Assembly (NCBI GenBank): GCA_902576375.1
Contig: CACGUZ010000001.1
Coordinates: 473,791 to 537,790 of the forward strand
DNA: 64,000 bases
From: an uncultured Pelagibacteraceae bacterium
Lineage (GTDB): Bacteria; Pseudomonadota; Alphaproteobacteria; Pelagibacterales; Pelagibacteraceae
Direction of reading: 5' to 3'
Shown here: positions 1 through 64,000 of the stretch, one piece after another
How positions within the stretch are numbered: the stretch's first letter is position 1
How the letters are laid out: each line of letters begins with the position of its first letter
The notes under the pieces: model-generated
What the model was told of the DNA's origin: nothing
What the model saw: only the letters and a program-made list of their open reading frames with translations
Databases searched by the model: none
Translations under genes and position numbers: made by a program

Positions 1-1
1 A

Positions 2-202
2 GTTGTAAAAGTTTTATTAGGTAATGCCGCTAAAGCTAAAAATATGATTAAAAATTTAATTGAAAATTTTGAAGATTACATTGATCCTGGTGATCCAACA
101 AATAATTGTTTAGATGTTGCAATTATTACAGCACCTGAAAAAAGAACAAAAAAGACAATAGAAAAACTAAGCACTGTTGCTGGTAGAGTTTTAAATCAAT
201 GA
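2..202 (+). CDS. mtnP: C-terminal fragment of S-methyl-5'-thioadenosine phosphorylase (cut by window edge)
   Basis: An open frame enters from the left edge and ends at TGA 200-202. The visible 66 residues include VLLGNAAKAKNMIKNL and end ITAPEKRTKKTIEKLSTVAGRVLNQ. That tail matches what I remember of alphaproteobacterial MtnP C-termini (AxxTAPEARxxxxxxKLxxVAGRVL). MtnP phosphorolyses methylthioadenosine (MTA) to adenine and 5-methylthioribose-1-phosphate. The stop overlaps the mtnA start (ATGA), so the two are probably translationally coupled. The identification rests on the tail and on the neighbouring mtnA, because the catalytic part lies outside the window. Confidence 0.72.
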   Translation, partial: VVKVLLGNAAKAKNMIKNLIENFEDYIDPGDPTNNCLDVAIITAPEKRTKKTIEKLSTVAGRVLNQ

Positions 203-1269
203 GAATAGAAGGAAAAGAATATCGCACTATTTGGTTTGAAAATAATGTTGTAAAAATTATTGATCAAACAAAACTTCCACACCAATTTATTATTAAAGAT
301 CTTAAAACAGTTAAGGACTCAATAAATGCTATTAAAGTAATGGAAGTTAGAGGCGCTCCTTTAATAGGAGCTACAGCAGCTTATGGAATGGTTTTAGCTA
401 TTATTGAAAATAATGACCAATCATTTTTAAAGAAATCTGCAAAAGATTTAATTAGCTCAAGACCAACAGCGATAAATTTAAAGTGGGCTGTTGATAGAAT
501 GATAAATAGATTATCAGGTGTTAATAGCGATAAAATCTTAGAAATAGCTTTGAATGAAGCAAAAGATATATGTGAAGAGGATGTGAAATTTTGTGAAAAT
601 ATAGGATTAAATGGACTAAAAATTATTAAAGAAATTTATGATAAAAAAAAAGATACAGTTAATATATTAACTCATTGTAATGCAGGTTGGCTAGCAACAA
701 TAAATTGGGGGACTGCAACTTCTCCAATTTATCATGCGCATAAAAAAGGAATTCCTGTTCATGTGTGGGCAGATGAAACTAGACCAAGAAATCAAGGGGC
801 AAATCTAACTTCTTATGAATTAAATGAGGAAGGAATTAAGAATACAATCATTGCAGATAATACAGGTGGAATTTTGATGCAAAGAGGAGAGGTTGATATG
901 TGTATTGTTGGAACAGATAGAACTCTAGCCAATGGAGATGTTTGTAATAAAGTTGGAACTTATCTAAAAGCGTTGGCCGCTTATGATAACAAGATTCCTT
1001 TTTATGTTGCACTTCCAAGTTCAACAATAGATTGGAATATAAAAGATCATAAAGATATTCCAATAGAAGAGAGAAATTCAGATGAATTATCTCACGTTGA
1101 AGGTTTAGATGAAAAAGGAGACATAAAGAAAATACAAATTTATCCAAAAAAAAGTAAAGCTATAAATTTAGCTTTTGATGTGACTCCAGCAAAATATGTT
1201 ACGGGATTAATTACCGAAAAAGGAGTATGTGAAGCATCAGAAAAAGGTCTTAAAAAATTATTTAAATGA
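199..1269 (+). CDS. mtnA: S-methyl-5-thioribose-1-phosphate isomerase
   Basis: This enzyme converts methylthioribose-1-phosphate to methylthioribulose-1-phosphate in MTA salvage. The 356-residue length is usual for the family. Family landmarks are visible: MEVRGAPLIGATAAYG near residue 48, NILTHCNAGWLAT around residue 154 (catalytic Cys), DETRPRNQGANLTSYEL near 194, and IVGTDRTLANGDVCNKVGTY near 236 (catalytic Asp). It overlaps mtnP by 4 nt upstream and the class II aldolase by 4 nt downstream, so it is the middle gene of a coupled operon. It is related to eIF2B subunits, but the Cys/Asp pair argues for a true MtnA. Confidence 0.93.
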   Translation: MRIEGKEYRTIWFENNVVKIIDQTKLPHQFIIKDLKTVKDSINAIKVMEVRGAPLIGATAAYGMVLAIIENNDQSFLKKSAKDLISSRPTAINLKWAVDRMINRLSGVNSDKILEIALNEAKDICEEDVKFCENIGLNGLKIIKEIYDKKKDTVNILTHCNAGWLATINWGTATSPIYHAHKKGIPVHVWADETRPRNQGANLTSYELNEEGIKNTIIADNTGGILMQRGEVDMCIVGTDRTLANGDVCNKVGTYLKALAAYDNKIPFYVALPSSTIDWNIKDHKDIPIEERNSDELSHVEGLDEKGDIKKIQIYPKKSKAINLAFDVTPAKYVTGLITEKGVCEASEKGLKKLFK

Positions 1270-1919
1270 AGAATTTAGATCAAAGAAATCAGATTATTGA
1301 ATATTCGTTAAAATTAAATTCCACTAATCTTTCACCTCTTAGGTCAGGCAATATATCATTAAGAGGGAGAGAAGATGACATAGAGGGATACTTAATTACT
1401 CCATCAGGTAAAAAATATGAAACACTAAAACCTAAGGATATTGTTTTTATGGGTTTAAATGAAGAAGAAAAAAACGACTCAACTTTCAAACCATCATCTG
1501 AATGGAGATTTCATCGAGATATTTATAAAAATAAAAAAGAGGCACATGCCATTGTTCATGCTCATTCTCCACACGCAACAGCTGTATCTTCACATGGAAA
1601 ACCTATTCCACCGTTTCATTATATGATCGCTCTTGCAGGAGGAAATGACATTAAATGTGCTGAATACGCAACTTTTGGAACAGAAGAATTATCCAAAAAT
1701 GTTATTAAAGCTTTAGAAAGTAGATCTGCATGTCTAATGTCTAATCACGGTCAGGTTGCTTTTGGAAAAAATTTAGAGGATGCATTTGAGCTTGCACAAG
1801 AGATAGAAAATATTTGTCATCAATACACTATTGCTTTAAAATTAGGCCAACCTAAGATACTTTCATTTGAAGAAATGAAAAAAGTTTTAGATAAGGCTAA
1901 AAACTATAAAAAAGGGTAA
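1266..1919 (+). CDS. class II (fuculose-type) aldolase, probably methylthioribulose-1-phosphate aldolase
   Basis: A 217-residue zinc aldolase of the AraD/FucA family. It has RSGNISLR near residue 27, ITPSGKKYE near 48, PSSEWRFHRDIY near 79 (catalytic Glu), IVHAHSPHA (zinc His pair) and NHGQVAFG (third zinc His). The IPPFHYMIALAGG segment resembles the Ald2 aldolases of the DHAP shunt, which split methylthioribulose-1-phosphate or 5-deoxyribulose-1-phosphate into DHAP and an aldehyde, more than it resembles MtnB dehydratases. Coupling to mtnP-mtnA supports that role. No mtnC or mtnD follows, so the classical methionine salvage pathway is not continued locally. MtnB remains the main alternative. 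Confidence 0.72.
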   Translation: MKNLDQRNQIIEYSLKLNSTNLSPLRSGNISLRGREDDIEGYLITPSGKKYETLKPKDIVFMGLNEEEKNDSTFKPSSEWRFHRDIYKNKKEAHAIVHAHSPHATAVSSHGKPIPPFHYMIALAGGNDIKCAEYATFGTEELSKNVIKALESRSACLMSNHGQVAFGKNLEDAFELAQEIENICHQYTIALKLGQPKILSFEEMKKVLDKAKNYKKG

Positions 1920-1920
1920 A

Positions 1921-2961
1921 ATGATTAAAGTAGGGGAGCATATTACTTTAGATATTATAGGTACTACAAGAGAGTACGATCCTGCAGTTTATGAAAAGGT
2001 TATACATAAAATAGCTAAGGCAGCTAATGTAACTATTTTAAATATTTCAAAATATAAATTTGAACCTCAGGGTTTTACTATTTTAGCTTTATTAGCTGAA
2101 AGTCATATCAGTTTTCATACATTTCCAGAAAAAGGAATAATTAGTTTTGATTTTTTTACCTGTGGAAAAATAAGTCCATCAGCGGCAATTGATATTGTTA
2201 AAAAAGAATTTGAACATAGGCGAATAGTTAAAAAAGAATTTAATAGAGATACTAGATCTCTTTACCACGATATCTATAGTTCACCGGGATTACAAAAATC
2301 TTATGTTGTAAATGAAGTTTTAGAAGACTTTAAATCAAAAGTTGGTCAACATATAGAAATTTTAGAATTAGAGCAGTTTGGAAAATCATTATTTATTGAT
2401 GGCGAAATTCAAGTAGCTGCTTCAGATGAACATTTGTATAGCTCAACTTTTGTTGGTGCTGGTTTAAAATTAAACAAAAAAAATGAGAGAGCTGCAATAA
2501 TTGGTGGTGGTGATGGTGGTGTTGCGAGAGAATGCATTTCAAAAAAGTTTAATTTTATTGATTGGTACGAATTAGATCCAGAAGTTGTTGAAGTTTGCAA
2601 CAAACATCTTGGTGATATAGGAAAAAAAGCTACAGAAAAGAATTCTGTAAAATGTGTATGGGGTGATGCGTTCGAAAGTATAAAGACAGTCAACGAAGAT
2701 ACTTACGACCATATTTTTGTTGATTTAAATGATGATCAGTTTTGTATAGATCTTGCTGCTAAAAATATGGACTCTTTAGTGAGAATACTTAAACCTAAAG
2801 GAGTTATTACCGCTCAAGTTGGCAGCCAAGATAAAAAACCTCTTCAAGTTGAAAATTGGTTGAATGTATTTAATCATCATTTTGGAAACACTAATTTATC
2901 AAGAGTTTACATACCTAGTTTCGATTGTTCTTGGAATTTTTCCTCATCGATAAATCATTAA
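1921..2961 (+). CDS. speD-speE: fused S-adenosylmethionine decarboxylase - spermidine synthase
   Basis: The 346-residue protein has two enzymes in one chain. Residues 1 to about 115 are a prokaryotic AdoMet decarboxylase half with the self-processing site LLAESHISFHTFPE (pyruvoyl Ser about residue 61, His 66) and DFFTCGK (Cys about 81). Residues from about 130 onward are an aminopropyltransferase with LFIDGEIQVAASDEHLYSS, the AdoMet-binding IIGGGDGGVARE and the acidic motif IFVDLNDD. The usual YHE of spermidine synthases reads YSS here, so the amine acceptor may not be plain putrescine. The product pathway releases MTA, which fits the mtnP-mtnA-aldolase genes just upstream (1-nt gap). Such fusions are known in bacteria. 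Confidence 0.9.
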   Translation: MIKVGEHITLDIIGTTREYDPAVYEKVIHKIAKAANVTILNISKYKFEPQGFTILALLAESHISFHTFPEKGIISFDFFTCGKISPSAAIDIVKKEFEHRRIVKKEFNRDTRSLYHDIYSSPGLQKSYVVNEVLEDFKSKVGQHIEILELEQFGKSLFIDGEIQVAASDEHLYSSTFVGAGLKLNKKNERAAIIGGGDGGVARECISKKFNFIDWYELDPEVVEVCNKHLGDIGKKATEKNSVKCVWGDAFESIKTVNEDTYDHIFVDLNDDQFCIDLAAKNMDSLVRILKPKGVITAQVGSQDKKPLQVENWLNVFNHHFGNTNLSRVYIPSFDCSWNFSSSINH

Positions 2962-3021
2962 TTTTTTCTTTTTAATATTCACAATCTGTGAAATACTATT
3001 TTTTTATTAAAGGAGATAACA

Positions 3022-3849
3022 ATGAATATATTCAAAAAAACAATTTTTTCAGTTTTACTTTCTCTATTGGTAATAGGAAATGTTAATGCTGATAAAATAA
3101 GAATTGGAACAGAAGGTGCCTATCCTCCTTGGAACTCAAAAAATGAGGCAGGTAAGTTAATAGGGTTCGAAGTTGAATTAGCTTATACGCTATGTAGATA
3201 CATTGGACAACAATGTGTAATAGTTGAACAAGATTGGGATGGTATGATACCAGCGTTAATCATGAGAAAGTTTGATGCAATAATGGCAGGTATGTCAATT
3301 ACTGCAGAAAGACAAAAAGCTATTAGCTTTTCTCAAGGATATGCAGATGAAGTTGCATCCTTAGCAGTCATGAAAGGATCTAGCCTGGAAGGTTTAGATA
3401 CATCTGCTGGGATAAATCTTACGAAACCAAATGCTGCAGCTAAAAAAGATCTTAAAACACTTACTGCTGCATTAGCAGGTAAAACTGTTTGTGTACAAAC
3501 TGCTACTATTCACCAAAACTTTTTAGACTCTGGTGATGTAGGAAAAGTAAATGTAAGAACTTACAAAACACAAGACGAAGTTAACTTAGATTTAGCATCT
3601 GGAAGATGTGATGCTGCATTAGCTGCTGCTGTCGCATTCAGTGATTATGCAGAAAAATCTGGTAAGCCAGTTGTTCTAACTGGACCAACTTTTTCAGGTG
3701 GTGCATTTGGAAACGGTGTTGGAGTAGGTATCAGAAAAGATGATACTGAACTTTTGAAAAAGTTTAACGCCGCTATCAATAAAGCGAGAAAAAACGGAGA
3801 CATTAGTAGAATTGCTACTAAGTGGTTTGGTTTCGACGCTTCTATGTAA
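3022..3849 (+). CDS. periplasmic amino acid/opine-binding protein of an ABC importer
   Basis: A 275-residue solute-binding protein of the HisJ/ArgT/OccT family (SBP_bac_3). It starts with a cleavable signal peptide (FKKTIFSVLLSLLVIGNVNA) and continues KIRIGTEGAYPPWNSKNEAGKL, the ligand-pocket start typical of basic amino acid and opine binders. FDAIMAGMSITAERQKAISF is the second family hallmark. AGG AGA lies 7 nt before the ATG. Two permease genes follow after a stable hairpin. The ligand cannot be read from sequence; polyamines, arginine, histidine or opines are all possible. The polyamine gene next door is suggestive only. Confidence 0.88.
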   Translation: MNIFKKTIFSVLLSLLVIGNVNADKIRIGTEGAYPPWNSKNEAGKLIGFEVELAYTLCRYIGQQCVIVEQDWDGMIPALIMRKFDAIMAGMSITAERQKAISFSQGYADEVASLAVMKGSSLEGLDTSAGINLTKPNAAAKKDLKTLTAALAGKTVCVQTATIHQNFLDSGDVGKVNVRTYKTQDEVNLDLASGRCDAALAAAVAFSDYAEKSGKPVVLTGPTFSGGAFGNGVGVGIRKDDTELLKKFNAAINKARKNGDISRIATKWFGFDASM

Positions 3850-3862
3850 TTAAATTTTAGAT

Positions 3863-3889
3863 TTGGCGACTATCATGTATAGTCGCCAA
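3863..3889 (+). promoter_or_regulatory. intergenic hairpin between binding protein and permease genes
   Basis: A perfect 11-bp inverted repeat, TTGGCGACTAT then loop CATGT then ATAGTCGCCAA, fills most of the 45-nt gap. No T-tract follows, so it is not a classical terminator. Such hairpins typically protect the upstream mRNA from 3' exonucleases and let the binding protein be made in excess over its permeases. That role is inference. Confidence 0.75.
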
Positions 3890-3894
3890 TCTGT

Positions 3895-4587
3895 ATGGAA
3901 CTTCTAGCATTTGGAGATACTGGTTGGGGAGATGAATTATTTTATGCAACCCTAATGACTATAGCTGTTTCGATAACAGCAATGTTTATAGGTTTTCTTT
4001 TTGCTTTAATCTTTACTCCATTAAAATTATCAAAAAATAAGTTTTTAAATTTTATCGCAAATTCTTACACAACTATAATAAGAGGTGTTCCAGAGTTATT
4101 AGTAATTTATCTTTTCTTTTTTGGTGGAACCGGTGCAGTAATGTATGTTGCATCAATATTTGGATATAATGAATATATTGAGATAAATGCATTTATCACA
4201 GGTGCATTTGCAATTGGGATAATCTCTGGTGCTTACTCTACAGAAGTTTTTAGAGGAGCAATACAATCAATTGATAAAGGCCAGTTTGAAGCTGCTAACG
4301 TATTAGGTCTCAATAACTTTGGAAAATTTTTTAAGATTATCCTACCTCAAACATTAAGATTAGCTATTCCAAATCTAAGTAATGTTTGGCAAATAACGCT
4401 CAAAGATACTTCATTAATTTCAGTTACAGGTTTAGTTGAAATCATGAGACAATCTTATATTGCTGCCGGATCAACGAGAGATCCATTACTCTTTTATTCA
4501 TTTGCTGCAGTTTTATATTTATTACTCACTTTTGTAAGCATGAAATTGATCAATAGATTAGAAGTTAAATATAGTAGGGGGTATTGA
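3895..4587 (+). CDS. amino acid ABC transporter permease (HisQ/OccQ type)
   Basis: A 230-residue inner-membrane permease with several hydrophobic segments and the family motif for ATPase contact, GAIQSIDKGQFEAANVLGL (EAA loop), around residue 121. TTIIRGVPELLVIYLFFFGG is the HisMQ signature. It forms a heterodimer with the next permease, which overlaps its end by 4 nt. The ATG sits only 5 nt after the intergenic hairpin, with no strong ribosome-binding site visible. No ATPase gene accompanies the pair inside the window. Confidence 0.9.
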   Translation: MELLAFGDTGWGDELFYATLMTIAVSITAMFIGFLFALIFTPLKLSKNKFLNFIANSYTTIIRGVPELLVIYLFFFGGTGAVMYVASIFGYNEYIEINAFITGAFAIGIISGAYSTEVFRGAIQSIDKGQFEAANVLGLNNFGKFFKIILPQTLRLAIPNLSNVWQITLKDTSLISVTGLVEIMRQSYIAAGSTRDPLLFYSFAAVLYLLLTFVSMKLINRLEVKYSRGY

Positions 4588-5261
4588 TGGATCTTGAATT
4601 GATGATTAATAGTTTTCCAAAGTTACTTAATGCTGCTGTAATAACTTTAAAACTTCTTTCAGTTTCTTTAATAATTGGATTATTCATTGGCTTATTTTTT
4701 GCAATTCTAAGATTAAATAAGAATATATTTATAAATAGATTTGCTTATGGATATTCGTATGTGTTTAGAGGTACTCCACTTTTGGTTCAAATTTTTATAA
4801 TTTATTTTGGATTGGGTCAGATTGAATATTTAAGATCGACAGTTTTATGGATAATTTTAAAAGAACCATATTGGTGTGCAATTATTGCTTTTGCTCTAAA
4901 CACAGGTGCTTATACCTCGGAAATACTAAGATCAGCATTTCAAACAATTAAACCTGGAATAATAGAGGCAGGTAAAAGTTTAGGCATCTCAAATAAAGTA
5001 ATCTTTTATAAAATTCAAATTCCTATCGCCATTAGACAATCTTTACCAGCTTATGGAAATGAAATTATTCTGATGATGAAAGGAACTTCTTTAGCGAGCA
5101 CAGTCACCATAATGGACCTTACAGGTGTTGCAAAATATATAATTTCAACGACCTTTAAACCAATTGAAGTATTTATAGTTGCTGGTGGGATTTATCTTTT
5201 TATGACTTTTATCATTCACAACGTGATAAAATTTTTGGAAAAAAAATATAGTTTTAATTAA
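4584..5261 (+). CDS. amino acid ABC transporter permease (HisM/OccM type)
   Basis: A 225-residue membrane protein with YVFRGTPLLVQIFIIYFGLG and the EAA loop FQTIKPGIIEAGKSLGI. It is the second subunit of the importer that begins at the binding-protein gene. It starts within the end of the previous permease (ATGATGG region, 4-nt overlap), consistent with coupled translation. It ends tail to tail with the leftward M24 hydrolase with a 4-nt overlap, so the operon stops here. The expected HisP/OccP ATPase gene is absent and must be supplied from elsewhere. Confidence 0.9.
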   Translation: MMDLELMINSFPKLLNAAVITLKLLSVSLIIGLFIGLFFAILRLNKNIFINRFAYGYSYVFRGTPLLVQIFIIYFGLGQIEYLRSTVLWIILKEPYWCAIIAFALNTGAYTSEILRSAFQTIKPGIIEAGKSLGISNKVIFYKIQIPIAIRQSLPAYGNEIILMMKGTSLASTVTIMDLTGVAKYIISTTFKPIEVFIVAGGIYLFMTFIIHNVIKFLEKKYSFN

Positions 5262-6409
5262 AGTACTACCAAATCTAACTTTTGTTTACCAAGTCTCTCA
5301 TTACCATTTTCTGTAACTAAATAAGTTTCACCTAAATTCATTGCTAACTGGTGTTCAGAGTCCATTAATATCATGTGCATAAAAAATATATTTCCAGGCT
5401 GAATTACATGAGGATTATTAGTGTAAAGCATTGGCCAATCCATCCAGTTTGGAGAAAAAGTATTTCCTAATGAGTAACCACAAGCGTTCATTCGAGCTTT
5501 TTTAAAACCAAGGTCATCAAACGTTTTTGCATGAATATCAAAAACTTCTCCAACTTTATTCCCAGGTTTTAATTTACTTTCACAATTTTTAAGAGCTTCA
5601 ACACATGCTTCATGCATTTTATAATGTTTAGGATCTGCTTTACCAATAGGAATAGTTCTAAACATAGCAGAATGATAATGTCTATAAGTACCAGCCCATT
5701 CAATAGTTAATTGATCGTGTTTATTTAAAATTTGCTTTTCTGCTTGATAACGACAAAGCAGTGCATTTTTACCAGAACCAATTATAAATTCATTTGCAGG
5801 ATAATCTCCACCACCTTCAAATATAACCCTGTTCATTTCTGCTAATATCTTAGATTCACTAACACCAGCTTTTGCATTTTTCCACACTTCGCCTAAGGCT
5901 TTATCTGCAAGCTCTGCAGCTTTTTTGACATAAACAATTTCCTCTTTAGATTTTACAACTCGTAATTTTGTTATTAAGTCTGATTTATCTTCAAGAGAAC
6001 AATAATTTTCTAAAGATTTATTTAATCGAAGAGCATTACGACCAGTTAAACCATAGGCTTCATATTCAATTCCTAATTTTTTTCCTTTAAGATTTAACTC
6101 ATCCAAAATAACTTTAAGATCATTAGTCGGGTTTGATCCATCTTTATCAACCCATATCCTAATATCTTCTATGTTGGATGTATTTTGAGCTTGTCTTAAA
6201 TCAGGAGCTCTTGTGAGCAGTATTATATTTCCGCTTTTATCTAAAACTAATGTCTGAAAAAAAACATAACCAAAGGTATCATATCCAGTTAACCAATACA
6301 TTGACTCTTGTCTAAACATCAAAAGAGCATCAAGATTTTGCTCTTGCATTAAATTTAAAACTTTATTTTTTCTGCTTAAAAACTCCTCTTTTGAAAAATG
6401 AAGCGCCAT
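5258..6409 (-). CDS. M24-family (creatinase / Xaa-Pro peptidase-like) hydrolase
   Basis: A 383-residue two-domain protein. The N-terminal creatinase domain includes YWLTGYDTFGYVFFQTLV, and the C-terminal pita-bread domain begins near residue 160 (LRVVKSKEEI). The canonical metal ligands of M24 peptidases look lost: the Asp-Asp segment reads TIEWAGTYRHYHSAMFRT and the GHG region reads CGYSLGNTFSPNWMDWP. This pattern resembles creatinase and the ectoine hydrolase DoeA rather than metal-dependent prolidases. It may therefore hydrolyse a small amidino or lactam-like compound. The substrate is not identifiable; the adjacent importer may supply it. This is the last gene of a leftward pair. Confidence 0.8.
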   Translation of the reverse strand: MALHFSKEEFLSRKNKVLNLMQEQNLDALLMFRQESMYWLTGYDTFGYVFFQTLVLDKSGNIILLTRAPDLRQAQNTSNIEDIRIWVDKDGSNPTNDLKVILDELNLKGKKLGIEYEAYGLTGRNALRLNKSLENYCSLEDKSDLITKLRVVKSKEEIVYVKKAAELADKALGEVWKNAKAGVSESKILAEMNRVIFEGGGDYPANEFIIGSGKNALLCRYQAEKQILNKHDQLTIEWAGTYRHYHSAMFRTIPIGKADPKHYKMHEACVEALKNCESKLKPGNKVGEVFDIHAKTFDDLGFKKARMNACGYSLGNTFSPNWMDWPMLYTNNPHVIQPGNIFFMHMILMDSEHQLAMNLGETYLVTENGNERLGKQKLDLVVL

Positions 6410-6418
6410 TAGAATTAT

Positions 6419-6808
6419 TTAGTAATTAGTATATTCCTTTATTTCTTTTATGACTGAACCAGTGTGATTATTAATTTCTAATTTAATTTTTGCTCGATCA
6501 TCATTAAGAAAATGGACATCTCTTGAGAGTTTTATAAATTTTTCACCAAAATCTTTATCTTTTTCACATTGTCTTTTATCATCCTCAATAACCCATAGTT
6601 TAGAATTTATTTCTTTTAATGATTGATAAAGATCATTAAGTTTATTGTCAGATTTTACATTCTTATCCAACTGATTTTTTAAAATAGAGTGTTCGTTGTT
6701 AATAAATTTTAGTTTTTCTGGATCTTTAATTTTTCCTTGTTTGATTTCTAAAATTGAAATTTTATCTAAAAGTTCACCTATCGAGACTTCTACTATAATT
6801 TTATTCAT
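6419..6808 (-). CDS. DUF6165 family protein
   Basis: A 129-residue soluble, charged, mostly helical protein with the N-terminal motif VEVSIGELLDKISILEIKQ, which I recognise as the hallmark of DUF6165. The family is of unknown function and often sits beside glycosyltransferase genes. Here it is divergent from a GT9 gene with only 32 nt between the two starts. A role in surface glycan assembly is inferred from context only. Confidence 0.7.
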   Translation of the reverse strand: MNKIIVEVSIGELLDKISILEIKQGKIKDPEKLKFINNEHSILKNQLDKNVKSDNKLNDLYQSLKEINSKLWVIEDDKRQCEKDKDFGEKFIKLSRDVHFLNDDRAKIKLEINNHTGSVIKEIKEYTNY

Positions 6809-6840
6809 AAAATTTAATACTGTGCTATCTTGTTATAAAT

Positions 6841-7782
6841 ATGTCTAATATTTTAATAATTAAACACGGATCATTAGGAGATATAGCTCAAGCAAGTGGT
6901 GCAATTCAAGACATATCTGAAAATCATAAAAATGATCGAATTTATTTACTAACTACAAAAGCTTATTTTGAAGTTTTTAAAAAAAATCCATTTATTCATG
7001 AAGTAATTCTAGATAAAAGGTTACCAAGATATAATCTGATATACTTATACTTCTTAATGAAAGAACTTAAGAAACATAGTTTTTCAAAAGTTTTCGATCT
7101 TCAAAATTCTTCAAGAACAAATTTTTATAAAAATATTCTTTTTCCTAAAGCAAAAAAAGAAACTTGGTCTAGCTCAATTACAACTTTGCCAGAAGTAATA
7201 GATAAAAAGGAATTTGATAAACATTCTGTTTTAGACAGATTTAATCATCAACTCCAAACTTCTGGATTAAAAACATCTAATACAATAAACCCAGATTTTA
7301 GTTGGGCGGGTTCAGAAATTGGTGAAATTAAAAATTATTTTAAATTAGACAAATTTATTTTGTTATTTCCTTTTTGCTCGCCACATTTAAATATTAAAAA
7401 ATGGCCTTATTATAATGATCTTATTAAACTTATTTTAAATAAATTTGGTAATGAATATAAAATTTTGACTGCTCCTGGTCCTACTGAAATAAATGATGCC
7501 AAGGAAATTAACGCTTTAGCTATATTAAACAATGGAAAGGCACTCGATATCTCTCAACTAACTCGTTTAATTAAAGAGAGTTCTTTTGTAGTCGCGAATG
7601 ACACGGGGCCAGCTCACATAGCTGCTCATGTGGGAGCTAAAGGTTTAACTTTATTTGGAAAACATACAACCGCTTACAAAGTAAGTATTGAAAGAGAAAA
7701 TTTTAAAGCAATTGAAGTAACAGACTTAAATAATTTAAGTGCAGAGAAAGTTTTTGAAAGATTAAGTAATTCTCTAAATTAA
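6841..7782 (+). CDS. glycosyltransferase family 9 (heptosyltransferase-like)
   Basis: A 313-residue GT-B protein opening ILIIKHGSLGDIAQASGAI, the GT9 start in which the GDI loop binds the acceptor. The C-terminal nucleotide-sugar site is VANDTGPAHIAAHVGAKGLTLFG, also diagnostic. Such enzymes add heptose or a related sugar to lipopolysaccharide core. The ATG at 6841 directly follows a TATAAA-like box and has no Shine-Dalgarno sequence, so a very short or leaderless mRNA is possible. It ends with a 4-nt tail-to-tail overlap with the leftward GT4 gene. Confidence 0.87.
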   Translation: MSNILIIKHGSLGDIAQASGAIQDISENHKNDRIYLLTTKAYFEVFKKNPFIHEVILDKRLPRYNLIYLYFLMKELKKHSFSKVFDLQNSSRTNFYKNILFPKAKKETWSSSITTLPEVIDKKEFDKHSVLDRFNHQLQTSGLKTSNTINPDFSWAGSEIGEIKNYFKLDKFILLFPFCSPHLNIKKWPYYNDLIKLILNKFGNEYKILTAPGPTEINDAKEINALAILNNGKALDISQLTRLIKESSFVVANDTGPAHIAAHVGAKGLTLFGKHTTAYKVSIERENFKAIEVTDLNNLSAEKVFERLSNSLN

Positions 7783-8861
7783 TTAAGAATTTTTTTGTAT
7801 TGCTCTAAAGTTTTGTCCCATTGAAATTTTGAAACGTGCTCTTTAGCATTTTTTCCAAGATCAATATATTTTTTATGTTCAATCATTGAATTTAATGAGG
7901 AATAAATATCATCTAGATTGTTACCATCACAAATTAATCCTGTTTTATCATGATCTATAGCATCTGATGCACCACCATCTTTTCCTCCAAGTGAGGGAAT
8001 TCCATATTGTGCTGCTTCCACATATGCTATTCCAAAACCTTCTACGGAGGTTTTATGAATTATAGATGGCATTACAAAAATATTTGATTTTGCCACTAAA
8101 GCATTTTTTAAATCAATGCTTATGTCTTTAAAGAACATTACTTGTGAAGTTAGATCTAATTCCTCAACTAATTTTTTTATATTTTCCTCCTCATCACCAT
8201 AGCCAATACAAATATAAACAATATCAGGATATAATTGTTTTAAATTTCTCAGTGCCATAATTATTTTTTCATGATTTTTTCTTTTATCAAATCTAGAAAC
8301 AGTAATAAGCCTTGGTGTTTTTATTTTTAATAGACTTTCAACTTTCTCAAGAGATTTTTTATTTAATTCTTGAACTGGATCAGCTCCAGGATTTATAACT
8401 ACAACTTTATCTTGGTCTACACCATTATTTATGGCTAAATTTTTTGTATACTCAGAATTTGCAATTACTTTTTCAACATTATTAAGAATTTTTAAAACTC
8501 TTTTATTCAATGAGCTGCCTACGGGATGATTGATCTCTTTACCATGAATTAAACAATACTTTTTTTTATCAGTTTTTATTAATTCTAAACTTTTCCAGTG
8601 ATCAGCAATGATACCCTCAACTTTATTTTCTTTTAAAAATTCATTAATCAATTGAGCTTTTCTAATTTTTCTTAGAAATTTTATTCCACCAACTCTTTCG
8701 ATTGAAAAACTTGCTTGCTCATCAAAATCTTTGTGATTTTCATGATAATCTGCAAAGACTTTAATCATGAAATTTTTTGACATTTCACGAGACAAACCCC
8801 ACATCAAACTTTGCATTCCACCTAATTCTGGTGGGAATGATCTTGTTACAATAAGATACAT
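7779..8861 (-). CDS. glycosyltransferase family 4
   Basis: A 360-residue GT-B retaining glycosyltransferase. It opens with RSFPPELGGMQSLMWGLS (acceptor domain) and carries the donor-domain motifs TVSRFDKRKNHEKIIMAL, YICIGYGDEEENIKKLVEEL and EGFGIAYVEAAQYGIPSLGG (the E-x7-E element). It overlaps the downstream end of the redoxin gene by 1 nt and probably shares its transcript. The acceptor and sugar cannot be read from sequence; a surface glycan or glycolipid is likely given the GT9 and DUF6165 neighbours. Confidence 0.87.
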   Translation of the reverse strand: MYLIVTRSFPPELGGMQSLMWGLSREMSKNFMIKVFADYHENHKDFDEQASFSIERVGGIKFLRKIRKAQLINEFLKENKVEGIIADHWKSLELIKTDKKKYCLIHGKEINHPVGSSLNKRVLKILNNVEKVIANSEYTKNLAINNGVDQDKVVVINPGADPVQELNKKSLEKVESLLKIKTPRLITVSRFDKRKNHEKIIMALRNLKQLYPDIVYICIGYGDEEENIKKLVEELDLTSQVMFFKDISIDLKNALVAKSNIFVMPSIIHKTSVEGFGIAYVEAAQYGIPSLGGKDGGASDAIDHDKTGLICDGNNLDDIYSSLNSMIEHKKYIDLGKNAKEHVSKFQWDKTLEQYKKILN

Positions 8862-9415
8862 TAATTAGTTTTCCACTTAATACCACATCCAGCACTAGGA
8901 ATTTGTTTCTCAGGTCCTTTATTTGTTTCAGCAATTTGTGTCATAGCTTTTAAAAGATCACTGTCTCCATCTCTAACTGGAATTAATTTTTTGAGTTCTC
9001 TTACTCTTCCTCTGTATTGAAGTTCTAAATCTTTATTATAACCAAAAAAATCTGGAGTACATACTGCATCATAAGTTTTTGCAATTTCTTGAGTTTCATC
9101 AACTAAATAGGGAAAACCAAATTGGTTTTCTTTTGAAAATTTAATCATGTTTTCATATGAGTCTTCAGGATAATTTTCTGCATCATTAGCGCAAATAGCT
9201 ACAGAGTTAATACCGATATCTTTTAATTTTTTACAATCTTCAACAATGTCTTTTGTTACTGCTTTAACATATGGACAATGATTGCAGATAAACATAACTA
9301 ATGTTCCTTTTTCACCTTTCACATCTGCTAAGGAAACAATTTTACCCTCTGTTGATTTAAGCTTAAAGTCATGAGCTTTTTGACCAAAATCACATATTGG
9401 AGTTTGTATAGGCAT
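8861..9415 (-). CDS. thioredoxin-fold redoxin (AhpC/TSA-like)
   Basis: A 184-residue protein of the AhpC/TSA-redoxin superfamily. The active-site loop reads TLVMFICNHCPYVKAV, giving a CxxC pair (CNHC), and the C-terminus PSAGCGIKWK is characteristic of a widespread thioredoxin-family subgroup. No signal peptide is visible, so it is probably cytoplasmic. It may act as a thiol peroxidase or disulfide reductase. It is first in a leftward pair with the GT4 gene and starts 20 nt from the divergent gamma-carbonic anhydrase-like gene. Confidence 0.82.
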   Translation of the reverse strand: MPIQTPICDFGQKAHDFKLKSTEGKIVSLADVKGEKGTLVMFICNHCPYVKAVTKDIVEDCKKLKDIGINSVAICANDAENYPEDSYENMIKFSKENQFGFPYLVDETQEIAKTYDAVCTPDFFGYNKDLELQYRGRVRELKKLIPVRDGDSDLLKAMTQIAETNKGPEKQIPSAGCGIKWKTN

Positions 9416-9435
9416 AATGTAATAATATATAAATT

Positions 9436-9948
9436 ATGTTTTACGATTTAAAAGATAAAAAACCAAAAAACTCTGGCGAAAATTGGGTAGCACCAAATGC
9501 AACTATAATAGGCGATGTTACCTTAGAAAAAAATTCTAGTATTTGGTTTAATGCAACTTTAAGAGGCGACTTAGAAAATATTCATATTGGTGAGGGTTCC
9601 AACATTCAAGATGGGAGTGTTTTGCACACAGACCCTGGTTATCCATTAAAAGTTGGAAAGAATGTTACTGTTGGACATATGGTTATGCTTCATGGCTGTA
9701 CGATAGGAGACAATAGTTTAATTGGAATTGGAGCAGTAATTTTAAATAATGCTAAGATTGGTAAAAACTGTTTAGTTGGAGCAAAAGCATTAATTACAGA
9801 AAATAAAGAAATTCCAGATAACTCTTTAGTGATTGGTTCACCTGGAAAAGTTGTAAGAGAAATTACTGAGGAAGAAAAAAAAGCAATCATTGAGAATACA
9901 AAACACTATCAAGACAATTGGAAAAGATATTCTAAATCTGTCTTTTAA
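9436..9948 (+). CDS. gamma-carbonic anhydrase-like hexapeptide-repeat protein
   Basis: A 170-residue left-handed beta-helix protein of the YrdA/PaaY/CaiE group. Hexapeptide repeats run from about residue 15 to 135. The zinc-binding His set of gamma-carbonic anhydrases is present in SVLHTDPG and [12 protein letters not shown] short C-terminal helix ([15 protein letters not shown]) completes the fold. Many members are catalytically weak, so true carbonic anhydrase activity is uncertain. It overlaps the leftward flavin-oxidoreductase gene by 4 nt tail to tail. Confidence 0.88.
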
Positions 9949-10544
9949 GGAACTAACCAACTATTCTTATTTGTATCTAAATCAAACTTAGCTCTTCGAT
10001 GTCCTTTTGCTGCAAGGTAAAGCCATTCAATAGATTTAATTTTACATTTAATCACAGTAAAGTTTTTATAACCTTCCTCACTTTGTTCCATTGTATAATC
10101 AAAATCTTCTAATTTAGATATCATTCCTGATGTTGGATTATTCGATGTAGTTCCTGGAGGACTATCAGTTAAATAACAGCGCCTGCTTATATGTTGAGTT
10201 TTTTTCCAAGATTCCTCTGTCGTAGTATTTTGATTATTAATTTCACATTCTACTTTAACTCTCAACTGTATCTTTTCCTCTTTATCGTAGAAAACTAAAG
10301 AAGCATTCTTATTTTTTTTAAGAATATCCACCTTTGGAGATCTTAAATCAGTGTGAAATTGTAATACATTATTTTCTCTATCCGATTTACGTAAAACAAC
10401 AATTCTGCCATCAACTTCATTTTGATGAGCACAAATAAAAACAGGAATTCTAAATGGTGAGCCTCTATTGGTTACGGCATCATTTAACATAGACCAATAC
10501 TTATTTTGAATTTCTGCAAAATCTTCGTAGTATGCTGGCTGCAT
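9945..10544 (-). CDS. pyridoxamine 5'-phosphate oxidase-like FMN-binding protein
   Basis: A 199-residue split-barrel flavoprotein. The segment [33 protein letters not shown] is the FMN-binding strand pair seen in PNPOx-like and Alr4036-type proteins. It lacks the full C-terminal PdxH signature, so I do not call it PdxH. It lies 3 nt downstream of the 3-hydroxyisobutyrate dehydrogenase-like gene on the same strand, so both are probably cotranscribed. The substrate is unknown. Confidence 0.75.
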
Positions 10545-10547
10545 ACT

Positions 10548-11417
10548 TTACTTTCTAAATCTTTTTATTAAGCTTGAAGTATCCCAGCGATTGCCACCCA
10601 TTCCTTGTACTTCACCATAATATTTATCAACAAGTTCAGTGACAGGTAATAATGAGCCATTATTTTTGGCTTCTTCCATTGCAATTTTTAAATCTTTTCT
10701 CATCCAATCTACTGCAAAACCAAAATCAAACTTATCATCTATCATTGTTTTATATCTATTCTCCATTTGCCAAGATTGAGCTGCACCTTTTGAAATAACT
10801 TCAATTACATCTTCCATGTTCAATCCAGCTTTCATTCCAAAATTTATGGCTTCGGATAAACCTTGAACTAAACCTGCAATACAAATTTGATTAACCATTT
10901 TTGCAAGCTGACCATTTCCAGGACCACCAAGTAATTTCATTTTTTTGCTGTAACAATCAATTTTATCTTTTGCTTTTTCAAAGTCAGCTTCATCTCCACC
11001 GATCATTACTGTCAGTGCTCCGTTTTCTGCACCAGCTTGTCCACCGGATACAGGAGCATCTAATGCACCAAATCCATTTTTTTTTGCATAAGCATGAATC
11101 TCTCTTGCAATAGTTGCAGAAGCAGTTGTATTATCAATATAAACTGCACCTTTTTTAATTGTTTTAAACGCACCGTTATCTCCAAAGGTTACTTCTCTTA
11201 AATCATTATCATTTCCAACACATGTAAATATGTATTCAGCATCTTTTGCTGCCTCAGCTGGAGTATCTGCCATTTTACCTTTGTATTCTTTAATCCATTT
11301 CTCAGCTTTGGATTTTGTTCTGTTAAAAACAGTTACATTGTGTCCACCTTTTGATATATAACCAGCCATTGGATAACCCATTACACCAAGACCTATGAAA
11401 GCAACATTACAACTCAT
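10548..11417 (-). CDS. 3-hydroxyisobutyrate dehydrogenase-family beta-hydroxyacid dehydrogenase
   Basis: A 289-residue NAD(P)-dependent dehydrogenase. The Rossmann start is VAFIGLGVMGYPMAGYIS. The substrate loop is DAPVSGGQAGAENGALTVMIGG and the catalytic Lys motif is GNGQLAKMVNQI. These are the three diagnostic motifs of the HIBADH/GarR/GLYR family. The acid it oxidises (3-hydroxyisobutyrate, tartronate semialdehyde or similar) is not determined by the sequence. It starts 11 nt from the divergent MFS transporter gene. Confidence 0.87.
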   Translation of the reverse strand: MSCNVAFIGLGVMGYPMAGYISKGGHNVTVFNRTKSKAEKWIKEYKGKMADTPAEAAKDAEYIFTCVGNDNDLREVTFGDNGAFKTIKKGAVYIDNTTASATIAREIHAYAKKNGFGALDAPVSGGQAGAENGALTVMIGGDEADFEKAKDKIDCYSKKMKLLGGPGNGQLAKMVNQICIAGLVQGLSEAINFGMKAGLNMEDVIEVISKGAAQSWQMENRYKTMIDDKFDFGFAVDWMRKDLKIAMEEAKNNGSLLPVTELVDKYYGEVQGMGGNRWDTSSLIKRFRK

Positions 11418-11428
11418 AATTTTTTTAT

Positions 11429-12634
11429 ATGTTTAAAAGTTTAAGTTTAAAAGTAATTATATTTGGTTTCATATTTACATTTTTTTCTAGTTTTGGACAG
11501 AGTTTTTTTCTTGGTCTTTTTAATTCTAGCATAAGAGATACATTATCTATCAGCCAGGGACAATTTGGAACAATTTATGCATCTGCAACGTTGTTGAGTA
11601 GCTTTTTATTAATTTGGGTTGGAAAAAAAATAGACGATATAAATATTTTTAAATTTGCATTTTTTGTAACATTACTTTTATCTTTTTCATGTTTTTTCTT
11701 TTCAAAAATTTCTTCAGTAATTTTTTTATTTATTGCAATTTTTCTTATGAGATTTTCAGGTCAAGGTATGATGTCTCACACTGCAACGACAACTATTTCT
11801 AGATATTTCACTAAATCTAGAGGAAAAGCATTAAGTACTAGCTGGTTCGGTCTTTCTACTGCTGAATTTATGTTGCCTGTTTTAATTGTATATTTACTTA
11901 CCATTACTTCTTGGCAAAATTTATGGATATATATATCAATATTAGTATTAATATTTCTTCCAATTATATCTTTTATTTTAGTAAAAAATTTAAACTTTGA
12001 GTCTAGAGAAGAAACAGACCAACAAGAATTCAATCAGAAAATAAAACAATGGAAAAGAATTGAAGTTCTTAAAGACTATAGATTTTATATCGTTTGTTTG
12101 AATATGTTAGCTATGCCTTGGATTGCAACAGGTGTATTTGTTTATCAATCTTTTATTACAGAGTCTAAAGGGTGGGGCGCTTATGTAATTGCCCAATCAT
12201 TTATGGTTTATTCAGTTTTATCAGTAATAACTTTGTTAGTTGCAGGTTTTTTGATCGATAAATTTACTAGCAGAAAATTACTTATTTTTATGAATATCCC
12301 CTTGTTAGTCTCAACAATAGTTTTAATGTATTTCGATATTCAATTTTCAGCTTTCTTATTTCTGGGTTTAATTGGAATATCAAATGGACTTGCAAACGTA
12401 TTAGGTTCCTCAACATGGGCTGAAATTTATGGTGTTAGATACATTGGTTCAATAAAAGCTCTAACTACAGCATTAATGGTTTTCTCAACGGCATTTGGTA
12501 CGGCATTATTTGGTCTTTTGATTGATACAGGATTTTCAATAGAACAGGTTGCTTTAGTATCATTTATTTATATTGCTTTAGCTGCTGTCTTGTTATTTTT
12601 TGTAAGAAATAAGCTAAATCCTCAGTATTTATAA
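11429..12634 (+). CDS. major facilitator superfamily transporter
   Basis: A 401-residue, strongly hydrophobic protein with the general layout of two six-helix halves and a charged central loop near residues 190-212 (ESREETDQQEFNQKIKQWKR). WVGKKIDDINIFKF after the second segment matches the MFS loop 2-3 motif position. The substrate is unknown; monocarboxylate-type carriers are one possibility given the divergent hydroxyacid dehydrogenase. It is a single gene, followed by rpoZ after 43 nt. Confidence 0.82.
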   Translation: MFKSLSLKVIIFGFIFTFFSSFGQSFFLGLFNSSIRDTLSISQGQFGTIYASATLLSSFLLIWVGKKIDDINIFKFAFFVTLLLSFSCFFFSKISSVIFLFIAIFLMRFSGQGMMSHTATTTISRYFTKSRGKALSTSWFGLSTAEFMLPVLIVYLLTITSWQNLWIYISILVLIFLPIISFILVKNLNFESREETDQQEFNQKIKQWKRIEVLKDYRFYIVCLNMLAMPWIATGVFVYQSFITESKGWGAYVIAQSFMVYSVLSVITLLVAGFLIDKFTSRKLLIFMNIPLLVSTIVLMYFDIQFSAFLFLGLIGISNGLANVLGSSTWAEIYGVRYIGSIKALTTALMVFSTAFGTALFGLLIDTGFSIEQVALVSFIYIALAAVLLFFVRNKLNPQYL

Positions 12635-12677
12635 AATTCTCCTTGATTTTTTAAAGTTCACTGTATAGATACTTCGC

Positions 12678-13211
12678 ATGGCTCGAGTAACAGTAGAAGA
12701 TTGCATCGATAAAGTAGAAAGTCCTTATGAATTAGTGTTAGTTGCTAAAGAAAGAGCGACTCAACTTAATACAGGAATAGAACCAACTTTAGATAGAGAT
12801 AACGACAAAAATACAGTTATTGCTCTAAGAGAAATTGCAGAAGAAAATATTAAAGTAAATGAGCTAACTGATAGTGCAGTTTACAAATTAAGAAAGCATG
12901 TAGAACAAGTTGATGACGGTGCAGAAGATGATGAAGATGTAGGTGACGATTTTGAGAGTTTATATAAGGGTGAAATTTCAAAGAGTGGTACACCTATTCT
13001 TCCGTCTAAAAGAGCAAGAAAAACTCCAGAGAAAATTCAAGTTTCAAATGAGGACTTAGCAGAGCTGTCTCAAACAGCTAAACCAGACATTGATTCTGCA
13101 GCTACCGATGAAAAAGGCGATGAACAAGGAGATGTCTCATTGGATGAAGTAACTGAAACAGAAAATCAAGCTACTGAGCAAGACACTTCAAACGAAACTG
13201 AGAACAATTAA
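12678..13211 (+). CDS. rpoZ: RNA polymerase omega subunit with long acidic tail
   Basis: Residues 1 to about 65 match omega: [27 protein letters not shown] and then the helix around [12 protein letters not shown]. Omega aids assembly of beta prime into RNA polymerase. At 177 residues it is longer than the roughly 80-130 usual in alphaproteobacteria. The extra C-terminal part (from about residue 75) is low-complexity and rich in Asp, Glu, Ser and Thr, and is probably disordered. It overlaps the convergent CoA-transferase gene by 4 nt. Confidence 0.9.
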
Positions 13212-14350
13212 TTAAATTCTTTTAAAATTTTTTCCCTGTGTTCGTCTAAATCAGGGATATCACCCCTAGTTTTTTCATCTTTATAAGTAGACATTTTAAT
13301 TGGATTACCAGCTAATTTGAAATCTCCAATTTCTTTATGAAATGCTTTTACAATCATGTTTCTTGCATCTACTTGAGGATTTTCCACTGCTTCTTTAATA
13401 TTAAATATTGGACCACATGGAATTTTTTCTTTTTCCATATCTTTAACCCATTCACTGGTCGATCTAGATTCTAATTTTTTTTCAAGAATTATTTTAAGTT
13501 CATCCATATTTTTAGATCTAGATGAATTGTCAGAAAATTTTGGATCTTTGCTCATCTCAGGCATTGCTAAAAGTTCACAAAGTTTTTCGAATAATCTATC
13601 GTTTCCAGCAGCAATAATAATGTAACTATCTTTTGTTTTAAAAGCTTCGAAAGGTGCAATTGATGGATGACGTGAACCCATTGGTTTTGGAATTTCATTT
13701 TTTGCTAAGTAACGAGCTATAGCATTTTCTAAAATTGCTATTTGACAATCTAGCATCGAAACATCTATGTACATTCCCTTACCTGTTTTTTGTCTATCAT
13801 AAAGAGCTGCATTAATTCCAATTGCTGTAAACAAACCAGCTGTGATGTCACCAATTGATGTCCCAACTCTAGTTGGTTCAGAATTAGGTTGTCCAGTTAC
13901 ACTCATTAATCCGCCCATACCTTGTACAACCATATCGTAAGCAGGCAATTCTTTGAGAGGACCGGTTTGACCAAATCCAGAAGCAGATGCATAAATTAAT
14001 TTAGGATATTTTTTATTTATATCTTTCCAACCATAACCCCACTTTTCCAAAGTACCTGGTTTAAAATTTTCAACTAAGACATCTGCTTTAGATAAAATTT
14101 TGTCAAAAATTTTTTTATCATCACTGTTCTTTAAATTCAGTGCAATACTCTCTTTACCTCTATTCAAAGACATAAAATAAGCTGAGTAATCTTTTATGAA
14201 TGGTCCAAATTTTCTTGAGTCATCTCCTATTTCTGGTGCCTCAACTTTAATTACTCTAGCACCAAGATCTGATAGTATCATTGTGCAGTAAGGACCTACT
14301 AATACCCTTGTTAAATCAACTACTAGTAGGTCTTTTAACGGTCCATCCAT
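13208..14350 (-). CDS. class III CoA-transferase (CaiB/BaiF family)
   Basis: This family moves CoA between carboxylic acids. I place the start at ATG 14350 ([22 protein letters not shown]), giving 380 residues, because the upstream extension in the ORF track is not family-like. Diagnostic motifs are [20 protein letters not shown], the catalytic Asp region [16 protein letters not shown] and [19 protein letters not shown]. The acid substrate is unknown; formyl-, oxalate-, succinate- or itaconate-type activities occur in the family. It diverges from the TRAP operon, suggesting but not proving that the imported acid is activated by this enzyme. Confidence 0.87.
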
Positions 14351-14381
14351 ATAATTATATATATCATGAGTTTTTGTCGAC

Positions 14382-14410
14382 TTGACTCTTATTAATAAGT
14401 TCACTTTAAT
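14382..14410 (+). promoter_or_regulatory. sigma-70-type promoter of the TRAP operon
   Basis: TTGACT (14382-14387), a 17-nt spacer and TTTAAT (14405-14410) form a good housekeeping promoter upstream of dctP. The 5' leader would be about 30 nt, ending in an AGAGGG ribosome-binding site before the ATG. Confidence 0.6.
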
Positions 14411-14445
14411 TCAATTATTAAAAATAACAATAGAGGGAAAAAATA

Positions 14446-15456
14446 ATGTTAAAAAAGATATCTTTATATTTAACTTCATTAGTTTTTGTTTTTACTACTA
14501 TTGGTTCTGCTTATGCAGTTACGCTGAAAGCAAGTCACCAATGGCCTGGTACACCAAGAGCTGATGGATCTTATGACCCACGTCATGAAATGGTTCAAAT
14601 CATTGCTGACGAGGTTAAAAAAGCAAATGTTGGAGTAGATATTAGAATTTACCCAGCTAAATCATTATACAAACCTAAAGAACAGTGGAAACCAATGACA
14701 ACTGGTCAATTAGATATTTCTGCTTTTCCATTAGCATATGCATCTAAATTCCATCCAGAATTTGACGCAACTTTAATGCCTGGAACAGTAAAAAATCATG
14801 ACCACGCATTAAGATTTAATAAAGGTCCAATGATGACTGAAATCAAAAAAATTATTAATGATGCTGGTGTTGTAGTTTTATCTGATGCTTGGTTAGGTGG
14901 TGGTTTTGCTTCTAAAACAAAATGTATTAAAAATCCTAGCGACGCAAAAGGTCAAGTTATGAGAGCTGCTGGAAAAGCATTTAACCAAATGTTAGAAGCA
15001 GCAGGAGCTGGTATACAAAGTATGCCTTCATCTGAAATTTACACAGGTTTACAAACTGGTGTATTAACAGGTGCTAACACAAGTTCAGGAAGTTTTGTAA
15101 GTTACAAAATTTATGAACAAGTTTCATGTGCTACTCCTCCAGGAAAATTTGGTCTATGGTTTATGTATGAGCCAATTTTGATGTCGAAAAAGTCTTTTGA
15201 TGCTTTAAATTCTAAGCAACAAAAAGCTTTAATGAAGGCAGGAAAAGTTGCTGAGAAATACATGACAGCTCAAGTAGAAAACTTAGATAAAAAGTTTGAA
15301 GATGCTTATAAAGCTGCAGGTGTAAAATTAGTATACATGGATGCAAAAGACCATGCTGCATGGGTAGAGATTGCAAAAAAATCCTCTCATAAAGCATTTG
15401 CTGATAAAGTTCCAGGTGGCGATAAGCTGATGGAAATGGCTTTAGCAGTTAAATAA
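14446..15456 (+). CDS. dctP: TRAP transporter periplasmic solute-binding protein
   Basis: A 336-residue DctP-family protein with a signal peptide (SLYLTSLVFVFTTIGSAYA). Mature features include LKASHQWPG at the N-terminus and GQVMRAAGKAFNQMLEAAGA, which holds the Arg that normally salt-bridges a carboxylate ligand. YTGLQTGVLTGANTSSG is the usual hinge-side helix. It is the first gene of dctPQM and is separated from dctQ by a strong terminator-like hairpin, so it is probably made in excess. The ligand is most likely an organic acid, identity unknown. Confidence 0.92.
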   Translation: MLKKISLYLTSLVFVFTTIGSAYAVTLKASHQWPGTPRADGSYDPRHEMVQIIADEVKKANVGVDIRIYPAKSLYKPKEQWKPMTTGQLDISAFPLAYASKFHPEFDATLMPGTVKNHDHALRFNKGPMMTEIKKIINDAGVVVLSDAWLGGGFASKTKCIKNPSDAKGQVMRAAGKAFNQMLEAAGAGIQSMPSSEIYTGLQTGVLTGANTSSGSFVSYKIYEQVSCATPPGKFGLWFMYEPILMSKKSFDALNSKQQKALMKAGKVAEKYMTAQVENLDKKFEDAYKAAGVKLVYMDAKDHAAWVEIAKKSSHKAFADKVPGGDKLMEMALAVK

Positions 15457-15470
15457 AATAATATATAAAG

Positions 15471-15507
15471 AACCCCTATTTATTCTTATTAAATAGGGGT
15501 TTTTTTT
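15471..15507 (+). terminator. intra-operon rho-independent terminator between dctP and dctQ
   Basis: A 12-bp perfect stem, AACCCCTATTTA with TAAATAGGGGTT, encloses a 7-nt loop and is followed by eight T residues. The dctQ ATG comes immediately after the T-tract at 15508. Partial readthrough would give high DctP relative to the membrane subunits. Confidence 0.88.
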
Positions 15508-16002
15508 ATGAAAAAAAAGTATCTTCAATTTTGCGATATAATCGCTAAAGCATGTGGTGCTTTCGCTGTATTAGCATTACTCTTATCCATCTTAGTAATC
15601 GTTGAACTTGTTTTTGAAAGATATTTTTTTCAAAGAGCAATTACATGGCAAACAGAACTTGTAACTATGCTTTTAGTTGCTTCAACTTTTATAGGAAGTG
15701 TATACGTTCTAAGTGAAAAAGCTCATGTGAGCATGGAATGGATTTACGATTTTTTATCTAAAAAAAATATAATTAGACTAAAAATTTTTACATCTTCTAT
15801 TAGTTTATTATTTTTCCTAATTTTATTTTATTTTGGGTTCTTAATGTTTGAGGAGGCATTTACCAAAAATTATTCAACAGGAACTGTGTGGGATCCACCA
15901 CTATGGATACCATATTCATCAATGATGTTAGGGGCTCTATTAATGATATTACAGTATATCGCAGAAATTATAAAATTAACTGATGAAAAGGATTTTAAAT
16001 AA
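15508..16002 (+). CDS. dctQ: TRAP transporter small membrane subunit
   Basis: A 164-residue protein with four hydrophobic segments. The DctQ signature RAITWQTELVTMLLVASTFIGSVYVLSE sits between segments 1 and 2. It pairs with DctM and docks the binding protein. The ATG is flush against the T-tract of the upstream terminator, so translation initiation has no room for a normal ribosome-binding site on a readthrough transcript outside the hairpin arm (AGGGG at 15495-15499 could serve). dctM follows without a gap. Confidence 0.88.
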   Translation: MKKKYLQFCDIIAKACGAFAVLALLLSILVIVELVFERYFFQRAITWQTELVTMLLVASTFIGSVYVLSEKAHVSMEWIYDFLSKKNIIRLKIFTSSISLLFFLILFYFGFLMFEEAFTKNYSTGTVWDPPLWIPYSSMMLGALLMILQYIAEIIKLTDEKDFK

Positions 16003-17334
16003 ATGGATCCACTGATTATAGCATTAATTGTTGCAGTTTTTACTTTATTGGTACTTTTTTCTGGAATTCCAATTGCATTCGGTTTGAGTTTTGTTTCGAT
16101 AGCTCTTTTAGTTACATTTGAAGGTTTTCAAATGCTTGATGTATTTGCTGAAACATTTTTTGCAGGATTAAATTCATTTGTTTTACTTTCTATACCAATG
16201 TTTATTTTAATGGGAATGGCTGTTGCCAACTCTCCTGCTGGAAAAGATTTATATACAGGATTAGATAGATGGCTTTGGAGAGTACCAGGTGGATTGGTAA
16301 TTTCAAATATTGGCGCTTGTTCAATTTTTGCAGCTTTAAGTGGATCTAGTCCTGCAACTTGTGCTGCGATTGGGACAATGGGAATACCTGAAATGAGAAA
16401 AAGAGGTTATTCTGATCAAATCGCAACAGGAACCATTGCAGCAGGTGGAACCTTAGGAGTTTTAATTCCTCCTAGTATTGTTTTAATAGTTTATGGAATT
16501 GCAACGGGTACATCTATTGGAAGATTATTTTTATGTGGTCTTGTACCAGGTTTTATGTTGGCAGGTATGTTTGCGATATGGGCTCTAATACACAGTTATT
16601 TTATTGATAAAGATGCAGCAAAAGCCTTAAGAAATAGAGTAAGACCAACTCTAAAAGAAAAACTTGAAGTTTTACCGAGAATTCTTCCTTTTTTAGCTAT
16701 TATAGCTGGAGTTCTCTATGTACTTTATGGAGGAGTTGCAACACCATCCGAGGCGTCTGGAGTGGGGGCATTCTTAGTTTTTGTATTAATAGCTGTTGTT
16801 TACAAAATTTATCAGCCAAAAAAGATTTGGAACATTGTTAAAGTTTCTATGAAAGAAAGTGTGATGATAATGTTCATTATCGCTGCCTCATATCTTTTTG
16901 CGTTCACTCTTTCACAATTGTATGTAACTCAGTCATTAGCGCAAAGCATGGTCGAATTAAGCTCTAACAAATGGGTTGTGTTCATTTTAATAAACATATT
17001 TCTTTTAATAGCTGGTTTCTTTTTACCACCAGTTGCAGTTATTGTAATGACTTCAGCTATATTACTGCCAGTTATTACTACTTTAGGTTTTGACCCATAT
17101 TGGTTTGCAATAGTATTTACAATCAATATGGAGATTGGCTTAATTACACCACCAGTTGGATTAAATCTTTATATTATAAAAGGAATTACCCCAGATGTTA
17201 GTTTGTCAGAAATATTAAAAGGATCTATACCGTTTATGATAATTATGGCTTTAGCTATAGTAATTTTATGTATTTTTCCTGAGATTGTTACATGGTTACC
17301 TGATAAAATAATGGGTAAAGACCTTGGATTCTAA
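16003..17334 (+). CDS. dctM: TRAP transporter large membrane subunit
   Basis: A 443-residue permease of the DctM/IT superfamily. Landmarks include SIPMFILMGMAVANSPAGKDLY, AALSGSSPATCAAIGTMGIPEM (sodium and substrate region) and PPVGLNLYIIKGI in the C-terminal half. It imports the DctP-bound solute using the sodium gradient. It begins directly after dctQ, and its last 11 nt overlap the likely TTG start of dusA. Confidence 0.92.
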   Translation: MDPLIIALIVAVFTLLVLFSGIPIAFGLSFVSIALLVTFEGFQMLDVFAETFFAGLNSFVLLSIPMFILMGMAVANSPAGKDLYTGLDRWLWRVPGGLVISNIGACSIFAALSGSSPATCAAIGTMGIPEMRKRGYSDQIATGTIAAGGTLGVLIPPSIVLIVYGIATGTSIGRLFLCGLVPGFMLAGMFAIWALIHSYFIDKDAAKALRNRVRPTLKEKLEVLPRILPFLAIIAGVLYVLYGGVATPSEASGVGAFLVFVLIAVVYKIYQPKKIWNIVKVSMKESVMIMFIIAASYLFAFTLSQLYVTQSLAQSMVELSSNKWVVFILINIFLLIAGFFLPPVAVIVMTSAILLPVITTLGFDPYWFAIVFTINMEIGLITPPVGLNLYIIKGITPDVSLSEILKGSIPFMIIMALAIVILCIFPEIVTWLPDKIMGKDLGF

Positions 17335-18328
17335 AAAAAAAATAAACAGAAAAATATCAGTTGCCCCAATGATGGATTGTACTGATAGGCATGATCGTTT
17401 CTTTTTAAGATTGATGAGCAAAAATGTAATGCTCTATACTGAGATGGTTGCAACAAAATCTGCAATTCATGGCGATAGAAAAAAAATTTTATCTTTTAGC
17501 CCTGAAGAAAAACCATTAGCTCTACAAGTAGGTGGATCTAATAAAGAAGAGTTAGCAGAAGTAGCTAAAATTGCAGAAGATATGGGTTATGATGAAGTTA
17601 ATATTAATCTTGGTTGTCCTAGCAAAAAAGTTCAAAAAAATAAATTTGGTGCATGTTTAATTAAAGAACCTGATTTGGTTGCTGAATGTATTAATTCAAT
17701 GGTTAATGCATGTAAAATTCCTGTTACAGCTAAGACAAGAATTGGTTTCGATGATACAGAAGAATTTGATTATTTAAATAATTTTATTCACAAAATGAGA
17801 GATGCTGGTTCAAAAACATTTATATTGCATGCAAGGAAAGCAATCTTGACAGGTTTATCTCCCAAACAAAATTTAAACATTCCAAAATTAAACTATAAAA
17901 TGGTTTATGATATTAAAAAAGAAAATCCTAATTTAGAAATAATTATAAATGGTGGAATCACAAAAGTTGAGGAAATAAATAATCATTTAAAGCTTTGTAA
18001 TGGAGTAATGATAGGAAGATCAATATATCAAAATCCCTATTCTTTAATTGAAATTGAAAAAGAAATATTTAAGACAAAGATAAGTCCTACAAGGGAACAA
18101 GTTGTAGAAAGACTTTTAGAGTATGCTGATAGAGAAGTAAAATTAGGAACAAAAATTAATCATATCATGAGACATACAGTAGGTTTATATCACGGACAAG
18201 TTGGTTCAAAAGAATGGAAAAGATATTTAAGTGACAACATGATGGCAAGAGACTCCGATTTTCAAAAAGCAAAACATATTATGACTATTGTTCAGAATAA
18301 TGAAAAGGCAATTCAGGCCAACTCATAA
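17324..18328 (+). CDS. dusA: tRNA-dihydrouridine synthase A
   Basis: A 334-residue flavin enzyme that reduces U20/U20a in tRNA D-loops. It shows SVAPMMDCTDRHDRFFLRLM, the catalytic Cys in NLGCPSKKVQ, and HARKAILTGLSPKQN, the DusA-specific segment. The track start is TTG inside the end of dctM. The start is uncertain because the first family-like residues begin about ten codons in (ISVAPMMD) and no ATG precedes them. The gene may be translated by coupling from dctM. Confidence 0.92.
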   Translation: MDSKKKINRKISVAPMMDCTDRHDRFFLRLMSKNVMLYTEMVATKSAIHGDRKKILSFSPEEKPLALQVGGSNKEELAEVAKIAEDMGYDEVNINLGCPSKKVQKNKFGACLIKEPDLVAECINSMVNACKIPVTAKTRIGFDDTEEFDYLNNFIHKMRDAGSKTFILHARKAILTGLSPKQNLNIPKLNYKMVYDIKKENPNLEIIINGGITKVEEINNHLKLCNGVMIGRSIYQNPYSLIEIEKEIFKTKISPTREQVVERLLEYADREVKLGTKINHIMRHTVGLYHGQVGSKEWKRYLSDNMMARDSDFQKAKHIMTIVQNNEKAIQANS

Positions 18329-19164
18329 TGGAAACTTTAGACATAAATGAAATTATAAATCTTTTATTTGTTTTATCTTTAGCAGCTTCAATTGCTGGTT
18401 TTATGGCAGGTTTATTAGGAGTTGGTGGTGGTATTATAATAGTACCTGCTCTTTATTATGCTTTTACTGTTTTAGATTTTGATATTGCAACAAGAATGCA
18501 TCTTTCGGTTGGAACATCACTAGCAATTATAATTCCAACTTCAATCATATCAACAAAAACTCATATGGAGTATGATGCAGTTGATTTTAAGTTGATAAAA
18601 TCTTTTGGTATATTCATTCTATTTGGTGTTATTGGAGGAACATTTTTAGCAGTAAAATTAAAAACACCAGCTTTCGTTTTATTCTTTTCCATTATGGCTT
18701 TTATAGTTGGTTTATTCTTTATCTTTTTTAGAGAACAACTTTTAAAAAATCCTAAAATGATTTCTGATTCAGCTAAAAATATTTCAGGAGTTGTTATAGG
18801 TTTCATATCTGTATTACTGGGGATTGGTGGTGGTTCATTAATGGTTCCTTTTATGAGAACTTTTGGATACGATATTAGGAGATCAATAGGAACCGCAGCA
18901 GGAGTTGGTTTTCTAATTGCTGTATTTGGTACAATTACAATGATTACTGGAGGTAAAATTGTAGATAATATTAATACACCCTATAGTTTTGGATATGTGA
19001 ATTTACTTGGATTTCTAGTTTTCGTGCCAGTAACAATGATAATGGCTAGAGTAGGGGCAAAAGCAGTTTATAAAATAGATAAAAATATATTGAGCAAGAT
19101 CTTTGGGATATTCTTAATTATTGTATCGATTAGATCTTTTTTTGAATACTTATCAATCAATTAA
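18328..19164 (+). CDS. TauE/SafE-family membrane protein (sulfite/anion exporter)
   Basis: A 278-residue, multi-spanning membrane protein. Two internally related glycine-rich motifs, GFMAGLLGVGGGIIIVPAL near the N-terminus and VLLGIGGGSLMVPFM in the middle, are the duplicated hallmark of TauE/SafE proteins. The family exports sulfite, sulfoacetate or related anions. The ATG shares one base with the dusA stop. The substrate is not known here. Confidence 0.87.
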   Translation: METLDINEIINLLFVLSLAASIAGFMAGLLGVGGGIIIVPALYYAFTVLDFDIATRMHLSVGTSLAIIIPTSIISTKTHMEYDAVDFKLIKSFGIFILFGVIGGTFLAVKLKTPAFVLFFSIMAFIVGLFFIFFREQLLKNPKMISDSAKNISGVVIGFISVLLGIGGGSLMVPFMRTFGYDIRRSIGTAAGVGFLIAVFGTITMITGGKIVDNINTPYSFGYVNLLGFLVFVPVTMIMARVGAKAVYKIDKNILSKIFGIFLIIVSIRSFFEYLSIN

Positions 19165-19367
19165 TATTTACCAGTTCCCCATTTAACTTTGTTCCAAATT
19201 CTCTCATGAAAATAGTAAAAAAAAAGTGGAATTATTGATCCAACACCGAGTATACCCGCACCTGTGAATGTTCCAGTGTATATGTATCCAAAAATTACCC
19301 AATAAACAAAAATGATAAATCTCCAAGAAAAAGTTTTAGCTATTGATCTAATTTTTTTATCTGCCAT
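19161..19367 (-). CDS. DUF2061 small membrane protein
   Basis: A 68-residue protein with KIRSIAKTFSWRFIIFVYWVI and the C-terminal motif YYFHERIWNKVKWG, both characteristic of DUF2061. Two hydrophobic segments suggest an inner-membrane location. Function is unknown. The ATG lies immediately after the T-tract of a leftward terminator. The gene overlaps the convergent TauE gene by 4 nt. Confidence 0.8.
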   Translation of the reverse strand: MADKKIRSIAKTFSWRFIIFVYWVIFGYIYTGTFTGAGILGVGSIIPLFFYYFHERIWNKVKWGTGKY

Positions 19368-19406
19368 AAAAAAAAAGAGGTGACTTCAGTCTCCCTCCAT
19401 CACCTC
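19368..19406 (-). terminator. rho-independent terminator after the phosphohexomutase gene
   Basis: Read leftward, GAGGTGA pairs with TCACCTC across a 16-nt loop and is followed by nine T residues. It lies about 65 nt beyond the stop of the phosphohexomutase gene. The DUF2061 start codon follows the T-tract with no spacer, as at dctQ. Confidence 0.75.
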
Positions 19407-19470
19407 ACAGACTTAGAATAAGTGATTCTTTACAGTTTTATGAACACTTTTTAGTTGAATCTTTCGCTTA

Positions 19471-20925
19471 TTAAATTTTTTGATCGTACTCACCAATCTT
19501 GCCAGTTTTCATTAATGTTTTATCAATGAATTTAAAAATATTTAATTTTCTTTCATCAGAAGTAGGGCTTTCAGTTACTACAACTAATGAGGGTTTATTA
19601 GAGGATGCTCTAATTAAACCCCAAGAACCATCTTCAAAAGAAAATCTAACTCCATTTACAGTTATAATCTCTTTTATTTCTTGATTGTCTATTTTAATTT
19701 TTTGGTCTTTTATTTTTTTAAATTCCCTTACCATTTCGTCAACTACATTGTATTTTTCCTCATCTTTACAAAAAGGCGCCATTGTTGGTGATTGGTAAGT
19801 GGTTGGAAGTTCTTTAATTATTTCACTCATTTTTTTATCTTGATTATTTAATAAGTGACAAACTTGAATTGCTGAATTAATTCCGTCGTCGTAACCGTAA
19901 CCTAATGGTTGATTGAAAAAAAAGTGTCCACTTTTTTCAAATCCAGCTAAAGCTTTTTCACTATGCACTTTTCTTTTGATGTGAGAATGACCTGTCTTCC
20001 AATATAAAGTTTCACATTGATTTTTATTTAAAATTTCGTCAGTTGAATAAAGACCGGTAGATTTTACATCAACAATAAACTTTGAACTTTTATGTAAATT
20101 CGATAAATTTCTAGCGATTAATAAGCCTATTTTATCAGAAAAAATTTCGTTTCCTTCATTATCAATTACACCAACACGATCACCATCTCCATCAAAACCA
20201 AAACCTATATCAGCATTGTTTTCTTTTACTGATCTAACAATTGCATGAAGCATTTCTAAATCTTCAGGGTTTGGATTATATTTTGGGAAATTCCAATCTA
20301 AATTACAGTCTAATTCTACTACCTCACACCCAATTCCTCTTAGTATATCAGGGGCAAAAATCCCTGCTGTACCATTACCACAAGCAACAACTGCTTTTAT
20401 TTTCTTTTTTAATTTATTTTTACTTATTAAATCCTCTTTATAAACTTTATCAAAATCTTTAATTTGTTTTTCATTACCGTTACCTTTAGTAAAATTTTGA
20501 TTTAAGGTAATTTCTTTTAATTCTTTCATTTCCTCAGGTGCATGCGTTAATCCTTTTTTGATTCCCATTTTTACTCCCGTCCAACCGTTTTCATTATGAC
20601 TAGCTGTTACCATAGCAACTGCATCGGCATCTAAATTAAATTGTGCGAAGTAAACCATTGGTGATAGAGATAAACCAACATCTTCAATAAAACATCCAGT
20701 TGATAGCAAACCCTTTTTTAAAGCTGACTTTATTTTTTCGCTATATGATCTGTAATCATGTCCAACTATTACTCTTGGGTTTTCTTTTTTAGTATGCTCT
20801 TTAATTTGGGTACCTAGACCTTTTCCAAGATTCGTGATTCCCTGCTCATTAATGTCTTTTTCGTAAATCCATCTAGCGTCATATTCTCTAAAGCCAAAGG
20901 GGTCTATTTTTATTGATTGAGACAT
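19471..20925 (-). CDS. phosphomannomutase/phosphoglucomutase
   Basis: A 484-residue alpha-D-phosphohexomutase of the AlgC/ManB type. The phosphoserine loop is TASHNENGWTGVKMG (Ser about residue 107), the metal-binding loop is GFGFDGDGDRVGVID, the sugar-binding loop is GFEKSGHFFF and the phosphate-binding end is VRASSNKPSLVVV-like (LIRASSNKPSLVVVTE). It interconverts hexose 1- and 6-phosphates for nucleotide-sugar synthesis. It is a single leftward gene with a terminator downstream and the nrdA regulatory region upstream. Confidence 0.92.
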   Translation of the reverse strand: MSQSIKIDPFGFREYDARWIYEKDINEQGITNLGKGLGTQIKEHTKKENPRVIVGHDYRSYSEKIKSALKKGLLSTGCFIEDVGLSLSPMVYFAQFNLDADAVAMVTASHNENGWTGVKMGIKKGLTHAPEEMKELKEITLNQNFTKGNGNEKQIKDFDKVYKEDLISKNKLKKKIKAVVACGNGTAGIFAPDILRGIGCEVVELDCNLDWNFPKYNPNPEDLEMLHAIVRSVKENNADIGFGFDGDGDRVGVIDNEGNEIFSDKIGLLIARNLSNLHKSSKFIVDVKSTGLYSTDEILNKNQCETLYWKTGHSHIKRKVHSEKALAGFEKSGHFFFNQPLGYGYDDGINSAIQVCHLLNNQDKKMSEIIKELPTTYQSPTMAPFCKDEEKYNVVDEMVREFKKIKDQKIKIDNQEIKEIITVNGVRFSFEDGSWGLIRASSNKPSLVVVTESPTSDERKLNIFKFIDKTLMKTGKIGEYDQKI

Positions 20926-21002
20926 GCTGTTAATTACTTACATTTTTTTCATTTTTATAGTTGAATTTTTTTTTCACTGTTCTATAAATGTTCTGTTGAT
21001 TT

Positions 21003-21049
21003 ACATAATATTTAGTATATTAACACCAAGCGCACACAACATATAGTTG
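21003..21049 (+). promoter_or_regulatory. tandem NrdR boxes upstream of nrdAB
   Basis: Two 16-bp near-palindromes, ACATAATATTTAGTAT (21003-21018) and ACACAACATATAGTTG (21034-21049), match the NrdR consensus acaCwAtATaTwGtgt. Their starts are 31 bp apart, three helical turns, which is the standard NrdR spacing. They lie 35-80 nt before nrdA. NrdR represses ribonucleotide reductase genes when dATP is high. Confidence 0.8.
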
Positions 21050-21083
21050 TTTTCGCTATATTAACAAGATATATTAACAAAAA

Positions 21084-23024
21084 ATGAATAAAATACTATC
21101 GCAGGCATTAAAGAAAGCTGTCTCTGAATATAGCCCTAAGGTCAATGAAGTCCAAAAAAGCAATAGACCAGATTTATTCTCTTTAAATAACGAAACCGAG
21201 TTATTTCAAAATGATAAGGGCATAATAATTAAAATTGACCGATCAAAAGATGTAAACTTAACTGATTTTGGTAAGGCAACTTTAAAAGACAGATACCTTG
21301 GTCACAATGAATCTTTTCAAGATTTATTTGCGAGAGTAGCTAGTACATATGCAGATGACAATTTGCATGCGCAAAGAATTTATAATTATATAAGTAACCT
21401 CTGGTTCATGCCAGCTACACCTGTTTTGTCTAATGGTGGAACTAAAAGAGGATTACCAATTTCATGTTTTTTAAATGAAGCATCAGATAGCTTAGGTGGT
21501 ATTCTAGATCTTTGGAGTGAAAATGTTTGGTTAGCTGCAAAAGGTGGAGGTATTGGAAGTTATTGGGGAAATTTAAGATCAATAGGTGAGAAGATTGGTA
21601 AAGTAGGAAAAACTTCTGGGATTATTCCGTTTATAAAAGTGATGGACTCATTAACTATGGCAATCAGCCAGGGTTCATTAAGAAGAGGATCTGCAGCATG
21701 TTATCTTCCAATTGACCATCCTGAAATAGAAGAGTTTATGGAAATGAGAAGACCAACTGGTGGTGATCCGAACAGAAAAGCATTAAATTTACACCACGGT
21801 GTTTTAGTTTCAGATGCATTTATGCGAGCTGTAGAAAATGATGAGCAATGGGCATTAAAGAGTCCTGCTGACGGAACTATTCAACAAACTATATCTGCAA
21901 GAAATTTATGGATTAGATTATTAACAGCGAGAATTGAAACAGGTGAACCTTACATTATTTACATCGATACTGTTAATAGACAAATACCGCAACATCATAA
22001 GCTTGCAAACCTTACAGTGAAAACTTCAAACCTTTGCAGTGAAATAACTTTACCTACTGGTATCGATAAAGATGGAAGAGATAGAACAGCTGTTTGTTGT
22101 TTGTCTTCATTAAATTTAGAAAAGTATGATGAGTGGAAAGATGATCCAGATATGATTGGAGATGTAATGAGATTTTTAGATAATGTTTTATCTGATTTTA
22201 TTAACAAAGCTCCTGAGCAATTTAAAGATGCTAAATACTCTGCTGAGAGAGAAAGAAGTGTTGGGTTAGGAGTGATGGGTTTCCATTCTTTCTTGCAGAA
22301 AAAAAGAATTCCACTTGAGTCTGTTATGGCAAAGTCATGGAATAAAAAGATTTTTAAAAATATTCATGAAAAGGTAAACCAAGCCTCAAAAGATTTAGCT
22401 GAAGAAAGAGGTGCATGTCCAGATGCTGCAGAATATGGTTTTAAAGAAAGGTTTTCAAACAAAACTGCAATTGCACCAACTGCATCTATTTCAATAATCT
22501 GCGGAGGTGCATCACCAGGAGTAGAACCTATTGCAGCTAACAGTTATACTCACAAAACTTTGTCAGGATCTTTCAATGTAAGAAATAGATATCTTGAGGA
22601 GATTTTGGAAAGTCACGGTAAGAATGATGATGAAACATGGTCAACAATAACTACTAATCAAGGTTCAGTTTCGCATCTAGATTTTTTAACTGATTTAGAA
22701 AAAGATGTTTTTAAAACTGCTTTTGAATTAAATCAAAAATGGATTATTGAGTTGAGTGGTGATAGGACACCATTTATTTCTCAAGCACAATCAGTCAATT
22801 TGTTTTTACCAGCAGACGTTCACAAAAAAGAATTACATAGAATTCATTTTGATGCATGGAAAAAAGGTTTGAAAAGCCTTTATTACTGTAGGTCAAAATC
22901 AATTCAAAGAGCTGAAAATATCAATAATGCTCAATCAACTGATATTACAGCTAATGTATATAAATCTAAAAATCAACAAACTAACGAAGAACCAGAATAC
23001 GAGGAGTGTTTATCATGTCAGTAG
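21084..23024 (+). CDS. nrdA: ribonucleoside-diphosphate reductase alpha subunit, no N-terminal ATP-cone
   Basis: A 646-residue class I catalytic subunit. Visible elements are PISCFLNEASDSLGGIL (redox Cys), the NxCxE active-site motif NLCSEITLP, GLKSLYYCR (radical-transfer Tyr pair) and the C-terminal thiol pair EECLSCQ. The first 90 residues do not look like an ATP-cone, and the protein is about 115 residues shorter than E. coli NrdA. It is the first gene of nrdAB behind NrdR boxes. nrdB starts inside its last codons. Confidence 0.93.
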   Translation: MNKILSQALKKAVSEYSPKVNEVQKSNRPDLFSLNNETELFQNDKGIIIKIDRSKDVNLTDFGKATLKDRYLGHNESFQDLFARVASTYADDNLHAQRIYNYISNLWFMPATPVLSNGGTKRGLPISCFLNEASDSLGGILDLWSENVWLAAKGGGIGSYWGNLRSIGEKIGKVGKTSGIIPFIKVMDSLTMAISQGSLRRGSAACYLPIDHPEIEEFMEMRRPTGGDPNRKALNLHHGVLVSDAFMRAVENDEQWALKSPADGTIQQTISARNLWIRLLTARIETGEPYIIYIDTVNRQIPQHHKLANLTVKTSNLCSEITLPTGIDKDGRDRTAVCCLSSLNLEKYDEWKDDPDMIGDVMRFLDNVLSDFINKAPEQFKDAKYSAERERSVGLGVMGFHSFLQKKRIPLESVMAKSWNKKIFKNIHEKVNQASKDLAEERGACPDAAEYGFKERFSNKTAIAPTASISIICGGASPGVEPIAANSYTHKTLSGSFNVRNRYLEEILESHGKNDDETWSTITTNQGSVSHLDFLTDLEKDVFKTAFELNQKWIIELSGDRTPFISQAQSVNLFLPADVHKKELHRIHFDAWKKGLKSLYYCRSKSIQRAENINNAQSTDITANVYKSKNQQTNEEPEYEECLSCQ

Positions 23025-24031
23025 CAGAGAAAATCAAAGTAGAAAAAAAAGAAATTATCCAACCTAAAAAGATGGGTCTTTTAGTAGAAAATCCAGTTTA
23101 CAAACCATTTAGATACCCTTGGTGTTATGACGCTTGGTTAACGCAACAAAGGATCCATTGGTTACCTGAGGAGGTACCACTTGGTGATGATGTTAGAGAT
23201 TGGCAGAAAAATTTATCACAACCTGAAAAAAATCTTTTAACTCAAATTTTTAGATTTTTTACTCAAGCTGATGTTGAAGTTAATAACTGTTATTTAAGAC
23301 ATTACACAACTGTTTTTAAACCAACTGAAGTTTTAATGATGATGACAGCTTTTGCTGCAATGGAAACAGTTCATGTCGCTGCTTATTCTCATTTATTAGA
23401 TACTATTGGGATGCCAGAGTCAGAATATTCTGCATTTATGAAGTATAAGGAAATGAAAGACAAATATGATTACATGCAAGGATTTAATGTTAATTCAAAA
23501 GAAGACATTGCTAAAACTGTTGCAGTCTTTAGTGCTTTCACTGAAGGCCTACAGTTATTTGCAAGTTTTGCGATCCTTTTAAATTTCCCAAGACACAATA
23601 AGATGAAAGGAATGGGCCAAATAGTTACTTGGTCTGTAAGAGATGAAACTCTTCACTGCAATTCTATGATTAGAATTTTTAAAGAATTCATCAAAGAGAA
23701 TCCAGAAATCTGGACACCTAAATTAAAAAAAGAATTATATGAAGCTTGCAGAACTATTATTGAACATGAGGATGCCTTTATAGATTTAGCTTTTGAAATG
23801 GGTCCAATGGAAGGATTAACTGCAAAAGAGGTAAAAGACTATATTAGATTTATTGGTAATAGAAGACTAGTTCAACTAGGCTTGGAACCAATTTATGATG
23901 TACAAAAAAATCCACTTGGATGGTTAGATACAATGTTAAACGCAGTTGAGCACATGAACTTCTTTGAGGGTCGTGCAACTGAGTATTCTAAAGCATCTAC
24001 ACAAGGAACTTGGGTCGAAGCTTTTAGTTAA
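23015..24031 (+). CDS. nrdB: ribonucleoside-diphosphate reductase beta subunit
   Basis: I start this at ATG 23015 (MSVAEKIK), behind GAGGAG, giving 338 residues. It carries the di-metal and radical site of class I reductases: QADVEVNN (Asp), AAMETVHVAAYSHLL (Glu, His and the likely radical Tyr), FTEGLQLF (Glu) and WSVRDETLHCNSM (Glu, His). It overlaps nrdA by 10 nt and supplies the radical for ribonucleotide reduction. It ends against the convergent citrate synthase-family gene with no gap. Confidence 0.93.
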   Translation: MSVAEKIKVEKKEIIQPKKMGLLVENPVYKPFRYPWCYDAWLTQQRIHWLPEEVPLGDDVRDWQKNLSQPEKNLLTQIFRFFTQADVEVNNCYLRHYTTVFKPTEVLMMMTAFAAMETVHVAAYSHLLDTIGMPESEYSAFMKYKEMKDKYDYMQGFNVNSKEDIAKTVAVFSAFTEGLQLFASFAILLNFPRHNKMKGMGQIVTWSVRDETLHCNSMIRIFKEFIKENPEIWTPKLKKELYEACRTIIEHEDAFIDLAFEMGPMEGLTAKEVKDYIRFIGNRRLVQLGLEPIYDVQKNPLGWLDTMLNAVEHMNFFEGRATEYSKASTQGTWVEAFS

Positions 24032-25156
24032 TTATCTTTGATTTAATTGTAAAACTTTTCTGTGCTTGTTACCTTTGTAACTTGCAAGAGGTCTGATTAG
24101 TTTATTTGCAGCATGTTGCTCCATTATATGTGCTGACCAACCAGTTATTCTTGAAATGACAAATATTGGTGTAAAGAAATCTGTATCAAAACCCATTAAG
24201 TGATAAGTCGGTCCAGTAGGATAATCCACATTTGGATGGATGTTTTTTCTCTCAATCATTACTTTTTCAACAATGTCATAAATTTTTTCAAATTTTTTAT
24301 CTTTTTTAATTTTTGCTACCTTAGCAAAATATTTTCTCATAGTAGGAACTCTTGAGTCTCCACTTTTGTAAACTCTATGACCAAAACCCATAACAACCTC
24401 TTTGTTATCTAAGGCATCATTTATCCATTTAAGAGCGTTTTTAGGATCCTTAATTTTGTTCATCATATGCATTACTTCCTCATTAGCTCCGCCATGTAAT
24501 GGACCTTTTAAACTTGCTATTGCCCCAGTAATTGCACCGTGAATATCAGACAAGCTACTGGTAATAGTTCTTGCAGTAAAAGTTGAAACATTAAAGCTAT
24601 GCTCTGCATATAATATTAAAGACACATCAAAAGCTTTTACTATTTCTTTTTGAGGCACTTTTCCAAAACACATGTAAAAGAAGTTTTCTGCTATATTTAA
24701 ATTTTTTTTAGGTTTGATAATTTTTTTACCTTTTCTAATTCTGTAGAAAGCAGCTAATGCAGTAGGAGTTTTTGCAAGAATTCTAATTGCTTTTCTCATA
24801 TTTGCTTCAGGAGATGAGTCAGTTGTTTCTTTATCTTCTAAACCCATAATACTTACGGCTGTTCTAGCCACATCCATAGGATGAGATTTTTTAGGCATTT
24901 TTTTTATAACCGAGTATAAATCTTTAGATAATTCTCTATTATTTTTCTCCTCCTTTTCAAATTTTCTAAGCTGAATAGTATTCGGTAAATCTTTATTTAA
25001 AATAAGATAAGCCACTTCCTCAAATCTACAATATTCACAAAGATCTTGAGCAGCATAACCTCTATAAGTTAGAGAGTTAATTTCAGGCATTACTTTTGAG
25101 ACTTCTGTTTCGTCTACAACAATTCCTAATAAGCCTTTTTTAATATCATCACTCAT
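24032..25156 (-). CDS. prpC: 2-methylcitrate synthase (citrate synthase family)
   Basis: A 374-residue citrate synthase fold protein. Active-site segments are AEHSFNVSTFTAR (His), GPLHGGANEEVMHM (His) and MGFGHRVYKSGDSR (His), and PTGPTYHLMGFDTDFFTPIF (Asp). The short length and prpB-prpD partners identify it as the methylcitrate enzyme, which joins propionyl-CoA to oxaloacetate. It is the last gene of a leftward prpD-prpB-prpC operon and overlaps prpB by 1 nt. A dual citrate/methylcitrate role is possible. Confidence 0.9.
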   Translation of the reverse strand: MSDDIKKGLLGIVVDETEVSKVMPEINSLTYRGYAAQDLCEYCRFEEVAYLILNKDLPNTIQLRKFEKEEKNNRELSKDLYSVIKKMPKKSHPMDVARTAVSIMGLEDKETTDSSPEANMRKAIRILAKTPTALAAFYRIRKGKKIIKPKKNLNIAENFFYMCFGKVPQKEIVKAFDVSLILYAEHSFNVSTFTARTITSSLSDIHGAITGAIASLKGPLHGGANEEVMHMMNKIKDPKNALKWINDALDNKEVVMGFGHRVYKSGDSRVPTMRKYFAKVAKIKKDKKFEKIYDIVEKVMIERKNIHPNVDYPTGPTYHLMGFDTDFFTPIFVISRITGWSAHIMEQHAANKLIRPLASYKGNKHRKVLQLNQR

Positions 25157-26052
25157 TAATCGTGACCATCGGTGTTAAAGTTATAAATTTTTTCATCCAA
25201 ACTATTATATTTCTCGTATTCCACAAGATCATATAAACGTTTTCTAGTTTGCATTTTATCAATAATGTTGTTTTGGTGTCCATTTGCATAAATGTCCCTC
25301 AGTCCATCCTCAACGTTTTTCATTGCTAACCTTTGAGTTGTAACAGGATAAATAACGATGTTGTAACCCAGTTCTTCTAATTGTTTATAATTTAATAATT
25401 TAGTTTTTCCAAATTCAGTCATATTGGCTAACAAATAACACGATAATTCTTTTCTAACTTTTTCAAAATCCTTTTCATCATGAAGCGCCTCAGGAAAAAT
25501 AATTTCTGCTCCGGCATCGATATAGGCCTTACATCTCTCGATCATTTTATCAATTCCCTCTACACTTTTTGCATCGGACCTTGCAATAATCTTAAAATTT
25601 TCATCTTTTTTTGCAGAAACACATTCTTTAATTTTTTTCACCATTGCATCTGTGGATATCAATTCTTTATTATCTAGATGTCCACATCTTTTTCTTTCGA
25701 TTTGATCTTCTAAATGAACTCCAGTAATTCCAAACTCTTCAAAAGTTTCTATAGTTTCTTTACATGATTTAAATCCTGTATCTATATCTACAATTGTAGG
25801 AAGATTTGTAACTCTAGAAATTAAGTACGACCGCGTACTAACATCTTGCAGTGTGGTTAATCCAATATCAGGAAATCCAAGATCATTTGCCATAACACCT
25901 CCTGAAACATAAACAGCATCGTAACCAATCTCCTCAATTAATTTTGCTGTTAAAGGATTATAAGCACCAGGAACTCTTAATATTTTTTTAGATTTTAATT
26001 TATCCGTAAAATCTTTCCTTTTTTGTATTGGTTCTTTTTCGACAAAATGCAT
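25156..26052 (-). CDS. prpB: 2-methylisocitrate lyase
   Basis: A 298-residue PEP mutase/isocitrate lyase-superfamily enzyme. It shows YVSGGVMANDLGFPDIG, the metal-binding IVDIDTGF and GVHLEDQIERKRCGHLDNK with the catalytic KRCGH motif of lyases. It cleaves methylisocitrate to pyruvate and succinate. It overlaps prpC and prpD by one base each, implying one transcript and coupled translation. Confidence 0.92.
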   Translation of the reverse strand: MHFVEKEPIQKRKDFTDKLKSKKILRVPGAYNPLTAKLIEEIGYDAVYVSGGVMANDLGFPDIGLTTLQDVSTRSYLISRVTNLPTIVDIDTGFKSCKETIETFEEFGITGVHLEDQIERKRCGHLDNKELISTDAMVKKIKECVSAKKDENFKIIARSDAKSVEGIDKMIERCKAYIDAGAEIIFPEALHDEKDFEKVRKELSCYLLANMTEFGKTKLLNYKQLEELGYNIVIYPVTTQRLAMKNVEDGLRDIYANGHQNNIIDKMQTRKRLYDLVEYEKYNSLDEKIYNFNTDGHD

Positions 26053-27554
26053 TAAAAAATTCCTTTTTTTAAATTTCGTTTAATTTTGCTCTTTTTAACA
26101 ACAATATTCAATCTATCTAATTGACCTGACTTTAGTTTTCTTAAGTTTTGCGCTGTTTTTAAAAATCTTTTTATTTCTTTTTTATCTAAAATATTCTCGG
26201 TAAGTGTTAAAAATTTGTTTATATAATTTTTTCTTTTGAATGGTCTTGAGCCATAAGGATGAGCATCTGCAACTCCTTGTTCTTCGGTAATTTTTTTTCC
26301 ATTTTTAAGGGTAATTGTGACTTTTGCACCAAAGGCTTTTTTTCTGGGGTTTGGGTCATGATATCTTTTGGTCCATTTTTTATCCTCATGTGTTTTGATT
26401 GATCTCCATATCTTAATTGTACTTTTTCTTTTTGCTCTGGTTTTCGAATAAGATTTTACATGATGCCAATTACCATCTTCTAAAGCTACAGCAAATATAT
26501 ACATTATTGAATGATCTAACGTTTCTCTACTTGCATTTGGATCCATTTTTTGAGGATCGTTTGCACCTGTACCAATCACATAATGAGTATGATGACTGGT
26601 ATAAATATCAATTTTTCTTATTTGGTTTAGATTAGATATTTTCTTTTTAAGTTTTTTTGCAAGATCAATTAATGCTTGAGATTGATATTCGGCAGAATAT
26701 TCTTTAGTGTAAGTTTCAAGAATAGCTTTCTTAGTCTCGTTTTTTTTTGGAAGTGGAACTCTATATAAAGCTTTTTTTCCATCCAAGATCCGTGCAATAA
26801 CACTATCTTCACCTTCATAAATTGGACTTGGAGCACCTTCACCACGCATAACTCTATCTACAGCCTCGATTGCAAGTTTACCGGCATGCGCTGGGGCATA
26901 AGCTTTCCAACTAGAGATTTCACCTTTTCTAGACTGTCTTGTTGAAATAGTTGTATGTAGAGCTTGTTGAACAGCTTGATAGATTGTTTCTGTATTTAGT
27001 CTTAACATCGATCCTATTCCAGCAGCAACACTTGGTCCTAAGTGAGCGATGTGGTCTACTTTATGTTTATGTAAACAAATTCCTTTAACTAAATTAACTT
27101 GCACTTCATAGGCAGTAATTATCCCTCTTAAAAGATCTAATCCACTTTTTTTATTTTGTTGCGCAACACTTATAAGGGGAGGAATATTATCACCAGGATG
27201 ACTGTAATCAGCTGCTAAAAATGTGTCATGAAAATCAAGTTCTCTTACAGCTGTTCCGTTGCTCCATGCTGCCCATTCACAATCAAATTTTAATTTATTA
27301 TCAACTCCAAATAATGTTGCACCATTTTTTCTTAAATGCCTCAGGGCCATCTCTCGGGATGAAATAACTGGACGTCTATTTAAAGAAGCTATCGCTACTG
27401 AAGCATTATCAATAATTCTATTAATCACCATCTCTATCGCTTCTTTATCTAACTTTGCATTATCACTTGCAATCTCTGCGATTTTCCAAGCCAGCTGTTT
27501 TTTTTTGGGTAAGTGAACTTTAGATGGGAAAACTTTTACGTTATGTATGATCAA
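26052..27554 (-). CDS. prpD: 2-methylcitrate dehydratase (MmgE/PrpD family)
   Basis: A 500-residue PrpD-family protein. It has [34 protein letters not shown], the [16 protein letters not shown] segment and a C-terminal MmgE/PrpD domain. It dehydrates methylcitrate on the way to methylisocitrate. It is the first gene of the operon. The region upstream to gph (27,555-27,605) is only 51 nt and shows no clear operator. Propionyl-CoA in such marine bacteria could come from odd-chain, branched-chain or DMSP breakdown; that source is inference. Confidence 0.92.
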
Positions 27555-27605
27555 AAAAACTCCTAATTGAAAACTGTTCTAATAGTTAAAAAAAAATAAT
27601 CAATA

Positions 27606-28289
27606 TTAAAGATATTTTGTTACAATTTTTTCAATACCAATGAAGTCTTTTATTAAGTGATTATGGTAAATTTCAGCTGTATTTTTTTCCGTATAACCAT
27701 CCTCAAGTAAAATAACTGGAATTCCAGCAGCTTTTGCGGCGTTAGCATCTGTTTCACTATCGCCAATCATTAAAGTTTTTTTAAGGTCCCCATCTAAAAT
27801 TTCAACTACAGACGTTAAGTGTCTTGGATCAGGTTTACAATAATCAAATGTATTGTGACCCGCTACATATTCAAAAAAATCATAAATTCCAATTTTTTTT
27901 AAAAGATCAATTGCTAGATGTTCTTGTTTATTTGTGCAAACACCCATTGAAATTTTTTTTTCTTTTGACCATATTAAAAAATCTTTAACTCCATCAATTA
28001 ATTTACTTTCATTTACAATATTATTTCCGTAATACTCTACAAATTCTTTGACCATTTCTTTTTTAATTTTTTCATCCTGGACTTTTCCAAATTCTTTTTT
28101 TGCCTGACCCCATATAGATCGACCAAGCATTGCACCAGCACCTTGACCCACCAAGTTTCTTATTTCCTCAGTAGACTTGGTTGGATATCCAAATTTACTC
28201 ATAACATGATTGTGGGCCCTCATTAAGTCGGGAGCTGTATCCACTAAAGTGCCATCTAAATCAAAAAGAATTGTAAAAATTTGTTTCAT
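27606..28289 (-). CDS. gph: HAD hydrolase, probably phosphoglycolate phosphatase
   Basis: A 227-residue HAD subfamily IA phosphatase. Motif I is ILFDLDGTLVDT, motif II is MGVCTNKQ (Thr), motif III is the Lys in FDYCKPDP and motif IV is MIGDSETDANAAKAAG. A helical cap follows motif I with NLVGQGAGAMLGRS, typical of phosphoglycolate phosphatases. Substrate assignment inside this family is uncertain. It diverges from the glmU-like gene with a 71-nt gap. Confidence 0.8.
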   Translation of the reverse strand: MKQIFTILFDLDGTLVDTAPDLMRAHNHVMSKFGYPTKSTEEIRNLVGQGAGAMLGRSIWGQAKKEFGKVQDEKIKKEMVKEFVEYYGNNIVNESKLIDGVKDFLIWSKEKKISMGVCTNKQEHLAIDLLKKIGIYDFFEYVAGHNTFDYCKPDPRHLTSVVEILDGDLKKTLMIGDSETDANAAKAAGIPVILLEDGYTEKNTAEIYHNHLIKDFIGIEKIVTKYL

Positions 28290-28360
28290 AATTAAAAGTA
28301 TTTTTAAGAAATATTTTGTGAATTAAGAAAGGTATATACTTATTGTAAGTAATTTTCTAG

Positions 28361-28984
28361 ATGAAACAGTTACAAATAAACAAGCTACAGAATTCATTAA
28401 GAAATAAATTTTTGAAATCAAAAGTAAATATGATTGCTCCAGAAACAATCTATTTTTCTAAAGATACAAAAATTGGAAAAAATGTGACTATAGAACCATA
28501 TGTAGTTATTGGATCAAAAGTGAAGATTGGTAACAATGTTATTATTAAATCTTTCAGTCATTTAGAGAATTGTAAAATCGAAAATAAAGTTGAAATAGGT
28601 CCTTATGCACGAATAAGACCTGGTACCACTTTAAAGGAAGGATCTAAAATTGGAAACTTTGTTGAAATTAAAAAAAGTACTCTTGGAAAAAAATCTAAGG
28701 TAAATCATTTAACTTATATTGGCGACACCTCAATTGGTAAATCAGTTAACGTTGGAGCGGGGACAATTACGTGCAACTACGATGGGATAAAAAAATATAA
28801 AACTACAATAAAAGATAATGTTTTTATTGGCTCTAACTCTTCTTTAGTTGCCCCAATTACACTTGCAGAAAATAGTATAGTTGGAGCAGGATCAGTAATT
28901 ACCAGGAATGTAAGTAAAAAATCTCTAGCGCTCACTAGAAGCCAACAACTAGAGGTAAAAAATTATAAAAGAAAATCTAAATAA
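28361..28984 (+). CDS. glmU: stand-alone GlmU-type glucosamine-1-phosphate acetyltransferase domain
   Basis: The 207-residue protein corresponds to only the C-terminal half of bifunctional GlmU. It begins with the end of the GlmU linker helix ([12 protein letters not shown], then [13 protein letters not shown]) and continues as a left-handed beta-helix with [33 protein letters not shown] (catalytic His) and [16 protein letters not shown]. All acetyltransferase motifs are present. The N-terminal uridylyltransferase is missing, and only 71 nt separate this start from the divergent gph. glmS follows 2 nt after the stop, so the pair serves UDP-GlcNAc synthesis. Confidence 0.87.
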
Positions 28985-28986
28985 TT

Positions 28987-30807
28987 ATGTGTGGCATTAT
29001 TGGAATAAATAGTAATAGACCTGTTTCATCAACAATTATCAGTTCTTTAAAAAAATTAGAATACAGAGGATATGATTCAGCAGGTATAGCAACGCTTTCA
29101 AACAATGAAATTAACGAAGTTAAATCTGAAGGCAGAGTTGATAATCTTGAAAATAATCTATTAGTTCAAAAAATGGAAGGAACCATTGGTATAGGACATG
29201 TTCGTTGGGCTACACATGGATTGCCAAATAGTATTAATGCTCATCCTCACTCTTCACAAAATGTTTCTGTAGTTCATAATGGAATAATTGAAAATTCTAC
29301 TTTATTAAAAAAATTTTTGGTAAGTAAGGGTCATAAATTTAAGTCACAAACTGATACTGAAGTGATTGTACATTTGATTACGGAAAATTTAAAAACTGAA
29401 AATATTGTTAATTCAATTAAAAAAACTATCAAATCTCTTCATGGTAGTTTTGCACTTGGTATAATATTTAAAGATCAACCTGATTTAATTGTTGGTGCAA
29501 GAAGAGGATCTCCATTAGCTGTGGGGTATGGTCCAAATGAAAATTATTTAGGTTCAGATTCATATGCGCTTAAAGCAATGACGAATAAGATTACTTATTT
29601 AAATGACGGAGAATTTTGTATTATAAAAAAAGATCACGTTGAATTTTTTAATGAGGAAGGGGATAAGATAAATAAAAAAGTTTTAGAATTATCTTTAGAA
29701 GATGAAAAATATGACAAAGGTGATTACAAACATTTCATGGCTAAAGAAATAGAGGAACAACCGACAACATTAAAAAATGGAATTAATGAATATGTAGATA
29801 CTTTAAATAATGATATTAATATTTATAATTTTCCTTGGAAAATGAATGAAATTTCCTCAGTAACTTTAATTGGTTGTGGAACAGCCTATCATTCTTGTCT
29901 ACTTGCAAAATACTGGTTCGAAGAATTAACTTCATTAGATGTTAATGTAGATATTGCTTCAGAGTTTAGATATAGAAAAAACAGATTTAAGAAAGAGACT
30001 TTATATATATTTGTATCTCAATCTGGTGAAACAGCAGATACTTATGCAGCATTAGATTTGTGTAATCAAAATGATATGAAAACATGTGCTGTTGTAAATG
30101 TCATTGAGAGTTCTATTGCTAGAGACTCTAAATTTGTTTTACCAATACATTGTGGGACCGAGATAGGGGTTGCCTCTACCAAAGCCTTTTTGGGTCAAAT
30201 CCTTATATTATACATTTTAGCTTTAAAACTAGGATTATTAAGAAAAGATTTAAAAAAAGAGTTATTCAATGAAAAACTTAAAGATCTTAAATCTCTTCCT
30301 AAATTAGCAGAAAAGACTTTATTAACTGATAATAAGATACAGACAATATCTAATACCTTTAATGAGGCTAAAGGTTCAATGTTTTTAGGAAGAGGCTTTT
30401 CTTTTCCAATAGCATTAGAAGGTGCATTAAAATTAAAAGAACTATCTTATATTCACGCTGAAGGCTATCCAGCTGGTGAAATGAAACATGGACCACTTGC
30501 TCTTATCGAAGAAGGAATGCCGGTTGTTGTATTAGCGCCGAGAGACAATTATTATAAAAAAACTATTTCTAATATGCAGGAAGTTATTGCAAGAGGAGCA
30601 AAAGTTTTGCTAGTAACAAATAAAAGTAGTGATGAGGTGGTTTCAGAAAATATTTGGGAAAAAATAGAAGTTGAAAGTGCTAATGATGACCTTTTACCCT
30701 TTCTTTTAACAATACCTTTACAAAAATTAGCTTATTATTCAGCTCTCAAAAAAGGATTTGATATAGATAAGCCTAGAAATTTAGCTAAATCAGTAACCGT
30801 TGAATAA
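28987..30807 (+). CDS. glmS: glutamine--fructose-6-phosphate aminotransferase
   Basis: A full-length, 606-residue GlmS. The N-terminal glutaminase begins MCGIIGI, giving Cys1 as nucleophile, with GHVRWATHG and LGSDS. Two SIS isomerase domains follow, with FVSQSGETADTYAAL, GCGTAYHSC and the EGALKLKELSYIHAEGYPAGEMKHGPLALI segment. The C-terminus LAKSVTVE is conserved in the family. It makes glucosamine-6-phosphate for peptidoglycan and lipopolysaccharide. It probably shares a transcript with the upstream GlmU domain gene. Confidence 0.95.
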   Translation: MCGIIGINSNRPVSSTIISSLKKLEYRGYDSAGIATLSNNEINEVKSEGRVDNLENNLLVQKMEGTIGIGHVRWATHGLPNSINAHPHSSQNVSVVHNGIIENSTLLKKFLVSKGHKFKSQTDTEVIVHLITENLKTENIVNSIKKTIKSLHGSFALGIIFKDQPDLIVGARRGSPLAVGYGPNENYLGSDSYALKAMTNKITYLNDGEFCIIKKDHVEFFNEEGDKINKKVLELSLEDEKYDKGDYKHFMAKEIEEQPTTLKNGINEYVDTLNNDINIYNFPWKMNEISSVTLIGCGTAYHSCLLAKYWFEELTSLDVNVDIASEFRYRKNRFKKETLYIFVSQSGETADTYAALDLCNQNDMKTCAVVNVIESSIARDSKFVLPIHCGTEIGVASTKAFLGQILILYILALKLGLLRKDLKKELFNEKLKDLKSLPKLAEKTLLTDNKIQTISNTFNEAKGSMFLGRGFSFPIALEGALKLKELSYIHAEGYPAGEMKHGPLALIEEGMPVVVLAPRDNYYKKTISNMQEVIARGAKVLLVTNKSSDEVVSENIWEKIEVESANDDLLPFLLTIPLQKLAYYSALKKGFDIDKPRNLAKSVTVE

Positions 30808-30842
30808 TAGAAAAACTCTGATACAACAATCTTGAGTTGAAT

Positions 30843-32222
30843 ATGAAAAATTGGAAAGTAAATAGCTGGAGAAAGTATCCTGTCAAACACATACCAACGT
30901 ATGGTGATGAGAAGGAGCTTAATAGTGTTTTAAACAAATTAAAAACATTTCCACCACTTGTATTTGCAGGTGAGACAAGACATTTAAAGGATCAATTGTC
31001 AAAAGTAGTTGATGGCAAAGCTTTTTTATTGCAAGGCGGTGACTGTGCCGAAAGTTTTGCAGAATTTCATCCTGACAATATAAGAGATACTTTTAAAGTA
31101 ATTCTTCAAATGGCTTTGGTGATGACATACTCTGCGTCTTTACCTATTGTAAAACTTGGAAGGATTGCTGGACAGTTTTCTAAACCAAGAAGTGCTCCAA
31201 CAGAAAAACAAGGTGATGTAGAATTACCAAGTTATTTAGGTGATAACATTAATGCAATAGACTTTAATGAAAAAGCTAGAAGACCTGATCCAAAAAGAAT
31301 GTATAAAGCTTATTCTCAATCAGCTTCAACGCTTAATTTACTTAGAGCATTTTCAAAAGGTGGTTTTGCAGATTTGAACAAAGTTCATTTATGGAATTTA
31401 GATTACATTAAAAAAAGTCCTCAAGCGAAAAAATTTAAAGATCTAGAGGATAAAATTGCTGATGCACTGGCTTTTATGGAAGCATGTGGAATAACTTCAG
31501 ACTTTAATAATAGATTATACACTGTAAATTTCTGGACATCACATGAAGCGTTGCACTTACCCTTTGAGGAAAGTATGACTAGAGTAGACTCTACTACTGG
31601 TGAGTATCACGATACATCTGCTCATTTTGTCTGGATTGGTGATAGAACAAGACAGTTAGATGGTGGACATGTTGAATTTTGTAGAGGAATAGAAAATCCT
31701 ATTGGAATAAAGTGTGGTCCTACTTCTAAACCTGAGGAGATTGCAAAAATTTGTGAAGTATTAAATCCAAAAAATGAAAAAGGTAAAATAACTTTAATCT
31801 CAAGATTTGGTCATCAAAATGTAGAAAAGTTTTTACCAAAGTTAATAAGACGAATTAAAAAAGAAGGTCTTAATGTTATTTGGTCATGTGATCCAATGCA
31901 TGGGAATACAATTGTATCAACTACTGGTTTTAAAACGAGACCATTTAACAATGTAGTTAATGAGGTCAAAAATGTTTTTGGCGTCCATCAGTCTGAGGGA
32001 TCATACGCAGGTGGTTTACATGTTGAAATGACTGGCCAAGATGTGACAGAGTGTACAGGTGGAGCTAGAAAAATATCTGATGCTGATTTATCAAGTAGAT
32101 ATCACACTCATTGTGACCCAAGATTGAATTCAGACCAGGCTTTAGAATTAGCCTTTTTAATTTCAGATGAGATTAAAAAGAATAGCAGCTATTCTAAAAA
32201 TGCTATTCAAGCGGCATCTTAA
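30843..32222 (+). CDS. class II (plant-type) 3-deoxy-7-phosphoheptulonate synthase
   Basis: A 459-residue DAHP synthase of the AroA-II type, starting the shikimate pathway. It has WRKYPVKHIPTY, LLQGGDCAESFAEF (metal Cys), RIAGQFSKPRS, GDRTRQLDGGHVEFCRGIENPIGIKCGP, and the metal residues in EGSYAGGLHVEMTGQDVTEC. I choose ATG 30843 over the track's TTG six bases upstream because MKNWKVNSWR is the usual family start. This class is unrelated in regulation to the E. coli AroFGH enzymes. Confidence 0.92.
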   Translation: MKNWKVNSWRKYPVKHIPTYGDEKELNSVLNKLKTFPPLVFAGETRHLKDQLSKVVDGKAFLLQGGDCAESFAEFHPDNIRDTFKVILQMALVMTYSASLPIVKLGRIAGQFSKPRSAPTEKQGDVELPSYLGDNINAIDFNEKARRPDPKRMYKAYSQSASTLNLLRAFSKGGFADLNKVHLWNLDYIKKSPQAKKFKDLEDKIADALAFMEACGITSDFNNRLYTVNFWTSHEALHLPFEESMTRVDSTTGEYHDTSAHFVWIGDRTRQLDGGHVEFCRGIENPIGIKCGPTSKPEEIAKICEVLNPKNEKGKITLISRFGHQNVEKFLPKLIRRIKKEGLNVIWSCDPMHGNTIVSTTGFKTRPFNNVVNEVKNVFGVHQSEGSYAGGLHVEMTGQDVTECTGGARKISDADLSSRYHTHCDPRLNSDQALELAFLISDEIKKNSSYSKNAIQAAS

Positions 32223-32260
32223 GCTATTGCATAAAATTTTAAGATAGTTAGATATTTGTT

Positions 32261-32998
32261 ATGCTACCATCAGAAAAAGTAAAATTTATCTCTAATTGGA
32301 TCAAAACATACGTTGATCAAATGCCAAACAAGGCCCAATCATTAGTCATTGGAATATCTGGTGGTATAGATTCATCTGTTTCAAGCACTCTGAGTGCGAT
32401 GACAGGTATTAAAACCATTGTTTTAACAATGCCGATTAAACAAAAAGAAAATCAACACGATCTTAGTTTGAAGCATCAACAATGGTTGGTAAAAAATTTT
32501 AAAAATGTTGAAGCGCATACCTTAAGTTTAGATAAACTTTTTGAAACATTTTCAACAACCCTAAATAAATTTGATAATGAACATGGTTTTGCTAACTCTA
32601 GAGCTAGACTTAGAATGACTACTCTTTACCAAGTTGCAGCGGCAAATAAAGGTATTGTAGTTGGAACAGGAAACAAAGTAGAGGATTTTGGAGTAGGTTT
32701 TTATACTAAATATGGAGATGGTGGAGTTGATATATCTCCTATAGCAGATTGTAATAAAACTGAAGTATGGGAACTTGGTAAAGAATTAGGTATATTAAAA
32801 GAAATTATTGATGCTCCGCCAACAGATGGATTATGGGATGATGGAAGAACAGATGAAGGTCAATTAGGATTCAACTATTCAGAACTTGAAGACGCAATGG
32901 GCAACCCAAATTCGCCTCACAGAGAACAATACGAAAAAATTCGAAATCAAAACTTGCATAAAATGGAGCCAATTCCAGTTTGCAAGATTCCTAGTTAA
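32261..32998 (+). CDS. nadE: ammonia-dependent NAD+ synthetase
   Basis: A 245-residue NadE. The ATP pyrophosphatase loop is VIGISGGIDSSVSSTL. GTGNKVEDFGVGFYTKYGDGGVDISPIAD is the deamido-NAD-binding segment, and PTDGLWDDGRTDEGQLG completes the adenylation site. No glutaminase domain is attached, so it should use ammonia. It is a single gene between DAHP synthase and cysS, with 38- and 51-nt gaps. Confidence 0.93.
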   Translation: MLPSEKVKFISNWIKTYVDQMPNKAQSLVIGISGGIDSSVSSTLSAMTGIKTIVLTMPIKQKENQHDLSLKHQQWLVKNFKNVEAHTLSLDKLFETFSTTLNKFDNEHGFANSRARLRMTTLYQVAAANKGIVVGTGNKVEDFGVGFYTKYGDGGVDISPIADCNKTEVWELGKELGILKEIIDAPPTDGLWDDGRTDEGQLGFNYSELEDAMGNPNSPHREQYEKIRNQNLHKMEPIPVCKIPS

Positions 32999-33049
32999 TC
33001 AATTAGATTAACAAATCATTAAATAAGGTATATTTCTTAATTAGCTGAT

Positions 33050-34393
33050 ATGGATATTTTTTTAACAAATAATCTAAGTAATAAAAAAGAACAATTTGTT
33101 CCAAAAGAAAAAAAAAATGTTGGAATGTACGTTTGTGGACCTACAGTTTATGATGATCCTCACATAGGAAATGCAAGACCTTTAGTAATCTTTGATATTT
33201 TATTTAAATTATTAAAAAATGAATTTCTATCAGTTACATATGTGAGAAATATAACTGATATTGACGATAAAATAATTAAATCCTCACAAGAGCAAAAAAT
33301 TTCTACAAAAGAACTTACAGAAAAAGTAACCTCAAGTTTTTTTAAAGATTGTGAATTTCTGAATTGTGAAAGTCCTACTCATCAACCAAAAGCCACTGAA
33401 CACATTGATCTGATGATTAAAATGATAAATGATTTAATAAAAAAAGGATTTGCATATGAAAATAATAAGCACGTTTATTTTGAAGTTAAAAAATTCTCTG
33501 AGTACGGAAAATTATCAAATAAAAATTTAGACGATTTAATTGCTGGATCTAGAGTAGAAATAAGTGAAAATAAAAAAAATTCTGAAGACTTTGTTCTATG
33601 GAAACCATCAAATAATGATGAACCTGCTTGGGATTCACCCTGGGGCAAAGGTAGACCAGGATGGCATTTAGAGTGTTCAGCTATGTCAAAAAAATTCTTA
33701 GGTAACGAATTTGATATTCATGGTGGAGGGATAGATCTTATTTTTCCTCATCACGAAAATGAAATAGCTCAATCTAGATGTGCCAATGATACAAAAGTTT
33801 TTGCAAATTTTTGGGTGCACAATGCTTTTATTACTATGTCTAATGAAAAAATGTCTAAGTCACAAGGTAACATTCTAAAAATAAAAGATTTTAGAAATAA
33901 GATTAGTGGGCAAATAATCAGATTGGCTTTAATGAGTGCACATTATAAGCAACCATTAGATTGGAACGATAAATTATTAAGTGATTGTGAAAGTACTTTA
34001 GATAAGTGGTATAAAGTATACTCATCTGATCTTAAATCTGTCAAAGTTTCAGACGAAATTCTAAGACCACTTTATGAGGATTTGAACACACCTGGATATA
34101 TAGCCAACCTTCACAAGTTATTCGAAAAAGCTAACAAAGGTGAAAACATAGATCTATTTGTTTCAGCATGTAAATTTATTGGTTTGATGAATGAAACTAG
34201 CGAGCAATGGAATGAATTTAAAAAGAAAAGAGTATCTATAACCGAGTCTGAAATTAAAAATATGCTTAGTTTAAGAGATAAAGCTAGAGAAAATAAGAAC
34301 TATAAAGAAGCTGATAGAATTAGAGATAAGCTTTTAGACAAAGGTGTTTTAATAGAAGATAAAGATGGTAAAACACTCTGGAAATTTAAATGA
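33050..34393 (+). CDS. cysS: cysteinyl-tRNA synthetase
   Basis: A 447-residue class I synthetase. The zinc Cys and HIGH-like motif appear together in YVCGPTVYDDPHIGNARP. Further zinc ligands lie in WHLECSAM and FPHHENEIAQ, and the KMSKS loop is EKMSKSQGNI. The C-terminal anticodon helix (ENKNYKEADRIRDKLLDKG) is typical of CysRS. It overlaps the downstream citramalate synthase gene by 4 nt (ATGA). Confidence 0.95.
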   Translation: MDIFLTNNLSNKKEQFVPKEKKNVGMYVCGPTVYDDPHIGNARPLVIFDILFKLLKNEFLSVTYVRNITDIDDKIIKSSQEQKISTKELTEKVTSSFFKDCEFLNCESPTHQPKATEHIDLMIKMINDLIKKGFAYENNKHVYFEVKKFSEYGKLSNKNLDDLIAGSRVEISENKKNSEDFVLWKPSNNDEPAWDSPWGKGRPGWHLECSAMSKKFLGNEFDIHGGGIDLIFPHHENEIAQSRCANDTKVFANFWVHNAFITMSNEKMSKSQGNILKIKDFRNKISGQIIRLALMSAHYKQPLDWNDKLLSDCESTLDKWYKVYSSDLKSVKVSDEILRPLYEDLNTPGYIANLHKLFEKANKGENIDLFVSACKFIGLMNETSEQWNEFKKKRVSITESEIKNMLSLRDKARENKNYKEADRIRDKLLDKGVLIEDKDGKTLWKFK

Positions 34394-35991
34394 GCAAAGA
34401 AAGATTATACATATTTGACACAACTCTAAGAGATGGAGCTCAAACGCAAGGAGTTGATTTTTCTTTGGAAGACAAAGAAAAAATTGCTTTAGCTTTGGAT
34501 AATTTGGGTGTGGATTACATTGAAGCTGGATGGCCTGGGGCTAACCCAACCGATACAGAATTTTTTCAAAAGAAACACAATTTTAAAAATTCAAAACTAA
34601 CTTCTTTTGGGATGACAAAAAGGTCTGGACGAAGTGCAGAAAATGATACTGGTTTATCTGCACTCATGAACTCTAATACCTCTGCAGTATGTTTAGTTGG
34701 TAAGTCTTGGGACTTTCATGTCGATGTTGCCTTAGGAATAACAAATGAAGAAAATTTAGATAATATTTCTGAGAGTGCAAAACATTTTGTTAAAGCAAAA
34801 AAAGAATTCATGTTCGATGCAGAACATTTTTTTGATGGTTATAAAGCAAATCCAAAATATGCACTCTCATGTATTAAAGCTGCTTATGACCAAGGTGCAA
34901 GGTGGGTGATATTATGTGATACCAATGGAGGTACACTTCCACATGAAATTACAAAGATAGTTAGTGAGGTTACAAAGGTAGTACCAGGAAAAAACTTGGG
35001 AATTCACGCACATAATGATACAGGTAATGCGGTTGCTAATTCATTAGCAGGAGTGTTGTCTGGTGTTCGACAAATTCAAGGCACAATAAATGGATTGGGT
35101 GAAAGATGTGGAAATGCAAATTTAATGTCATTAATACCAACTTTTTTTTTAAAGAAAGATTTTTCATCTCAATTTGAAATTGGAATAAAATCAAAAAATA
35201 TTAAAAATCTAACCGATTGTTCAAGACTTTTAGATGAAATTTTAAATAGAAAACCTAATCAACATTTACCATATGTGGGCGCTGCAGCTTTTTCACATAA
35301 AGGGGGATTGCATGTATCTGCTGTACAAAAAGATCCAAAAACTTATGAACACATCAATCCAGAGGAAGTTGGTAATACAAGAAATATTGTTGTCTCTGAT
35401 CAATCAGGAAAGTCAAATATTGTCTCAAGATTAAAAAGTATAAAAATTGATATTCAAGAAAATGATCCAAAAATTAAAAAATTATTAGACGAAGTAAAAG
35501 ACAGAGAATTCATTGGTTATAGTTATGATGGTGCTGATGCATCATTTGAATTATTAGCAAGAAGAATTATTGGAGAAATACCAAGATACATATCTATTAA
35601 TGAATATGACGTTTCAGTAAAAAAAAATAATTCTGGCGATATAGTTTCATCTGCAAAAGCTCAATTAGAAGTTGATGGAGAAAAGATTATGTGTGAAGGA
35701 GAAGGGAATGGTCCAGTAAACGCTTTAGATAATGCCATCAGACAAAATGTTGATAGGCTAGCAAAGTACTCAAAATATTTAAAAGATTTAAAACTGGTAG
35801 ATTATAAAGTAAGAATTTTAAATACAGGAACTGAGGCTGTTACAAGAGTTTCGATTGAAAGCACAGACTCTCAAGGAAAAAATTGGTTTACTATTGGTGT
35901 CTCAACAAACATTATCGAAGCTTCGTTCAAAGCATTAATTGATAGTTTGGATTATAAATTATTTAAAGATAATGCGCCTGCAAGTAAATAA
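34390..35991 (+). CDS. cimA: citramalate synthase
   Basis: A 533-residue protein of the isopropylmalate/homocitrate synthase family. The TIM barrel opens FDTTLRDGAQTQGVDFSLEDK, with metal-binding HAHNDTGNAVANSLAGV. The AGWPGANPTDTEFF segment and overall length are those of long-form CimA, and a C-terminal LeuA-type regulatory domain occupies roughly residues 390-525. It makes citramalate from pyruvate and acetyl-CoA, a threonine-independent route to isoleucine. It overlaps cysS by 4 nt and abuts trmJ. Confidence 0.88.
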   Translation: MSKERLYIFDTTLRDGAQTQGVDFSLEDKEKIALALDNLGVDYIEAGWPGANPTDTEFFQKKHNFKNSKLTSFGMTKRSGRSAENDTGLSALMNSNTSAVCLVGKSWDFHVDVALGITNEENLDNISESAKHFVKAKKEFMFDAEHFFDGYKANPKYALSCIKAAYDQGARWVILCDTNGGTLPHEITKIVSEVTKVVPGKNLGIHAHNDTGNAVANSLAGVLSGVRQIQGTINGLGERCGNANLMSLIPTFFLKKDFSSQFEIGIKSKNIKNLTDCSRLLDEILNRKPNQHLPYVGAAAFSHKGGLHVSAVQKDPKTYEHINPEEVGNTRNIVVSDQSGKSNIVSRLKSIKIDIQENDPKIKKLLDEVKDREFIGYSYDGADASFELLARRIIGEIPRYISINEYDVSVKKNNSGDIVSSAKAQLEVDGEKIMCEGEGNGPVNALDNAIRQNVDRLAKYSKYLKDLKLVDYKVRILNTGTEAVTRVSIESTDSQGKNWFTIGVSTNIIEASFKALIDSLDYKLFKDNAPASK

Positions 35992-36705
35992 ATGATTAAA
36001 AATAACATTTCATTTATTCTTCATAAACCTCAATTATCAGAAAATATTGGTGCCTGCGCCAGAGCAATAAAAAACTTTGATTTTAATAAATTGATTTTGG
36101 TAAACCCTAAACCTACTTTTCCAAATGATAAAATTCTAGCTACATCGGTTGGAGCCAAAGATATTATCAAACAAAGCAAAAATTATGATAATTTAGAAGA
36201 TGCAATAAGCAAAATTGATATTGTTATTGCTACTTCTGCAAGATTTAGAAATAAAAATATCAAACATATAAACTTAGATAATTTAAAAAAAATAAATTTT
36301 AAAAAGAAAATTGGTTTTTTGTTTGGTTCAGAAGCATCAGGTTTATCAAATGATGAAATTAGTTATGCTAATTATACTTTACAAATACCTACTAATCCTG
36401 ATTTTAAATCTTTGAATCTATCTCACAGCCTGATTATTATTGCTCAATACGTGTTTAATCTTATTAAACTAAAAAATACACCATTTCAAAGATCAAAAAA
36501 AATCAAGTCAGCTAATAAAAAAGAAATTCAATCTATGTTAACTCTTTGCATTAAAAATTTAGATGAAATAAATTTTTTTAGACCTAAGGAAAAGAAACCC
36601 AAAATGCTTGAGAACTTAAGAAATATTTTTTATAAAATGGACTTATCTGATAAAGAAACACGTATATTATCTGGCGTATTTGCTAGTTTAGGAAAAAAAC
36701 GTTGA
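35992..36705 (+). CDS. trmJ: tRNA (Cm/Um32) 2'-O-methyltransferase
   Basis: A 237-residue SPOUT methyltransferase. It has HKPQLSENIGACARAIKNFD (motif 1), GFLFGSEASGLSNDEISYANYTLQIPTNPDFKSLNLSHSL (motifs 2 and 3, shown here as one continuous region but quoted in part only in reasoning) and a C-terminal helical tail. The Gly-rich knot and NLS motif fit TrmJ/LasT. It starts directly after cimA. An rRNA target cannot be excluded from sequence. Confidence 0.85.
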   Translation: MIKNNISFILHKPQLSENIGACARAIKNFDFNKLILVNPKPTFPNDKILATSVGAKDIIKQSKNYDNLEDAISKIDIVIATSARFRNKNIKHINLDNLKKINFKKKIGFLFGSEASGLSNDEISYANYTLQIPTNPDFKSLNLSHSLIIIAQYVFNLIKLKNTPFQRSKKIKSANKKEIQSMLTLCIKNLDEINFFRPKEKKPKMLENLRNIFYKMDLSDKETRILSGVFASLGKKR

Positions 36706-36745
36706 TTGACAAAATTAAGAGTAAGTTTATAAGACCCAATATTAA

Positions 36746-37363
36746 ATGACTAAAAGATTAAACTCTAAGCATAAAGTAGACAGAAGATTAAAAGTAAACC
36801 TTTGGGGAAGACCCAAAAGTCCGTTTAATAAAAGAGCTTATGCACCAGGACAACATGGACAAACAAAACAAGGCAAACCTTCTGATTATGGTATTCAGCT
36901 CCAAGCTAAGCAAAAACTTAAGGCTTATTATGGAAATATTAATGAAAGACAATTTAGGAATATCTATAAAAAAGCTTCAATGCTAAAAGGTGATACCAGT
37001 GAAAATTTAATTGGTCTTTTAGAGAGAAGACTTGATTCCGTAATTTATAGAGCTAAATTTGCTACAACAATTTTTTCTGCAAGACAGTTAATCAATCATG
37101 GTCATGTTAAAGTTAATGGAAAAAAAGTAAATATTTCAAGTTACTTAGTAAGAGAAGAGGATACGATAGAAATACGAGATAAATCAAAACAATTGGCTAT
37201 AGTAGATATTGCTTTAGCCAATAAGGAAAGAGAAACTCCAGAATATATTCAGCTTGATCAAAAGAATAAAAAATTTAAATTTGTAAGAATACCAAAATTT
37301 GAAGAAGTTCCTTATCCGGTGGTGATGGAACCCAATTTAGTAATTGAATATTATTCAAGATAA
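36746..37363 (+). CDS. rpsD: 30S ribosomal protein S4
   Basis: A 205-residue S4. The N-terminal part has [26 protein letters not shown], an alphaproteobacterial-like form without the zinc-binding Cys set. The S4 RNA-binding domain lies around residues 95-155 ([20 protein letters not shown], then [15 protein letters not shown]). The C-terminus VIEYYSR is conserved. S4 nucleates small-subunit assembly. It is a single gene here, away from the alpha operon. Confidence 0.96.
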
Positions 37364-37976
37364 GAATTTGATAAAAAGAACATCAAAAAAACATATCCAA
37401 TCAATTCTTTCAAAAAATCCAAGTTGGAAAATTCTAGATATCGGTTGTGGCTATAGTGCGAACAAATTAGCTACTACTATTTGTGATGTTCAAGACTTGT
37501 CAAAATTTTATAAGGATAGAAATTTTATCAAGCTAGATAAAAAACAATTACCTTTTGATGACGATCAATTTGATTTTGTTATTGCAAGTCATGTATTGGA
37601 ACATGTGGAAGATTATAAATTTTTTATAAGTGAGTTAGAGAGAGTATCAAAAAAAGGTTATATTGAATTACCTACTAAGCTAGAGGATAATTTAGTTTTT
37701 GAGAATAAAAATGATCATCTATGGCACATGGATTTTGATGATGTAAATTTGAAGCTGTTAATATCAAAAAGATTACAACATTTCGAGCCCATTCTGACAG
37801 TTGCCATGATACATAAATTGAGAGATAACTTTAAAAGTAGTTTTATATTAGAGCTTTATTGGGAAAGTAAAATTGATTATGAATTTATTGAAAATACTCA
37901 GAATATACAAAAATATAGTTTAATTTCGATGTTTAGAAAATTCTTTTCAAAAAAAATTAGGACGATATTTAATTAA
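37344..37976 (+). CDS. class I SAM-dependent methyltransferase
   Basis: A 210-residue Methyltransf_11-type protein. Motif I is [15 protein letters not shown], followed by [23 protein letters not shown] (motifs II-III). The start is uncertain. The track uses TTG 37344 inside rpsD; TTG 37368, just after the rpsD stop, is in frame and leaves the domain intact. Either would couple it to rpsD. The methyl acceptor is unknown. It overlaps the convergent glutaredoxin gene by 4 nt. Confidence 0.78.
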
Positions 37977-38308
37977 TTTTTCTTATAATTAATTCCTTTA
38001 TCTTGAAAAATTTTTTTTAGCTCGCCAGTTTCATACATTTCTTTTATAATATCGCAACCACCAACGAATTCTTTTTTTACATAAAGTTGAGGAATAGTAG
38101 GCCAATCACTAAAAATTTTGATTCCCTCTCTGATTGATTGGTCTTCAAGAACATTAACACTTTTAAAATTTACCTCTAAAATTTTTAGAATGTTTGAAAC
38201 TGCCATTGAGAATCCACATTGTGGAGCATCTGGAGTTCCCTTCATGAATAAACATACATCGTTAGTTTCAATATGATTTTGAATTATATTTTTTGTTTTA
38301 TCATCCAT
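37973..38308 (-). CDS. grxD: monothiol glutaredoxin (CGFS type)
   Basis: A 111-residue Grx4-family protein. The active site is APQCGFSMAVSNIL, and WPTIPQLYVKKEFVGGCDI is the glutathione-binding region. Such proteins hold a 2Fe-2S cluster with glutathione and pass it on, usually together with BolA, whose gene is immediately upstream with a 1-nt overlap of stop and start. It is the last gene of the long leftward sfsA-map-pur-bolA-grxD block. Confidence 0.93.
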   Translation of the reverse strand: MDDKTKNIIQNHIETNDVCLFMKGTPDAPQCGFSMAVSNILKILEVNFKSVNVLEDQSIREGIKIFSDWPTIPQLYVKKEFVGGCDIIKEMYETGELKKIFQDKGINYKKN

Positions 38309-38538
38309 TATTGTTCCTTTGTCTTAATAGCTAAGGCATGTAATTCATTCCCCATTCTGCCTTTCAATGAATTATAAACCATTTTGTGTTGTTCAATTTT
38401 ACTTTTGCCAGTAAATTGAGATGATGTAACAGTTGCAGAATAATGATTACCATCTCCAGCTAAATCTTGTATTTCTACTGAAGCATCTGGCATTGCCTCT
38501 TTAATAAACTTCTCAATCTCTTTTAAATCCATTGCCAT
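38308..38538 (-). CDS. bolA: BolA-family protein
   Basis: A small BolA/IbaG-type protein of about 76 residues when started at ATG 38538 (MAMDLKEIEKF). The track start at 38544 is a TTG. It has VEIQDLAGDGNHYSATVTS and a C-terminal helix-loop KMVYNSLKGRMGNELHALAIK, typical of BolA. BolA and monothiol glutaredoxin form [2Fe-2S] heterocomplexes, and the adjacent grxD fits. It starts 2 nt after purL. Confidence 0.92.
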   Translation of the reverse strand: MAMDLKEIEKFIKEAMPDASVEIQDLAGDGNHYSATVTSSQFTGKSKIEQHKMVYNSLKGRMGNELHALAIKTKEQ

Positions 38539-38540
38539 AA

Positions 38541-40730
38541 TCAATCCATGTAGCTCTTAAGCCAATTAGTATTATATGATTTTAATTCGTCAATTGTTAG
38601 TTTCGTCTTTTGATCAATTATCATCTCTTTATCAATGATTTTACCTATCTCATCATAATGTACGGAATTTTTATCTAAAATCTTAGAAACTTCTTTGAGA
38701 TCTTTTGCATTTATTTCAATTAAATATCTCCCTTGATCTTCAGCAAAAAAATATTCGATTTCATTAATCAAAAAATTTGGCTTTTTGATTTGTATACCTT
38801 TATTACCTTTTAAACACATTTTGCTTAATGCTGTTATTATACCACCGAGAGATACATCGTGAGCACTTTTAATGAAATTTTTCTCCATTAAATTTAGTAG
38901 TGTGAGACCATTATTTTTTTCATTAAATAGATTAACCTCAGGCGGTGGTCCATTATTTTCATTTAATATTATTCTTGATAATAAACTTTGATCTATATGA
39001 CCCTCTGTTTTACCAATCACTAATACAATATTGTCAATTTCCTTAAAATCCATTGTAATCATTTTTTTGTAATCTTTAATTAAACCTACACCACCTATCG
39101 TAGGAGTTGGTTTAATTCCGATATCTTTGGTTTCGTTGTAAAAAGATACATTCCCAGAAACCACTGGGTAATCTAAATACTTACATGCTTCACTGATACC
39201 TTGAACACATTCGACAAACTCGCCCATATTTTCTTCTTTCTCTGGACTTCCAAAATTTAAACAATTGGTAACTGCTATAGGCTTCGCACCTACTGAGATT
39301 AAATTTCTCCATGTTTCACAAACAACTTGTTTTCCACCTGTAAGTGGATGTGCCCAACAATAAGTTGCAGATGAGTCAACTGTAGCAGCTATAGCTTTAT
39401 CTGTTTTATGAACTCTTACCACGCCTGAGTCTCCACCTGGTTTTTGTATAGTATCACCCATGACAGTGTGATCGTACTGTTGCCAAATCCATTCTTTGCT
39501 ACAAACATTTGGGCTGGATAAGATTTTTTTTAATGTGTCTTTAATTTTAAGACTTTTAAGTGTTGTTTTATCTATTTTATTTTTTTTTGGTAATTTTGAT
39601 TTTTTCCATTTTCGATCATACATTGGAGAATTTTCTACCAATGTATTAACTGGAATATTAGCCACTTGTTTGTTATCAAAAAATAATTCAATATTCTTTG
39701 TGTTAGTTGTTTTTCCAATTACAGCGAAATCTAAATTCCATTTATCAAATATTTTTTTGGCTATTTCCTCTTTGCCACTTTCAAGAACTATAAGCATTCG
39801 TTCTTGGCTTTCAGATAACATAATTTCGTAAGGGGTCATTTTGGTTTCTCTACATGGAACTTTGTTTAAGTTAATTTCGATACCTAAATTTCCTTTTGAT
39901 GCCATTTCAATACTTGAAGAGGTTAGTCCTGCAGCTCCCATATCTTGAATTGCAATAATTGAGTCTCCTGACATTAACTCTAAGCACGCCTCTAATAAAA
40001 GTTTTTCAGTAAAAGGATCTCCAACTTGCACAGTTGGTTTTTTTTCTTCGATTTTTTCGTCAAAACTTGCGGAAGCCATACTTGCTCCATGAATTCCATC
40101 TCTACCGGTTTTTGATCCAACATATATAACTGGTTTATTCAAACCAGCTGCTTTTGAGTAAAATATCTTATCTTTTTTAACTAATCCTAAAGTCATCGCG
40201 TTTACTAAGATATTTCCATTATATGATCTATCAAAAGATGTTTGTCCTGCTATAGTAGGTACTCCCATACAGTTTCCATAACCACCAATTCCATGAACAA
40301 CACCTCTTAATAAATTTTTTGTTTTTTTATTTTGAGTTGAACCAAAATGTATTGAATTTAAGTTAGCAATGGGTCTTGCACCCATTGTAAAAACATCTCG
40401 CATAATTCCACCAACCCCTGTAGCGGCTCCCTGATAAGGTTCAATAAATGATGGGTGATTATGACTCTCGATTTTAAAAACTATTGCATCTCCATCCTCA
40501 ATATCAATTACTCCAGCATTTTCTCCTGGCCCTTGAATTACTTTTTTTCCTTTAGTATGTAATTTTTTTAAATGAATTCGTGAAGATTTATAGGAACAAT
40601 GTTCATTCCACATTGCAGAAAATATACCTAACTCAGTAATATTAGGTGTTCTTTTTAATAATTTACAAATCTTTTTATACTCATCTGATTTTAAACCATG
40701 TTCAATTGCAATTTTTTCGTTAACCAACAT
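38541..40730 (-). CDS. purL: phosphoribosylformylglycinamidine synthase subunit II
   Basis: A 729-residue small-type PurL, the ATP-dependent synthetase of the PurLQS complex. It has [43 protein letters not shown] and a second half with [11 protein letters not shown]. Small PurL needs separate PurS and PurQ, and both lie just upstream on the same strand. It makes FGAM from FGAR in de novo purine synthesis. It overlaps purQ by 1 nt. Confidence 0.96.
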
Positions 40731-41413
40731 TATTTAATATTATTTAGAAGATTTTTAAAAAAGATGGATCCATCTTCCCCAGATAAACTTTCATCTATCA
40801 TTCTCTCAGGATGAGGCATCATTCCTAAAACGTTTTTTTCTTTGTTAAAAATACCTGCAATATTTTTTATTGAACCATTGGGATTTATTTGATCATTTGT
40901 ATTGCCATTTTGATCACAATAATAAATTGCTATTTGATTATTATCTTCAATTTCTTTGAGTTGATCATTAGTACAAAAATAGTTACCCTCATTATGAGCT
41001 ATGTGAAACTCCAAAACTTTTTTATCTAGATTTTTAAAAAAAGTGTTCTCTTTGTTGTCAACTTTTACATGGACATTTTTACAAATAAACTGAAGATATT
41101 TATTTCTTAATAATACCCCTGGTACCAAACCAGACTCAACCAAAATTTGAAAACCATTACAAATTCCCATTACCAATCCACCTGATTTTGCAAAATTAAT
41201 TACTGAATGCATAATTTTTGACTTTGAGGCCATACTGCCACAACGTAAATAATCCCCGTAAGAAAAACCACCAGGTAAAACAATTAAATCACTTTTGGGT
41301 AATTCTTGATCATTATGCCAAACCATTTTATTTTTAAATCCAAATTTTGTAAGTGCCACATCCATGTCTCTATCACAATTTGAACCAGGGAAGGTTATAA
41401 CCGATGATTTCAT
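40730..41413 (-). CDS. purQ: phosphoribosylformylglycinamidine synthase subunit I (glutaminase)
   Basis: A 227-residue class I glutamine amidotransferase. The catalytic Cys is in [11 protein letters not shown], and the His-Glu pair is in [28 protein letters not shown] is the PurQ oxyanion region. It passes ammonia to PurL. It lies 3 nt after purS and overlaps purL by 1 nt. Confidence 0.96.
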
Positions 41414-41416
41414 TAA

Positions 41417-41659
41417 TTATTGTGTTTCAATAATTTTGTAGTTTTCAATAACAAGATTAGCTAAAAGTTTTTTACACATATCTTCCACAAGATCTTTAGC
41501 TTTTTTGGGATCATTTTCTTTAACCTCAATTTCAAAATATTTTCCTTGTCTAACTTCATTGACAGAATTAAAACCCATACCATCTAATGTTTCATGGATT
41601 ACTTTGCCTTGTGGATCTAAAACATCCTTTTTTAGAGTTATTACTGCAGAAACTTTCAT
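41417..41659 (-). CDS. purS: phosphoribosylformylglycinamidine synthase PurS subunit
   Basis: An 80-residue PurS. KVSAVITLKKDVLDPQGKVIHETL and VRQGKYFEIEV are the family motifs, and the length is usual. It bridges PurL and PurQ in the FGAM synthase complex. It overlaps purC by 4 nt (ATGA). Confidence 0.94.
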   Translation of the reverse strand: MKVSAVITLKKDVLDPQGKVIHETLDGMGFNSVNEVRQGKYFEIEVKENDPKKAKDLVEDMCKKLLANLVIENYKIIETQ

Positions 41660-42441
41660 TTTCGTTTCTTTTTAATTGAAGATAGTTTAGTTACATTTAC
41701 TGCAGAAACGTTAGATTGTTCATGTAGAATTCCAAGTCTTTTGGCAACCTCGGTATACGCAGGTAATAAATCTCCTAAATCTTTTCTAAATCTATCTTTG
41801 TCAAGTTTTTTGTCAGTTGCAGAGTCCCACAATCTACAAGTATCAGGGCTTATTTCATCAGCCAAAATTATTTCTTTTCTTCCATCAATTTTAGTTCGTC
41901 CAAATTCTAATTTAAAATCAATTAATTTTATTCCCACTCCTCTAAACATTCCAATCATAAAATCATTAATTCTAAAAATAGTTTTTTTAACCTTTTCAAT
42001 TTCTTTCTTATTTGCCCAATCAAATGCATAAATATGATCTTCCGAAATTAAAGGATCGCCAAGTTTGTCATCTTTTAAACAATATTCAATTAAAGGTTCT
42101 TTTAGTACAGTTCCGTCTTCTATTCCAAGTCTTTTAGTCAAAGATCCTGTCGCCACATTCCGAATTACAAATTCAATCGGAATTATTTCAACAAATTTAA
42201 TTAATTGTTCTCTCATGTTTAGTCGTTTGACTAAATGATTTTCAATACCTATTTGAGATAAATTTGTAAGAATATGTTCAGAAATTCTATTATTTAAAAC
42301 CCCTTTACCCTCAATAGTAGTTCTTTTTTCATTATTAAATGCTGTAGCATCATCTTTAAAATATTGGATTACTAAATTTTTATCTGAGGTCGAATAAATT
42401 ATCTTGGCTTTTCCCTCGTAAAGTTTTTTACCTTTTTTCAT
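41656..42441 (-). CDS. purC: phosphoribosylaminoimidazole-succinocarboxamide synthase
   Basis: A 261-residue SAICAR synthetase. It opens with KLYEGKAKIIYST and contains VIPIEFVIRNVATGSL-like and LIDFKLEFGR segments, then ILADEISPDTCRLWD, the PurC signatures. It joins aspartate to CAIR. It overlaps purB by 1 nt and purS by 4 nt. Confidence 0.95.
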   Translation of the reverse strand: MKKGKKLYEGKAKIIYSTSDKNLVIQYFKDDATAFNNEKRTTIEGKGVLNNRISEHILTNLSQIGIENHLVKRLNMREQLIKFVEIIPIEFVIRNVATGSLTKRLGIEDGTVLKEPLIEYCLKDDKLGDPLISEDHIYAFDWANKKEIEKVKKTIFRINDFMIGMFRGVGIKLIDFKLEFGRTKIDGRKEIILADEISPDTCRLWDSATDKKLDKDRFRKDLGDLLPAYTEVAKRLGILHEQSNVSAVNVTKLSSIKKKRK

Positions 42442-43733
42442 TATTTGAAAACCCGCCTAAATATTAGATTTACATTTTTAAAGTGTTTAGAATAATTAAA
42501 GATAGACTTTAATTTTTTGATTGAAATTTTACTCATTATTAACTTGTCAGACTGAATAACATTAAACAAATCTAAATTTTCAGCAAAACATTTTTTTGCA
42601 TATCCTTGAACTAACTTATAGGATTTTTCTCTTGTGATACCAGTTTTTGTCAGTTCTAGCATCACTTCTTGTGAAAAAATAAGCCCTTTAGTAAGATTAA
42701 GATTTTCTAGCATTTTTTTTGGATAAACGATCATATTATCTAAAACACCAGCTAATCTTACAAGTGCAAAGTCTAGAGTAATATTTGCATCAGGACCAAT
42801 ATTTCTCTCTACACTTGAATGTGAAATATCTCTTTCATGCCAAAGTGCAATATTTTCAAGCGCTGGAACAACAGAACTTCTTACCATTCTTGCAAGTCCT
42901 GTTAAATTTTCACTCAAAATTGGGTTTTTTTTATGAGGCATTGCAGATGAACCCTTTTGACTTTTAGAAAAGTATTCTTGCAATTCATAAACTTCTGATC
43001 TTTGTAAATGTCTTATTTCTATAGCAACTCTTTCTATACTTCCTGCGATAATTCCCAATACTGAAAAATAAAAGGCATGTCGATCTCTTGGGATTATTTG
43101 AGTAGAGATTGGTTCAACTTTTAATCCAAGTTTTTTTGCAACATGTTTTTCAACATTAGGGTTTACATTTGCAAATGTTCCAACAGCTCCAGAAATTGCA
43201 CAAGTTGATATTTGATCTATAGCGTAAACTAATCTTTCTCTATTTCTTTTGAACTCTTCATAAAAGGAAGCTAATTTTAATCCAAATGTTATTGGCTCAG
43301 CATGAATTCCATGACTACGACCTATGCAAGGAGTAAATTTATACTTTCTAGCTTGTTTTTTTAATACTTTTAAAATTTGATCTATGTCTTTTAAGATAAT
43401 TTTACCTGACTGAACTAACTGAATATTAAAACTTGTGTCTACCACATCAGATGAAGTCATACCAAGATGGAGGTATCTAGCCTTAATTCCTGCCTTTTCG
43501 GTTACGGAGGTTAAAAAAGCAATTACATCATGTTTTACTTTACTTTCAATTTGATGAATTCTTTTTACATTTATCCTAGCTTTTTTTCTAACTATTGACG
43601 AGACACCTTTTGGAATTTGACCAAGTTTTTCCATTGCTTGAGCTGCAGCAATTTCAACATCCAACCATATTTTGTATTTATTTTCCTCAGACCAAATATC
43701 TGTTAATTCTTTTCGAGAGTATCTTTTAATCAT
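42441..43733 (-). CDS. purB: adenylosuccinate lyase
   Basis: A 430-residue fumarase/aspartase-superfamily lyase. It shows HLGMTSSDVVDTSFNIQL, GRSHGIHAEPITFGLK (catalytic His) and the signature loop GSSAMPHKKNPILSEN with the catalytic Ser. It acts twice in purine synthesis, on SAICAR and adenylosuccinate. It lies 3 nt downstream of map. Confidence 0.96.
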   Translation of the reverse strand: MIKRYSRKELTDIWSEENKYKIWLDVEIAAAQAMEKLGQIPKGVSSIVRKKARINVKRIHQIESKVKHDVIAFLTSVTEKAGIKARYLHLGMTSSDVVDTSFNIQLVQSGKIILKDIDQILKVLKKQARKYKFTPCIGRSHGIHAEPITFGLKLASFYEEFKRNRERLVYAIDQISTCAISGAVGTFANVNPNVEKHVAKKLGLKVEPISTQIIPRDRHAFYFSVLGIIAGSIERVAIEIRHLQRSEVYELQEYFSKSQKGSSAMPHKKNPILSENLTGLARMVRSSVVPALENIALWHERDISHSSVERNIGPDANITLDFALVRLAGVLDNMIVYPKKMLENLNLTKGLIFSQEVMLELTKTGITREKSYKLVQGYAKKCFAENLDLFNVIQSDKLIMSKISIKKLKSIFNYSKHFKNVNLIFRRVFK

Positions 43734-43736
43734 TAA

Positions 43737-44510
43737 TTATAAGTATGGGGGCTTTGAATAACCTTTAGCAGATTCTGTAAATATTTCATAACCATTTTCA
43801 GTAATTCCAACAGTATGCTCAAATTGTGCAGATAAAGATTTGTCTTTTGTAACTGCAGTCCACCCATCATTGAGCATTTTTACATTAAATTTGCCTGCAT
43901 TTATCATTGGTTCTATTGTAAAAGTCATTCCAGGTTTTAATTCCATACCTGTATTTTTTGTTCCATAGTGTAAAATGTTTGGTGGTTCATGAAATGATGT
44001 ACCTATCCCATGACCACAAAAATCTTTAACAACAGAAAATCCTTTTTCTTCTATATAAGATTGTATTTCGTGTCCTATATCACCAAGTTTAATTCCAGGT
44101 TTTAAAATTTTTATAGCTTTCATCATAGATTGATAAGTAGCATCGATTAAATTATTTAATTTTACAGAGGTTTTTCCAATACAAAACATTCTACTTGTAT
44201 CTCCATGATGTTCATTAATGATGGCAGTTACATCTACATTAAGCGCATCTCCTTCAACTAAAACCCTGTCCTCTGAGGGCACACCATGACACACAACATG
44301 ATTAAGAGATGTACATAAAGATTTAGTAAAACCACGATAGTAAAGCGGGGCAGAGTAACCGCCATTATCCCTTATAAACTCATAGCCAAGCTTATCTATG
44401 TGAGCTGTTGAAACACCCTCTTTGATATTATCCGTTAACATGTCTAAAGTTTGTGCGGCTAACTTTCCAGCTATTCTCATTTTTTCAAATTTTTCAGTGT
44501 AATTACTCAT
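43737..44510 (-). CDS. map: methionine aminopeptidase, type I
   Basis: A 257-residue enzyme when started at the second ATG (44510, MSNYTEKF), which overlaps the sfsA stop in ATGAGTAA. All five metal ligands of M24A are present: VDVTAIINEHHGDTSR (two Asp), GHGIGTSFHE (His), FTIEPMIN (Glu) and QFEHTVGI (Glu). It removes initiator methionine from new proteins. It contrasts with the M24 homologue at 5,258-6,409, where these ligands are gone. Confidence 0.95.
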   Translation of the reverse strand: MSNYTEKFEKMRIAGKLAAQTLDMLTDNIKEGVSTAHIDKLGYEFIRDNGGYSAPLYYRGFTKSLCTSLNHVVCHGVPSEDRVLVEGDALNVDVTAIINEHHGDTSRMFCIGKTSVKLNNLIDATYQSMMKAIKILKPGIKLGDIGHEIQSYIEEKGFSVVKDFCGHGIGTSFHEPPNILHYGTKNTGMELKPGMTFTIEPMINAGKFNVKMLNDGWTAVTKDKSLSAQFEHTVGITENGYEIFTESAKGYSKPPYL

Positions 44511-45201
44511 CAATAATCTTTATTTTTTTATCAATATAAATTCTTTTAGAACTAATATTACATTTATAAGCCAAAAAACTTACCCCAGCTTTTTTAGCTT
44601 TTAAATAATTTTCATAGTACTTACTATCAATATCCTTTGCTATTTTAAAGTACTCCATATTTTGTATTTGTACTAAAAATATTAAATAAGATTTATAGCC
44701 TTTTTTTATGGCATCAATAAGAGTAAGTAAATGTTTTGATCCCCTAGTTGTAATAGCATCAGGAAACTCGGCTGTTTTCTTATCTCTAAAAAGAGTAACA
44801 TTTTTTACTTCTAGAAAACTTTTTTGACCCTTTTTTTCAATTAAAAAGTCAAATCGGGTCTCTTTATTAAAAAAAACTTCTGAATTAATTTTATCATTAT
44901 TTTTAAATTCCTTTATGAGGTTATTATTTAGTGCGTGATGCACAATTTTATTTGCTCTATGAGTATTTATGCCGACATAGTTTTTTTTGACCTTAATAAT
45001 TTCTAGACCATATTTTAATTTTCTTTTTGGATCATCATGCTTGAATAAAAACACTTCATTATCCTCATCCAGCAAACCTTTCATTGATCCAGTATTTGGA
45101 CAATGTGCAGTAACAATTTCTTTATTTAGATTTACATCAACAAAAAAACGCTTATATCTTTTGATTAATTTGCCTTTTAATAAAGACTTGGTAAATTCCA
45201 T
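44503..45201 (-). CDS. sfsA: SfsA family protein
   Basis: I start at ATG 45201 (MEFTKSLLKGKLIKRYKRF), because the upstream extension in the track runs over the divergent gene's start. The protein is then 232 residues. It has VTAHCPNTGSMKGLL, the SfsA signature, and FDFLIEKKGQKSFLEVKNVTL with a nuclease-like E-x-K core. SfsA is a DNA-binding, sugar-fermentation-stimulation family of unclear function, possibly a nuclease. It heads the leftward block containing map and pur genes. Confidence 0.92.
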   Translation of the reverse strand: MEFTKSLLKGKLIKRYKRFFVDVNLNKEIVTAHCPNTGSMKGLLDEDNEVFLFKHDDPKRKLKYGLEIIKVKKNYVGINTHRANKIVHHALNNNLIKEFKNNDKINSEVFFNKETRFDFLIEKKGQKSFLEVKNVTLFRDKKTAEFPDAITTRGSKHLLTLIDAIKKGYKSYLIFLVQIQNMEYFKIAKDIDSKYYENYLKAKKAGVSFLAYKCNISSKRIYIDKKIKIIDE

Positions 45202-45221
45202 ATTCGAATTATACATATAAA

Positions 45222-45971
45222 ATGAGCAAAAACACAAAAGTAAATGCCTCGATATTAATTATCGGAAACGAAATTCTATCTGGTCGAACTCAAGACACAA
45301 ACACTAGCACTTTAGCAACATGGTTAAATTCTATTGGTGTAAAAGTAAATGAAGTAAGAATAATTCCAGATCAAGAAGAAATAATTGTAGAGACACTTAA
45401 TGTTTTGAGGAAATCTAATAATTATGTTTTCACAACTGGTGGTATCGGCCCAACACATGACGACATAACTGCTCAATCAGTAGCAAAAGCTTTTGGTCTT
45501 AATTACGAACTTCATAAGGAAGGATATAAAATATTAGAAGCTTACTACAAGCCAGGTGAATTTAATGAAGGAAGACAAAAAATGATTTGGATGCCAGAAA
45601 ATGCAGATTTAATTCTTAATCCAACAAGTGGAGCTCCTGGTTTTAGTGTGGAAAATGTTTTTTGTTTACCAGGGGTGCCATCAATTATGAAATCAATGTT
45701 GGGTGGATTAAAAAATAAGATTGTGGGGGGTGACCCTATTTTAAGTCACACTATTAGTTTAAAAACTATAGAAAGTGAAATTGCAAATTCTTTAACAAAA
45801 GTACAAGAGCAAAATCAAGATGTTGAGATAGGAAGCTACCCATTCTTTCATGCAGGCAAACTTGGAGTTTCAATAGTACTTCGTTCAGAGAATCAATCTA
45901 AAATTGATGAATGTAATTCTCAAATATTAAAATTTGTTAATGATAAAAAAATAGAAGTTGTCGATAGATAA
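45222..45971 (+). CDS. CinA N-terminal-like molybdopterin-binding protein
   Basis: A 249-residue MoCF_biosynth-domain protein. ILIIGNEILSGRTQDTN and VFTTGGIGPTHDDITAQSVAKAFG are the nucleotide/MPT-binding motifs shared by CinA and MoaB/MogA. The C-terminal nicotinamide-mononucleotide deamidase domain of full CinA is absent. Stand-alone versions are common in alphaproteobacteria. A role in nucleotide-damage repair (ADP-ribose pyrophosphatase) or molybdenum cofactor metabolism is possible but unproven. It diverges from sfsA. Confidence 0.82.
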   Translation: MSKNTKVNASILIIGNEILSGRTQDTNTSTLATWLNSIGVKVNEVRIIPDQEEIIVETLNVLRKSNNYVFTTGGIGPTHDDITAQSVAKAFGLNYELHKEGYKILEAYYKPGEFNEGRQKMIWMPENADLILNPTSGAPGFSVENVFCLPGVPSIMKSMLGGLKNKIVGGDPILSHTISLKTIESEIANSLTKVQEQNQDVEIGSYPFFHAGKLGVSIVLRSENQSKIDECNSQILKFVNDKKIEVVDR

Positions 45972-46376
45972 ATGCTTTATTTTGCTTACGGAAGTAATCT
46001 TCATCATTTTCAAATGAAAAGAAGGTGTAAAGATAGTAAATTCTTAAAAAAAATAAATTTAAAAAACCATCGTTTAACTTTTAGAAGCAAATATCGTGCT
46101 GCAGATATTGAGTTAAAAAAAAATTCAATTGTGCCAGGAGGATTATTTGAAATATCAAAAAGTGATGAAAAAAAACTTGATATTTATGAGGATTTTCCAA
46201 ATTTATACAAAAAATATTATTTTTATTACTACGGCAAAAAAGTAATGACATATACAATGACTAAAAAAACTTCATTTAGATTTCCAACAGAGCGATATCT
46301 TAATATAGTCAAAATAGGTTACAAAGATTGTAATTTAGAAAGAAAATATTTAATCAAAGCATTAAAAGGTGAATAA
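45972..46376 (+). CDS. gamma-glutamylcyclotransferase-like (AIG2/GGCT fold) protein
   Basis: A 134-residue protein opening LYFAYGSNLHHFQMKRRC, the phosphate/substrate-binding loop of the GGCT fold. VPGGLFEISKSDEKKLDIYEDFPNLYKKYY contains the expected Glu/Asp region after the barrel. The family releases 5-oxoproline from gamma-glutamyl compounds or edits gamma-glutamylamines. The exact substrate is unknown. It follows the CinA-like gene without a gap and overlaps the membrane glycosyltransferase gene by 8 nt. Confidence 0.78.
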   Translation: MLYFAYGSNLHHFQMKRRCKDSKFLKKINLKNHRLTFRSKYRAADIELKKNSIVPGGLFEISKSDEKKLDIYEDFPNLYKKYYFYYYGKKVMTYTMTKKTSFRFPTERYLNIVKIGYKDCNLERKYLIKALKGE

Positions 46377-47823
46377 AGACAACTATAATAGACTAATTAA
46401 TTATGCATTAATAGTAAACATTGCAATATATCTTTATTTTTTTTTAGAGGGATATGATAGACCATTTTGGTTTGATGAAATTCATGTAATTGGTATTAGT
46501 AAAGATATCTATAATAAATCTTTTTCAGAACTTTTTTCAGGACAGCTACTTCCGCCATTATATTTTTACTTAGTGGGATCAATTAATTTTACTGAAGAAC
46601 TTAAATCAATTGTTTATGAAGACCATTATTATTATTTAAGGATTGTTAATTTACTCGGCTTTATTCCATTGATATATGGACTCAAGATTTTGAAGGAAAA
46701 GTTTGAAGATTTAAATATTAGTTTTTTAATTTTATTAATAATATCTAGCAATTTTTTTTATTACTATAGCATTGAGTTAAAAATGTATTTTATTATTTTT
46801 GGCTTGTCTTTTCTTATTCATACAATTTTCTTAGTAGATGAGGATCAAATTAGATATAAGTTTATTTTTTTTATAAGCAGTATTCTTTTAACATTGTTGC
46901 ATGTATTTGGTCTAGTTATTGCTATGAGTATGATTTTTTTTAATATTCTTAGAAGTTTACAGCTTAAAAATTTTAGAAAATTAATTTTTAACCTTTTTAC
47001 TTGCTCTATTTTAATAATTCTTTTCAGTATTATGTATTATTATTCAAAAACTCATCTTCAGACTTTATCATGGCTTGAATTTCAAAAATGGTATTTTAGA
47101 GTTTTTATAGAATGGACTTTTCCTACAGTGATAATAATTTTGATCATGTCTATTAAAATATTGAGTAGAGAAAATTTAAAGTATTTATTTTCCTTCAAAA
47201 ATAGTTCAGAAATAAACCTAAATACTTTGAGAATCATTTTACCATCATTAATATTATTATTAGTTACATCATTAATATCTTTGAAAATACCAGTTATTAC
47301 ACATCGAAATTTAATTGTTATTTTTCCATCTGGAATCTTATTAGCCGGTCTTTTGAGTATGAAATATTTTAATTATAAAAAACAAAGCATTATTTTAGCA
47401 ATTTTTTTAGTGCTCATTTCAATTATTAACTTCAAATACTACTCAAAAAATTTAACTACACCAGGTGAAAATATTAAATGGGTTATCAAAAAGTCTTTTA
47501 CTGAAAATTGTAAAAATGTTCCAATATACTTGGGTGATGAGAGTAAAACAGACTGGAAATTAATGGTCGGTTCAGCAATAGATTTGTATGCAGATTATTA
47601 TAGACCAATTAAAAGACTTTCTAAGATTAATAAAAATGAACTAAAAAATGTTATATTAAACAATAAAAAATGCGATATTTATCTCGCTAATTTTCATTAT
47701 CGAAATTTTGATAAAAAAATTTATGAACTTAACAGTGATGATTTAAAGTTTGAGATTTTATTTGCTCCTAACACTTTAAAAAGCAATTCTAAAGCTGGCT
47801 CTATTGCGATTTTGATAAAATGA
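46369..47823 (+). CDS. GT-C-fold membrane glycosyltransferase-like protein
   Basis: A 484-residue polytopic membrane protein starting at GTG. The first periplasmic loop reads GYDRPFWFDEIHVIG, matching the acidic catalytic loop of GT-C enzymes (ArnT/PMT-like) that use polyprenyl-phosphate sugars. Many hydrophobic segments follow, then a soluble C-terminal part from about residue 355. I recognise only the fold class. It overlaps the GGCT gene by 8 nt. The SGNH protein gene follows after 77 nt, and the two may modify the same surface glycan. Confidence 0.68.
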   Translation: MNKDNYNRLINYALIVNIAIYLYFFLEGYDRPFWFDEIHVIGISKDIYNKSFSELFSGQLLPPLYFYLVGSINFTEELKSIVYEDHYYYLRIVNLLGFIPLIYGLKILKEKFEDLNISFLILLIISSNFFYYYSIELKMYFIIFGLSFLIHTIFLVDEDQIRYKFIFFISSILLTLLHVFGLVIAMSMIFFNILRSLQLKNFRKLIFNLFTCSILIILFSIMYYYSKTHLQTLSWLEFQKWYFRVFIEWTFPTVIIILIMSIKILSRENLKYLFSFKNSSEINLNTLRIILPSLILLLVTSLISLKIPVITHRNLIVIFPSGILLAGLLSMKYFNYKKQSIILAIFLVLISIINFKYYSKNLTTPGENIKWVIKKSFTENCKNVPIYLGDESKTDWKLMVGSAIDLYADYYRPIKRLSKINKNELKNVILNNKKCDIYLANFHYRNFDKKIYELNSDDLKFEILFAPNTLKSNSKAGSIAILIK

Positions 47824-47900
47824 AATAATATCTAATTATGATTTTTATAGAGACATAATTAAATATTTTCATAATAGATGATAAATAATTTTTTAAAATA

Positions 47901-49025
47901 ATGAGATGGATTAAATTAATTTCAATTAACATACTTATTTTTTTCTCTTTTCTTGGAATTTTGTTTTTAACTCCTCCATTGGTTAATTATGGTTGGAAAT
48001 TTATAAAAGGTTCTTCAAACAAAGTTGAAAGTGATAAAAGATATCAATTAAAGTTGTATTCAAATTACGCTTGGGCAGAGACACACTTTAAAGAATTTAA
48101 TAAATTGGAAACAACTTATTATGATTTTATAACTTGGAGAAGAAATGATTTTAAAGGGTTGACCATTAATATAAAAGACGGGTTAAGAGTATCGTCAAAC
48201 AATTCATTAGAAAATGAATCTTTATCAGAATTCTGGTTTTTTGGTGGCTCGACTACTTGGGGAACAGGAGTAAACGATGATTATACCTATCCATCATTAT
48301 TTGCTCAAAGTACTTCGTATAAAGCAATTAACTTTGGTGAGTCAGGGTATATTTCAAGACAATCATTAGCTTATTTAAATAATTATATTATTAGTAATGA
48401 TATTGTCGATATGTCAGATATTAATGTGGTATTTTATGATGGAGTAAATGAAGTATTACATCGGTGTAGAACTGAAATTAATCAACTTGGCACTGGAAGA
48501 GAAAGTCAAATTCAAAACGCTTTAAAGTCTCTAAAAAAAAATAATGAATTAAAATTTTCTAAAACATTTAGTCAACTTGAGAAGTTTATCAATATTATTA
48601 AAAACAAAATATTTTCAACTAAAAAGAATAATGAAGCAGTTGAAAAAATGTATGATTGTAAATCTAACCCTAAAAGAGCATTTGAAGTGGCACAATCTTT
48701 AGTTAATGTGTGGGAAATAACCTCTGATTTAGTTACCAGCCGTGGTGGAAAATTTACAGCTATACTTCAACCAGTTTCTTTTTTGGGTAAAGCTGACATT
48801 GAATATCTAGGATTAACAGATCTTGAAAATACTCCTCTAGCTATACAATATCGAACTGTTTATCCATTAATAGCCAAAATTGCAAAAAAAAGAAATATTA
48901 ATTTTTATGATTTTACTCAGGTTTATGATGGCTGTTCAGATTGCTACATAGATTTTTGTCATGTTGGTCCTCAAGGACAAAAAATATTAACTCAAAAATT
49001 AGAAAAAATTTTAATAAACAAATAG
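47901..49025 (+). CDS. membrane-anchored SGNH/GDSL hydrolase-like protein
   Basis: A 374-residue protein with one N-terminal membrane anchor (ISINILIFFSFLGILFLTPPLV). The SGNH blocks are visible: WFFGGSTTWGTGVNDDYTYP (block I, Ser in GGST), INFGESGYISRQSL (block II), VVFYDGVNEVLH (block III, Asn) and CYIDFCHVGPQGQKIL (block V, Asp-x-x-His). Similar proteins act on acetylated or lipid-linked surface glycans. It is the last core-like gene before the tRNA-Leu island begins. Confidence 0.78.
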   Translation: MRWIKLISINILIFFSFLGILFLTPPLVNYGWKFIKGSSNKVESDKRYQLKLYSNYAWAETHFKEFNKLETTYYDFITWRRNDFKGLTINIKDGLRVSSNNSLENESLSEFWFFGGSTTWGTGVNDDYTYPSLFAQSTSYKAINFGESGYISRQSLAYLNNYIISNDIVDMSDINVVFYDGVNEVLHRCRTEINQLGTGRESQIQNALKSLKKNNELKFSKTFSQLEKFINIIKNKIFSTKKNNEAVEKMYDCKSNPKRAFEVAQSLVNVWEITSDLVTSRGGKFTAILQPVSFLGKADIEYLGLTDLENTPLAIQYRTVYPLIAKIAKKRNINFYDFTQVYDGCSDCYIDFCHVGPQGQKILTQKLEKILINK

Positions 49026-49052
49026 CAAAATAAACAAAACAAAATTTAAATT

Positions 49053-49149
49053 CTTGTATTGGTCATTTTCAATCATAAATATTTTGGGTAAACACTCATT
49101 ATATTAATTAAAGCACGCTTAGTGAAATTGACAGACAAAAGACCTTATG
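49053..49149 (+). repeat. decayed copy of tRNA-Leu(UAA) promoter and 5' half
   Basis: The stretch ending AGTGAAATTGACAGACAAAA aligns with the tRNA-Leu 5' half GTGGTGAAATTGGTAGACAC, and the bases before it (CATAAATATT, AAACACTCAT) align with the promoter block of the intact gene. Mismatches and a 1-nt deletion near the anticodon stem show it is no longer functional. It marks the left edge of the oldest visible insertion. The alignment was done by eye. Confidence 0.75.
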
Positions 49150-49183
49150 TGTTTAGAACAAGTATTAAGAAGTAAATAGATTT

Positions 49184-50905
49184 TTATATATTTGATAACC
49201 ACATGGTCTCAAACGGTTTTAATTTAAGAGATTTATTTAAAGAGTTAATTTTGGGGTTAATTATATTTTTCCATTTACAATACTTTTTATTTATTTTTGG
49301 AAATTGATCTACTGAGGTACAATTTGTAATTGATATAATAGTTTGTTTTTTATCTAGACTGATCCTTTTAAAACAAAATAATTTAGATCCTAGATTGATA
49401 TTTAATCTTTTAGCATTAGGGTGAAATGCTTTTTGTTTTCTTTTAATTTCCAGTAATTTTACAAGATTTTGATAAAAAATACTTTGTTTAGAGTTTTTAT
49501 CTTTTAATTTTTTTGTAATATTTTCATAACTCCATTTATATCTATTAATATCTCTATTATTCCCTGTAATTACATATTTTGCTTCATCATTAGATTTGCC
49601 AAATAAAGAGTTGAAATAAATAGCTGGAATACCCTCAAAAGAAATCATTATTGCGTGTGCCGCTAAATATCTTTCTAAAAAAAATTTTCCATTAGGATCA
49701 GAGTCTGAATTTTTTAATGCATCATAAACAGTGATATTTGCTTCATAAACTTTTCTAGATTTATTTTGAACTTTTCTATACGAAAATTTTGATCCATTTT
49801 TTTTTAATCTTTTAAGAAAATCATTTAATGATTTTTTATTTAATATTCCTTCAGTAGGTCTCATGCCAATACCATCATGTGATGCGATGAAATTTAAATA
49901 ACTATTCTTGAATTTAGTATTGGGAAGTTTTTTACTCCACTGGTTAAGATATTGACTATTTTCAAACAAAAAAGCATGGATTAATAAGGGCGGAAGAGAA
50001 AAATTATAAATCCAGTTAGCTTCATCATTTTTACCAAAATAACTTAAATTTTCTTTCTCTGGCAAATTTGTTTCTGTGATTATTATAGTTTCAACGTTTA
50101 AAAGATTACTAATAAGTCTAAGTAGTTTAACTATTTCATGAGTTTGTTTTAAATTAATACAATTGGTACCATTTTTTTTCCAAAGATAGGCAATAGCATC
50201 TAATCTAAAAATTGTGACACCATTACTAACGAGGTGAACCATGATTTTAATAAATCTAAGAAGCACTGATGGGTTTTTAAAATCTAAGTCTATTTGATCA
50301 GCACTAAAAGTTCGCCATAAATAATCAGATTTTTTAAAGATATCTATTTTTTTTAATAATTTGTGATCTCTTGGTCTTACCACTTTAGATGTATTAAATT
50401 TAGAATTAACAGTTAAAAAATAATCCTTGCCAGGTCTTTTTTTTTTTAAAAAATTTTTGAACCATAAACCTCTGGCTGATGAGTGATTGATTACGATATC
50501 GGCCATCACGTGATTAGCTTTTGAAACCTTTTTTATATCAGACCAACTACCTATTCTTTTTTCAATCTTATAATGATCTTTTACAGCAAAACCACTATCA
50601 CTACTGGAAGGATAGAAAGGTAAAAAATGAATAGCATTAAAATATTTTTTTAAATTTTTCTTAAAAAAATTTTGAAAAACTTGAATAGAACTTTTTTGAT
50701 TTGAATTTATGTTATCTCCATAACATATTACCAATGAAGTTTTTTCTGATATAGTAAGTTTTTTTTTTGAATTCTTTTGATTAAATTTTTTGATTATTTG
50801 TATTATTTGATCTTTTAAATGATCAATATCTCTCTCATTTAAAGATGGTTTATAAATAGTCCTTAGTATAGAACTAATTTTTCTTTGGTTTTTTTGAAAT
50901 AGCAT
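49184..50905 (-). CDS. GH13_18-type phosphorylase, probably glucosylglycerate phosphorylase
   Basis: A 573-residue sucrose-phosphorylase-like GH13 enzyme. HFLPFYPSSSDSGFAVKDHY is the subfamily 18 hallmark. MADIVINHSSARGLWF precedes the catalytic nucleophile in IFRLDAIAYLWKK, the acid/base in ITETNLPE and the third carboxylate region FIASHDGIGMRP. Position at the end of a GpgS-phosphatase operon favours glucosylglycerate over sucrose as substrate. It would recover glucose-1-phosphate and glycerate. It overlaps the GpgS gene by 1 nt (TAATG). Confidence 0.78.
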   Translation of the reverse strand: MLFQKNQRKISSILRTIYKPSLNERDIDHLKDQIIQIIKKFNQKNSKKKLTISEKTSLVICYGDNINSNQKSSIQVFQNFFKKNLKKYFNAIHFLPFYPSSSDSGFAVKDHYKIEKRIGSWSDIKKVSKANHVMADIVINHSSARGLWFKNFLKKKRPGKDYFLTVNSKFNTSKVVRPRDHKLLKKIDIFKKSDYLWRTFSADQIDLDFKNPSVLLRFIKIMVHLVSNGVTIFRLDAIAYLWKKNGTNCINLKQTHEIVKLLRLISNLLNVETIIITETNLPEKENLSYFGKNDEANWIYNFSLPPLLIHAFLFENSQYLNQWSKKLPNTKFKNSYLNFIASHDGIGMRPTEGILNKKSLNDFLKRLKKNGSKFSYRKVQNKSRKVYEANITVYDALKNSDSDPNGKFFLERYLAAHAIMISFEGIPAIYFNSLFGKSNDEAKYVITGNNRDINRYKWSYENITKKLKDKNSKQSIFYQNLVKLLEIKRKQKAFHPNAKRLNINLGSKLFCFKRISLDKKQTIISITNCTSVDQFPKINKKYCKWKNIINPKINSLNKSLKLKPFETMWLSNI

Positions 50906-52125
50906 TAAGAATGTTTTTTATTATCATCATTAACTACTTTTTCAAGTCTTCCAAGAAAATCTGGTATAGCACTTTTTACTCTGCTCCATGTAGGGATAAA
51001 AGGAGTATCCATTGGATTTTGAATAAATGCTTCTCCAGCTTTCATTATATTTATTGCAAATAACTCAACAGCTTTTTCTTCCGTGTGCGAGTCTAACTCT
51101 AGACCATTCATCGCTGCATCACTTCTATAAATATCAATAAGATCAAGAGCAGATCTATAATATGTTGCTTTTAATGATCTAAATTTTTCTCTACTAAACG
51201 TATTACCTTGAGTAGCCAATTTTTTGATAAATGTTTTTATGATATCTATAGACATTCTAGACAATCCTTTCGTTTCATCATCTAAAGATAGAACCTGATG
51301 TTTGTGATCGTATGTATCAGCTAAATCAACTTGGCAAATATTCTGTGGGGAGAAGCTTCTTTGCATTTCAGATAAAATTCCCACTTCAATTCCCCAATCA
51401 GATGAAATTCTTAACTCCGGTAAAACATTTCTTCTAAATGAAAACTCTCCAGCCAAGGGGTATTTAAAAGATTTCATAAAGTTTAAGTAATCACTTTTAC
51501 CAATCGTTTTCTCTAAAGCTGTTAATAACGGAAAAACAAGCAATCTTGCTACTCTTCCATTCATTTTATTATTTGCTACCCTTGGATAATATCCCTTACA
51601 AAACTCAAAATTAAAAAGAGGATTTACAACTGGATAAAAAAGTTTTGCAAGCATTCTTCTATCATAAGTTTTGATATCACAATCATGCAAAGCAACTGAA
51701 CGAGCACTATCTCTTGCAATACACATACCAATGCAATACCAAACATTTCTTCCTTTCCCTAGCTCACTAGGAGCCAGATTATTTTTTTTTAATTCTTGAT
51801 CAAGATTTTTTAATGCTGGACCATCATTCCAAAGGATAGAAAAGGGGGTTTTTAATTTTTTAAAAAATTTCCAAGCTTTTTTTGCTTGAGCTTCATTTGC
51901 TTTATCTAACCCAATAATTATATGATCTAAATATTTAGTTTTACTAATTTCATCAACAATTTTTGGTAAAGCTTCTCCCTCCAATTCAGAATAAAGACAT
52001 GGTAAAATTAATTCCATTTTTCTTTGTTTAGAAAATTTAGATAATTCATTTTCTATGACTGAAGTGGACTTAGTCCCAAAGTCATGTAAAGTTGAGATTA
52101 TTCCATTTTGTGAAAAGTCACCCAT
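50905..52125 (-). CDS. gpgS: glucosyl-3-phosphoglycerate synthase (GT81)
   Basis: A 406-residue GT-A enzyme. It shows MELILPCLYSELEGEALPKI (nucleotide-binding start), GKGRNVWYCIGMCIARDS and the metal-binding ALHDCDIKTYDRRML. The acceptor-site segment KGYYPRVANNKMNGRVARLLV is characteristic of GpgS/MpgS-like enzymes. It transfers glucose from an NDP-glucose to 3-phosphoglycerate. The C-terminal helical extension (from about residue 290) is also typical. It is the middle gene of the cassette, 14 nt after the phosphatase gene. Confidence 0.85.
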   Translation of the reverse strand: MGDFSQNGIISTLHDFGTKSTSVIENELSKFSKQRKMELILPCLYSELEGEALPKIVDEISKTKYLDHIIIGLDKANEAQAKKAWKFFKKLKTPFSILWNDGPALKNLDQELKKNNLAPSELGKGRNVWYCIGMCIARDSARSVALHDCDIKTYDRRMLAKLFYPVVNPLFNFEFCKGYYPRVANNKMNGRVARLLVFPLLTALEKTIGKSDYLNFMKSFKYPLAGEFSFRRNVLPELRISSDWGIEVGILSEMQRSFSPQNICQVDLADTYDHKHQVLSLDDETKGLSRMSIDIIKTFIKKLATQGNTFSREKFRSLKATYYRSALDLIDIYRSDAAMNGLELDSHTEEKAVELFAINIMKAGEAFIQNPMDTPFIPTWSRVKSAIPDFLGRLEKVVNDDNKKHS

Positions 52126-52139
52126 GGCGGCTTTTTATC

Positions 52140-52940
52140 TTAATAGCCCAATTTAAGTAGTGCCGTTTTGATCACATCAGCCCAGCCTTCAGGTGATGGC
52201 TTGTTTGAAAATATAAGATTATCAATGTTTATTTGATCTTGAATAAATTGATCATTGAACACTAGGCAAGGGATGTCACAACTTTTTAACATATCTAGAT
52301 CATTATAATTGTCGCCAACTGCAATGGTCTTAATTTTATCCTCAGTTTTTTTTAAAATTTTTATAACTCTATTCATGGATTTAACTTTATTAATATTATC
52401 ACAAAGGTTTAAAACACGCCCACCTTCTTGAAGCGTTAATGAATTAGAATTTAAAATTTTTAATAATTTATTTTTCTCATTTTTGTCTCCTTTAAATAAA
52501 AAAGGTAAAGTATACTTTCTATTTAAAGCATCTTTGAGTTTCACATCCTTTTGTCCTAAAATATTTTCTTGCTCTTTTTTACTCATTTTTGAAATTTGAA
52601 AACATTTTTCTTTCAATTTTTCAGGAACTTTATTTTTAAAAATCTTAATTAGTTCTTCTTTCTCTCGGCTAAGGACAAGTTTATCTGGAAAATTAGAGGT
52701 TATTAAATTTAATCCATGAATAGATGATCCATTTTCTGATATAAAAGGAAGATTTATTCCAAGCTCTTCATTAAATTTTTCAATTTCTTTTTCTGTTTTG
52801 CTAGAGTTTGGAACGATGATTATCCCCTTGCTTACAAGACTTTTTATATAATCCTTAATAGTATCGAATTTAAAGGTATCCCTGTGCAAAAGAGATCCAT
52901 CTAAATCGGTAAAAATTACAACTGTAAATTTTTTTTTCAT
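52140..52940 (-). CDS. HAD phosphatase of the mannosyl/glucosyl-3-phosphoglycerate phosphatase family
   Basis: A 266-residue Cof-type HAD phosphatase. Motif I is VIFTDLDGSLLHRD, followed by IVPNSSKTEKEIEKF and the ISENGSSIHG loop of MpgP proteins. GGRVLNLCDNINKVKSMNRVI and AVGDNYNDLDML complete the set. It should dephosphorylate the GpgS product to glucosylglycerate, a compatible solute. It is the first gene of the leftward cassette and starts about 40 nt from the tRNA-Leu half-site block. Confidence 0.82.
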   Translation of the reverse strand: MKKKFTVVIFTDLDGSLLHRDTFKFDTIKDYIKSLVSKGIIIVPNSSKTEKEIEKFNEELGINLPFISENGSSIHGLNLITSNFPDKLVLSREKEELIKIFKNKVPEKLKEKCFQISKMSKKEQENILGQKDVKLKDALNRKYTLPFLFKGDKNEKNKLLKILNSNSLTLQEGGRVLNLCDNINKVKSMNRVIKILKKTEDKIKTIAVGDNYNDLDMLKSCDIPCLVFNDQFIQDQINIDNLIFSNKPSPEGWADVIKTALLKLGY

Positions 52941-52977
52941 TTCTTCTATTACTACATATATAGTAGAAAATTTAAAA

Positions 52978-53077
52978 TTTACTTATTAGACTTGTTCAAT
53001 TATAAATATTAGCATAAACACTCATGAAATTCATTAATGCCCTCGTGGTGAAATTGGTAGACACAAAGGACTTAAAA
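52978..53077 (+). repeat. tRNA-Leu(UAA) promoter plus 5' half, copy 1 (junction A/B)
   Basis: This 100-nt block matches 60,416-60,515 at about 95 positions by eye. The tRNA part (53,039-53,077) is identical over 39 nt and stops right after the anticodon loop CTTAAAA. The next bases (AACATAGG) are unrelated to the tRNA 3' half. The promoter TTTACT-N17-TATAAA (52,978-53,006) is intact, so a half-tRNA transcript is likely. Confidence 0.93.
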
Positions 53078-53100
53078 AACATAGGGTAGAGATATTTTAT

Positions 53101-53126
53101 AGTCTCACACAGTCTCAGACAGTCTT
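53101..53126 (+). repeat. three 10-bp-spaced AGTC direct repeats, left end of unit B
   Basis: AGTCTCACAC, AGTCTCAGAC and AGTCTT repeat with an exact 10-bp period, 24 nt inside the junction. Unit C has the same arrangement at the same place. One repeat per helical turn suggests cooperative protein binding. Confidence 0.75.
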
Positions 53127-53203
53127 AAATCTCATTAAATCCTACATTTTAATAAGATGTTAAATTATTTATATTGAAAAATTTGAATAATAAATTCGTT
53201 CAA

Positions 53204-53234
53204 ACTAGAAGCCAACTAGAAGTTAAAGAGATAA
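53204..53234 (+). repeat. left-end ACTAGAAGC repeat pair of unit B
   Basis: ACTAGAAGCC and ACTAGAAGTT lie 10 nt apart and are followed by AAAGAGATAAA. Nearly the same sequence occurs at the right end (57,632-57,664). Unit C uses ACTAGGATCT at the equivalent place. Confidence 0.8.
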
Positions 53235-53237
53235 ATA

Positions 53238-53702
53238 TTAATTTGCTGATGTGTTTTTGATTATATAATCATAAGATTGTTGGTTTATCTTACAAACACC
53301 TCCTTGAAAATATAATCCATATATGTTTCTTTTCTTTTCATCAATAAAACTCAAATTATTTATATGTTCTCTGATATTGATCGGTTTTTGAAAGTATTTG
53401 AAATCTTTGAATTTTACATTAAATAAAACTTGTTTAAACTCTTGGTTAGGATCAACAGTTGTTTCTTTTAAATCTACCACTTCATCAATAAGGGCGTTAG
53501 CAATAAAGTTTTGAGCAAAGTTATTTGTTCCAGCAATGTAAAAAAGAACTTTTTTATCTTTTTTAATATTAATTAGTTGTGGAGTTTTATTATAAATCGG
53601 CCACATATTATTTTTGATTCTTTCTTTAAAAATTTCGTATCCTTCCCTTTTTCCATCGGAGGATATAAAAATAAGATGATTTGACTCAATATTATCTCTC
53701 AT
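53238..53702 (-). CDS. EVE-like (PUA/YTH superfamily) protein
   Basis: A 154-residue protein beginning HLIFISSDGKREGYEIFKER, with WPIYNKTPQLINIKKDKKVLFYIAG, INNLSFIDEKKRNIYGLYFQGG and a final helix YDYIIKN. The order fits EVE-domain proteins, which bind modified cytosines in DNA and are often found near McrBC or restriction-modification genes. The assignment is by motif memory only. It faces away from the methyltransferase pair, with 39 nt between starts. It could read the 5-methylcytosine made next door. Confidence 0.55.
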   Translation of the reverse strand: MRDNIESNHLIFISSDGKREGYEIFKERIKNNMWPIYNKTPQLINIKKDKKVLFYIAGTNNFAQNFIANALIDEVVDLKETTVDPNQEFKQVLFNVKFKDFKYFQKPINIREHINNLSFIDEKKRNIYGLYFQGGVCKINQQSYDYIIKNTSAN

Positions 53703-53741
53703 AAATATGATATATATTATATAGACTCAAAATCTCAAAAT

Positions 53742-54665
53742 ATGAAATTAAATGTATTAAGTTTATTTGACGGTATAGGTTGCTCAAGATTAGCACTAAA
53801 CAAATGCTCCAATATAAAAGTTAATAAGTATTTTTTTTCAGAGATAGATAAAAATTGCATAAAGCTTACGAAATCTAAATTTCCAGATGATATATATCTA
53901 GGTCCGGTTGAAAATATAGATATTAAAAAATTGCCTAAAATTGATTTACTGATTGGTGGAAGTCCATGTCAAGATTTAAGCAATGCACATATGGGTGATG
54001 GAATAAATGGAGTAAGATCATCTTTATTTTATCAATTTGTAAAATTAAAAAATAGATTAAAACCAAAATATTTCCTTCTAGAGAATGTTAAAAATAAATG
54101 GTCAAAGTTAATGAATAAGGAAATAGGAATAGAAGGAATTGAGCTAAATTCAATGTATTTATCTGGTCAATATAGACCACGCGTATATTGGACAAATATA
54201 GATTTTGACGAAATTAATTTTGATAAAAAGAATAAAACTATCAAGGATTATTTGGAAAAAAAAGCTGATAAGAAATATTACTTCGATATAGATATTAATA
54301 AAATCCAAAAAATAAATAAATCAAATAAATTGAAACATGGTATTAATAAAATTTGTTTAATTCCAAGAAATCTTCTCAAAGACAATGAAAGACAGAGAAG
54401 GGTGTATGATATTAGAGGTAAGTCCCCAACATTATTAGCAAGGTCTGATACTCCAAAAATACTAATTAATAATAAAATTAGAAAACTCACACCTTTAGAG
54501 TGTGAGAGATTGCAAGGATTACCAGATAATTATACAGCGAAATTTAGTAACACAACCAGGTATAAAATGATTGGCAATGGTTTTACTGTTCAAGTAATAA
54601 AATATATATTGAGTTTTGTTAGTAAAAAAACAACAAAAAAAAAACAATTAGAATTATTTCATTGA
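53742..54665 (+). CDS. DNA (cytosine-5) methyltransferase 1
   Basis: A 307-residue C5-MTase. Motif I is LSLFDGIGCSRLAL, motif IV with the catalytic Cys is GGSPCQDLS, motif VI is FLLENVKNK, motif VIII is QYRPRVYWTN, motif IX includes LTPLECERLQGLPD and motif X is IGNGFTVQVIKYI. The GGSPC form of motif IV recalls Dnmt3-like and phage-type enzymes more than M.HhaI. The target-recognition region is short (about residues 170-235). The C-terminus KKKQLELFH looks like a beta-clamp-binding peptide. It overlaps the second methyltransferase by 4 nt. Confidence 0.88.
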   Translation: MKLNVLSLFDGIGCSRLALNKCSNIKVNKYFFSEIDKNCIKLTKSKFPDDIYLGPVENIDIKKLPKIDLLIGGSPCQDLSNAHMGDGINGVRSSLFYQFVKLKNRLKPKYFLLENVKNKWSKLMNKEIGIEGIELNSMYLSGQYRPRVYWTNIDFDEINFDKKNKTIKDYLEKKADKKYYFDIDINKIQKINKSNKLKHGINKICLIPRNLLKDNERQRRVYDIRGKSPTLLARSDTPKILINNKIRKLTPLECERLQGLPDNYTAKFSNTTRYKMIGNGFTVQVIKYILSFVSKKTTKKKQLELFH

Positions 54666-55636
54666 AGTTCATAGATTTATTTTCGGGTATTGGAGGATTT
54701 AGATTAGCATTAGAAAAATCAAAATTTGAATGTGTATTTAGTGCAGACAACAATAAATATGCTTGTGAAACTTACAATAAAAATTTTAAAGAATATCCAT
54801 TAATAGATATAAAGAAATTATCAGCAAAGAAAATCCCAAATCATGATATTCTTTGTGCCGGATTTCCATGCCAACCGTTTAGTATTGCAGGTAAAAGAAA
54901 AGGTTTTGATGACACAAGAGGAACTTTATTTTTTGATATTGTTAGAATTTTAAAAGAAAAAAAACCAAAAGTTTTTATTTTAGAAAACGTAAAAGGTTTA
55001 ATTAGTCATAACAAAGGTAAGACTTTTAAAAAGATTTTAAATATTTTATCCAAAAAATTTAATGGAAATATTAATAAATCAAATAGGGAAAATTTAGGAT
55101 ACAATGTTTTCTGGAAAGTCTTAAATTCAACTAATTTTAATATTCCTCAAAATAGAGAAAGAGTATTCATAATTGGTTTTACAGATCAAAAAATTAATTT
55201 TGAATTCCCTAAAAGTCTTAAACTAAAATATACTTTAAATGATATAATTAAAATTAAACCAAAAAAAATTAGAAGAATTTCAAAATTATCCAAAGGTTAT
55301 ATAGATAAACACTTAAGAAAACACAAAAGTTACAATAAGATAAAGAATCTTAATTATTTAGTAGCTAATGAAGTTAGAAAATCTAGATGTAATTTTAGAT
55401 TTGATAATATAAGTCCTTGTTTGACTACCAAAATGGGAACTGGTGGAAATAATGTTCCTTATCTAGTGAATCAAAATAGATTTTATACTTTAGAAGAATG
55501 TCTTTTAATCCAAGGATTTCCTAAAAGTTTTAAGCTTACAAATAATTATACTGAAGCTTTAAAACAAATTGGGAATTCTGTTAGTGTGCCTGTAATTAAC
55601 TCCTTAGTTCAACAAATAAAAAAAAAAATTAAATAG
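54662..55636 (+). CDS. DNA (cytosine-5) methyltransferase 2
   Basis: A 324-residue C5-MTase with a TTG start overlapping the previous gene. Motif I is FIDLFSGIGGFRLALE, motif IV is CAGFPCQPFSIAGKRKGF, motif VI is FILENVKGL, motif VIII is IPQNRERVFIIGF and motif X is QIGNSVSVPVI. It resembles M.HaeIII/M.HhaI-type enzymes and is clearly not a duplicate of its partner, so each may modify a different strand or site. It converges with the endonuclease-like genes with an 8-nt overlap. Confidence 0.92.
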   Translation: MKFIDLFSGIGGFRLALEKSKFECVFSADNNKYACETYNKNFKEYPLIDIKKLSAKKIPNHDILCAGFPCQPFSIAGKRKGFDDTRGTLFFDIVRILKEKKPKVFILENVKGLISHNKGKTFKKILNILSKKFNGNINKSNRENLGYNVFWKVLNSTNFNIPQNRERVFIIGFTDQKINFEFPKSLKLKYTLNDIIKIKPKKIRRISKLSKGYIDKHLRKHKSYNKIKNLNYLVANEVRKSRCNFRFDNISPCLTTKMGTGGNNVPYLVNQNRFYTLEECLLIQGFPKSFKLTNNYTEALKQIGNSVSVPVINSLVQQIKKKIK

Positions 55637-56411
55637 GTTTGAATTCAACTTGAGGTCTCGTCCCACCCTTGCTACTTCCTTTTGTAACAATAAGATCTGT
55701 AGGGATGTTTTTAGTTAATTCATTATTAATTAAAAGCCATGTTGCACAATAAGGATCCTCAAATTCATCAGTTCCTTTATATAAAGAATCTAATATTTTT
55801 GGATCATTTATTGCCATAGATTTAATTTGTTCGTTTGAGTTTTTTTGTATTTTCTCAAAAACTTTTTTATGTTCTTCATTAAATTTTGTTTTTATATTTA
55901 TATTTTCTAAAGTTTTATTATTAAAATTTTCACCAAATTCCTTCCATGAAGTATTAGTTGCTTTTAAAACATTATGATTTTTTATTAAATCTCTTATATC
56001 TTTGCTATAGATGGTTGCACCAATGAATAAAAACTTATCTTTGAATCTTTTTACAAATTTTTCCAAAGAACACTTATCTATTTGATAATTAGTTTTATTC
56101 ATTTTTATAGAAATACCAGATTGAGGTATCTTTTTAATAAACTTTAACTTCTGATTTTCATTGATAAGATAATCATTACTTTCTAATTCTTTTTCACTTA
56201 AATTGATTTCACTTACAAAAACATCAGTTTTACAAGGTATTTTTTTATTAGTGAGTTTAGAGATCTTACTTCCAGCTACTCGTACAAAATATAAGTTTTT
56301 ATTATTTGCTAAATTAATCGTTTTCCAGATCTGATGGCCTTTGTTTGAGTTAAGTTTTTTTACAAACTCTTCCTCATTCTTAAAACCATCTAAAGCTTTA
56401 TTTGATGTCAT
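55629..56411 (-). CDS. probable restriction endonuclease subunit (R2)
   Basis: I start at ATG 56411 (MTSNKALDGFK), 24 codons inside the track ORF, giving 260 residues. The stretch PCKTDVFV followed about 35 residues later by SGISIKM fits the D...(S)xK layout of a PD-(D/E)xK nuclease core, and KTD with ISxK is common in type II endonucleases. The C-terminus KGSSKGGTRPQVEFKP also looks nuclease-like. It overlaps the upstream endonuclease-like gene by 14 nt and converges on the methyltransferases. Assignment is by motif and context. Confidence 0.58.
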   Translation of the reverse strand: MTSNKALDGFKNEEEFVKKLNSNKGHQIWKTINLANNKNLYFVRVAGSKISKLTNKKIPCKTDVFVSEINLSEKELESNDYLINENQKLKFIKKIPQSGISIKMNKTNYQIDKCSLEKFVKRFKDKFLFIGATIYSKDIRDLIKNHNVLKATNTSWKEFGENFNNKTLENINIKTKFNEEHKKVFEKIQKNSNEQIKSMAINDPKILDSLYKGTDEFEDPYCATWLLINNELTKNIPTDLIVTKGSSKGGTRPQVEFKPI

Positions 56412-57135
56412 TATAAGGATCCGACCATTTAAATTGAATATTTGTTGATCTTTTTTTATTTTGTGCTTGAAAAGAAAGTGCACCTACATTGCAACTAGAA
56501 TTAGATAGGTTATTGACTAAATAATTAACAATGCTTGTATGATTCGCAAAAACACATCTTTCAATTTTATTTATTCTATCGCTTTTTGAGTCAGATGATT
56601 CAAGTTTTGGACAAAAGCAATAATAATTAACTTTTGGCTCACCGTAAATTCCTGATAGAACCCTATCAATTATTTTTTGTTTATTCTTTTTTAGCAGTTG
56701 ATGAAATTCAGTGTCTTTTAAGGCTTTATTTTTTTGATTTTTATCTCTTAAAAATCTTTTTAAAAAACCAATAATTTCATTATTAGCATTTAAATCATCT
56801 TTTAAAAATTTTACAAACGTCTCTTCTTGTTCCTCATGAAAAGCATTCCCCTTACCAGACTTAACACTTATTCTAAATTCTTTATTCATTATCTTAAAAA
56901 TTTTATCAGTTTTAGGGCTACCCTTTATCTTAATTTTTAAGTTTTCTTTATTAAATTTTTTTATTTTAATTATAGTTTCTTTTTTTAACTCAATATCATT
57001 CTCATTACATATGAAATAGATAAATTTTTTTAGATTAGATGTTTTAAGATCAACAATCTTTTTATTATTAAGATATTCCTCAATTAAAGCTTCTGTTTTA
57101 AACCCTTCATTTATACCTTTTATTTTTAGTGTCAT
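56398..57135 (-). CDS. probable restriction endonuclease subunit (R1)
   Basis: A 245-residue soluble protein. EFRISVKSGKGNAFHEEQEETFVKFL resembles the SxKxGxGNSVHQE element that I associate with a group of type II restriction endonucleases, and the C-terminus LSFQAQNKKRSTNIQFKW matches the FQ..N...xxxIQxKW ending of the same group. It is coupled by overlap to the second nuclease-like gene. The 143-nt gap to the next ORF on the right holds an A+T-rich spacer with no clear feature. Confidence 0.58.
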   Translation of the reverse strand: MTLKIKGINEGFKTEALIEEYLNNKKIVDLKTSNLKKFIYFICNENDIELKKETIIKIKKFNKENLKIKIKGSPKTDKIFKIMNKEFRISVKSGKGNAFHEEQEETFVKFLKDDLNANNEIIGFLKRFLRDKNQKNKALKDTEFHQLLKKNKQKIIDRVLSGIYGEPKVNYYCFCPKLESSDSKSDRINKIERCVFANHTSIVNYLVNNLSNSSCNVGALSFQAQNKKRSTNIQFKWSDPYNDIK

Positions 57136-57278
57136 TTATTTCTAAGAATATATAGGATAGCCAAAAACCGTAGAGATAAAATTCAAATTTTTTTGTAAAT
57201 ACTCAAATTTTTGCCACTTTTATTCACTATATTACTAATTGTTAAAGTTTTATTTCTAACTTTAATAACTTCAAATAT

Positions 57279-57611
57279 ATGCAACAACTTGAACTGTTTG
57301 ATTACAGAAAAGATTATCTTTTTGAAAGAGATAATAAAGTAGCTCATTATTACGATATATTAAAAGAGAATAAAGACACTATCAGCTATTCAGAACACAT
57401 TGACCCTAAAAAAAAATTTTCTATATGTGGTTTAGATTATGAAGAATATGTAGACATAAAAAAATCAGATTTGAAGGGATTAAATTATGATAAAATATAC
57501 AATTTCCTAACTAAGTTTGATAAGGAGCATAGGTTGGAGAGATACAAACAACTACTTATATTTAATGAAATAAAATTTGAAGCTGATGTGTTTACCTGGT
57601 GTAGTGATTGA
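57279..57611 (+). CDS. small protein of unknown function, with N-terminal QLELF
   Basis: A 110-residue charged, probably helical protein that I do not recognise. It begins MQQLELFDYRKDY, so a QLxLF beta-clamp-binding-like peptide is at its very N-terminus, the same five residues that end methyltransferase 1. It has no signal peptide or membrane segment. It lies between the endonuclease genes and the right-end repeats of unit B, a position where mobile elements often carry a recombination or regulatory factor. No such function is visible. Confidence 0.55.
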   Translation: MQQLELFDYRKDYLFERDNKVAHYYDILKENKDTISYSEHIDPKKKFSICGLDYEEYVDIKKSDLKGLNYDKIYNFLTKFDKEHRLERYKQLLIFNEIKFEADVFTWCSD

Positions 57612-57631
57612 TTATTGGATTTTATAGGATA

Positions 57632-57664
57632 ACTAGAAGCTAACTAGAAGCCAGAGAGATAAAA
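57632..57664 (+). repeat. right-end ACTAGAAGC repeat pair of unit B
   Basis: ACTAGAAGC and ACTAGAAGCC lie 11 nt apart, followed by AGAGAGATAAAAT. It matches the left-end pair of the same unit in the same orientation. It is followed within 10 nt by the regenerated promoter block. Confidence 0.82.
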
Positions 57665-57673
57665 TAAAAAAAA

Positions 57674-57773
57674 TTTACTTATTCATCTTGTTCAATTATA
57701 AATAGTAGCATAAACACTCATGAAAATAACTCATGCCCTCGTGGTGAAATTGGTAGACACAAAGGACTTAAAA
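57674..57773 (+). repeat. tRNA-Leu(UAA) promoter plus 5' half, copy 2 (junction B/C)
   Basis: This 100-nt block again matches the intact locus at about 95 positions and exactly over the 39-nt tRNA half (57,735-57,773). TTTACT-N17-TATAAA is intact at 57,674-57,702. After the anticodon loop the sequence continues TAGTTTGAG instead of the tRNA 3' half. The first gene of unit C lies 168 nt downstream on the same strand, so this stranded promoter could transcribe it. Confidence 0.93.
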
Positions 57774-57796
57774 TAGTTTGAGTTGAGAAATTTCAG

Positions 57797-57826
57797 AGTC
57801 TCTAATAGTCCCTAATAGTCTAAATC
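57797..57826 (+). repeat. three 10-bp-spaced AGTC direct repeats, left end of unit C
   Basis: AGTCTCTAAT, AGTCCCTAAT and AGTCTAAATC repeat with an exact 10-bp period, 23 nt inside the junction. The arrangement copies that of unit B, although the surrounding sequence differs. Confidence 0.75.
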
Positions 57827-57898
57827 CCTTATAATCACATAACTTTTAAAATCATTAGATTATTTTTATTGGAAAATATGAACAATAAATTTTGCCAA

Positions 57899-57920
57899 AC
57901 TAGGATCTGACTAGGATCTG
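57899..57920 (+). repeat. left-end ACTAGGATCT repeat pair of unit C
   Basis: ACTAGGATCTG occurs twice in tandem, 11 nt apart. The same motif recurs at the right end of unit C (60,374-60,400) and not in unit B. Confidence 0.82.
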
Positions 57921-57940
57921 TATGTATGATATCTTGTGTA

Positions 57941-58873
57941 ATGAAAAAATTTACAGTTTTTTTAATTTCAACTATTTTAATATTTAACTCATTCACCACA
58001 ACTGTTTTAGCATCTACTGTTATTAAAAAGATTAAAATTCATCAAATCACTAGTTGTGAAAAATATTTAAATACAAATTTTGAAAAATATATTGAATGTT
58101 TAAATGAGGAAGTTTTTACCTCAACATATTTTGCAAAATTATCTAAAAATAAAAAGAATGATATTCAAAGTCTTTTAGCTATTTCTAATATATTACAAGA
58201 AAATGTGGAAGATGGTTTTATTTCCGATAAAAAAGTTCTCTTAATATGGAATCAAATATTAAATAGTCCCTATAAAGCAAAGATCAAAAAGAAGGAGTTA
58301 CAAAAAGTTTTAGAACAAACTACTTGTATGGATGAAGAGGACTATGAGCCATTCATAAAATGCTTTGCTAACCAATTTAGAAACTTTGAAATTTATCAAA
58401 AATCAGATTTATTAAATAAAAGGAGAATAGAAACGATTGTGAGTAACGCTCTATATTTAACTGTGCCCAATTCAAAGGTTTATGCTTTTGCTAGAAATGA
58501 AAGTATGAGTGGTACCACCTATTCTTCAAATGAAGGATTCAATTACTTTTTGACTTATATGAATTATTTAGGCACAGACTACTTTAAAAAAGTTAAAAAT
58601 GATGTTGATTGGAATAAAATTATTAAGTTTATCATCATTGCCATAATAGTTGCTTATTTATCAAAAAGTTTGATGAAGTCTATTGGTGGAAAATCTTCAA
58701 GTGGAGCTAGCTCATCCTCATCTGCTGCTAGCACAGGATCTGGTGGATGTAGTTCAGCTCTTGTGGGAAGATGTACTTCTATCTTTCAACAAAATATGTT
58801 TAGAAATGCACCTGCAACAAGTGTTTTGAGAAAACCTTGGTTTAGATATGGTTTTACAAGAGGATTTTTTTAG
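57941..58873 (+). CDS. exported protein of unknown function with C-terminal membrane segment
   Basis: I start at ATG 57941 (MKKFTVFLISTILIF), five codons inside the track ORF, because it gives a clean signal peptide; the protein is then 310 residues. Two related Cys-pair segments occur, SCEKYLNTNFEKYIECLNEE and TCMDEEDYEPFIKCFANQF, suggesting an internal helical repeat with disulfides. A membrane segment (IIKFIIIAIIVAYLSKSL) is followed by a Ser/Gly-rich linker and a basic-aromatic tail (RKPWFRYGFTRGFF). I do not recognise a family. It shares one base with the next gene. Confidence 0.7.
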   Translation: MKKFTVFLISTILIFNSFTTTVLASTVIKKIKIHQITSCEKYLNTNFEKYIECLNEEVFTSTYFAKLSKNKKNDIQSLLAISNILQENVEDGFISDKKVLLIWNQILNSPYKAKIKKKELQKVLEQTTCMDEEDYEPFIKCFANQFRNFEIYQKSDLLNKRRIETIVSNALYLTVPNSKVYAFARNESMSGTTYSSNEGFNYFLTYMNYLGTDYFKKVKNDVDWNKIIKFIIIAIIVAYLSKSLMKSIGGKSSSGASSSSSAASTGSGGCSSALVGRCTSIFQQNMFRNAPATSVLRKPWFRYGFTRGFF

Positions 58874-59646
58874 TGAGAATTTTACTTACTCTATTGTTTA
58901 TTTTTACTCAGGGAGAATTGTTTGCCAAAGAATTTAAATGGAAGTTTAAGGAAAGAATAAAACATGATGATTATTATGAAGCAATAGGCACAGGAACAAA
59001 AAAAGTAAAAATTGACGGAAAGAATAAAAAAGTAAAATTTAAAATTACGGAATATTATCCTTTAAGCACAGAATTAAATGAAAAAGAGGGTAGGTGTAAA
59101 GAATTTAGAATTCAAAAAATTTCAACAGGAGGAACCATTCTGGAAAAAAATTACTCTTTAAATGATTGTTTACCTTGCATTGACAAAGGATCAGGTCATA
59201 TGTGTTCTTATCCGTACTATCAAGTATTTTATCGTTATGGTGATTACGGAATTTTTGATAAAAATTACGAGGCAATTAGTAATAACAAAGATGTTACAAA
59301 AGATGGAGCAAAATTAGTCTATATATCAATAAATATTGGCTCTAGGGAACAAGTAAGATTTTCAGAAACTTACCCAGGTCTTGAAAGTTTAGGTTTAGGT
59401 GAGATACGTTTTTTTAATAGTCAAATTTTTAAATACAACACACGACTTAGAAAAATTCAGTCAGAAAAATCAAAATTAAAAAGAACTCAAAGCCAAGTAT
59501 TTGAAATGGTTTTTAATAGAATTAAAAACAATACATTAAAAAATATTAATACTAAAACGAAAATAAATATTAGAGAAAAAGATTTAAAAATTTTGTTTAC
59601 TGCAGAACCTTCTTTATCAATTACAAAATTTCAAACAAGAGACTGA
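58873..59646 (+). CDS. exported protein of unknown function
   Basis: A 257-residue protein starting at GTG that shares its first base with the previous stop. The N-terminus RILLTLLFIFTQGELFA is a signal peptide. The mature part is Lys-rich, with Cys residues in KEGRCKEF, LNDCLPCIDKGSGHMCSYPYYQVFYRYGDYG and no recognisable domain. Its translational coupling to the upstream exported, membrane-linked protein suggests the two act together. It ends exactly where the convergent gene ends, with no spacer. Confidence 0.68.
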   Translation: MRILLTLLFIFTQGELFAKEFKWKFKERIKHDDYYEAIGTGTKKVKIDGKNKKVKFKITEYYPLSTELNEKEGRCKEFRIQKISTGGTILEKNYSLNDCLPCIDKGSGHMCSYPYYQVFYRYGDYGIFDKNYEAISNNKDVTKDGAKLVYISINIGSREQVRFSETYPGLESLGLGEIRFFNSQIFKYNTRLRKIQSEKSKLKRTQSQVFEMVFNRIKNNTLKNINTKTKINIREKDLKILFTAEPSLSITKFQTRD

Positions 59647-60312
59647 TTATAATTGTTTGCACTTTTCGACAATTGTTGCATAATTTCCACCTTTAGTTTT
59701 ATGAATACCATCTTTATTTACTGTATCTAAATCAACAAGTGCAAAGGGTTTTCCAAAATCTAGTTCCTTAGAAACAATATTATAGGCTTTATCACTCCAT
59801 GTGGCTAAAGCATTATCAAAATTTTCCTCCGGTTCTGATTGTTGTATTTTGTTCCATTTTTTTAACATTTCATATGGTTCATTAGCAGAATTATTTTTCA
59901 CCCAATAAACCCATTCTTGAATGCCAAATTTTTTTAATTTTGATTTTATTAAAATTTTAAGTATTACTCCGTTTTCTAAATTAGACTCTTCCATTATTGG
60001 TGTAAAATCCATATACAGCATAAATTTACTATTATTAAAATCTAACTCAAATTTTTTTACCACAGAATCTGGATTTCCAGTAGATCCCATTGTTCCATCA
60101 ATTCCCTCCATATCTGACCAATAATTATATTTGAATAATTTACCATTTATTTCCTTATAAGAAATGTAACTTTTTTTATTAGCATTACCTAAGCATTCAT
60201 AATTTTCATCCATATCTGATTGTTTTTTGCCCATATAATCTAGAGATGACTCCGCTAAAGAAAAATTATTAAAAAGGAAACTTAACATTATGAGTAAAAA
60301 TGTTTTTTTCAT
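59647..60312 (-). CDS. exported protein of unknown function
   Basis: I start at ATG 60312 (MKKTFLLIMLSFLFNNFSLAES), which begins a standard signal peptide; the protein is 221 residues. The mature chain has ECLGNANKKSYISYKEINGK and a C-terminal EKCKQL, so a single Cys pair could close the fold. Its aromatic, acidic composition suggests a periplasmic or surface protein. No family is recognised. It faces the other two unit C genes and begins 62 nt from the right-end repeats. Confidence 0.66.
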   Translation of the reverse strand: MKKTFLLIMLSFLFNNFSLAESSLDYMGKKQSDMDENYECLGNANKKSYISYKEINGKLFKYNYWSDMEGIDGTMGSTGNPDSVVKKFELDFNNSKFMLYMDFTPIMEESNLENGVILKILIKSKLKKFGIQEWVYWVKNNSANEPYEMLKKWNKIQQSEPEENFDNALATWSDKAYNIVSKELDFGKPFALVDLDTVNKDGIHKTKGGNYATIVEKCKQL

Positions 60313-60373
60313 AAAATAATTATACAATTTCTAATATTTTTCAGAAAGATAATTTATAGGATTTTATAGGATT

Positions 60374-60400
60374 ACTAGGATCTCTCTAGGATCTAGGGAG
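60374..60400 (+). repeat. right-end ACTAGGATCT repeat pair of unit C
   Basis: ACTAGGATCT and CTCTAGGATCT lie 10-11 nt apart, followed by AGGGAGATAAAAT. They match the left-end pair of unit C in the same orientation and sit at the same place relative to the promoter block as the unit B pair does. Confidence 0.82.
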
Positions 60401-60415
60401 ATAAAATAAAAAAAT

Positions 60416-60444
60416 TTTACTTATTCATCTTGTTCAATTATAAA
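60416..60444 (+). promoter_or_regulatory. promoter of tRNA-Leu(UAA)
   Basis: TTTACT (60,416-60,421), a 17-nt spacer and TATAAA (60,439-60,444) lie about 30 nt before the mature tRNA 5' end. Both boxes and the spacing are conserved in the two good half-site copies. Confidence 0.75.
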
Positions 60445-60476
60445 TATTAGCATAAACACTCATGAAATTCACAAAT

Positions 60477-60562
60477 GCCCTCGTGGTGAAATTGGTAGAC
60501 ACAAAGGACTTAAAATCCTTGCCGCTTGCGGAGTGCCAGTTCGAGTCTGGCCGAGGGCACCA
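60477..60562 (+). tRNA. tRNA-Leu (anticodon UAA), CCA encoded
   Basis: GCCCTCG pairs with CGAGGGC as acceptor stem, followed by discriminator A and an encoded CCA. The D-arm is GTGAAATTGGTAGAC, the anticodon stem AAGGA/TCCTT encloses loop CTTAAAA (anticodon TAA), a long class II variable arm (GCCGCTTGCGGAGT) follows and the T-arm is GCCAGTTCGAGTCTGGC. All stems pair, so this is the functional copy. nadK begins 5 nt after the CCA. Confidence 0.96.
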
Positions 60563-60567
60563 TTAAA

Positions 60568-61338
60568 ATGAGTAAGATCCAAATTATTTCTGATAAAAAT
60601 AGTAGGTCATCAAACATTAAAAAATCATTAATTAAAACATTAAAAAAAAATGAGATAAAAAAATCAAATCTAGCAATTGTTATTGGTGGTGATGGTTTTA
60701 TGCTTCAAACTTTAAAAAAGAATAAAAATTCAAAAAAATCTTTTTATGGAATAAATTCTGGAAATTATGGTTTTTTAATGAATAAATATTCATCAAAGAA
60801 TTTAATTAAAAATTTATCAAAAGCGAAGATGATTTCTATTTCACCATTAGAAATGACAGTTAGTAACAAGAATAATCAAATCAAAAAACACATAGCAATT
60901 AATGAGGTATCAATTTTACGACAAAGCCGTCAAGCAGCATCGTTATCAATAGATTCTGGACATAAAAAACTAATTAAAAATTTAGTTTCCGATGGTGTTC
61001 TGGTTTCTACACCTGCTGGAAGCACAGCTTATAATTTATCTGTGCATGGACCAATATTAGGTCTCAATTCAAAAAAGTTGTCAATCTCACCCATAAGTGC
61101 CTTTAGACCACGTAGATGGAAAGGAAAGATAGTAAATGATAGCTCAAAAATAACGATTAAAAATTTAAATCCTAAAAAAAGACCCATTAGTGCAGTAGCT
61201 GATAATATTGAAGTAAGAAATGCCAAAAAGATAACAATTAAAACAAGTAAGAATATTAAATTTAATCTTCTATATGATAAAAATCGAAGTTTACAGAAGA
61301 AAATTAAGATAGAACAAATTAGAAGAGAAACATTTTGA
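60568..61338 (+). CDS. nadK: NAD kinase
   Basis: I start at ATG 60568 (MSKIQIISDKNS), because the track start lies inside the tRNA; the protein is 256 residues. AIVIGGDGFMLQTLK is the NAD kinase GGDG motif, YGINSGNYGFLMN follows it, and LVSDGVLVSTPAGSTAYNLS is the NE/D-TPxGSTAY region. SPISAFRPRRWKGKIV is also conserved. It phosphorylates NAD to NADP. Its mRNA may be processed from a tRNA-Leu readthrough transcript, given the 5-nt spacing. Confidence 0.92.
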   Translation: MSKIQIISDKNSRSSNIKKSLIKTLKKNEIKKSNLAIVIGGDGFMLQTLKKNKNSKKSFYGINSGNYGFLMNKYSSKNLIKNLSKAKMISISPLEMTVSNKNNQIKKHIAINEVSILRQSRQAASLSIDSGHKKLIKNLVSDGVLVSTPAGSTAYNLSVHGPILGLNSKKLSISPISAFRPRRWKGKIVNDSSKITIKNLNPKKRPISAVADNIEVRNAKKITIKTSKNIKFNLLYDKNRSLQKKIKIEQIRRETF

Positions 61339-61369
61339 TATAAAAAAAACTTTTATAATCAAATTTAAA

Positions 61370-63499
61370 ATGAAAAAATTTTTTCTATTTATCATATTTT
61401 TTGTGACATTAATTAACTCTAACTCTTTTGCTAATTTAGAATTTAAACAATTAAAAGATATTTCTGATGACACTGATGATTTAAGAGGAATTTTTATAAA
61501 GCCTGACGGGACACGGCTTTATGTTACAGAGGATAAAGATACCAACCAACAAAATGTAATTGAGTATACCTTAACAACACCTTTCGACGTAACTACTGCA
61601 AGTAATCCAAAAAAAACACTTTTAGCAATAACCGAGGGTGGTCTTTTATCAGTTCTAGATAATCCCCATGCAATTGAGTTTAAGCCCGATGGAACGGAGA
61701 TGTATATTATTCGAAGTGAAGGCGGCGCTAGAGTTTCAATTGAACAGTTTACACTCTCTAAACCCTGGGACACAACAACTATATCTTGGACTACTTTTAA
61801 AAATATAAAAACAGGGTGTTTTAGTAGTATTCAACAAAGAGGTTTAGACTTTAAACCTGACGGAACCCGAGTGTTTGTTGCTAGTCAAGGAAATAAAAAA
61901 GTTGGGCAATACGATTTAACAACCCCTTGGGATATTTCAACAGCGACTAATCAAGTATGTTCGAGTTTTGATGAGGAACAGGTTAGAAATATACAATTAA
62001 GTGCAGATGGAAATACTTTGTATCTAGCAGGAAATGATGATGATGATATTAAAAAGTACTCGTTATCTGCGCCTTACGACATTTCATCAATGACTCTACA
62101 AACAACAACTTTTTCAATAAGTTCTCAAACTGGTAATATAAGAGGATTTCACTTTTCATCTAATTTCACAAAACTATATGTTACAGGAGATAATGGTGGG
62201 ACCGACGATGTGATTTACGAATATGACGTGGACTGCGCTGGAACTATAGTCTGTGTCAATGCATCAACTAATGCTGATATGAAAGCTATCATTGAGGCAA
62301 ATGTTGAGTCTGCTAAACGTATAATTAGAAACAATACTCTTCCAATATTTCATAGGACTGAATGGTTAAGAAGACATAAAAACAAAGATAATTTCAATAA
62401 CCTTAATGCAGAGATAGATTTTACAAATGAAAAAATTGCAAGATTAGTTAGTGCTTTAGAACCCTTTAAAAAAGAAAAAGATAGAACTTATAGTAGTGAT
62501 GATTGGTTTCAGTGGAGCGAGGGAAGAGTAAGCCTAGGTAGAAAAAGTGCAATAAGTGGATCCTCTAGAAATATTCATGGTTATGGCGTTTCTATCGGTG
62601 CAGACAAAATTAGAAAGGATAATCGAGATGCAATGTATGGTTATGTTTTTCAATACGGAAATGATGATGTTGACATTGGGAGTAATGGCACGAACTTAAG
62701 TACGGATACATATAGTATAGCTATGTATAATACAAAATTTACAAATAATGAGACTTTTACCGATAGTATTATTGGATTTAGTTTATTAGACATTAATCAT
62801 AGAAGAGTAATTAATGGAAATACTTTAGAAGGCGATAGAGGAGGGCAACAGATATTTGGCTCAATTAATTTTGGAAAAAGAATGAATGATGAAAAACTAA
62901 ATTTAAGTCCAGGTATCAAAATAGATTTAGGTTATACAAAATTAAGAGAATTTAGAGAAAAAACTACACTTGGCAATAGTTTTGCAGATGCTTTAATTTA
63001 CAAAGATCAAAATATTAAAACAGCTTTAACTACAATTGGTTTACTTTTTGACACAGAAAATGAGCAGGAAGATAAAACAACCAATCATCATGGAAGAATC
63101 GAATATGTTGGAGATCTAAGTCCGTCATCTAACGCAGAGTTTACTTACAGGAATGATCAAGGAACTGGCTATAATTATACTACAAATAATAAGTCTAAAC
63201 ATAATTACAGAATAGGTTATGGTTTCGATATAACTACAATATCAGGCTGGTCCGTTGTAACAAGTTTTGAAAGATTTGGAGCTAGTGGAAAGGGTTTTTA
63301 TAATGAGCTTTATTTATTAATAGGATATGTCCCTATTGATGATATAAAACTTTCATTTGAGATTGATAATTCAAATACAGCAAGCTTAGAATTTGATAAC
63401 AAAATGGACAACTATAATTTTAAAATAAATTCTAATTTTGATTTTTTAAGTGACGAAAAAAATTATAATACGATGATATCAGTCAGTAATAACTTTTAA
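61370..63499 (+). CDS. beta-propeller-like exported protein with autotransporter-type barrel
   Basis: A 709-residue protein with a signal peptide (FFLFIIFFVTLINSNSFA). Residues 25 to about 290 hold repeated blades of the form FKPDGTRxYV/xxxxxVxxYxLxTPWDxxT (for example FIKPDGTRLYVTEDKD, FKPDGTRVFVASQGN and LSADGNTLYLAGNDD), suggesting a propeller passenger. A helical linker (residues about 300-370) precedes a C-terminal beta-barrel from about residue 385 (WSEGRVSLGRKS) that ends in ISVSNNF with terminal Phe. This is the architecture of a type V secretion autotransporter. The ligand of the propeller is unknown. Confidence 0.8.
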   Translation: MKKFFLFIIFFVTLINSNSFANLEFKQLKDISDDTDDLRGIFIKPDGTRLYVTEDKDTNQQNVIEYTLTTPFDVTTASNPKKTLLAITEGGLLSVLDNPHAIEFKPDGTEMYIIRSEGGARVSIEQFTLSKPWDTTTISWTTFKNIKTGCFSSIQQRGLDFKPDGTRVFVASQGNKKVGQYDLTTPWDISTATNQVCSSFDEEQVRNIQLSADGNTLYLAGNDDDDIKKYSLSAPYDISSMTLQTTTFSISSQTGNIRGFHFSSNFTKLYVTGDNGGTDDVIYEYDVDCAGTIVCVNASTNADMKAIIEANVESAKRIIRNNTLPIFHRTEWLRRHKNKDNFNNLNAEIDFTNEKIARLVSALEPFKKEKDRTYSSDDWFQWSEGRVSLGRKSAISGSSRNIHGYGVSIGADKIRKDNRDAMYGYVFQYGNDDVDIGSNGTNLSTDTYSIAMYNTKFTNNETFTDSIIGFSLLDINHRRVINGNTLEGDRGGQQIFGSINFGKRMNDEKLNLSPGIKIDLGYTKLREFREKTTLGNSFADALIYKDQNIKTALTTIGLLFDTENEQEDKTTNHHGRIEYVGDLSPSSNAEFTYRNDQGTGYNYTTNNKSKHNYRIGYGFDITTISGWSVVTSFERFGASGKGFYNELYLLIGYVPIDDIKLSFEIDNSNTASLEFDNKMDNYNFKINSNFDFLSDEKNYNTMISVSNNF

Positions 63500-63577
63500 T
63501 CAATAAATATCATAGAATTGAAACATGAAAAAATATAGATTGAATAAATAATACAAGAAATATCTTTATCTTCATTC

Positions 63578-64000
63578 TTAATTCCAAATTTTCCAAGCCT
63601 TTACTTTACTTTTCCAAATCTTATTTAATTCAATCTTTTCCCTTGTAGTATCCATACAAGCCCAAAATCCTTTATGTCTATAACCAATAAGCTGTTTATC
63701 TTTTAATAAATTTGAAAGAGAATCTTTTTCAAATATAGTTTTATCATTCCTTAAGTAATTAAATATCTTATTGCTCAAAATATAAAAACCTCCATTAATA
63801 TATTCAATAGGTTTTTCTTTCATCTTTTTTATTTTATTGTGATTGTCAAAAGTTACGACTCCTTTTGGGTTCCTGTATCTTACTGCTGTGAGAGTAGCAA
63901 TTTTATTTTTTTTGATATGAAATTTTATCAGTTTATTAATGTTTACATCACAAAGTCCATCTCCATACGTCATACAAAAATAATTTTCTTTATTAACAAA
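63578..64000 (-). CDS. rfbF: glucose-1-phosphate cytidylyltransferase, C-terminal part (cut by window edge)
   Basis: The frame continues to the window edge, so the gene's 5' part lies outside. The visible 140 residues include YFCMTYGDGLCDVNINKLI, INGGFYILSNKIFNYL, HKGFWACMDTTREKIELN and end WKSKVKAWKIWN, all matching RfbF. The enzyme makes CDP-glucose from CTP and glucose-1-phosphate for dideoxyhexose and related surface sugars. It likely opens a polysaccharide locus to the right. The gap to the autotransporter gene (63,500-63,577) holds nothing I can identify. Confidence 0.88.
   Translation of the reverse strand, partial: FVNKENYFCMTYGDGLCDVNINKLIKFHIKKNKIATLTAVRYRNPKGVVTFDNHNKIKKMKEKPIEYINGGFYILSNKIFNYLRNDKTIFEKDSLSNLLKDKQLIGYRHKGFWACMDTTREKIELNKIWKSKVKAWKIWN

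Follow-up and report, generated by a model that had tools for sequence, protein, structure and literature searches.

We consider it highly probable that the window, that is the whole 64,000-nt stretch of SAR11 DNA analysed here, contains at least two, and probably three, small integrative elements arranged in tandem in the anticodon loop of a tRNA-Leu(TAA) gene, that these elements swap the promoter and 5' half of this gene for their own, and that their integrase is most likely supplied in trans. The intact tRNA gene was called at 60477-60562 (coordinates are those of the window and refer to the forward strand unless otherwise mentioned). No second tRNA-Leu(TAA) copy was found in the whole assembly (1.17 Mb in 18 contigs; G+C content of the window 29.5%), the gene being single-copy. 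Genome size, base composition and the likeness of this tRNA-Leu to that of pelagiphage HTVC105P point to a SAR11/Pelagibacter genome. It is followed by a NAD kinase gene (60568-61338; NCBIfam NF003406, 4.5e-96). The tRNA region was matched in 113 of 150 relatives and 53 loci were retrieved for comparison, mostly from draft genomes with one per species, in which tandem arrays are easily misassembled. The upstream genes c1-c2 and the downstream NAD kinase are conserved across the loci compared, the latter being kept in 50 of 54 loci, and in L083 and L084 c2 is followed by the tRNA gene with no extra gene between them.

The promoter block and the 39-nt 5' half of the intact gene recur at 52974-53077 (94% identity over 104 nt, E 8e-41) and at 57612-57774 (90% over 163 nt, E 2e-59), the latter copy with about 60 nt of additional upstream homology. 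The first of these half-sites (A) is composed of a promoter/leader block (52974-53038, sharing 94% identity with that of the intact gene and lacking a right arm on its left) and of a 5' tRNA half (53039-53077, 100% identical over 39 nt); the 5' half of the second (B) occupies 57735-57773. A preliminary description of this locus had stated that both good half-sites end exactly after CTTAAAA, and the final A of the anticodon loop, 7 nt in length, is indeed where the likeness to the intact gene ends (CTTAAAA at 53071-53077, at 57767-57773 and, in the intact gene, at 60509-60515), copy B matching the intact gene for one base beyond this core. The span that it singled out, 52978-53126, takes in the promoter block and 5' half together with the next element's first arm repeats, and the AGA/CAT difference that it reported at 52988 is real, the same triplet being hypervariable across all elements. 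A third half-site, made of a promoter remnant and a 5' tRNA half, is found further to the left (49057-49147; 74%, E 6e-8) and is decayed, as is usual for leftmost halves. With this more decayed half to its left, half-site A probably does not represent the oldest half on the chromosome.

Two elements with recognisable arms follow, neither of which encodes an integrase. Element 1 (53078-57773, 4696 bp) carries type II restriction-modification cargo, namely two cytosine-5 DNA methyltransferase genes (53742-55636; Pfam PF00145, 2e-47 and 8e-92) and, on the reverse strand, the N and C parts of a type II restriction enzyme in two overlapping frames (55629-57135; PADLOC REase_II PDLC03402, 2e-19 and 2e-9). 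Since a single 527-aa model is matched by both frames, this gene is split or frameshifted. The left arm of element 1 (53101-53124) displays AGTC at 53101, 53111 and 53121, with a 10-bp spacing and at the conserved positions +24/+34/+44, and is followed by the repeat pair CTAGAAGC/CTAGAAGT, 11 bp apart (53205-53223). Its right arm (57612-57669) contains AGGAT at 57627, CTAGAAGC at 57633 and 57644 and GAGATAAA at 57656, and leads into its promoter/leader block (57670-57734) and 5' tRNA half B. Element 2 (57774-60515, 2742 bp) carries three genes of unknown function. Its left arm (57797-57820) has AGTC at 57797, 57807 and 57817, and its left repeat pair (57900-57918) is CTAGGATC repeated 11 bp apart. 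The right arm of element 2 (60358-60405) comprises AGGAT at 60358 and 60368, CTAGGATC at 60375 and 60386 and GAGATAAA at 60398; its promoter/leader block (60412-60476) now lies ahead of the intact tRNA gene, whose 5' half (60477-60515) belongs to the same element. Between the decayed half-site and half-site A lies an older module (49184-52940, reverse strand) encoding GH13/sucrose-phosphorylase-like, glucosyl-3-phosphoglycerate synthase and HAD phosphatase proteins, in which arms are not recognisable. The same glucosylglycerate-type osmolyte genes are present in L044 and L049, likewise between half-sites and with unrecognisable arms, and the osmolyte-gene module of these three loci is probably an ancient, settled element. 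Elsewhere, one element (L035:4042-9450) carries as cargo about ten tandem pilin-like genes (N-terminus FTLIELLVVVAIIGILAAVGV).

The arm design recognised in the window recurs among the relatives. To the right of the core, AGTC is found at +24, +34 and +44 in 33, 30 and 27 of 40 displaced half-sites, respectively. Farther out, both ends of an element bear two direct repeats of 8-9 nt, set 11 bp apart, whose sequence differs from element to element (CTAGAAGC, CTAGGATC, CCAGTACC, CTCGTACA and others). The repeats agree between the two ends of one element in all 28 cases where both pairs are readable, a result equalled in none of 100,000 shuffles, although the match score is a generous one, 18.5% of unrelated pairs also scoring 8/8; in L061, the repeats at the two ends are visibly different by eye. 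Across a common half-site, in seven pairs of adjacent elements, the match is weaker (5-7 of 8). As the repeat pairs match within and differ between elements, each promoter with its 5' half is part of the element lying to the left of it. On this reading, every element carries one attachment module of about 270 bp, which comprises, in this order, a right arm made of AGGAT repeats, the element-specific repeat pair and GAGATAAA, then a 65-nt promoter/leader block, the 39-nt 5' tRNA half with CTTAAAA at its end, and a left arm of three AGTC at 10-bp spacing and the same repeat pair. In L052, a cargo-less element of 267 bp (17249-17515) is reduced to this attachment module with one repeat pair, and it would seem that nothing beyond the module is required in cis. 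We tentatively read the element-specific repeats as sites of a directionality or replication protein provided by a helper. In L080 (15630-17327), the intact tRNA gene has a quite different promoter and the arms are unrecognisable, which looks as though another element family had used the same loop.

The preliminary description had proposed that the elements supply the promoter and the 5' half and that the native 3' half is retained, and this polarity is borne out by the following evidence. In the filled locus L050, gene c23 and a native promoter come before the left half, and this promoter aligns with those of the unoccupied sites L076, L081 and L082, which share the same upstream neighbour gene; the intact tRNA gene of L050 bears the element-type promoter and not the native one. 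Repeat matching, as described above, assigns each promoter and 5' half to an element. Of 26 loci, 10 have a mutated leftmost half-site; among the 26 occupied sites, none has a mutation in the 5' half that belongs to the intact tRNA gene. Finally, the allele of the 3' half (60516-60562 in the window) tracks the adjoining NAD kinase (protein identity 0.78 versus 0.70; 0 of 2000 permutations), whereas no such tracking is seen for the promoter block in armed sites (rho -0.12). The opposite reading, in which the foreign half-site is the left one, the 3' half comes from the element and the intact tRNA gene retains its own promoter, would correspond to the usual arrangement of such islands (3760 of the 3919 in Islander) and finds an echo in about 22 viral contigs carrying the 3' half alone of a very similar tRNA. 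It is at odds with all of this evidence and with the lack of any displaced 3' tRNA half in 54 loci, and we rejected it, on the filled/unoccupied comparison and host tracking, as having hardly any chance of being right. In the viral contigs in question (L161-L187, for example L172:5730-5762, L172 having a T7-like look), the 3' half of the near-identical tRNA-Leu (AAAATCCTTGCC...CACCA) is fused to a conserved CAGACCACAAA..GTAGCGAAAGCTATAGTGGTA, which amounts to the opposite polarity at the same loop. With the polarity in which the element brings promoter and 5' half, recombination in the 7-nt loop pushes the resident promoter and 5' half leftward, where both decay, and joins the promoter block and 5' half of the incoming element to the native 3' half, as the filled and unoccupied sites show when compared.

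It could be argued that gains and losses in the arrays are due mainly to homologous recombination, acting on the repeated promoter and 5' half (about 107 bp), rather than to site-specific integration. The homology between half-sites reaches well past the 7-nt core, and the cargo-less unit of L052, with its single repeat pair, could equally be the outcome of a deletion between left and right repeats. We nevertheless regard this explanation as distinctly improbable in view of the fixed arm geometry, the matched end repeats, the endpoints always situated at the loop and the existence of integrase-coding circles of like design (see below). Moreover, the promoter of the displaced half in L050 clearly differs from that of the element, so that entry there needed no promoter homology.

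The further proposal of the preliminary description, that an element must carry a working tRNA promoter, holds for the position of the carried block, which belongs to the element and sits where a promoter would; its activity is presumptive, the forward strand of the block yielding no match in a scan for the sigma-70 consensus. Nor did a clear shared promoter motif emerge when 14 other tRNA genes from this genome were compared. Promoter-like stretches do precede the tRNA half carried by two phages, the cyanophage P-SSP7 (TTGTTA-16-TATAAT) and HTVC105P (TTGAAG-17-TATACA), and fit the idea that elements using the 5' half bring promoters. The promoters of some unarmed sites are 82-97% similar to the element block, which makes capture of this block from a host probable.

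No PF00589 integrase match was obtained at the arrays in 54 genomes, nor is there one among the cargo of the window. Integrases were found on three IMG/VR contigs with exact terminal overlaps, L088 (7.70 kb), L103 (7.85 kb) and L107 (8.91 kb), these overlaps indicating circles or concatemers. All three encode related tyrosine integrases, and L088 in addition an AEP primase/helicase (AEP primase/DUF5906). L088 and L103 have the arm geometry of the window elements, with AGTC at +24/+34/+44 and GAGATAA near -119, and L107 has AGTC at +34/+44. Because L088-type circles share this attachment-site geometry, it is likely that an integrase of this type mobilises the window elements in trans. The promoter blocks of the L088 type differ from those of the window type, however, and the true helper may therefore be an unseen relative of L088. 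The L088-type integrase was found neither in the 150 relatives nor in two scans of genome-contig collections, and that of L088 was not encountered in annotated phage records; a search of viral contigs for the exact pattern of the window-type right arm returned none. Solved structures searched with the integrase profile gave no match, and the predicted structure has a mean pLDDT of 34. The membership of L088, L103, L107 and the fragment L096 in IMG/VR is no more than suggestive of carriage in phage particles or vesicles. L096 (3765-5129) is a T4-like phoH contig on which cargo genes, a window-type right arm, a promoter block and a 5' tRNA half are followed by another reading frame; it is either a phage into which a portion of an element has come or an assembly chimera.

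Integrases of temperate pelagiphages of the HTVC019P type might also be thought to move the elements, since they use the same tRNA-Leu core with the same polarity; HTVC105P, whose host is Ca. Pelagibacter, and MedDCM-OCT-S35-C6 both combine an integrase, a promoter-like stretch and an identical 5' half. We disfavour this explanation, which appears unlikely, because the pelagiphage attP sites are devoid of the AGTC, AGGAT and repeat-pair arms that L088-type circles possess. The window elements also differ from such phages in their sizes of 2.7 and 4.7 kb, in the lack of phage genes and in their arms.

SAR11 genomes are streamlined and few prophages or islands are known in them. The site described here is a hot spot, filled in many of the relatives examined by cargo units of a few kb without an integrase of their own, and it bears on how SAR11 acquires cargo genes, restriction-modification in the window and other genes elsewhere. 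Since the reaction exchanges the promoter region of a tRNA gene that exists in one copy, the range of elements that persist should be limited by selection on that region. With so small and sharply bounded a module, integrase, repeat-binding and promoter functions can each be tested separately. A broader generalisation, to which we give slightly less than even chances, is that SAR11 harbours a class of integrase-less elements whose sole defining feature is one attachment module of about 270 bp, that a helper protein reads the private repeat pair of each element, so that many element classes share one tRNA target and one promoter-swapping reaction, and that every insertion replaces the promoter of the only tRNA-Leu(UAA) gene.

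The tycheposons of Prochlorococcus are likewise elements with cargo, in some cases satellite-like, that reside at tRNA genes in a streamlined ocean bacterium. The window elements resemble them in being bounded by a tRNA gene and in their variable cargo. Compared by description, tycheposons have a tyrosine recombinase, which the window elements lack; L088-type circles encode a divergent one. A secondary description of the Prochlorococcus tycheposons is given in PMC10872708. The L088-type circles also have the genome make-up of phage satellites, being small, with an integrase and a replication gene and, among the seven proteins of L088 scanned, no capsid match. Restored bacterial tRNA genes use the original promoter with very few exceptions (reviewed in PMC8371274), and among the 3,919 islands in Islander those with a 5' tDNA fragment number only 159 (PMC4383910). 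These islands resemble the window in their intact tRNA gene, displaced 5' fragment and anticodon-loop crossover (PMC4383910), and in the window the intact gene and the displaced fragment likewise lie at opposite ends in the same orientation. Islander, however, demands an integrase gene inside the island, which the window elements do not have. For archaeal elements of the pTN3 type, the target is similarly a tRNA 5' half, and expression of the restored gene therefore comes from the element side (PMC8371274), but they have suicidal integrases that are split by integration, whereas the window elements carry no integrase gene. A close likeness is with P-SSP7, a T7-like cyanophage whose integration into tRNA-Leu was demonstrated by PCR (PMC8776855), and with HTVC105P: in both, attP comprises a promoter-like stretch and a tRNA-Leu 5' half ending in CTTAAAA, as in the window. 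In contrast to the window elements, both are whole phages with their own integrase beside attP, without AGTC arms or element-specific repeat pairs. An integrase-less SAR11 element family with one attachment module and element-specific repeats is apparently new, no description of it having been found in the literature searched. The promoter and 5'-half polarity is rare but not new, P-SSP7 and HTVC105P being its precedents.
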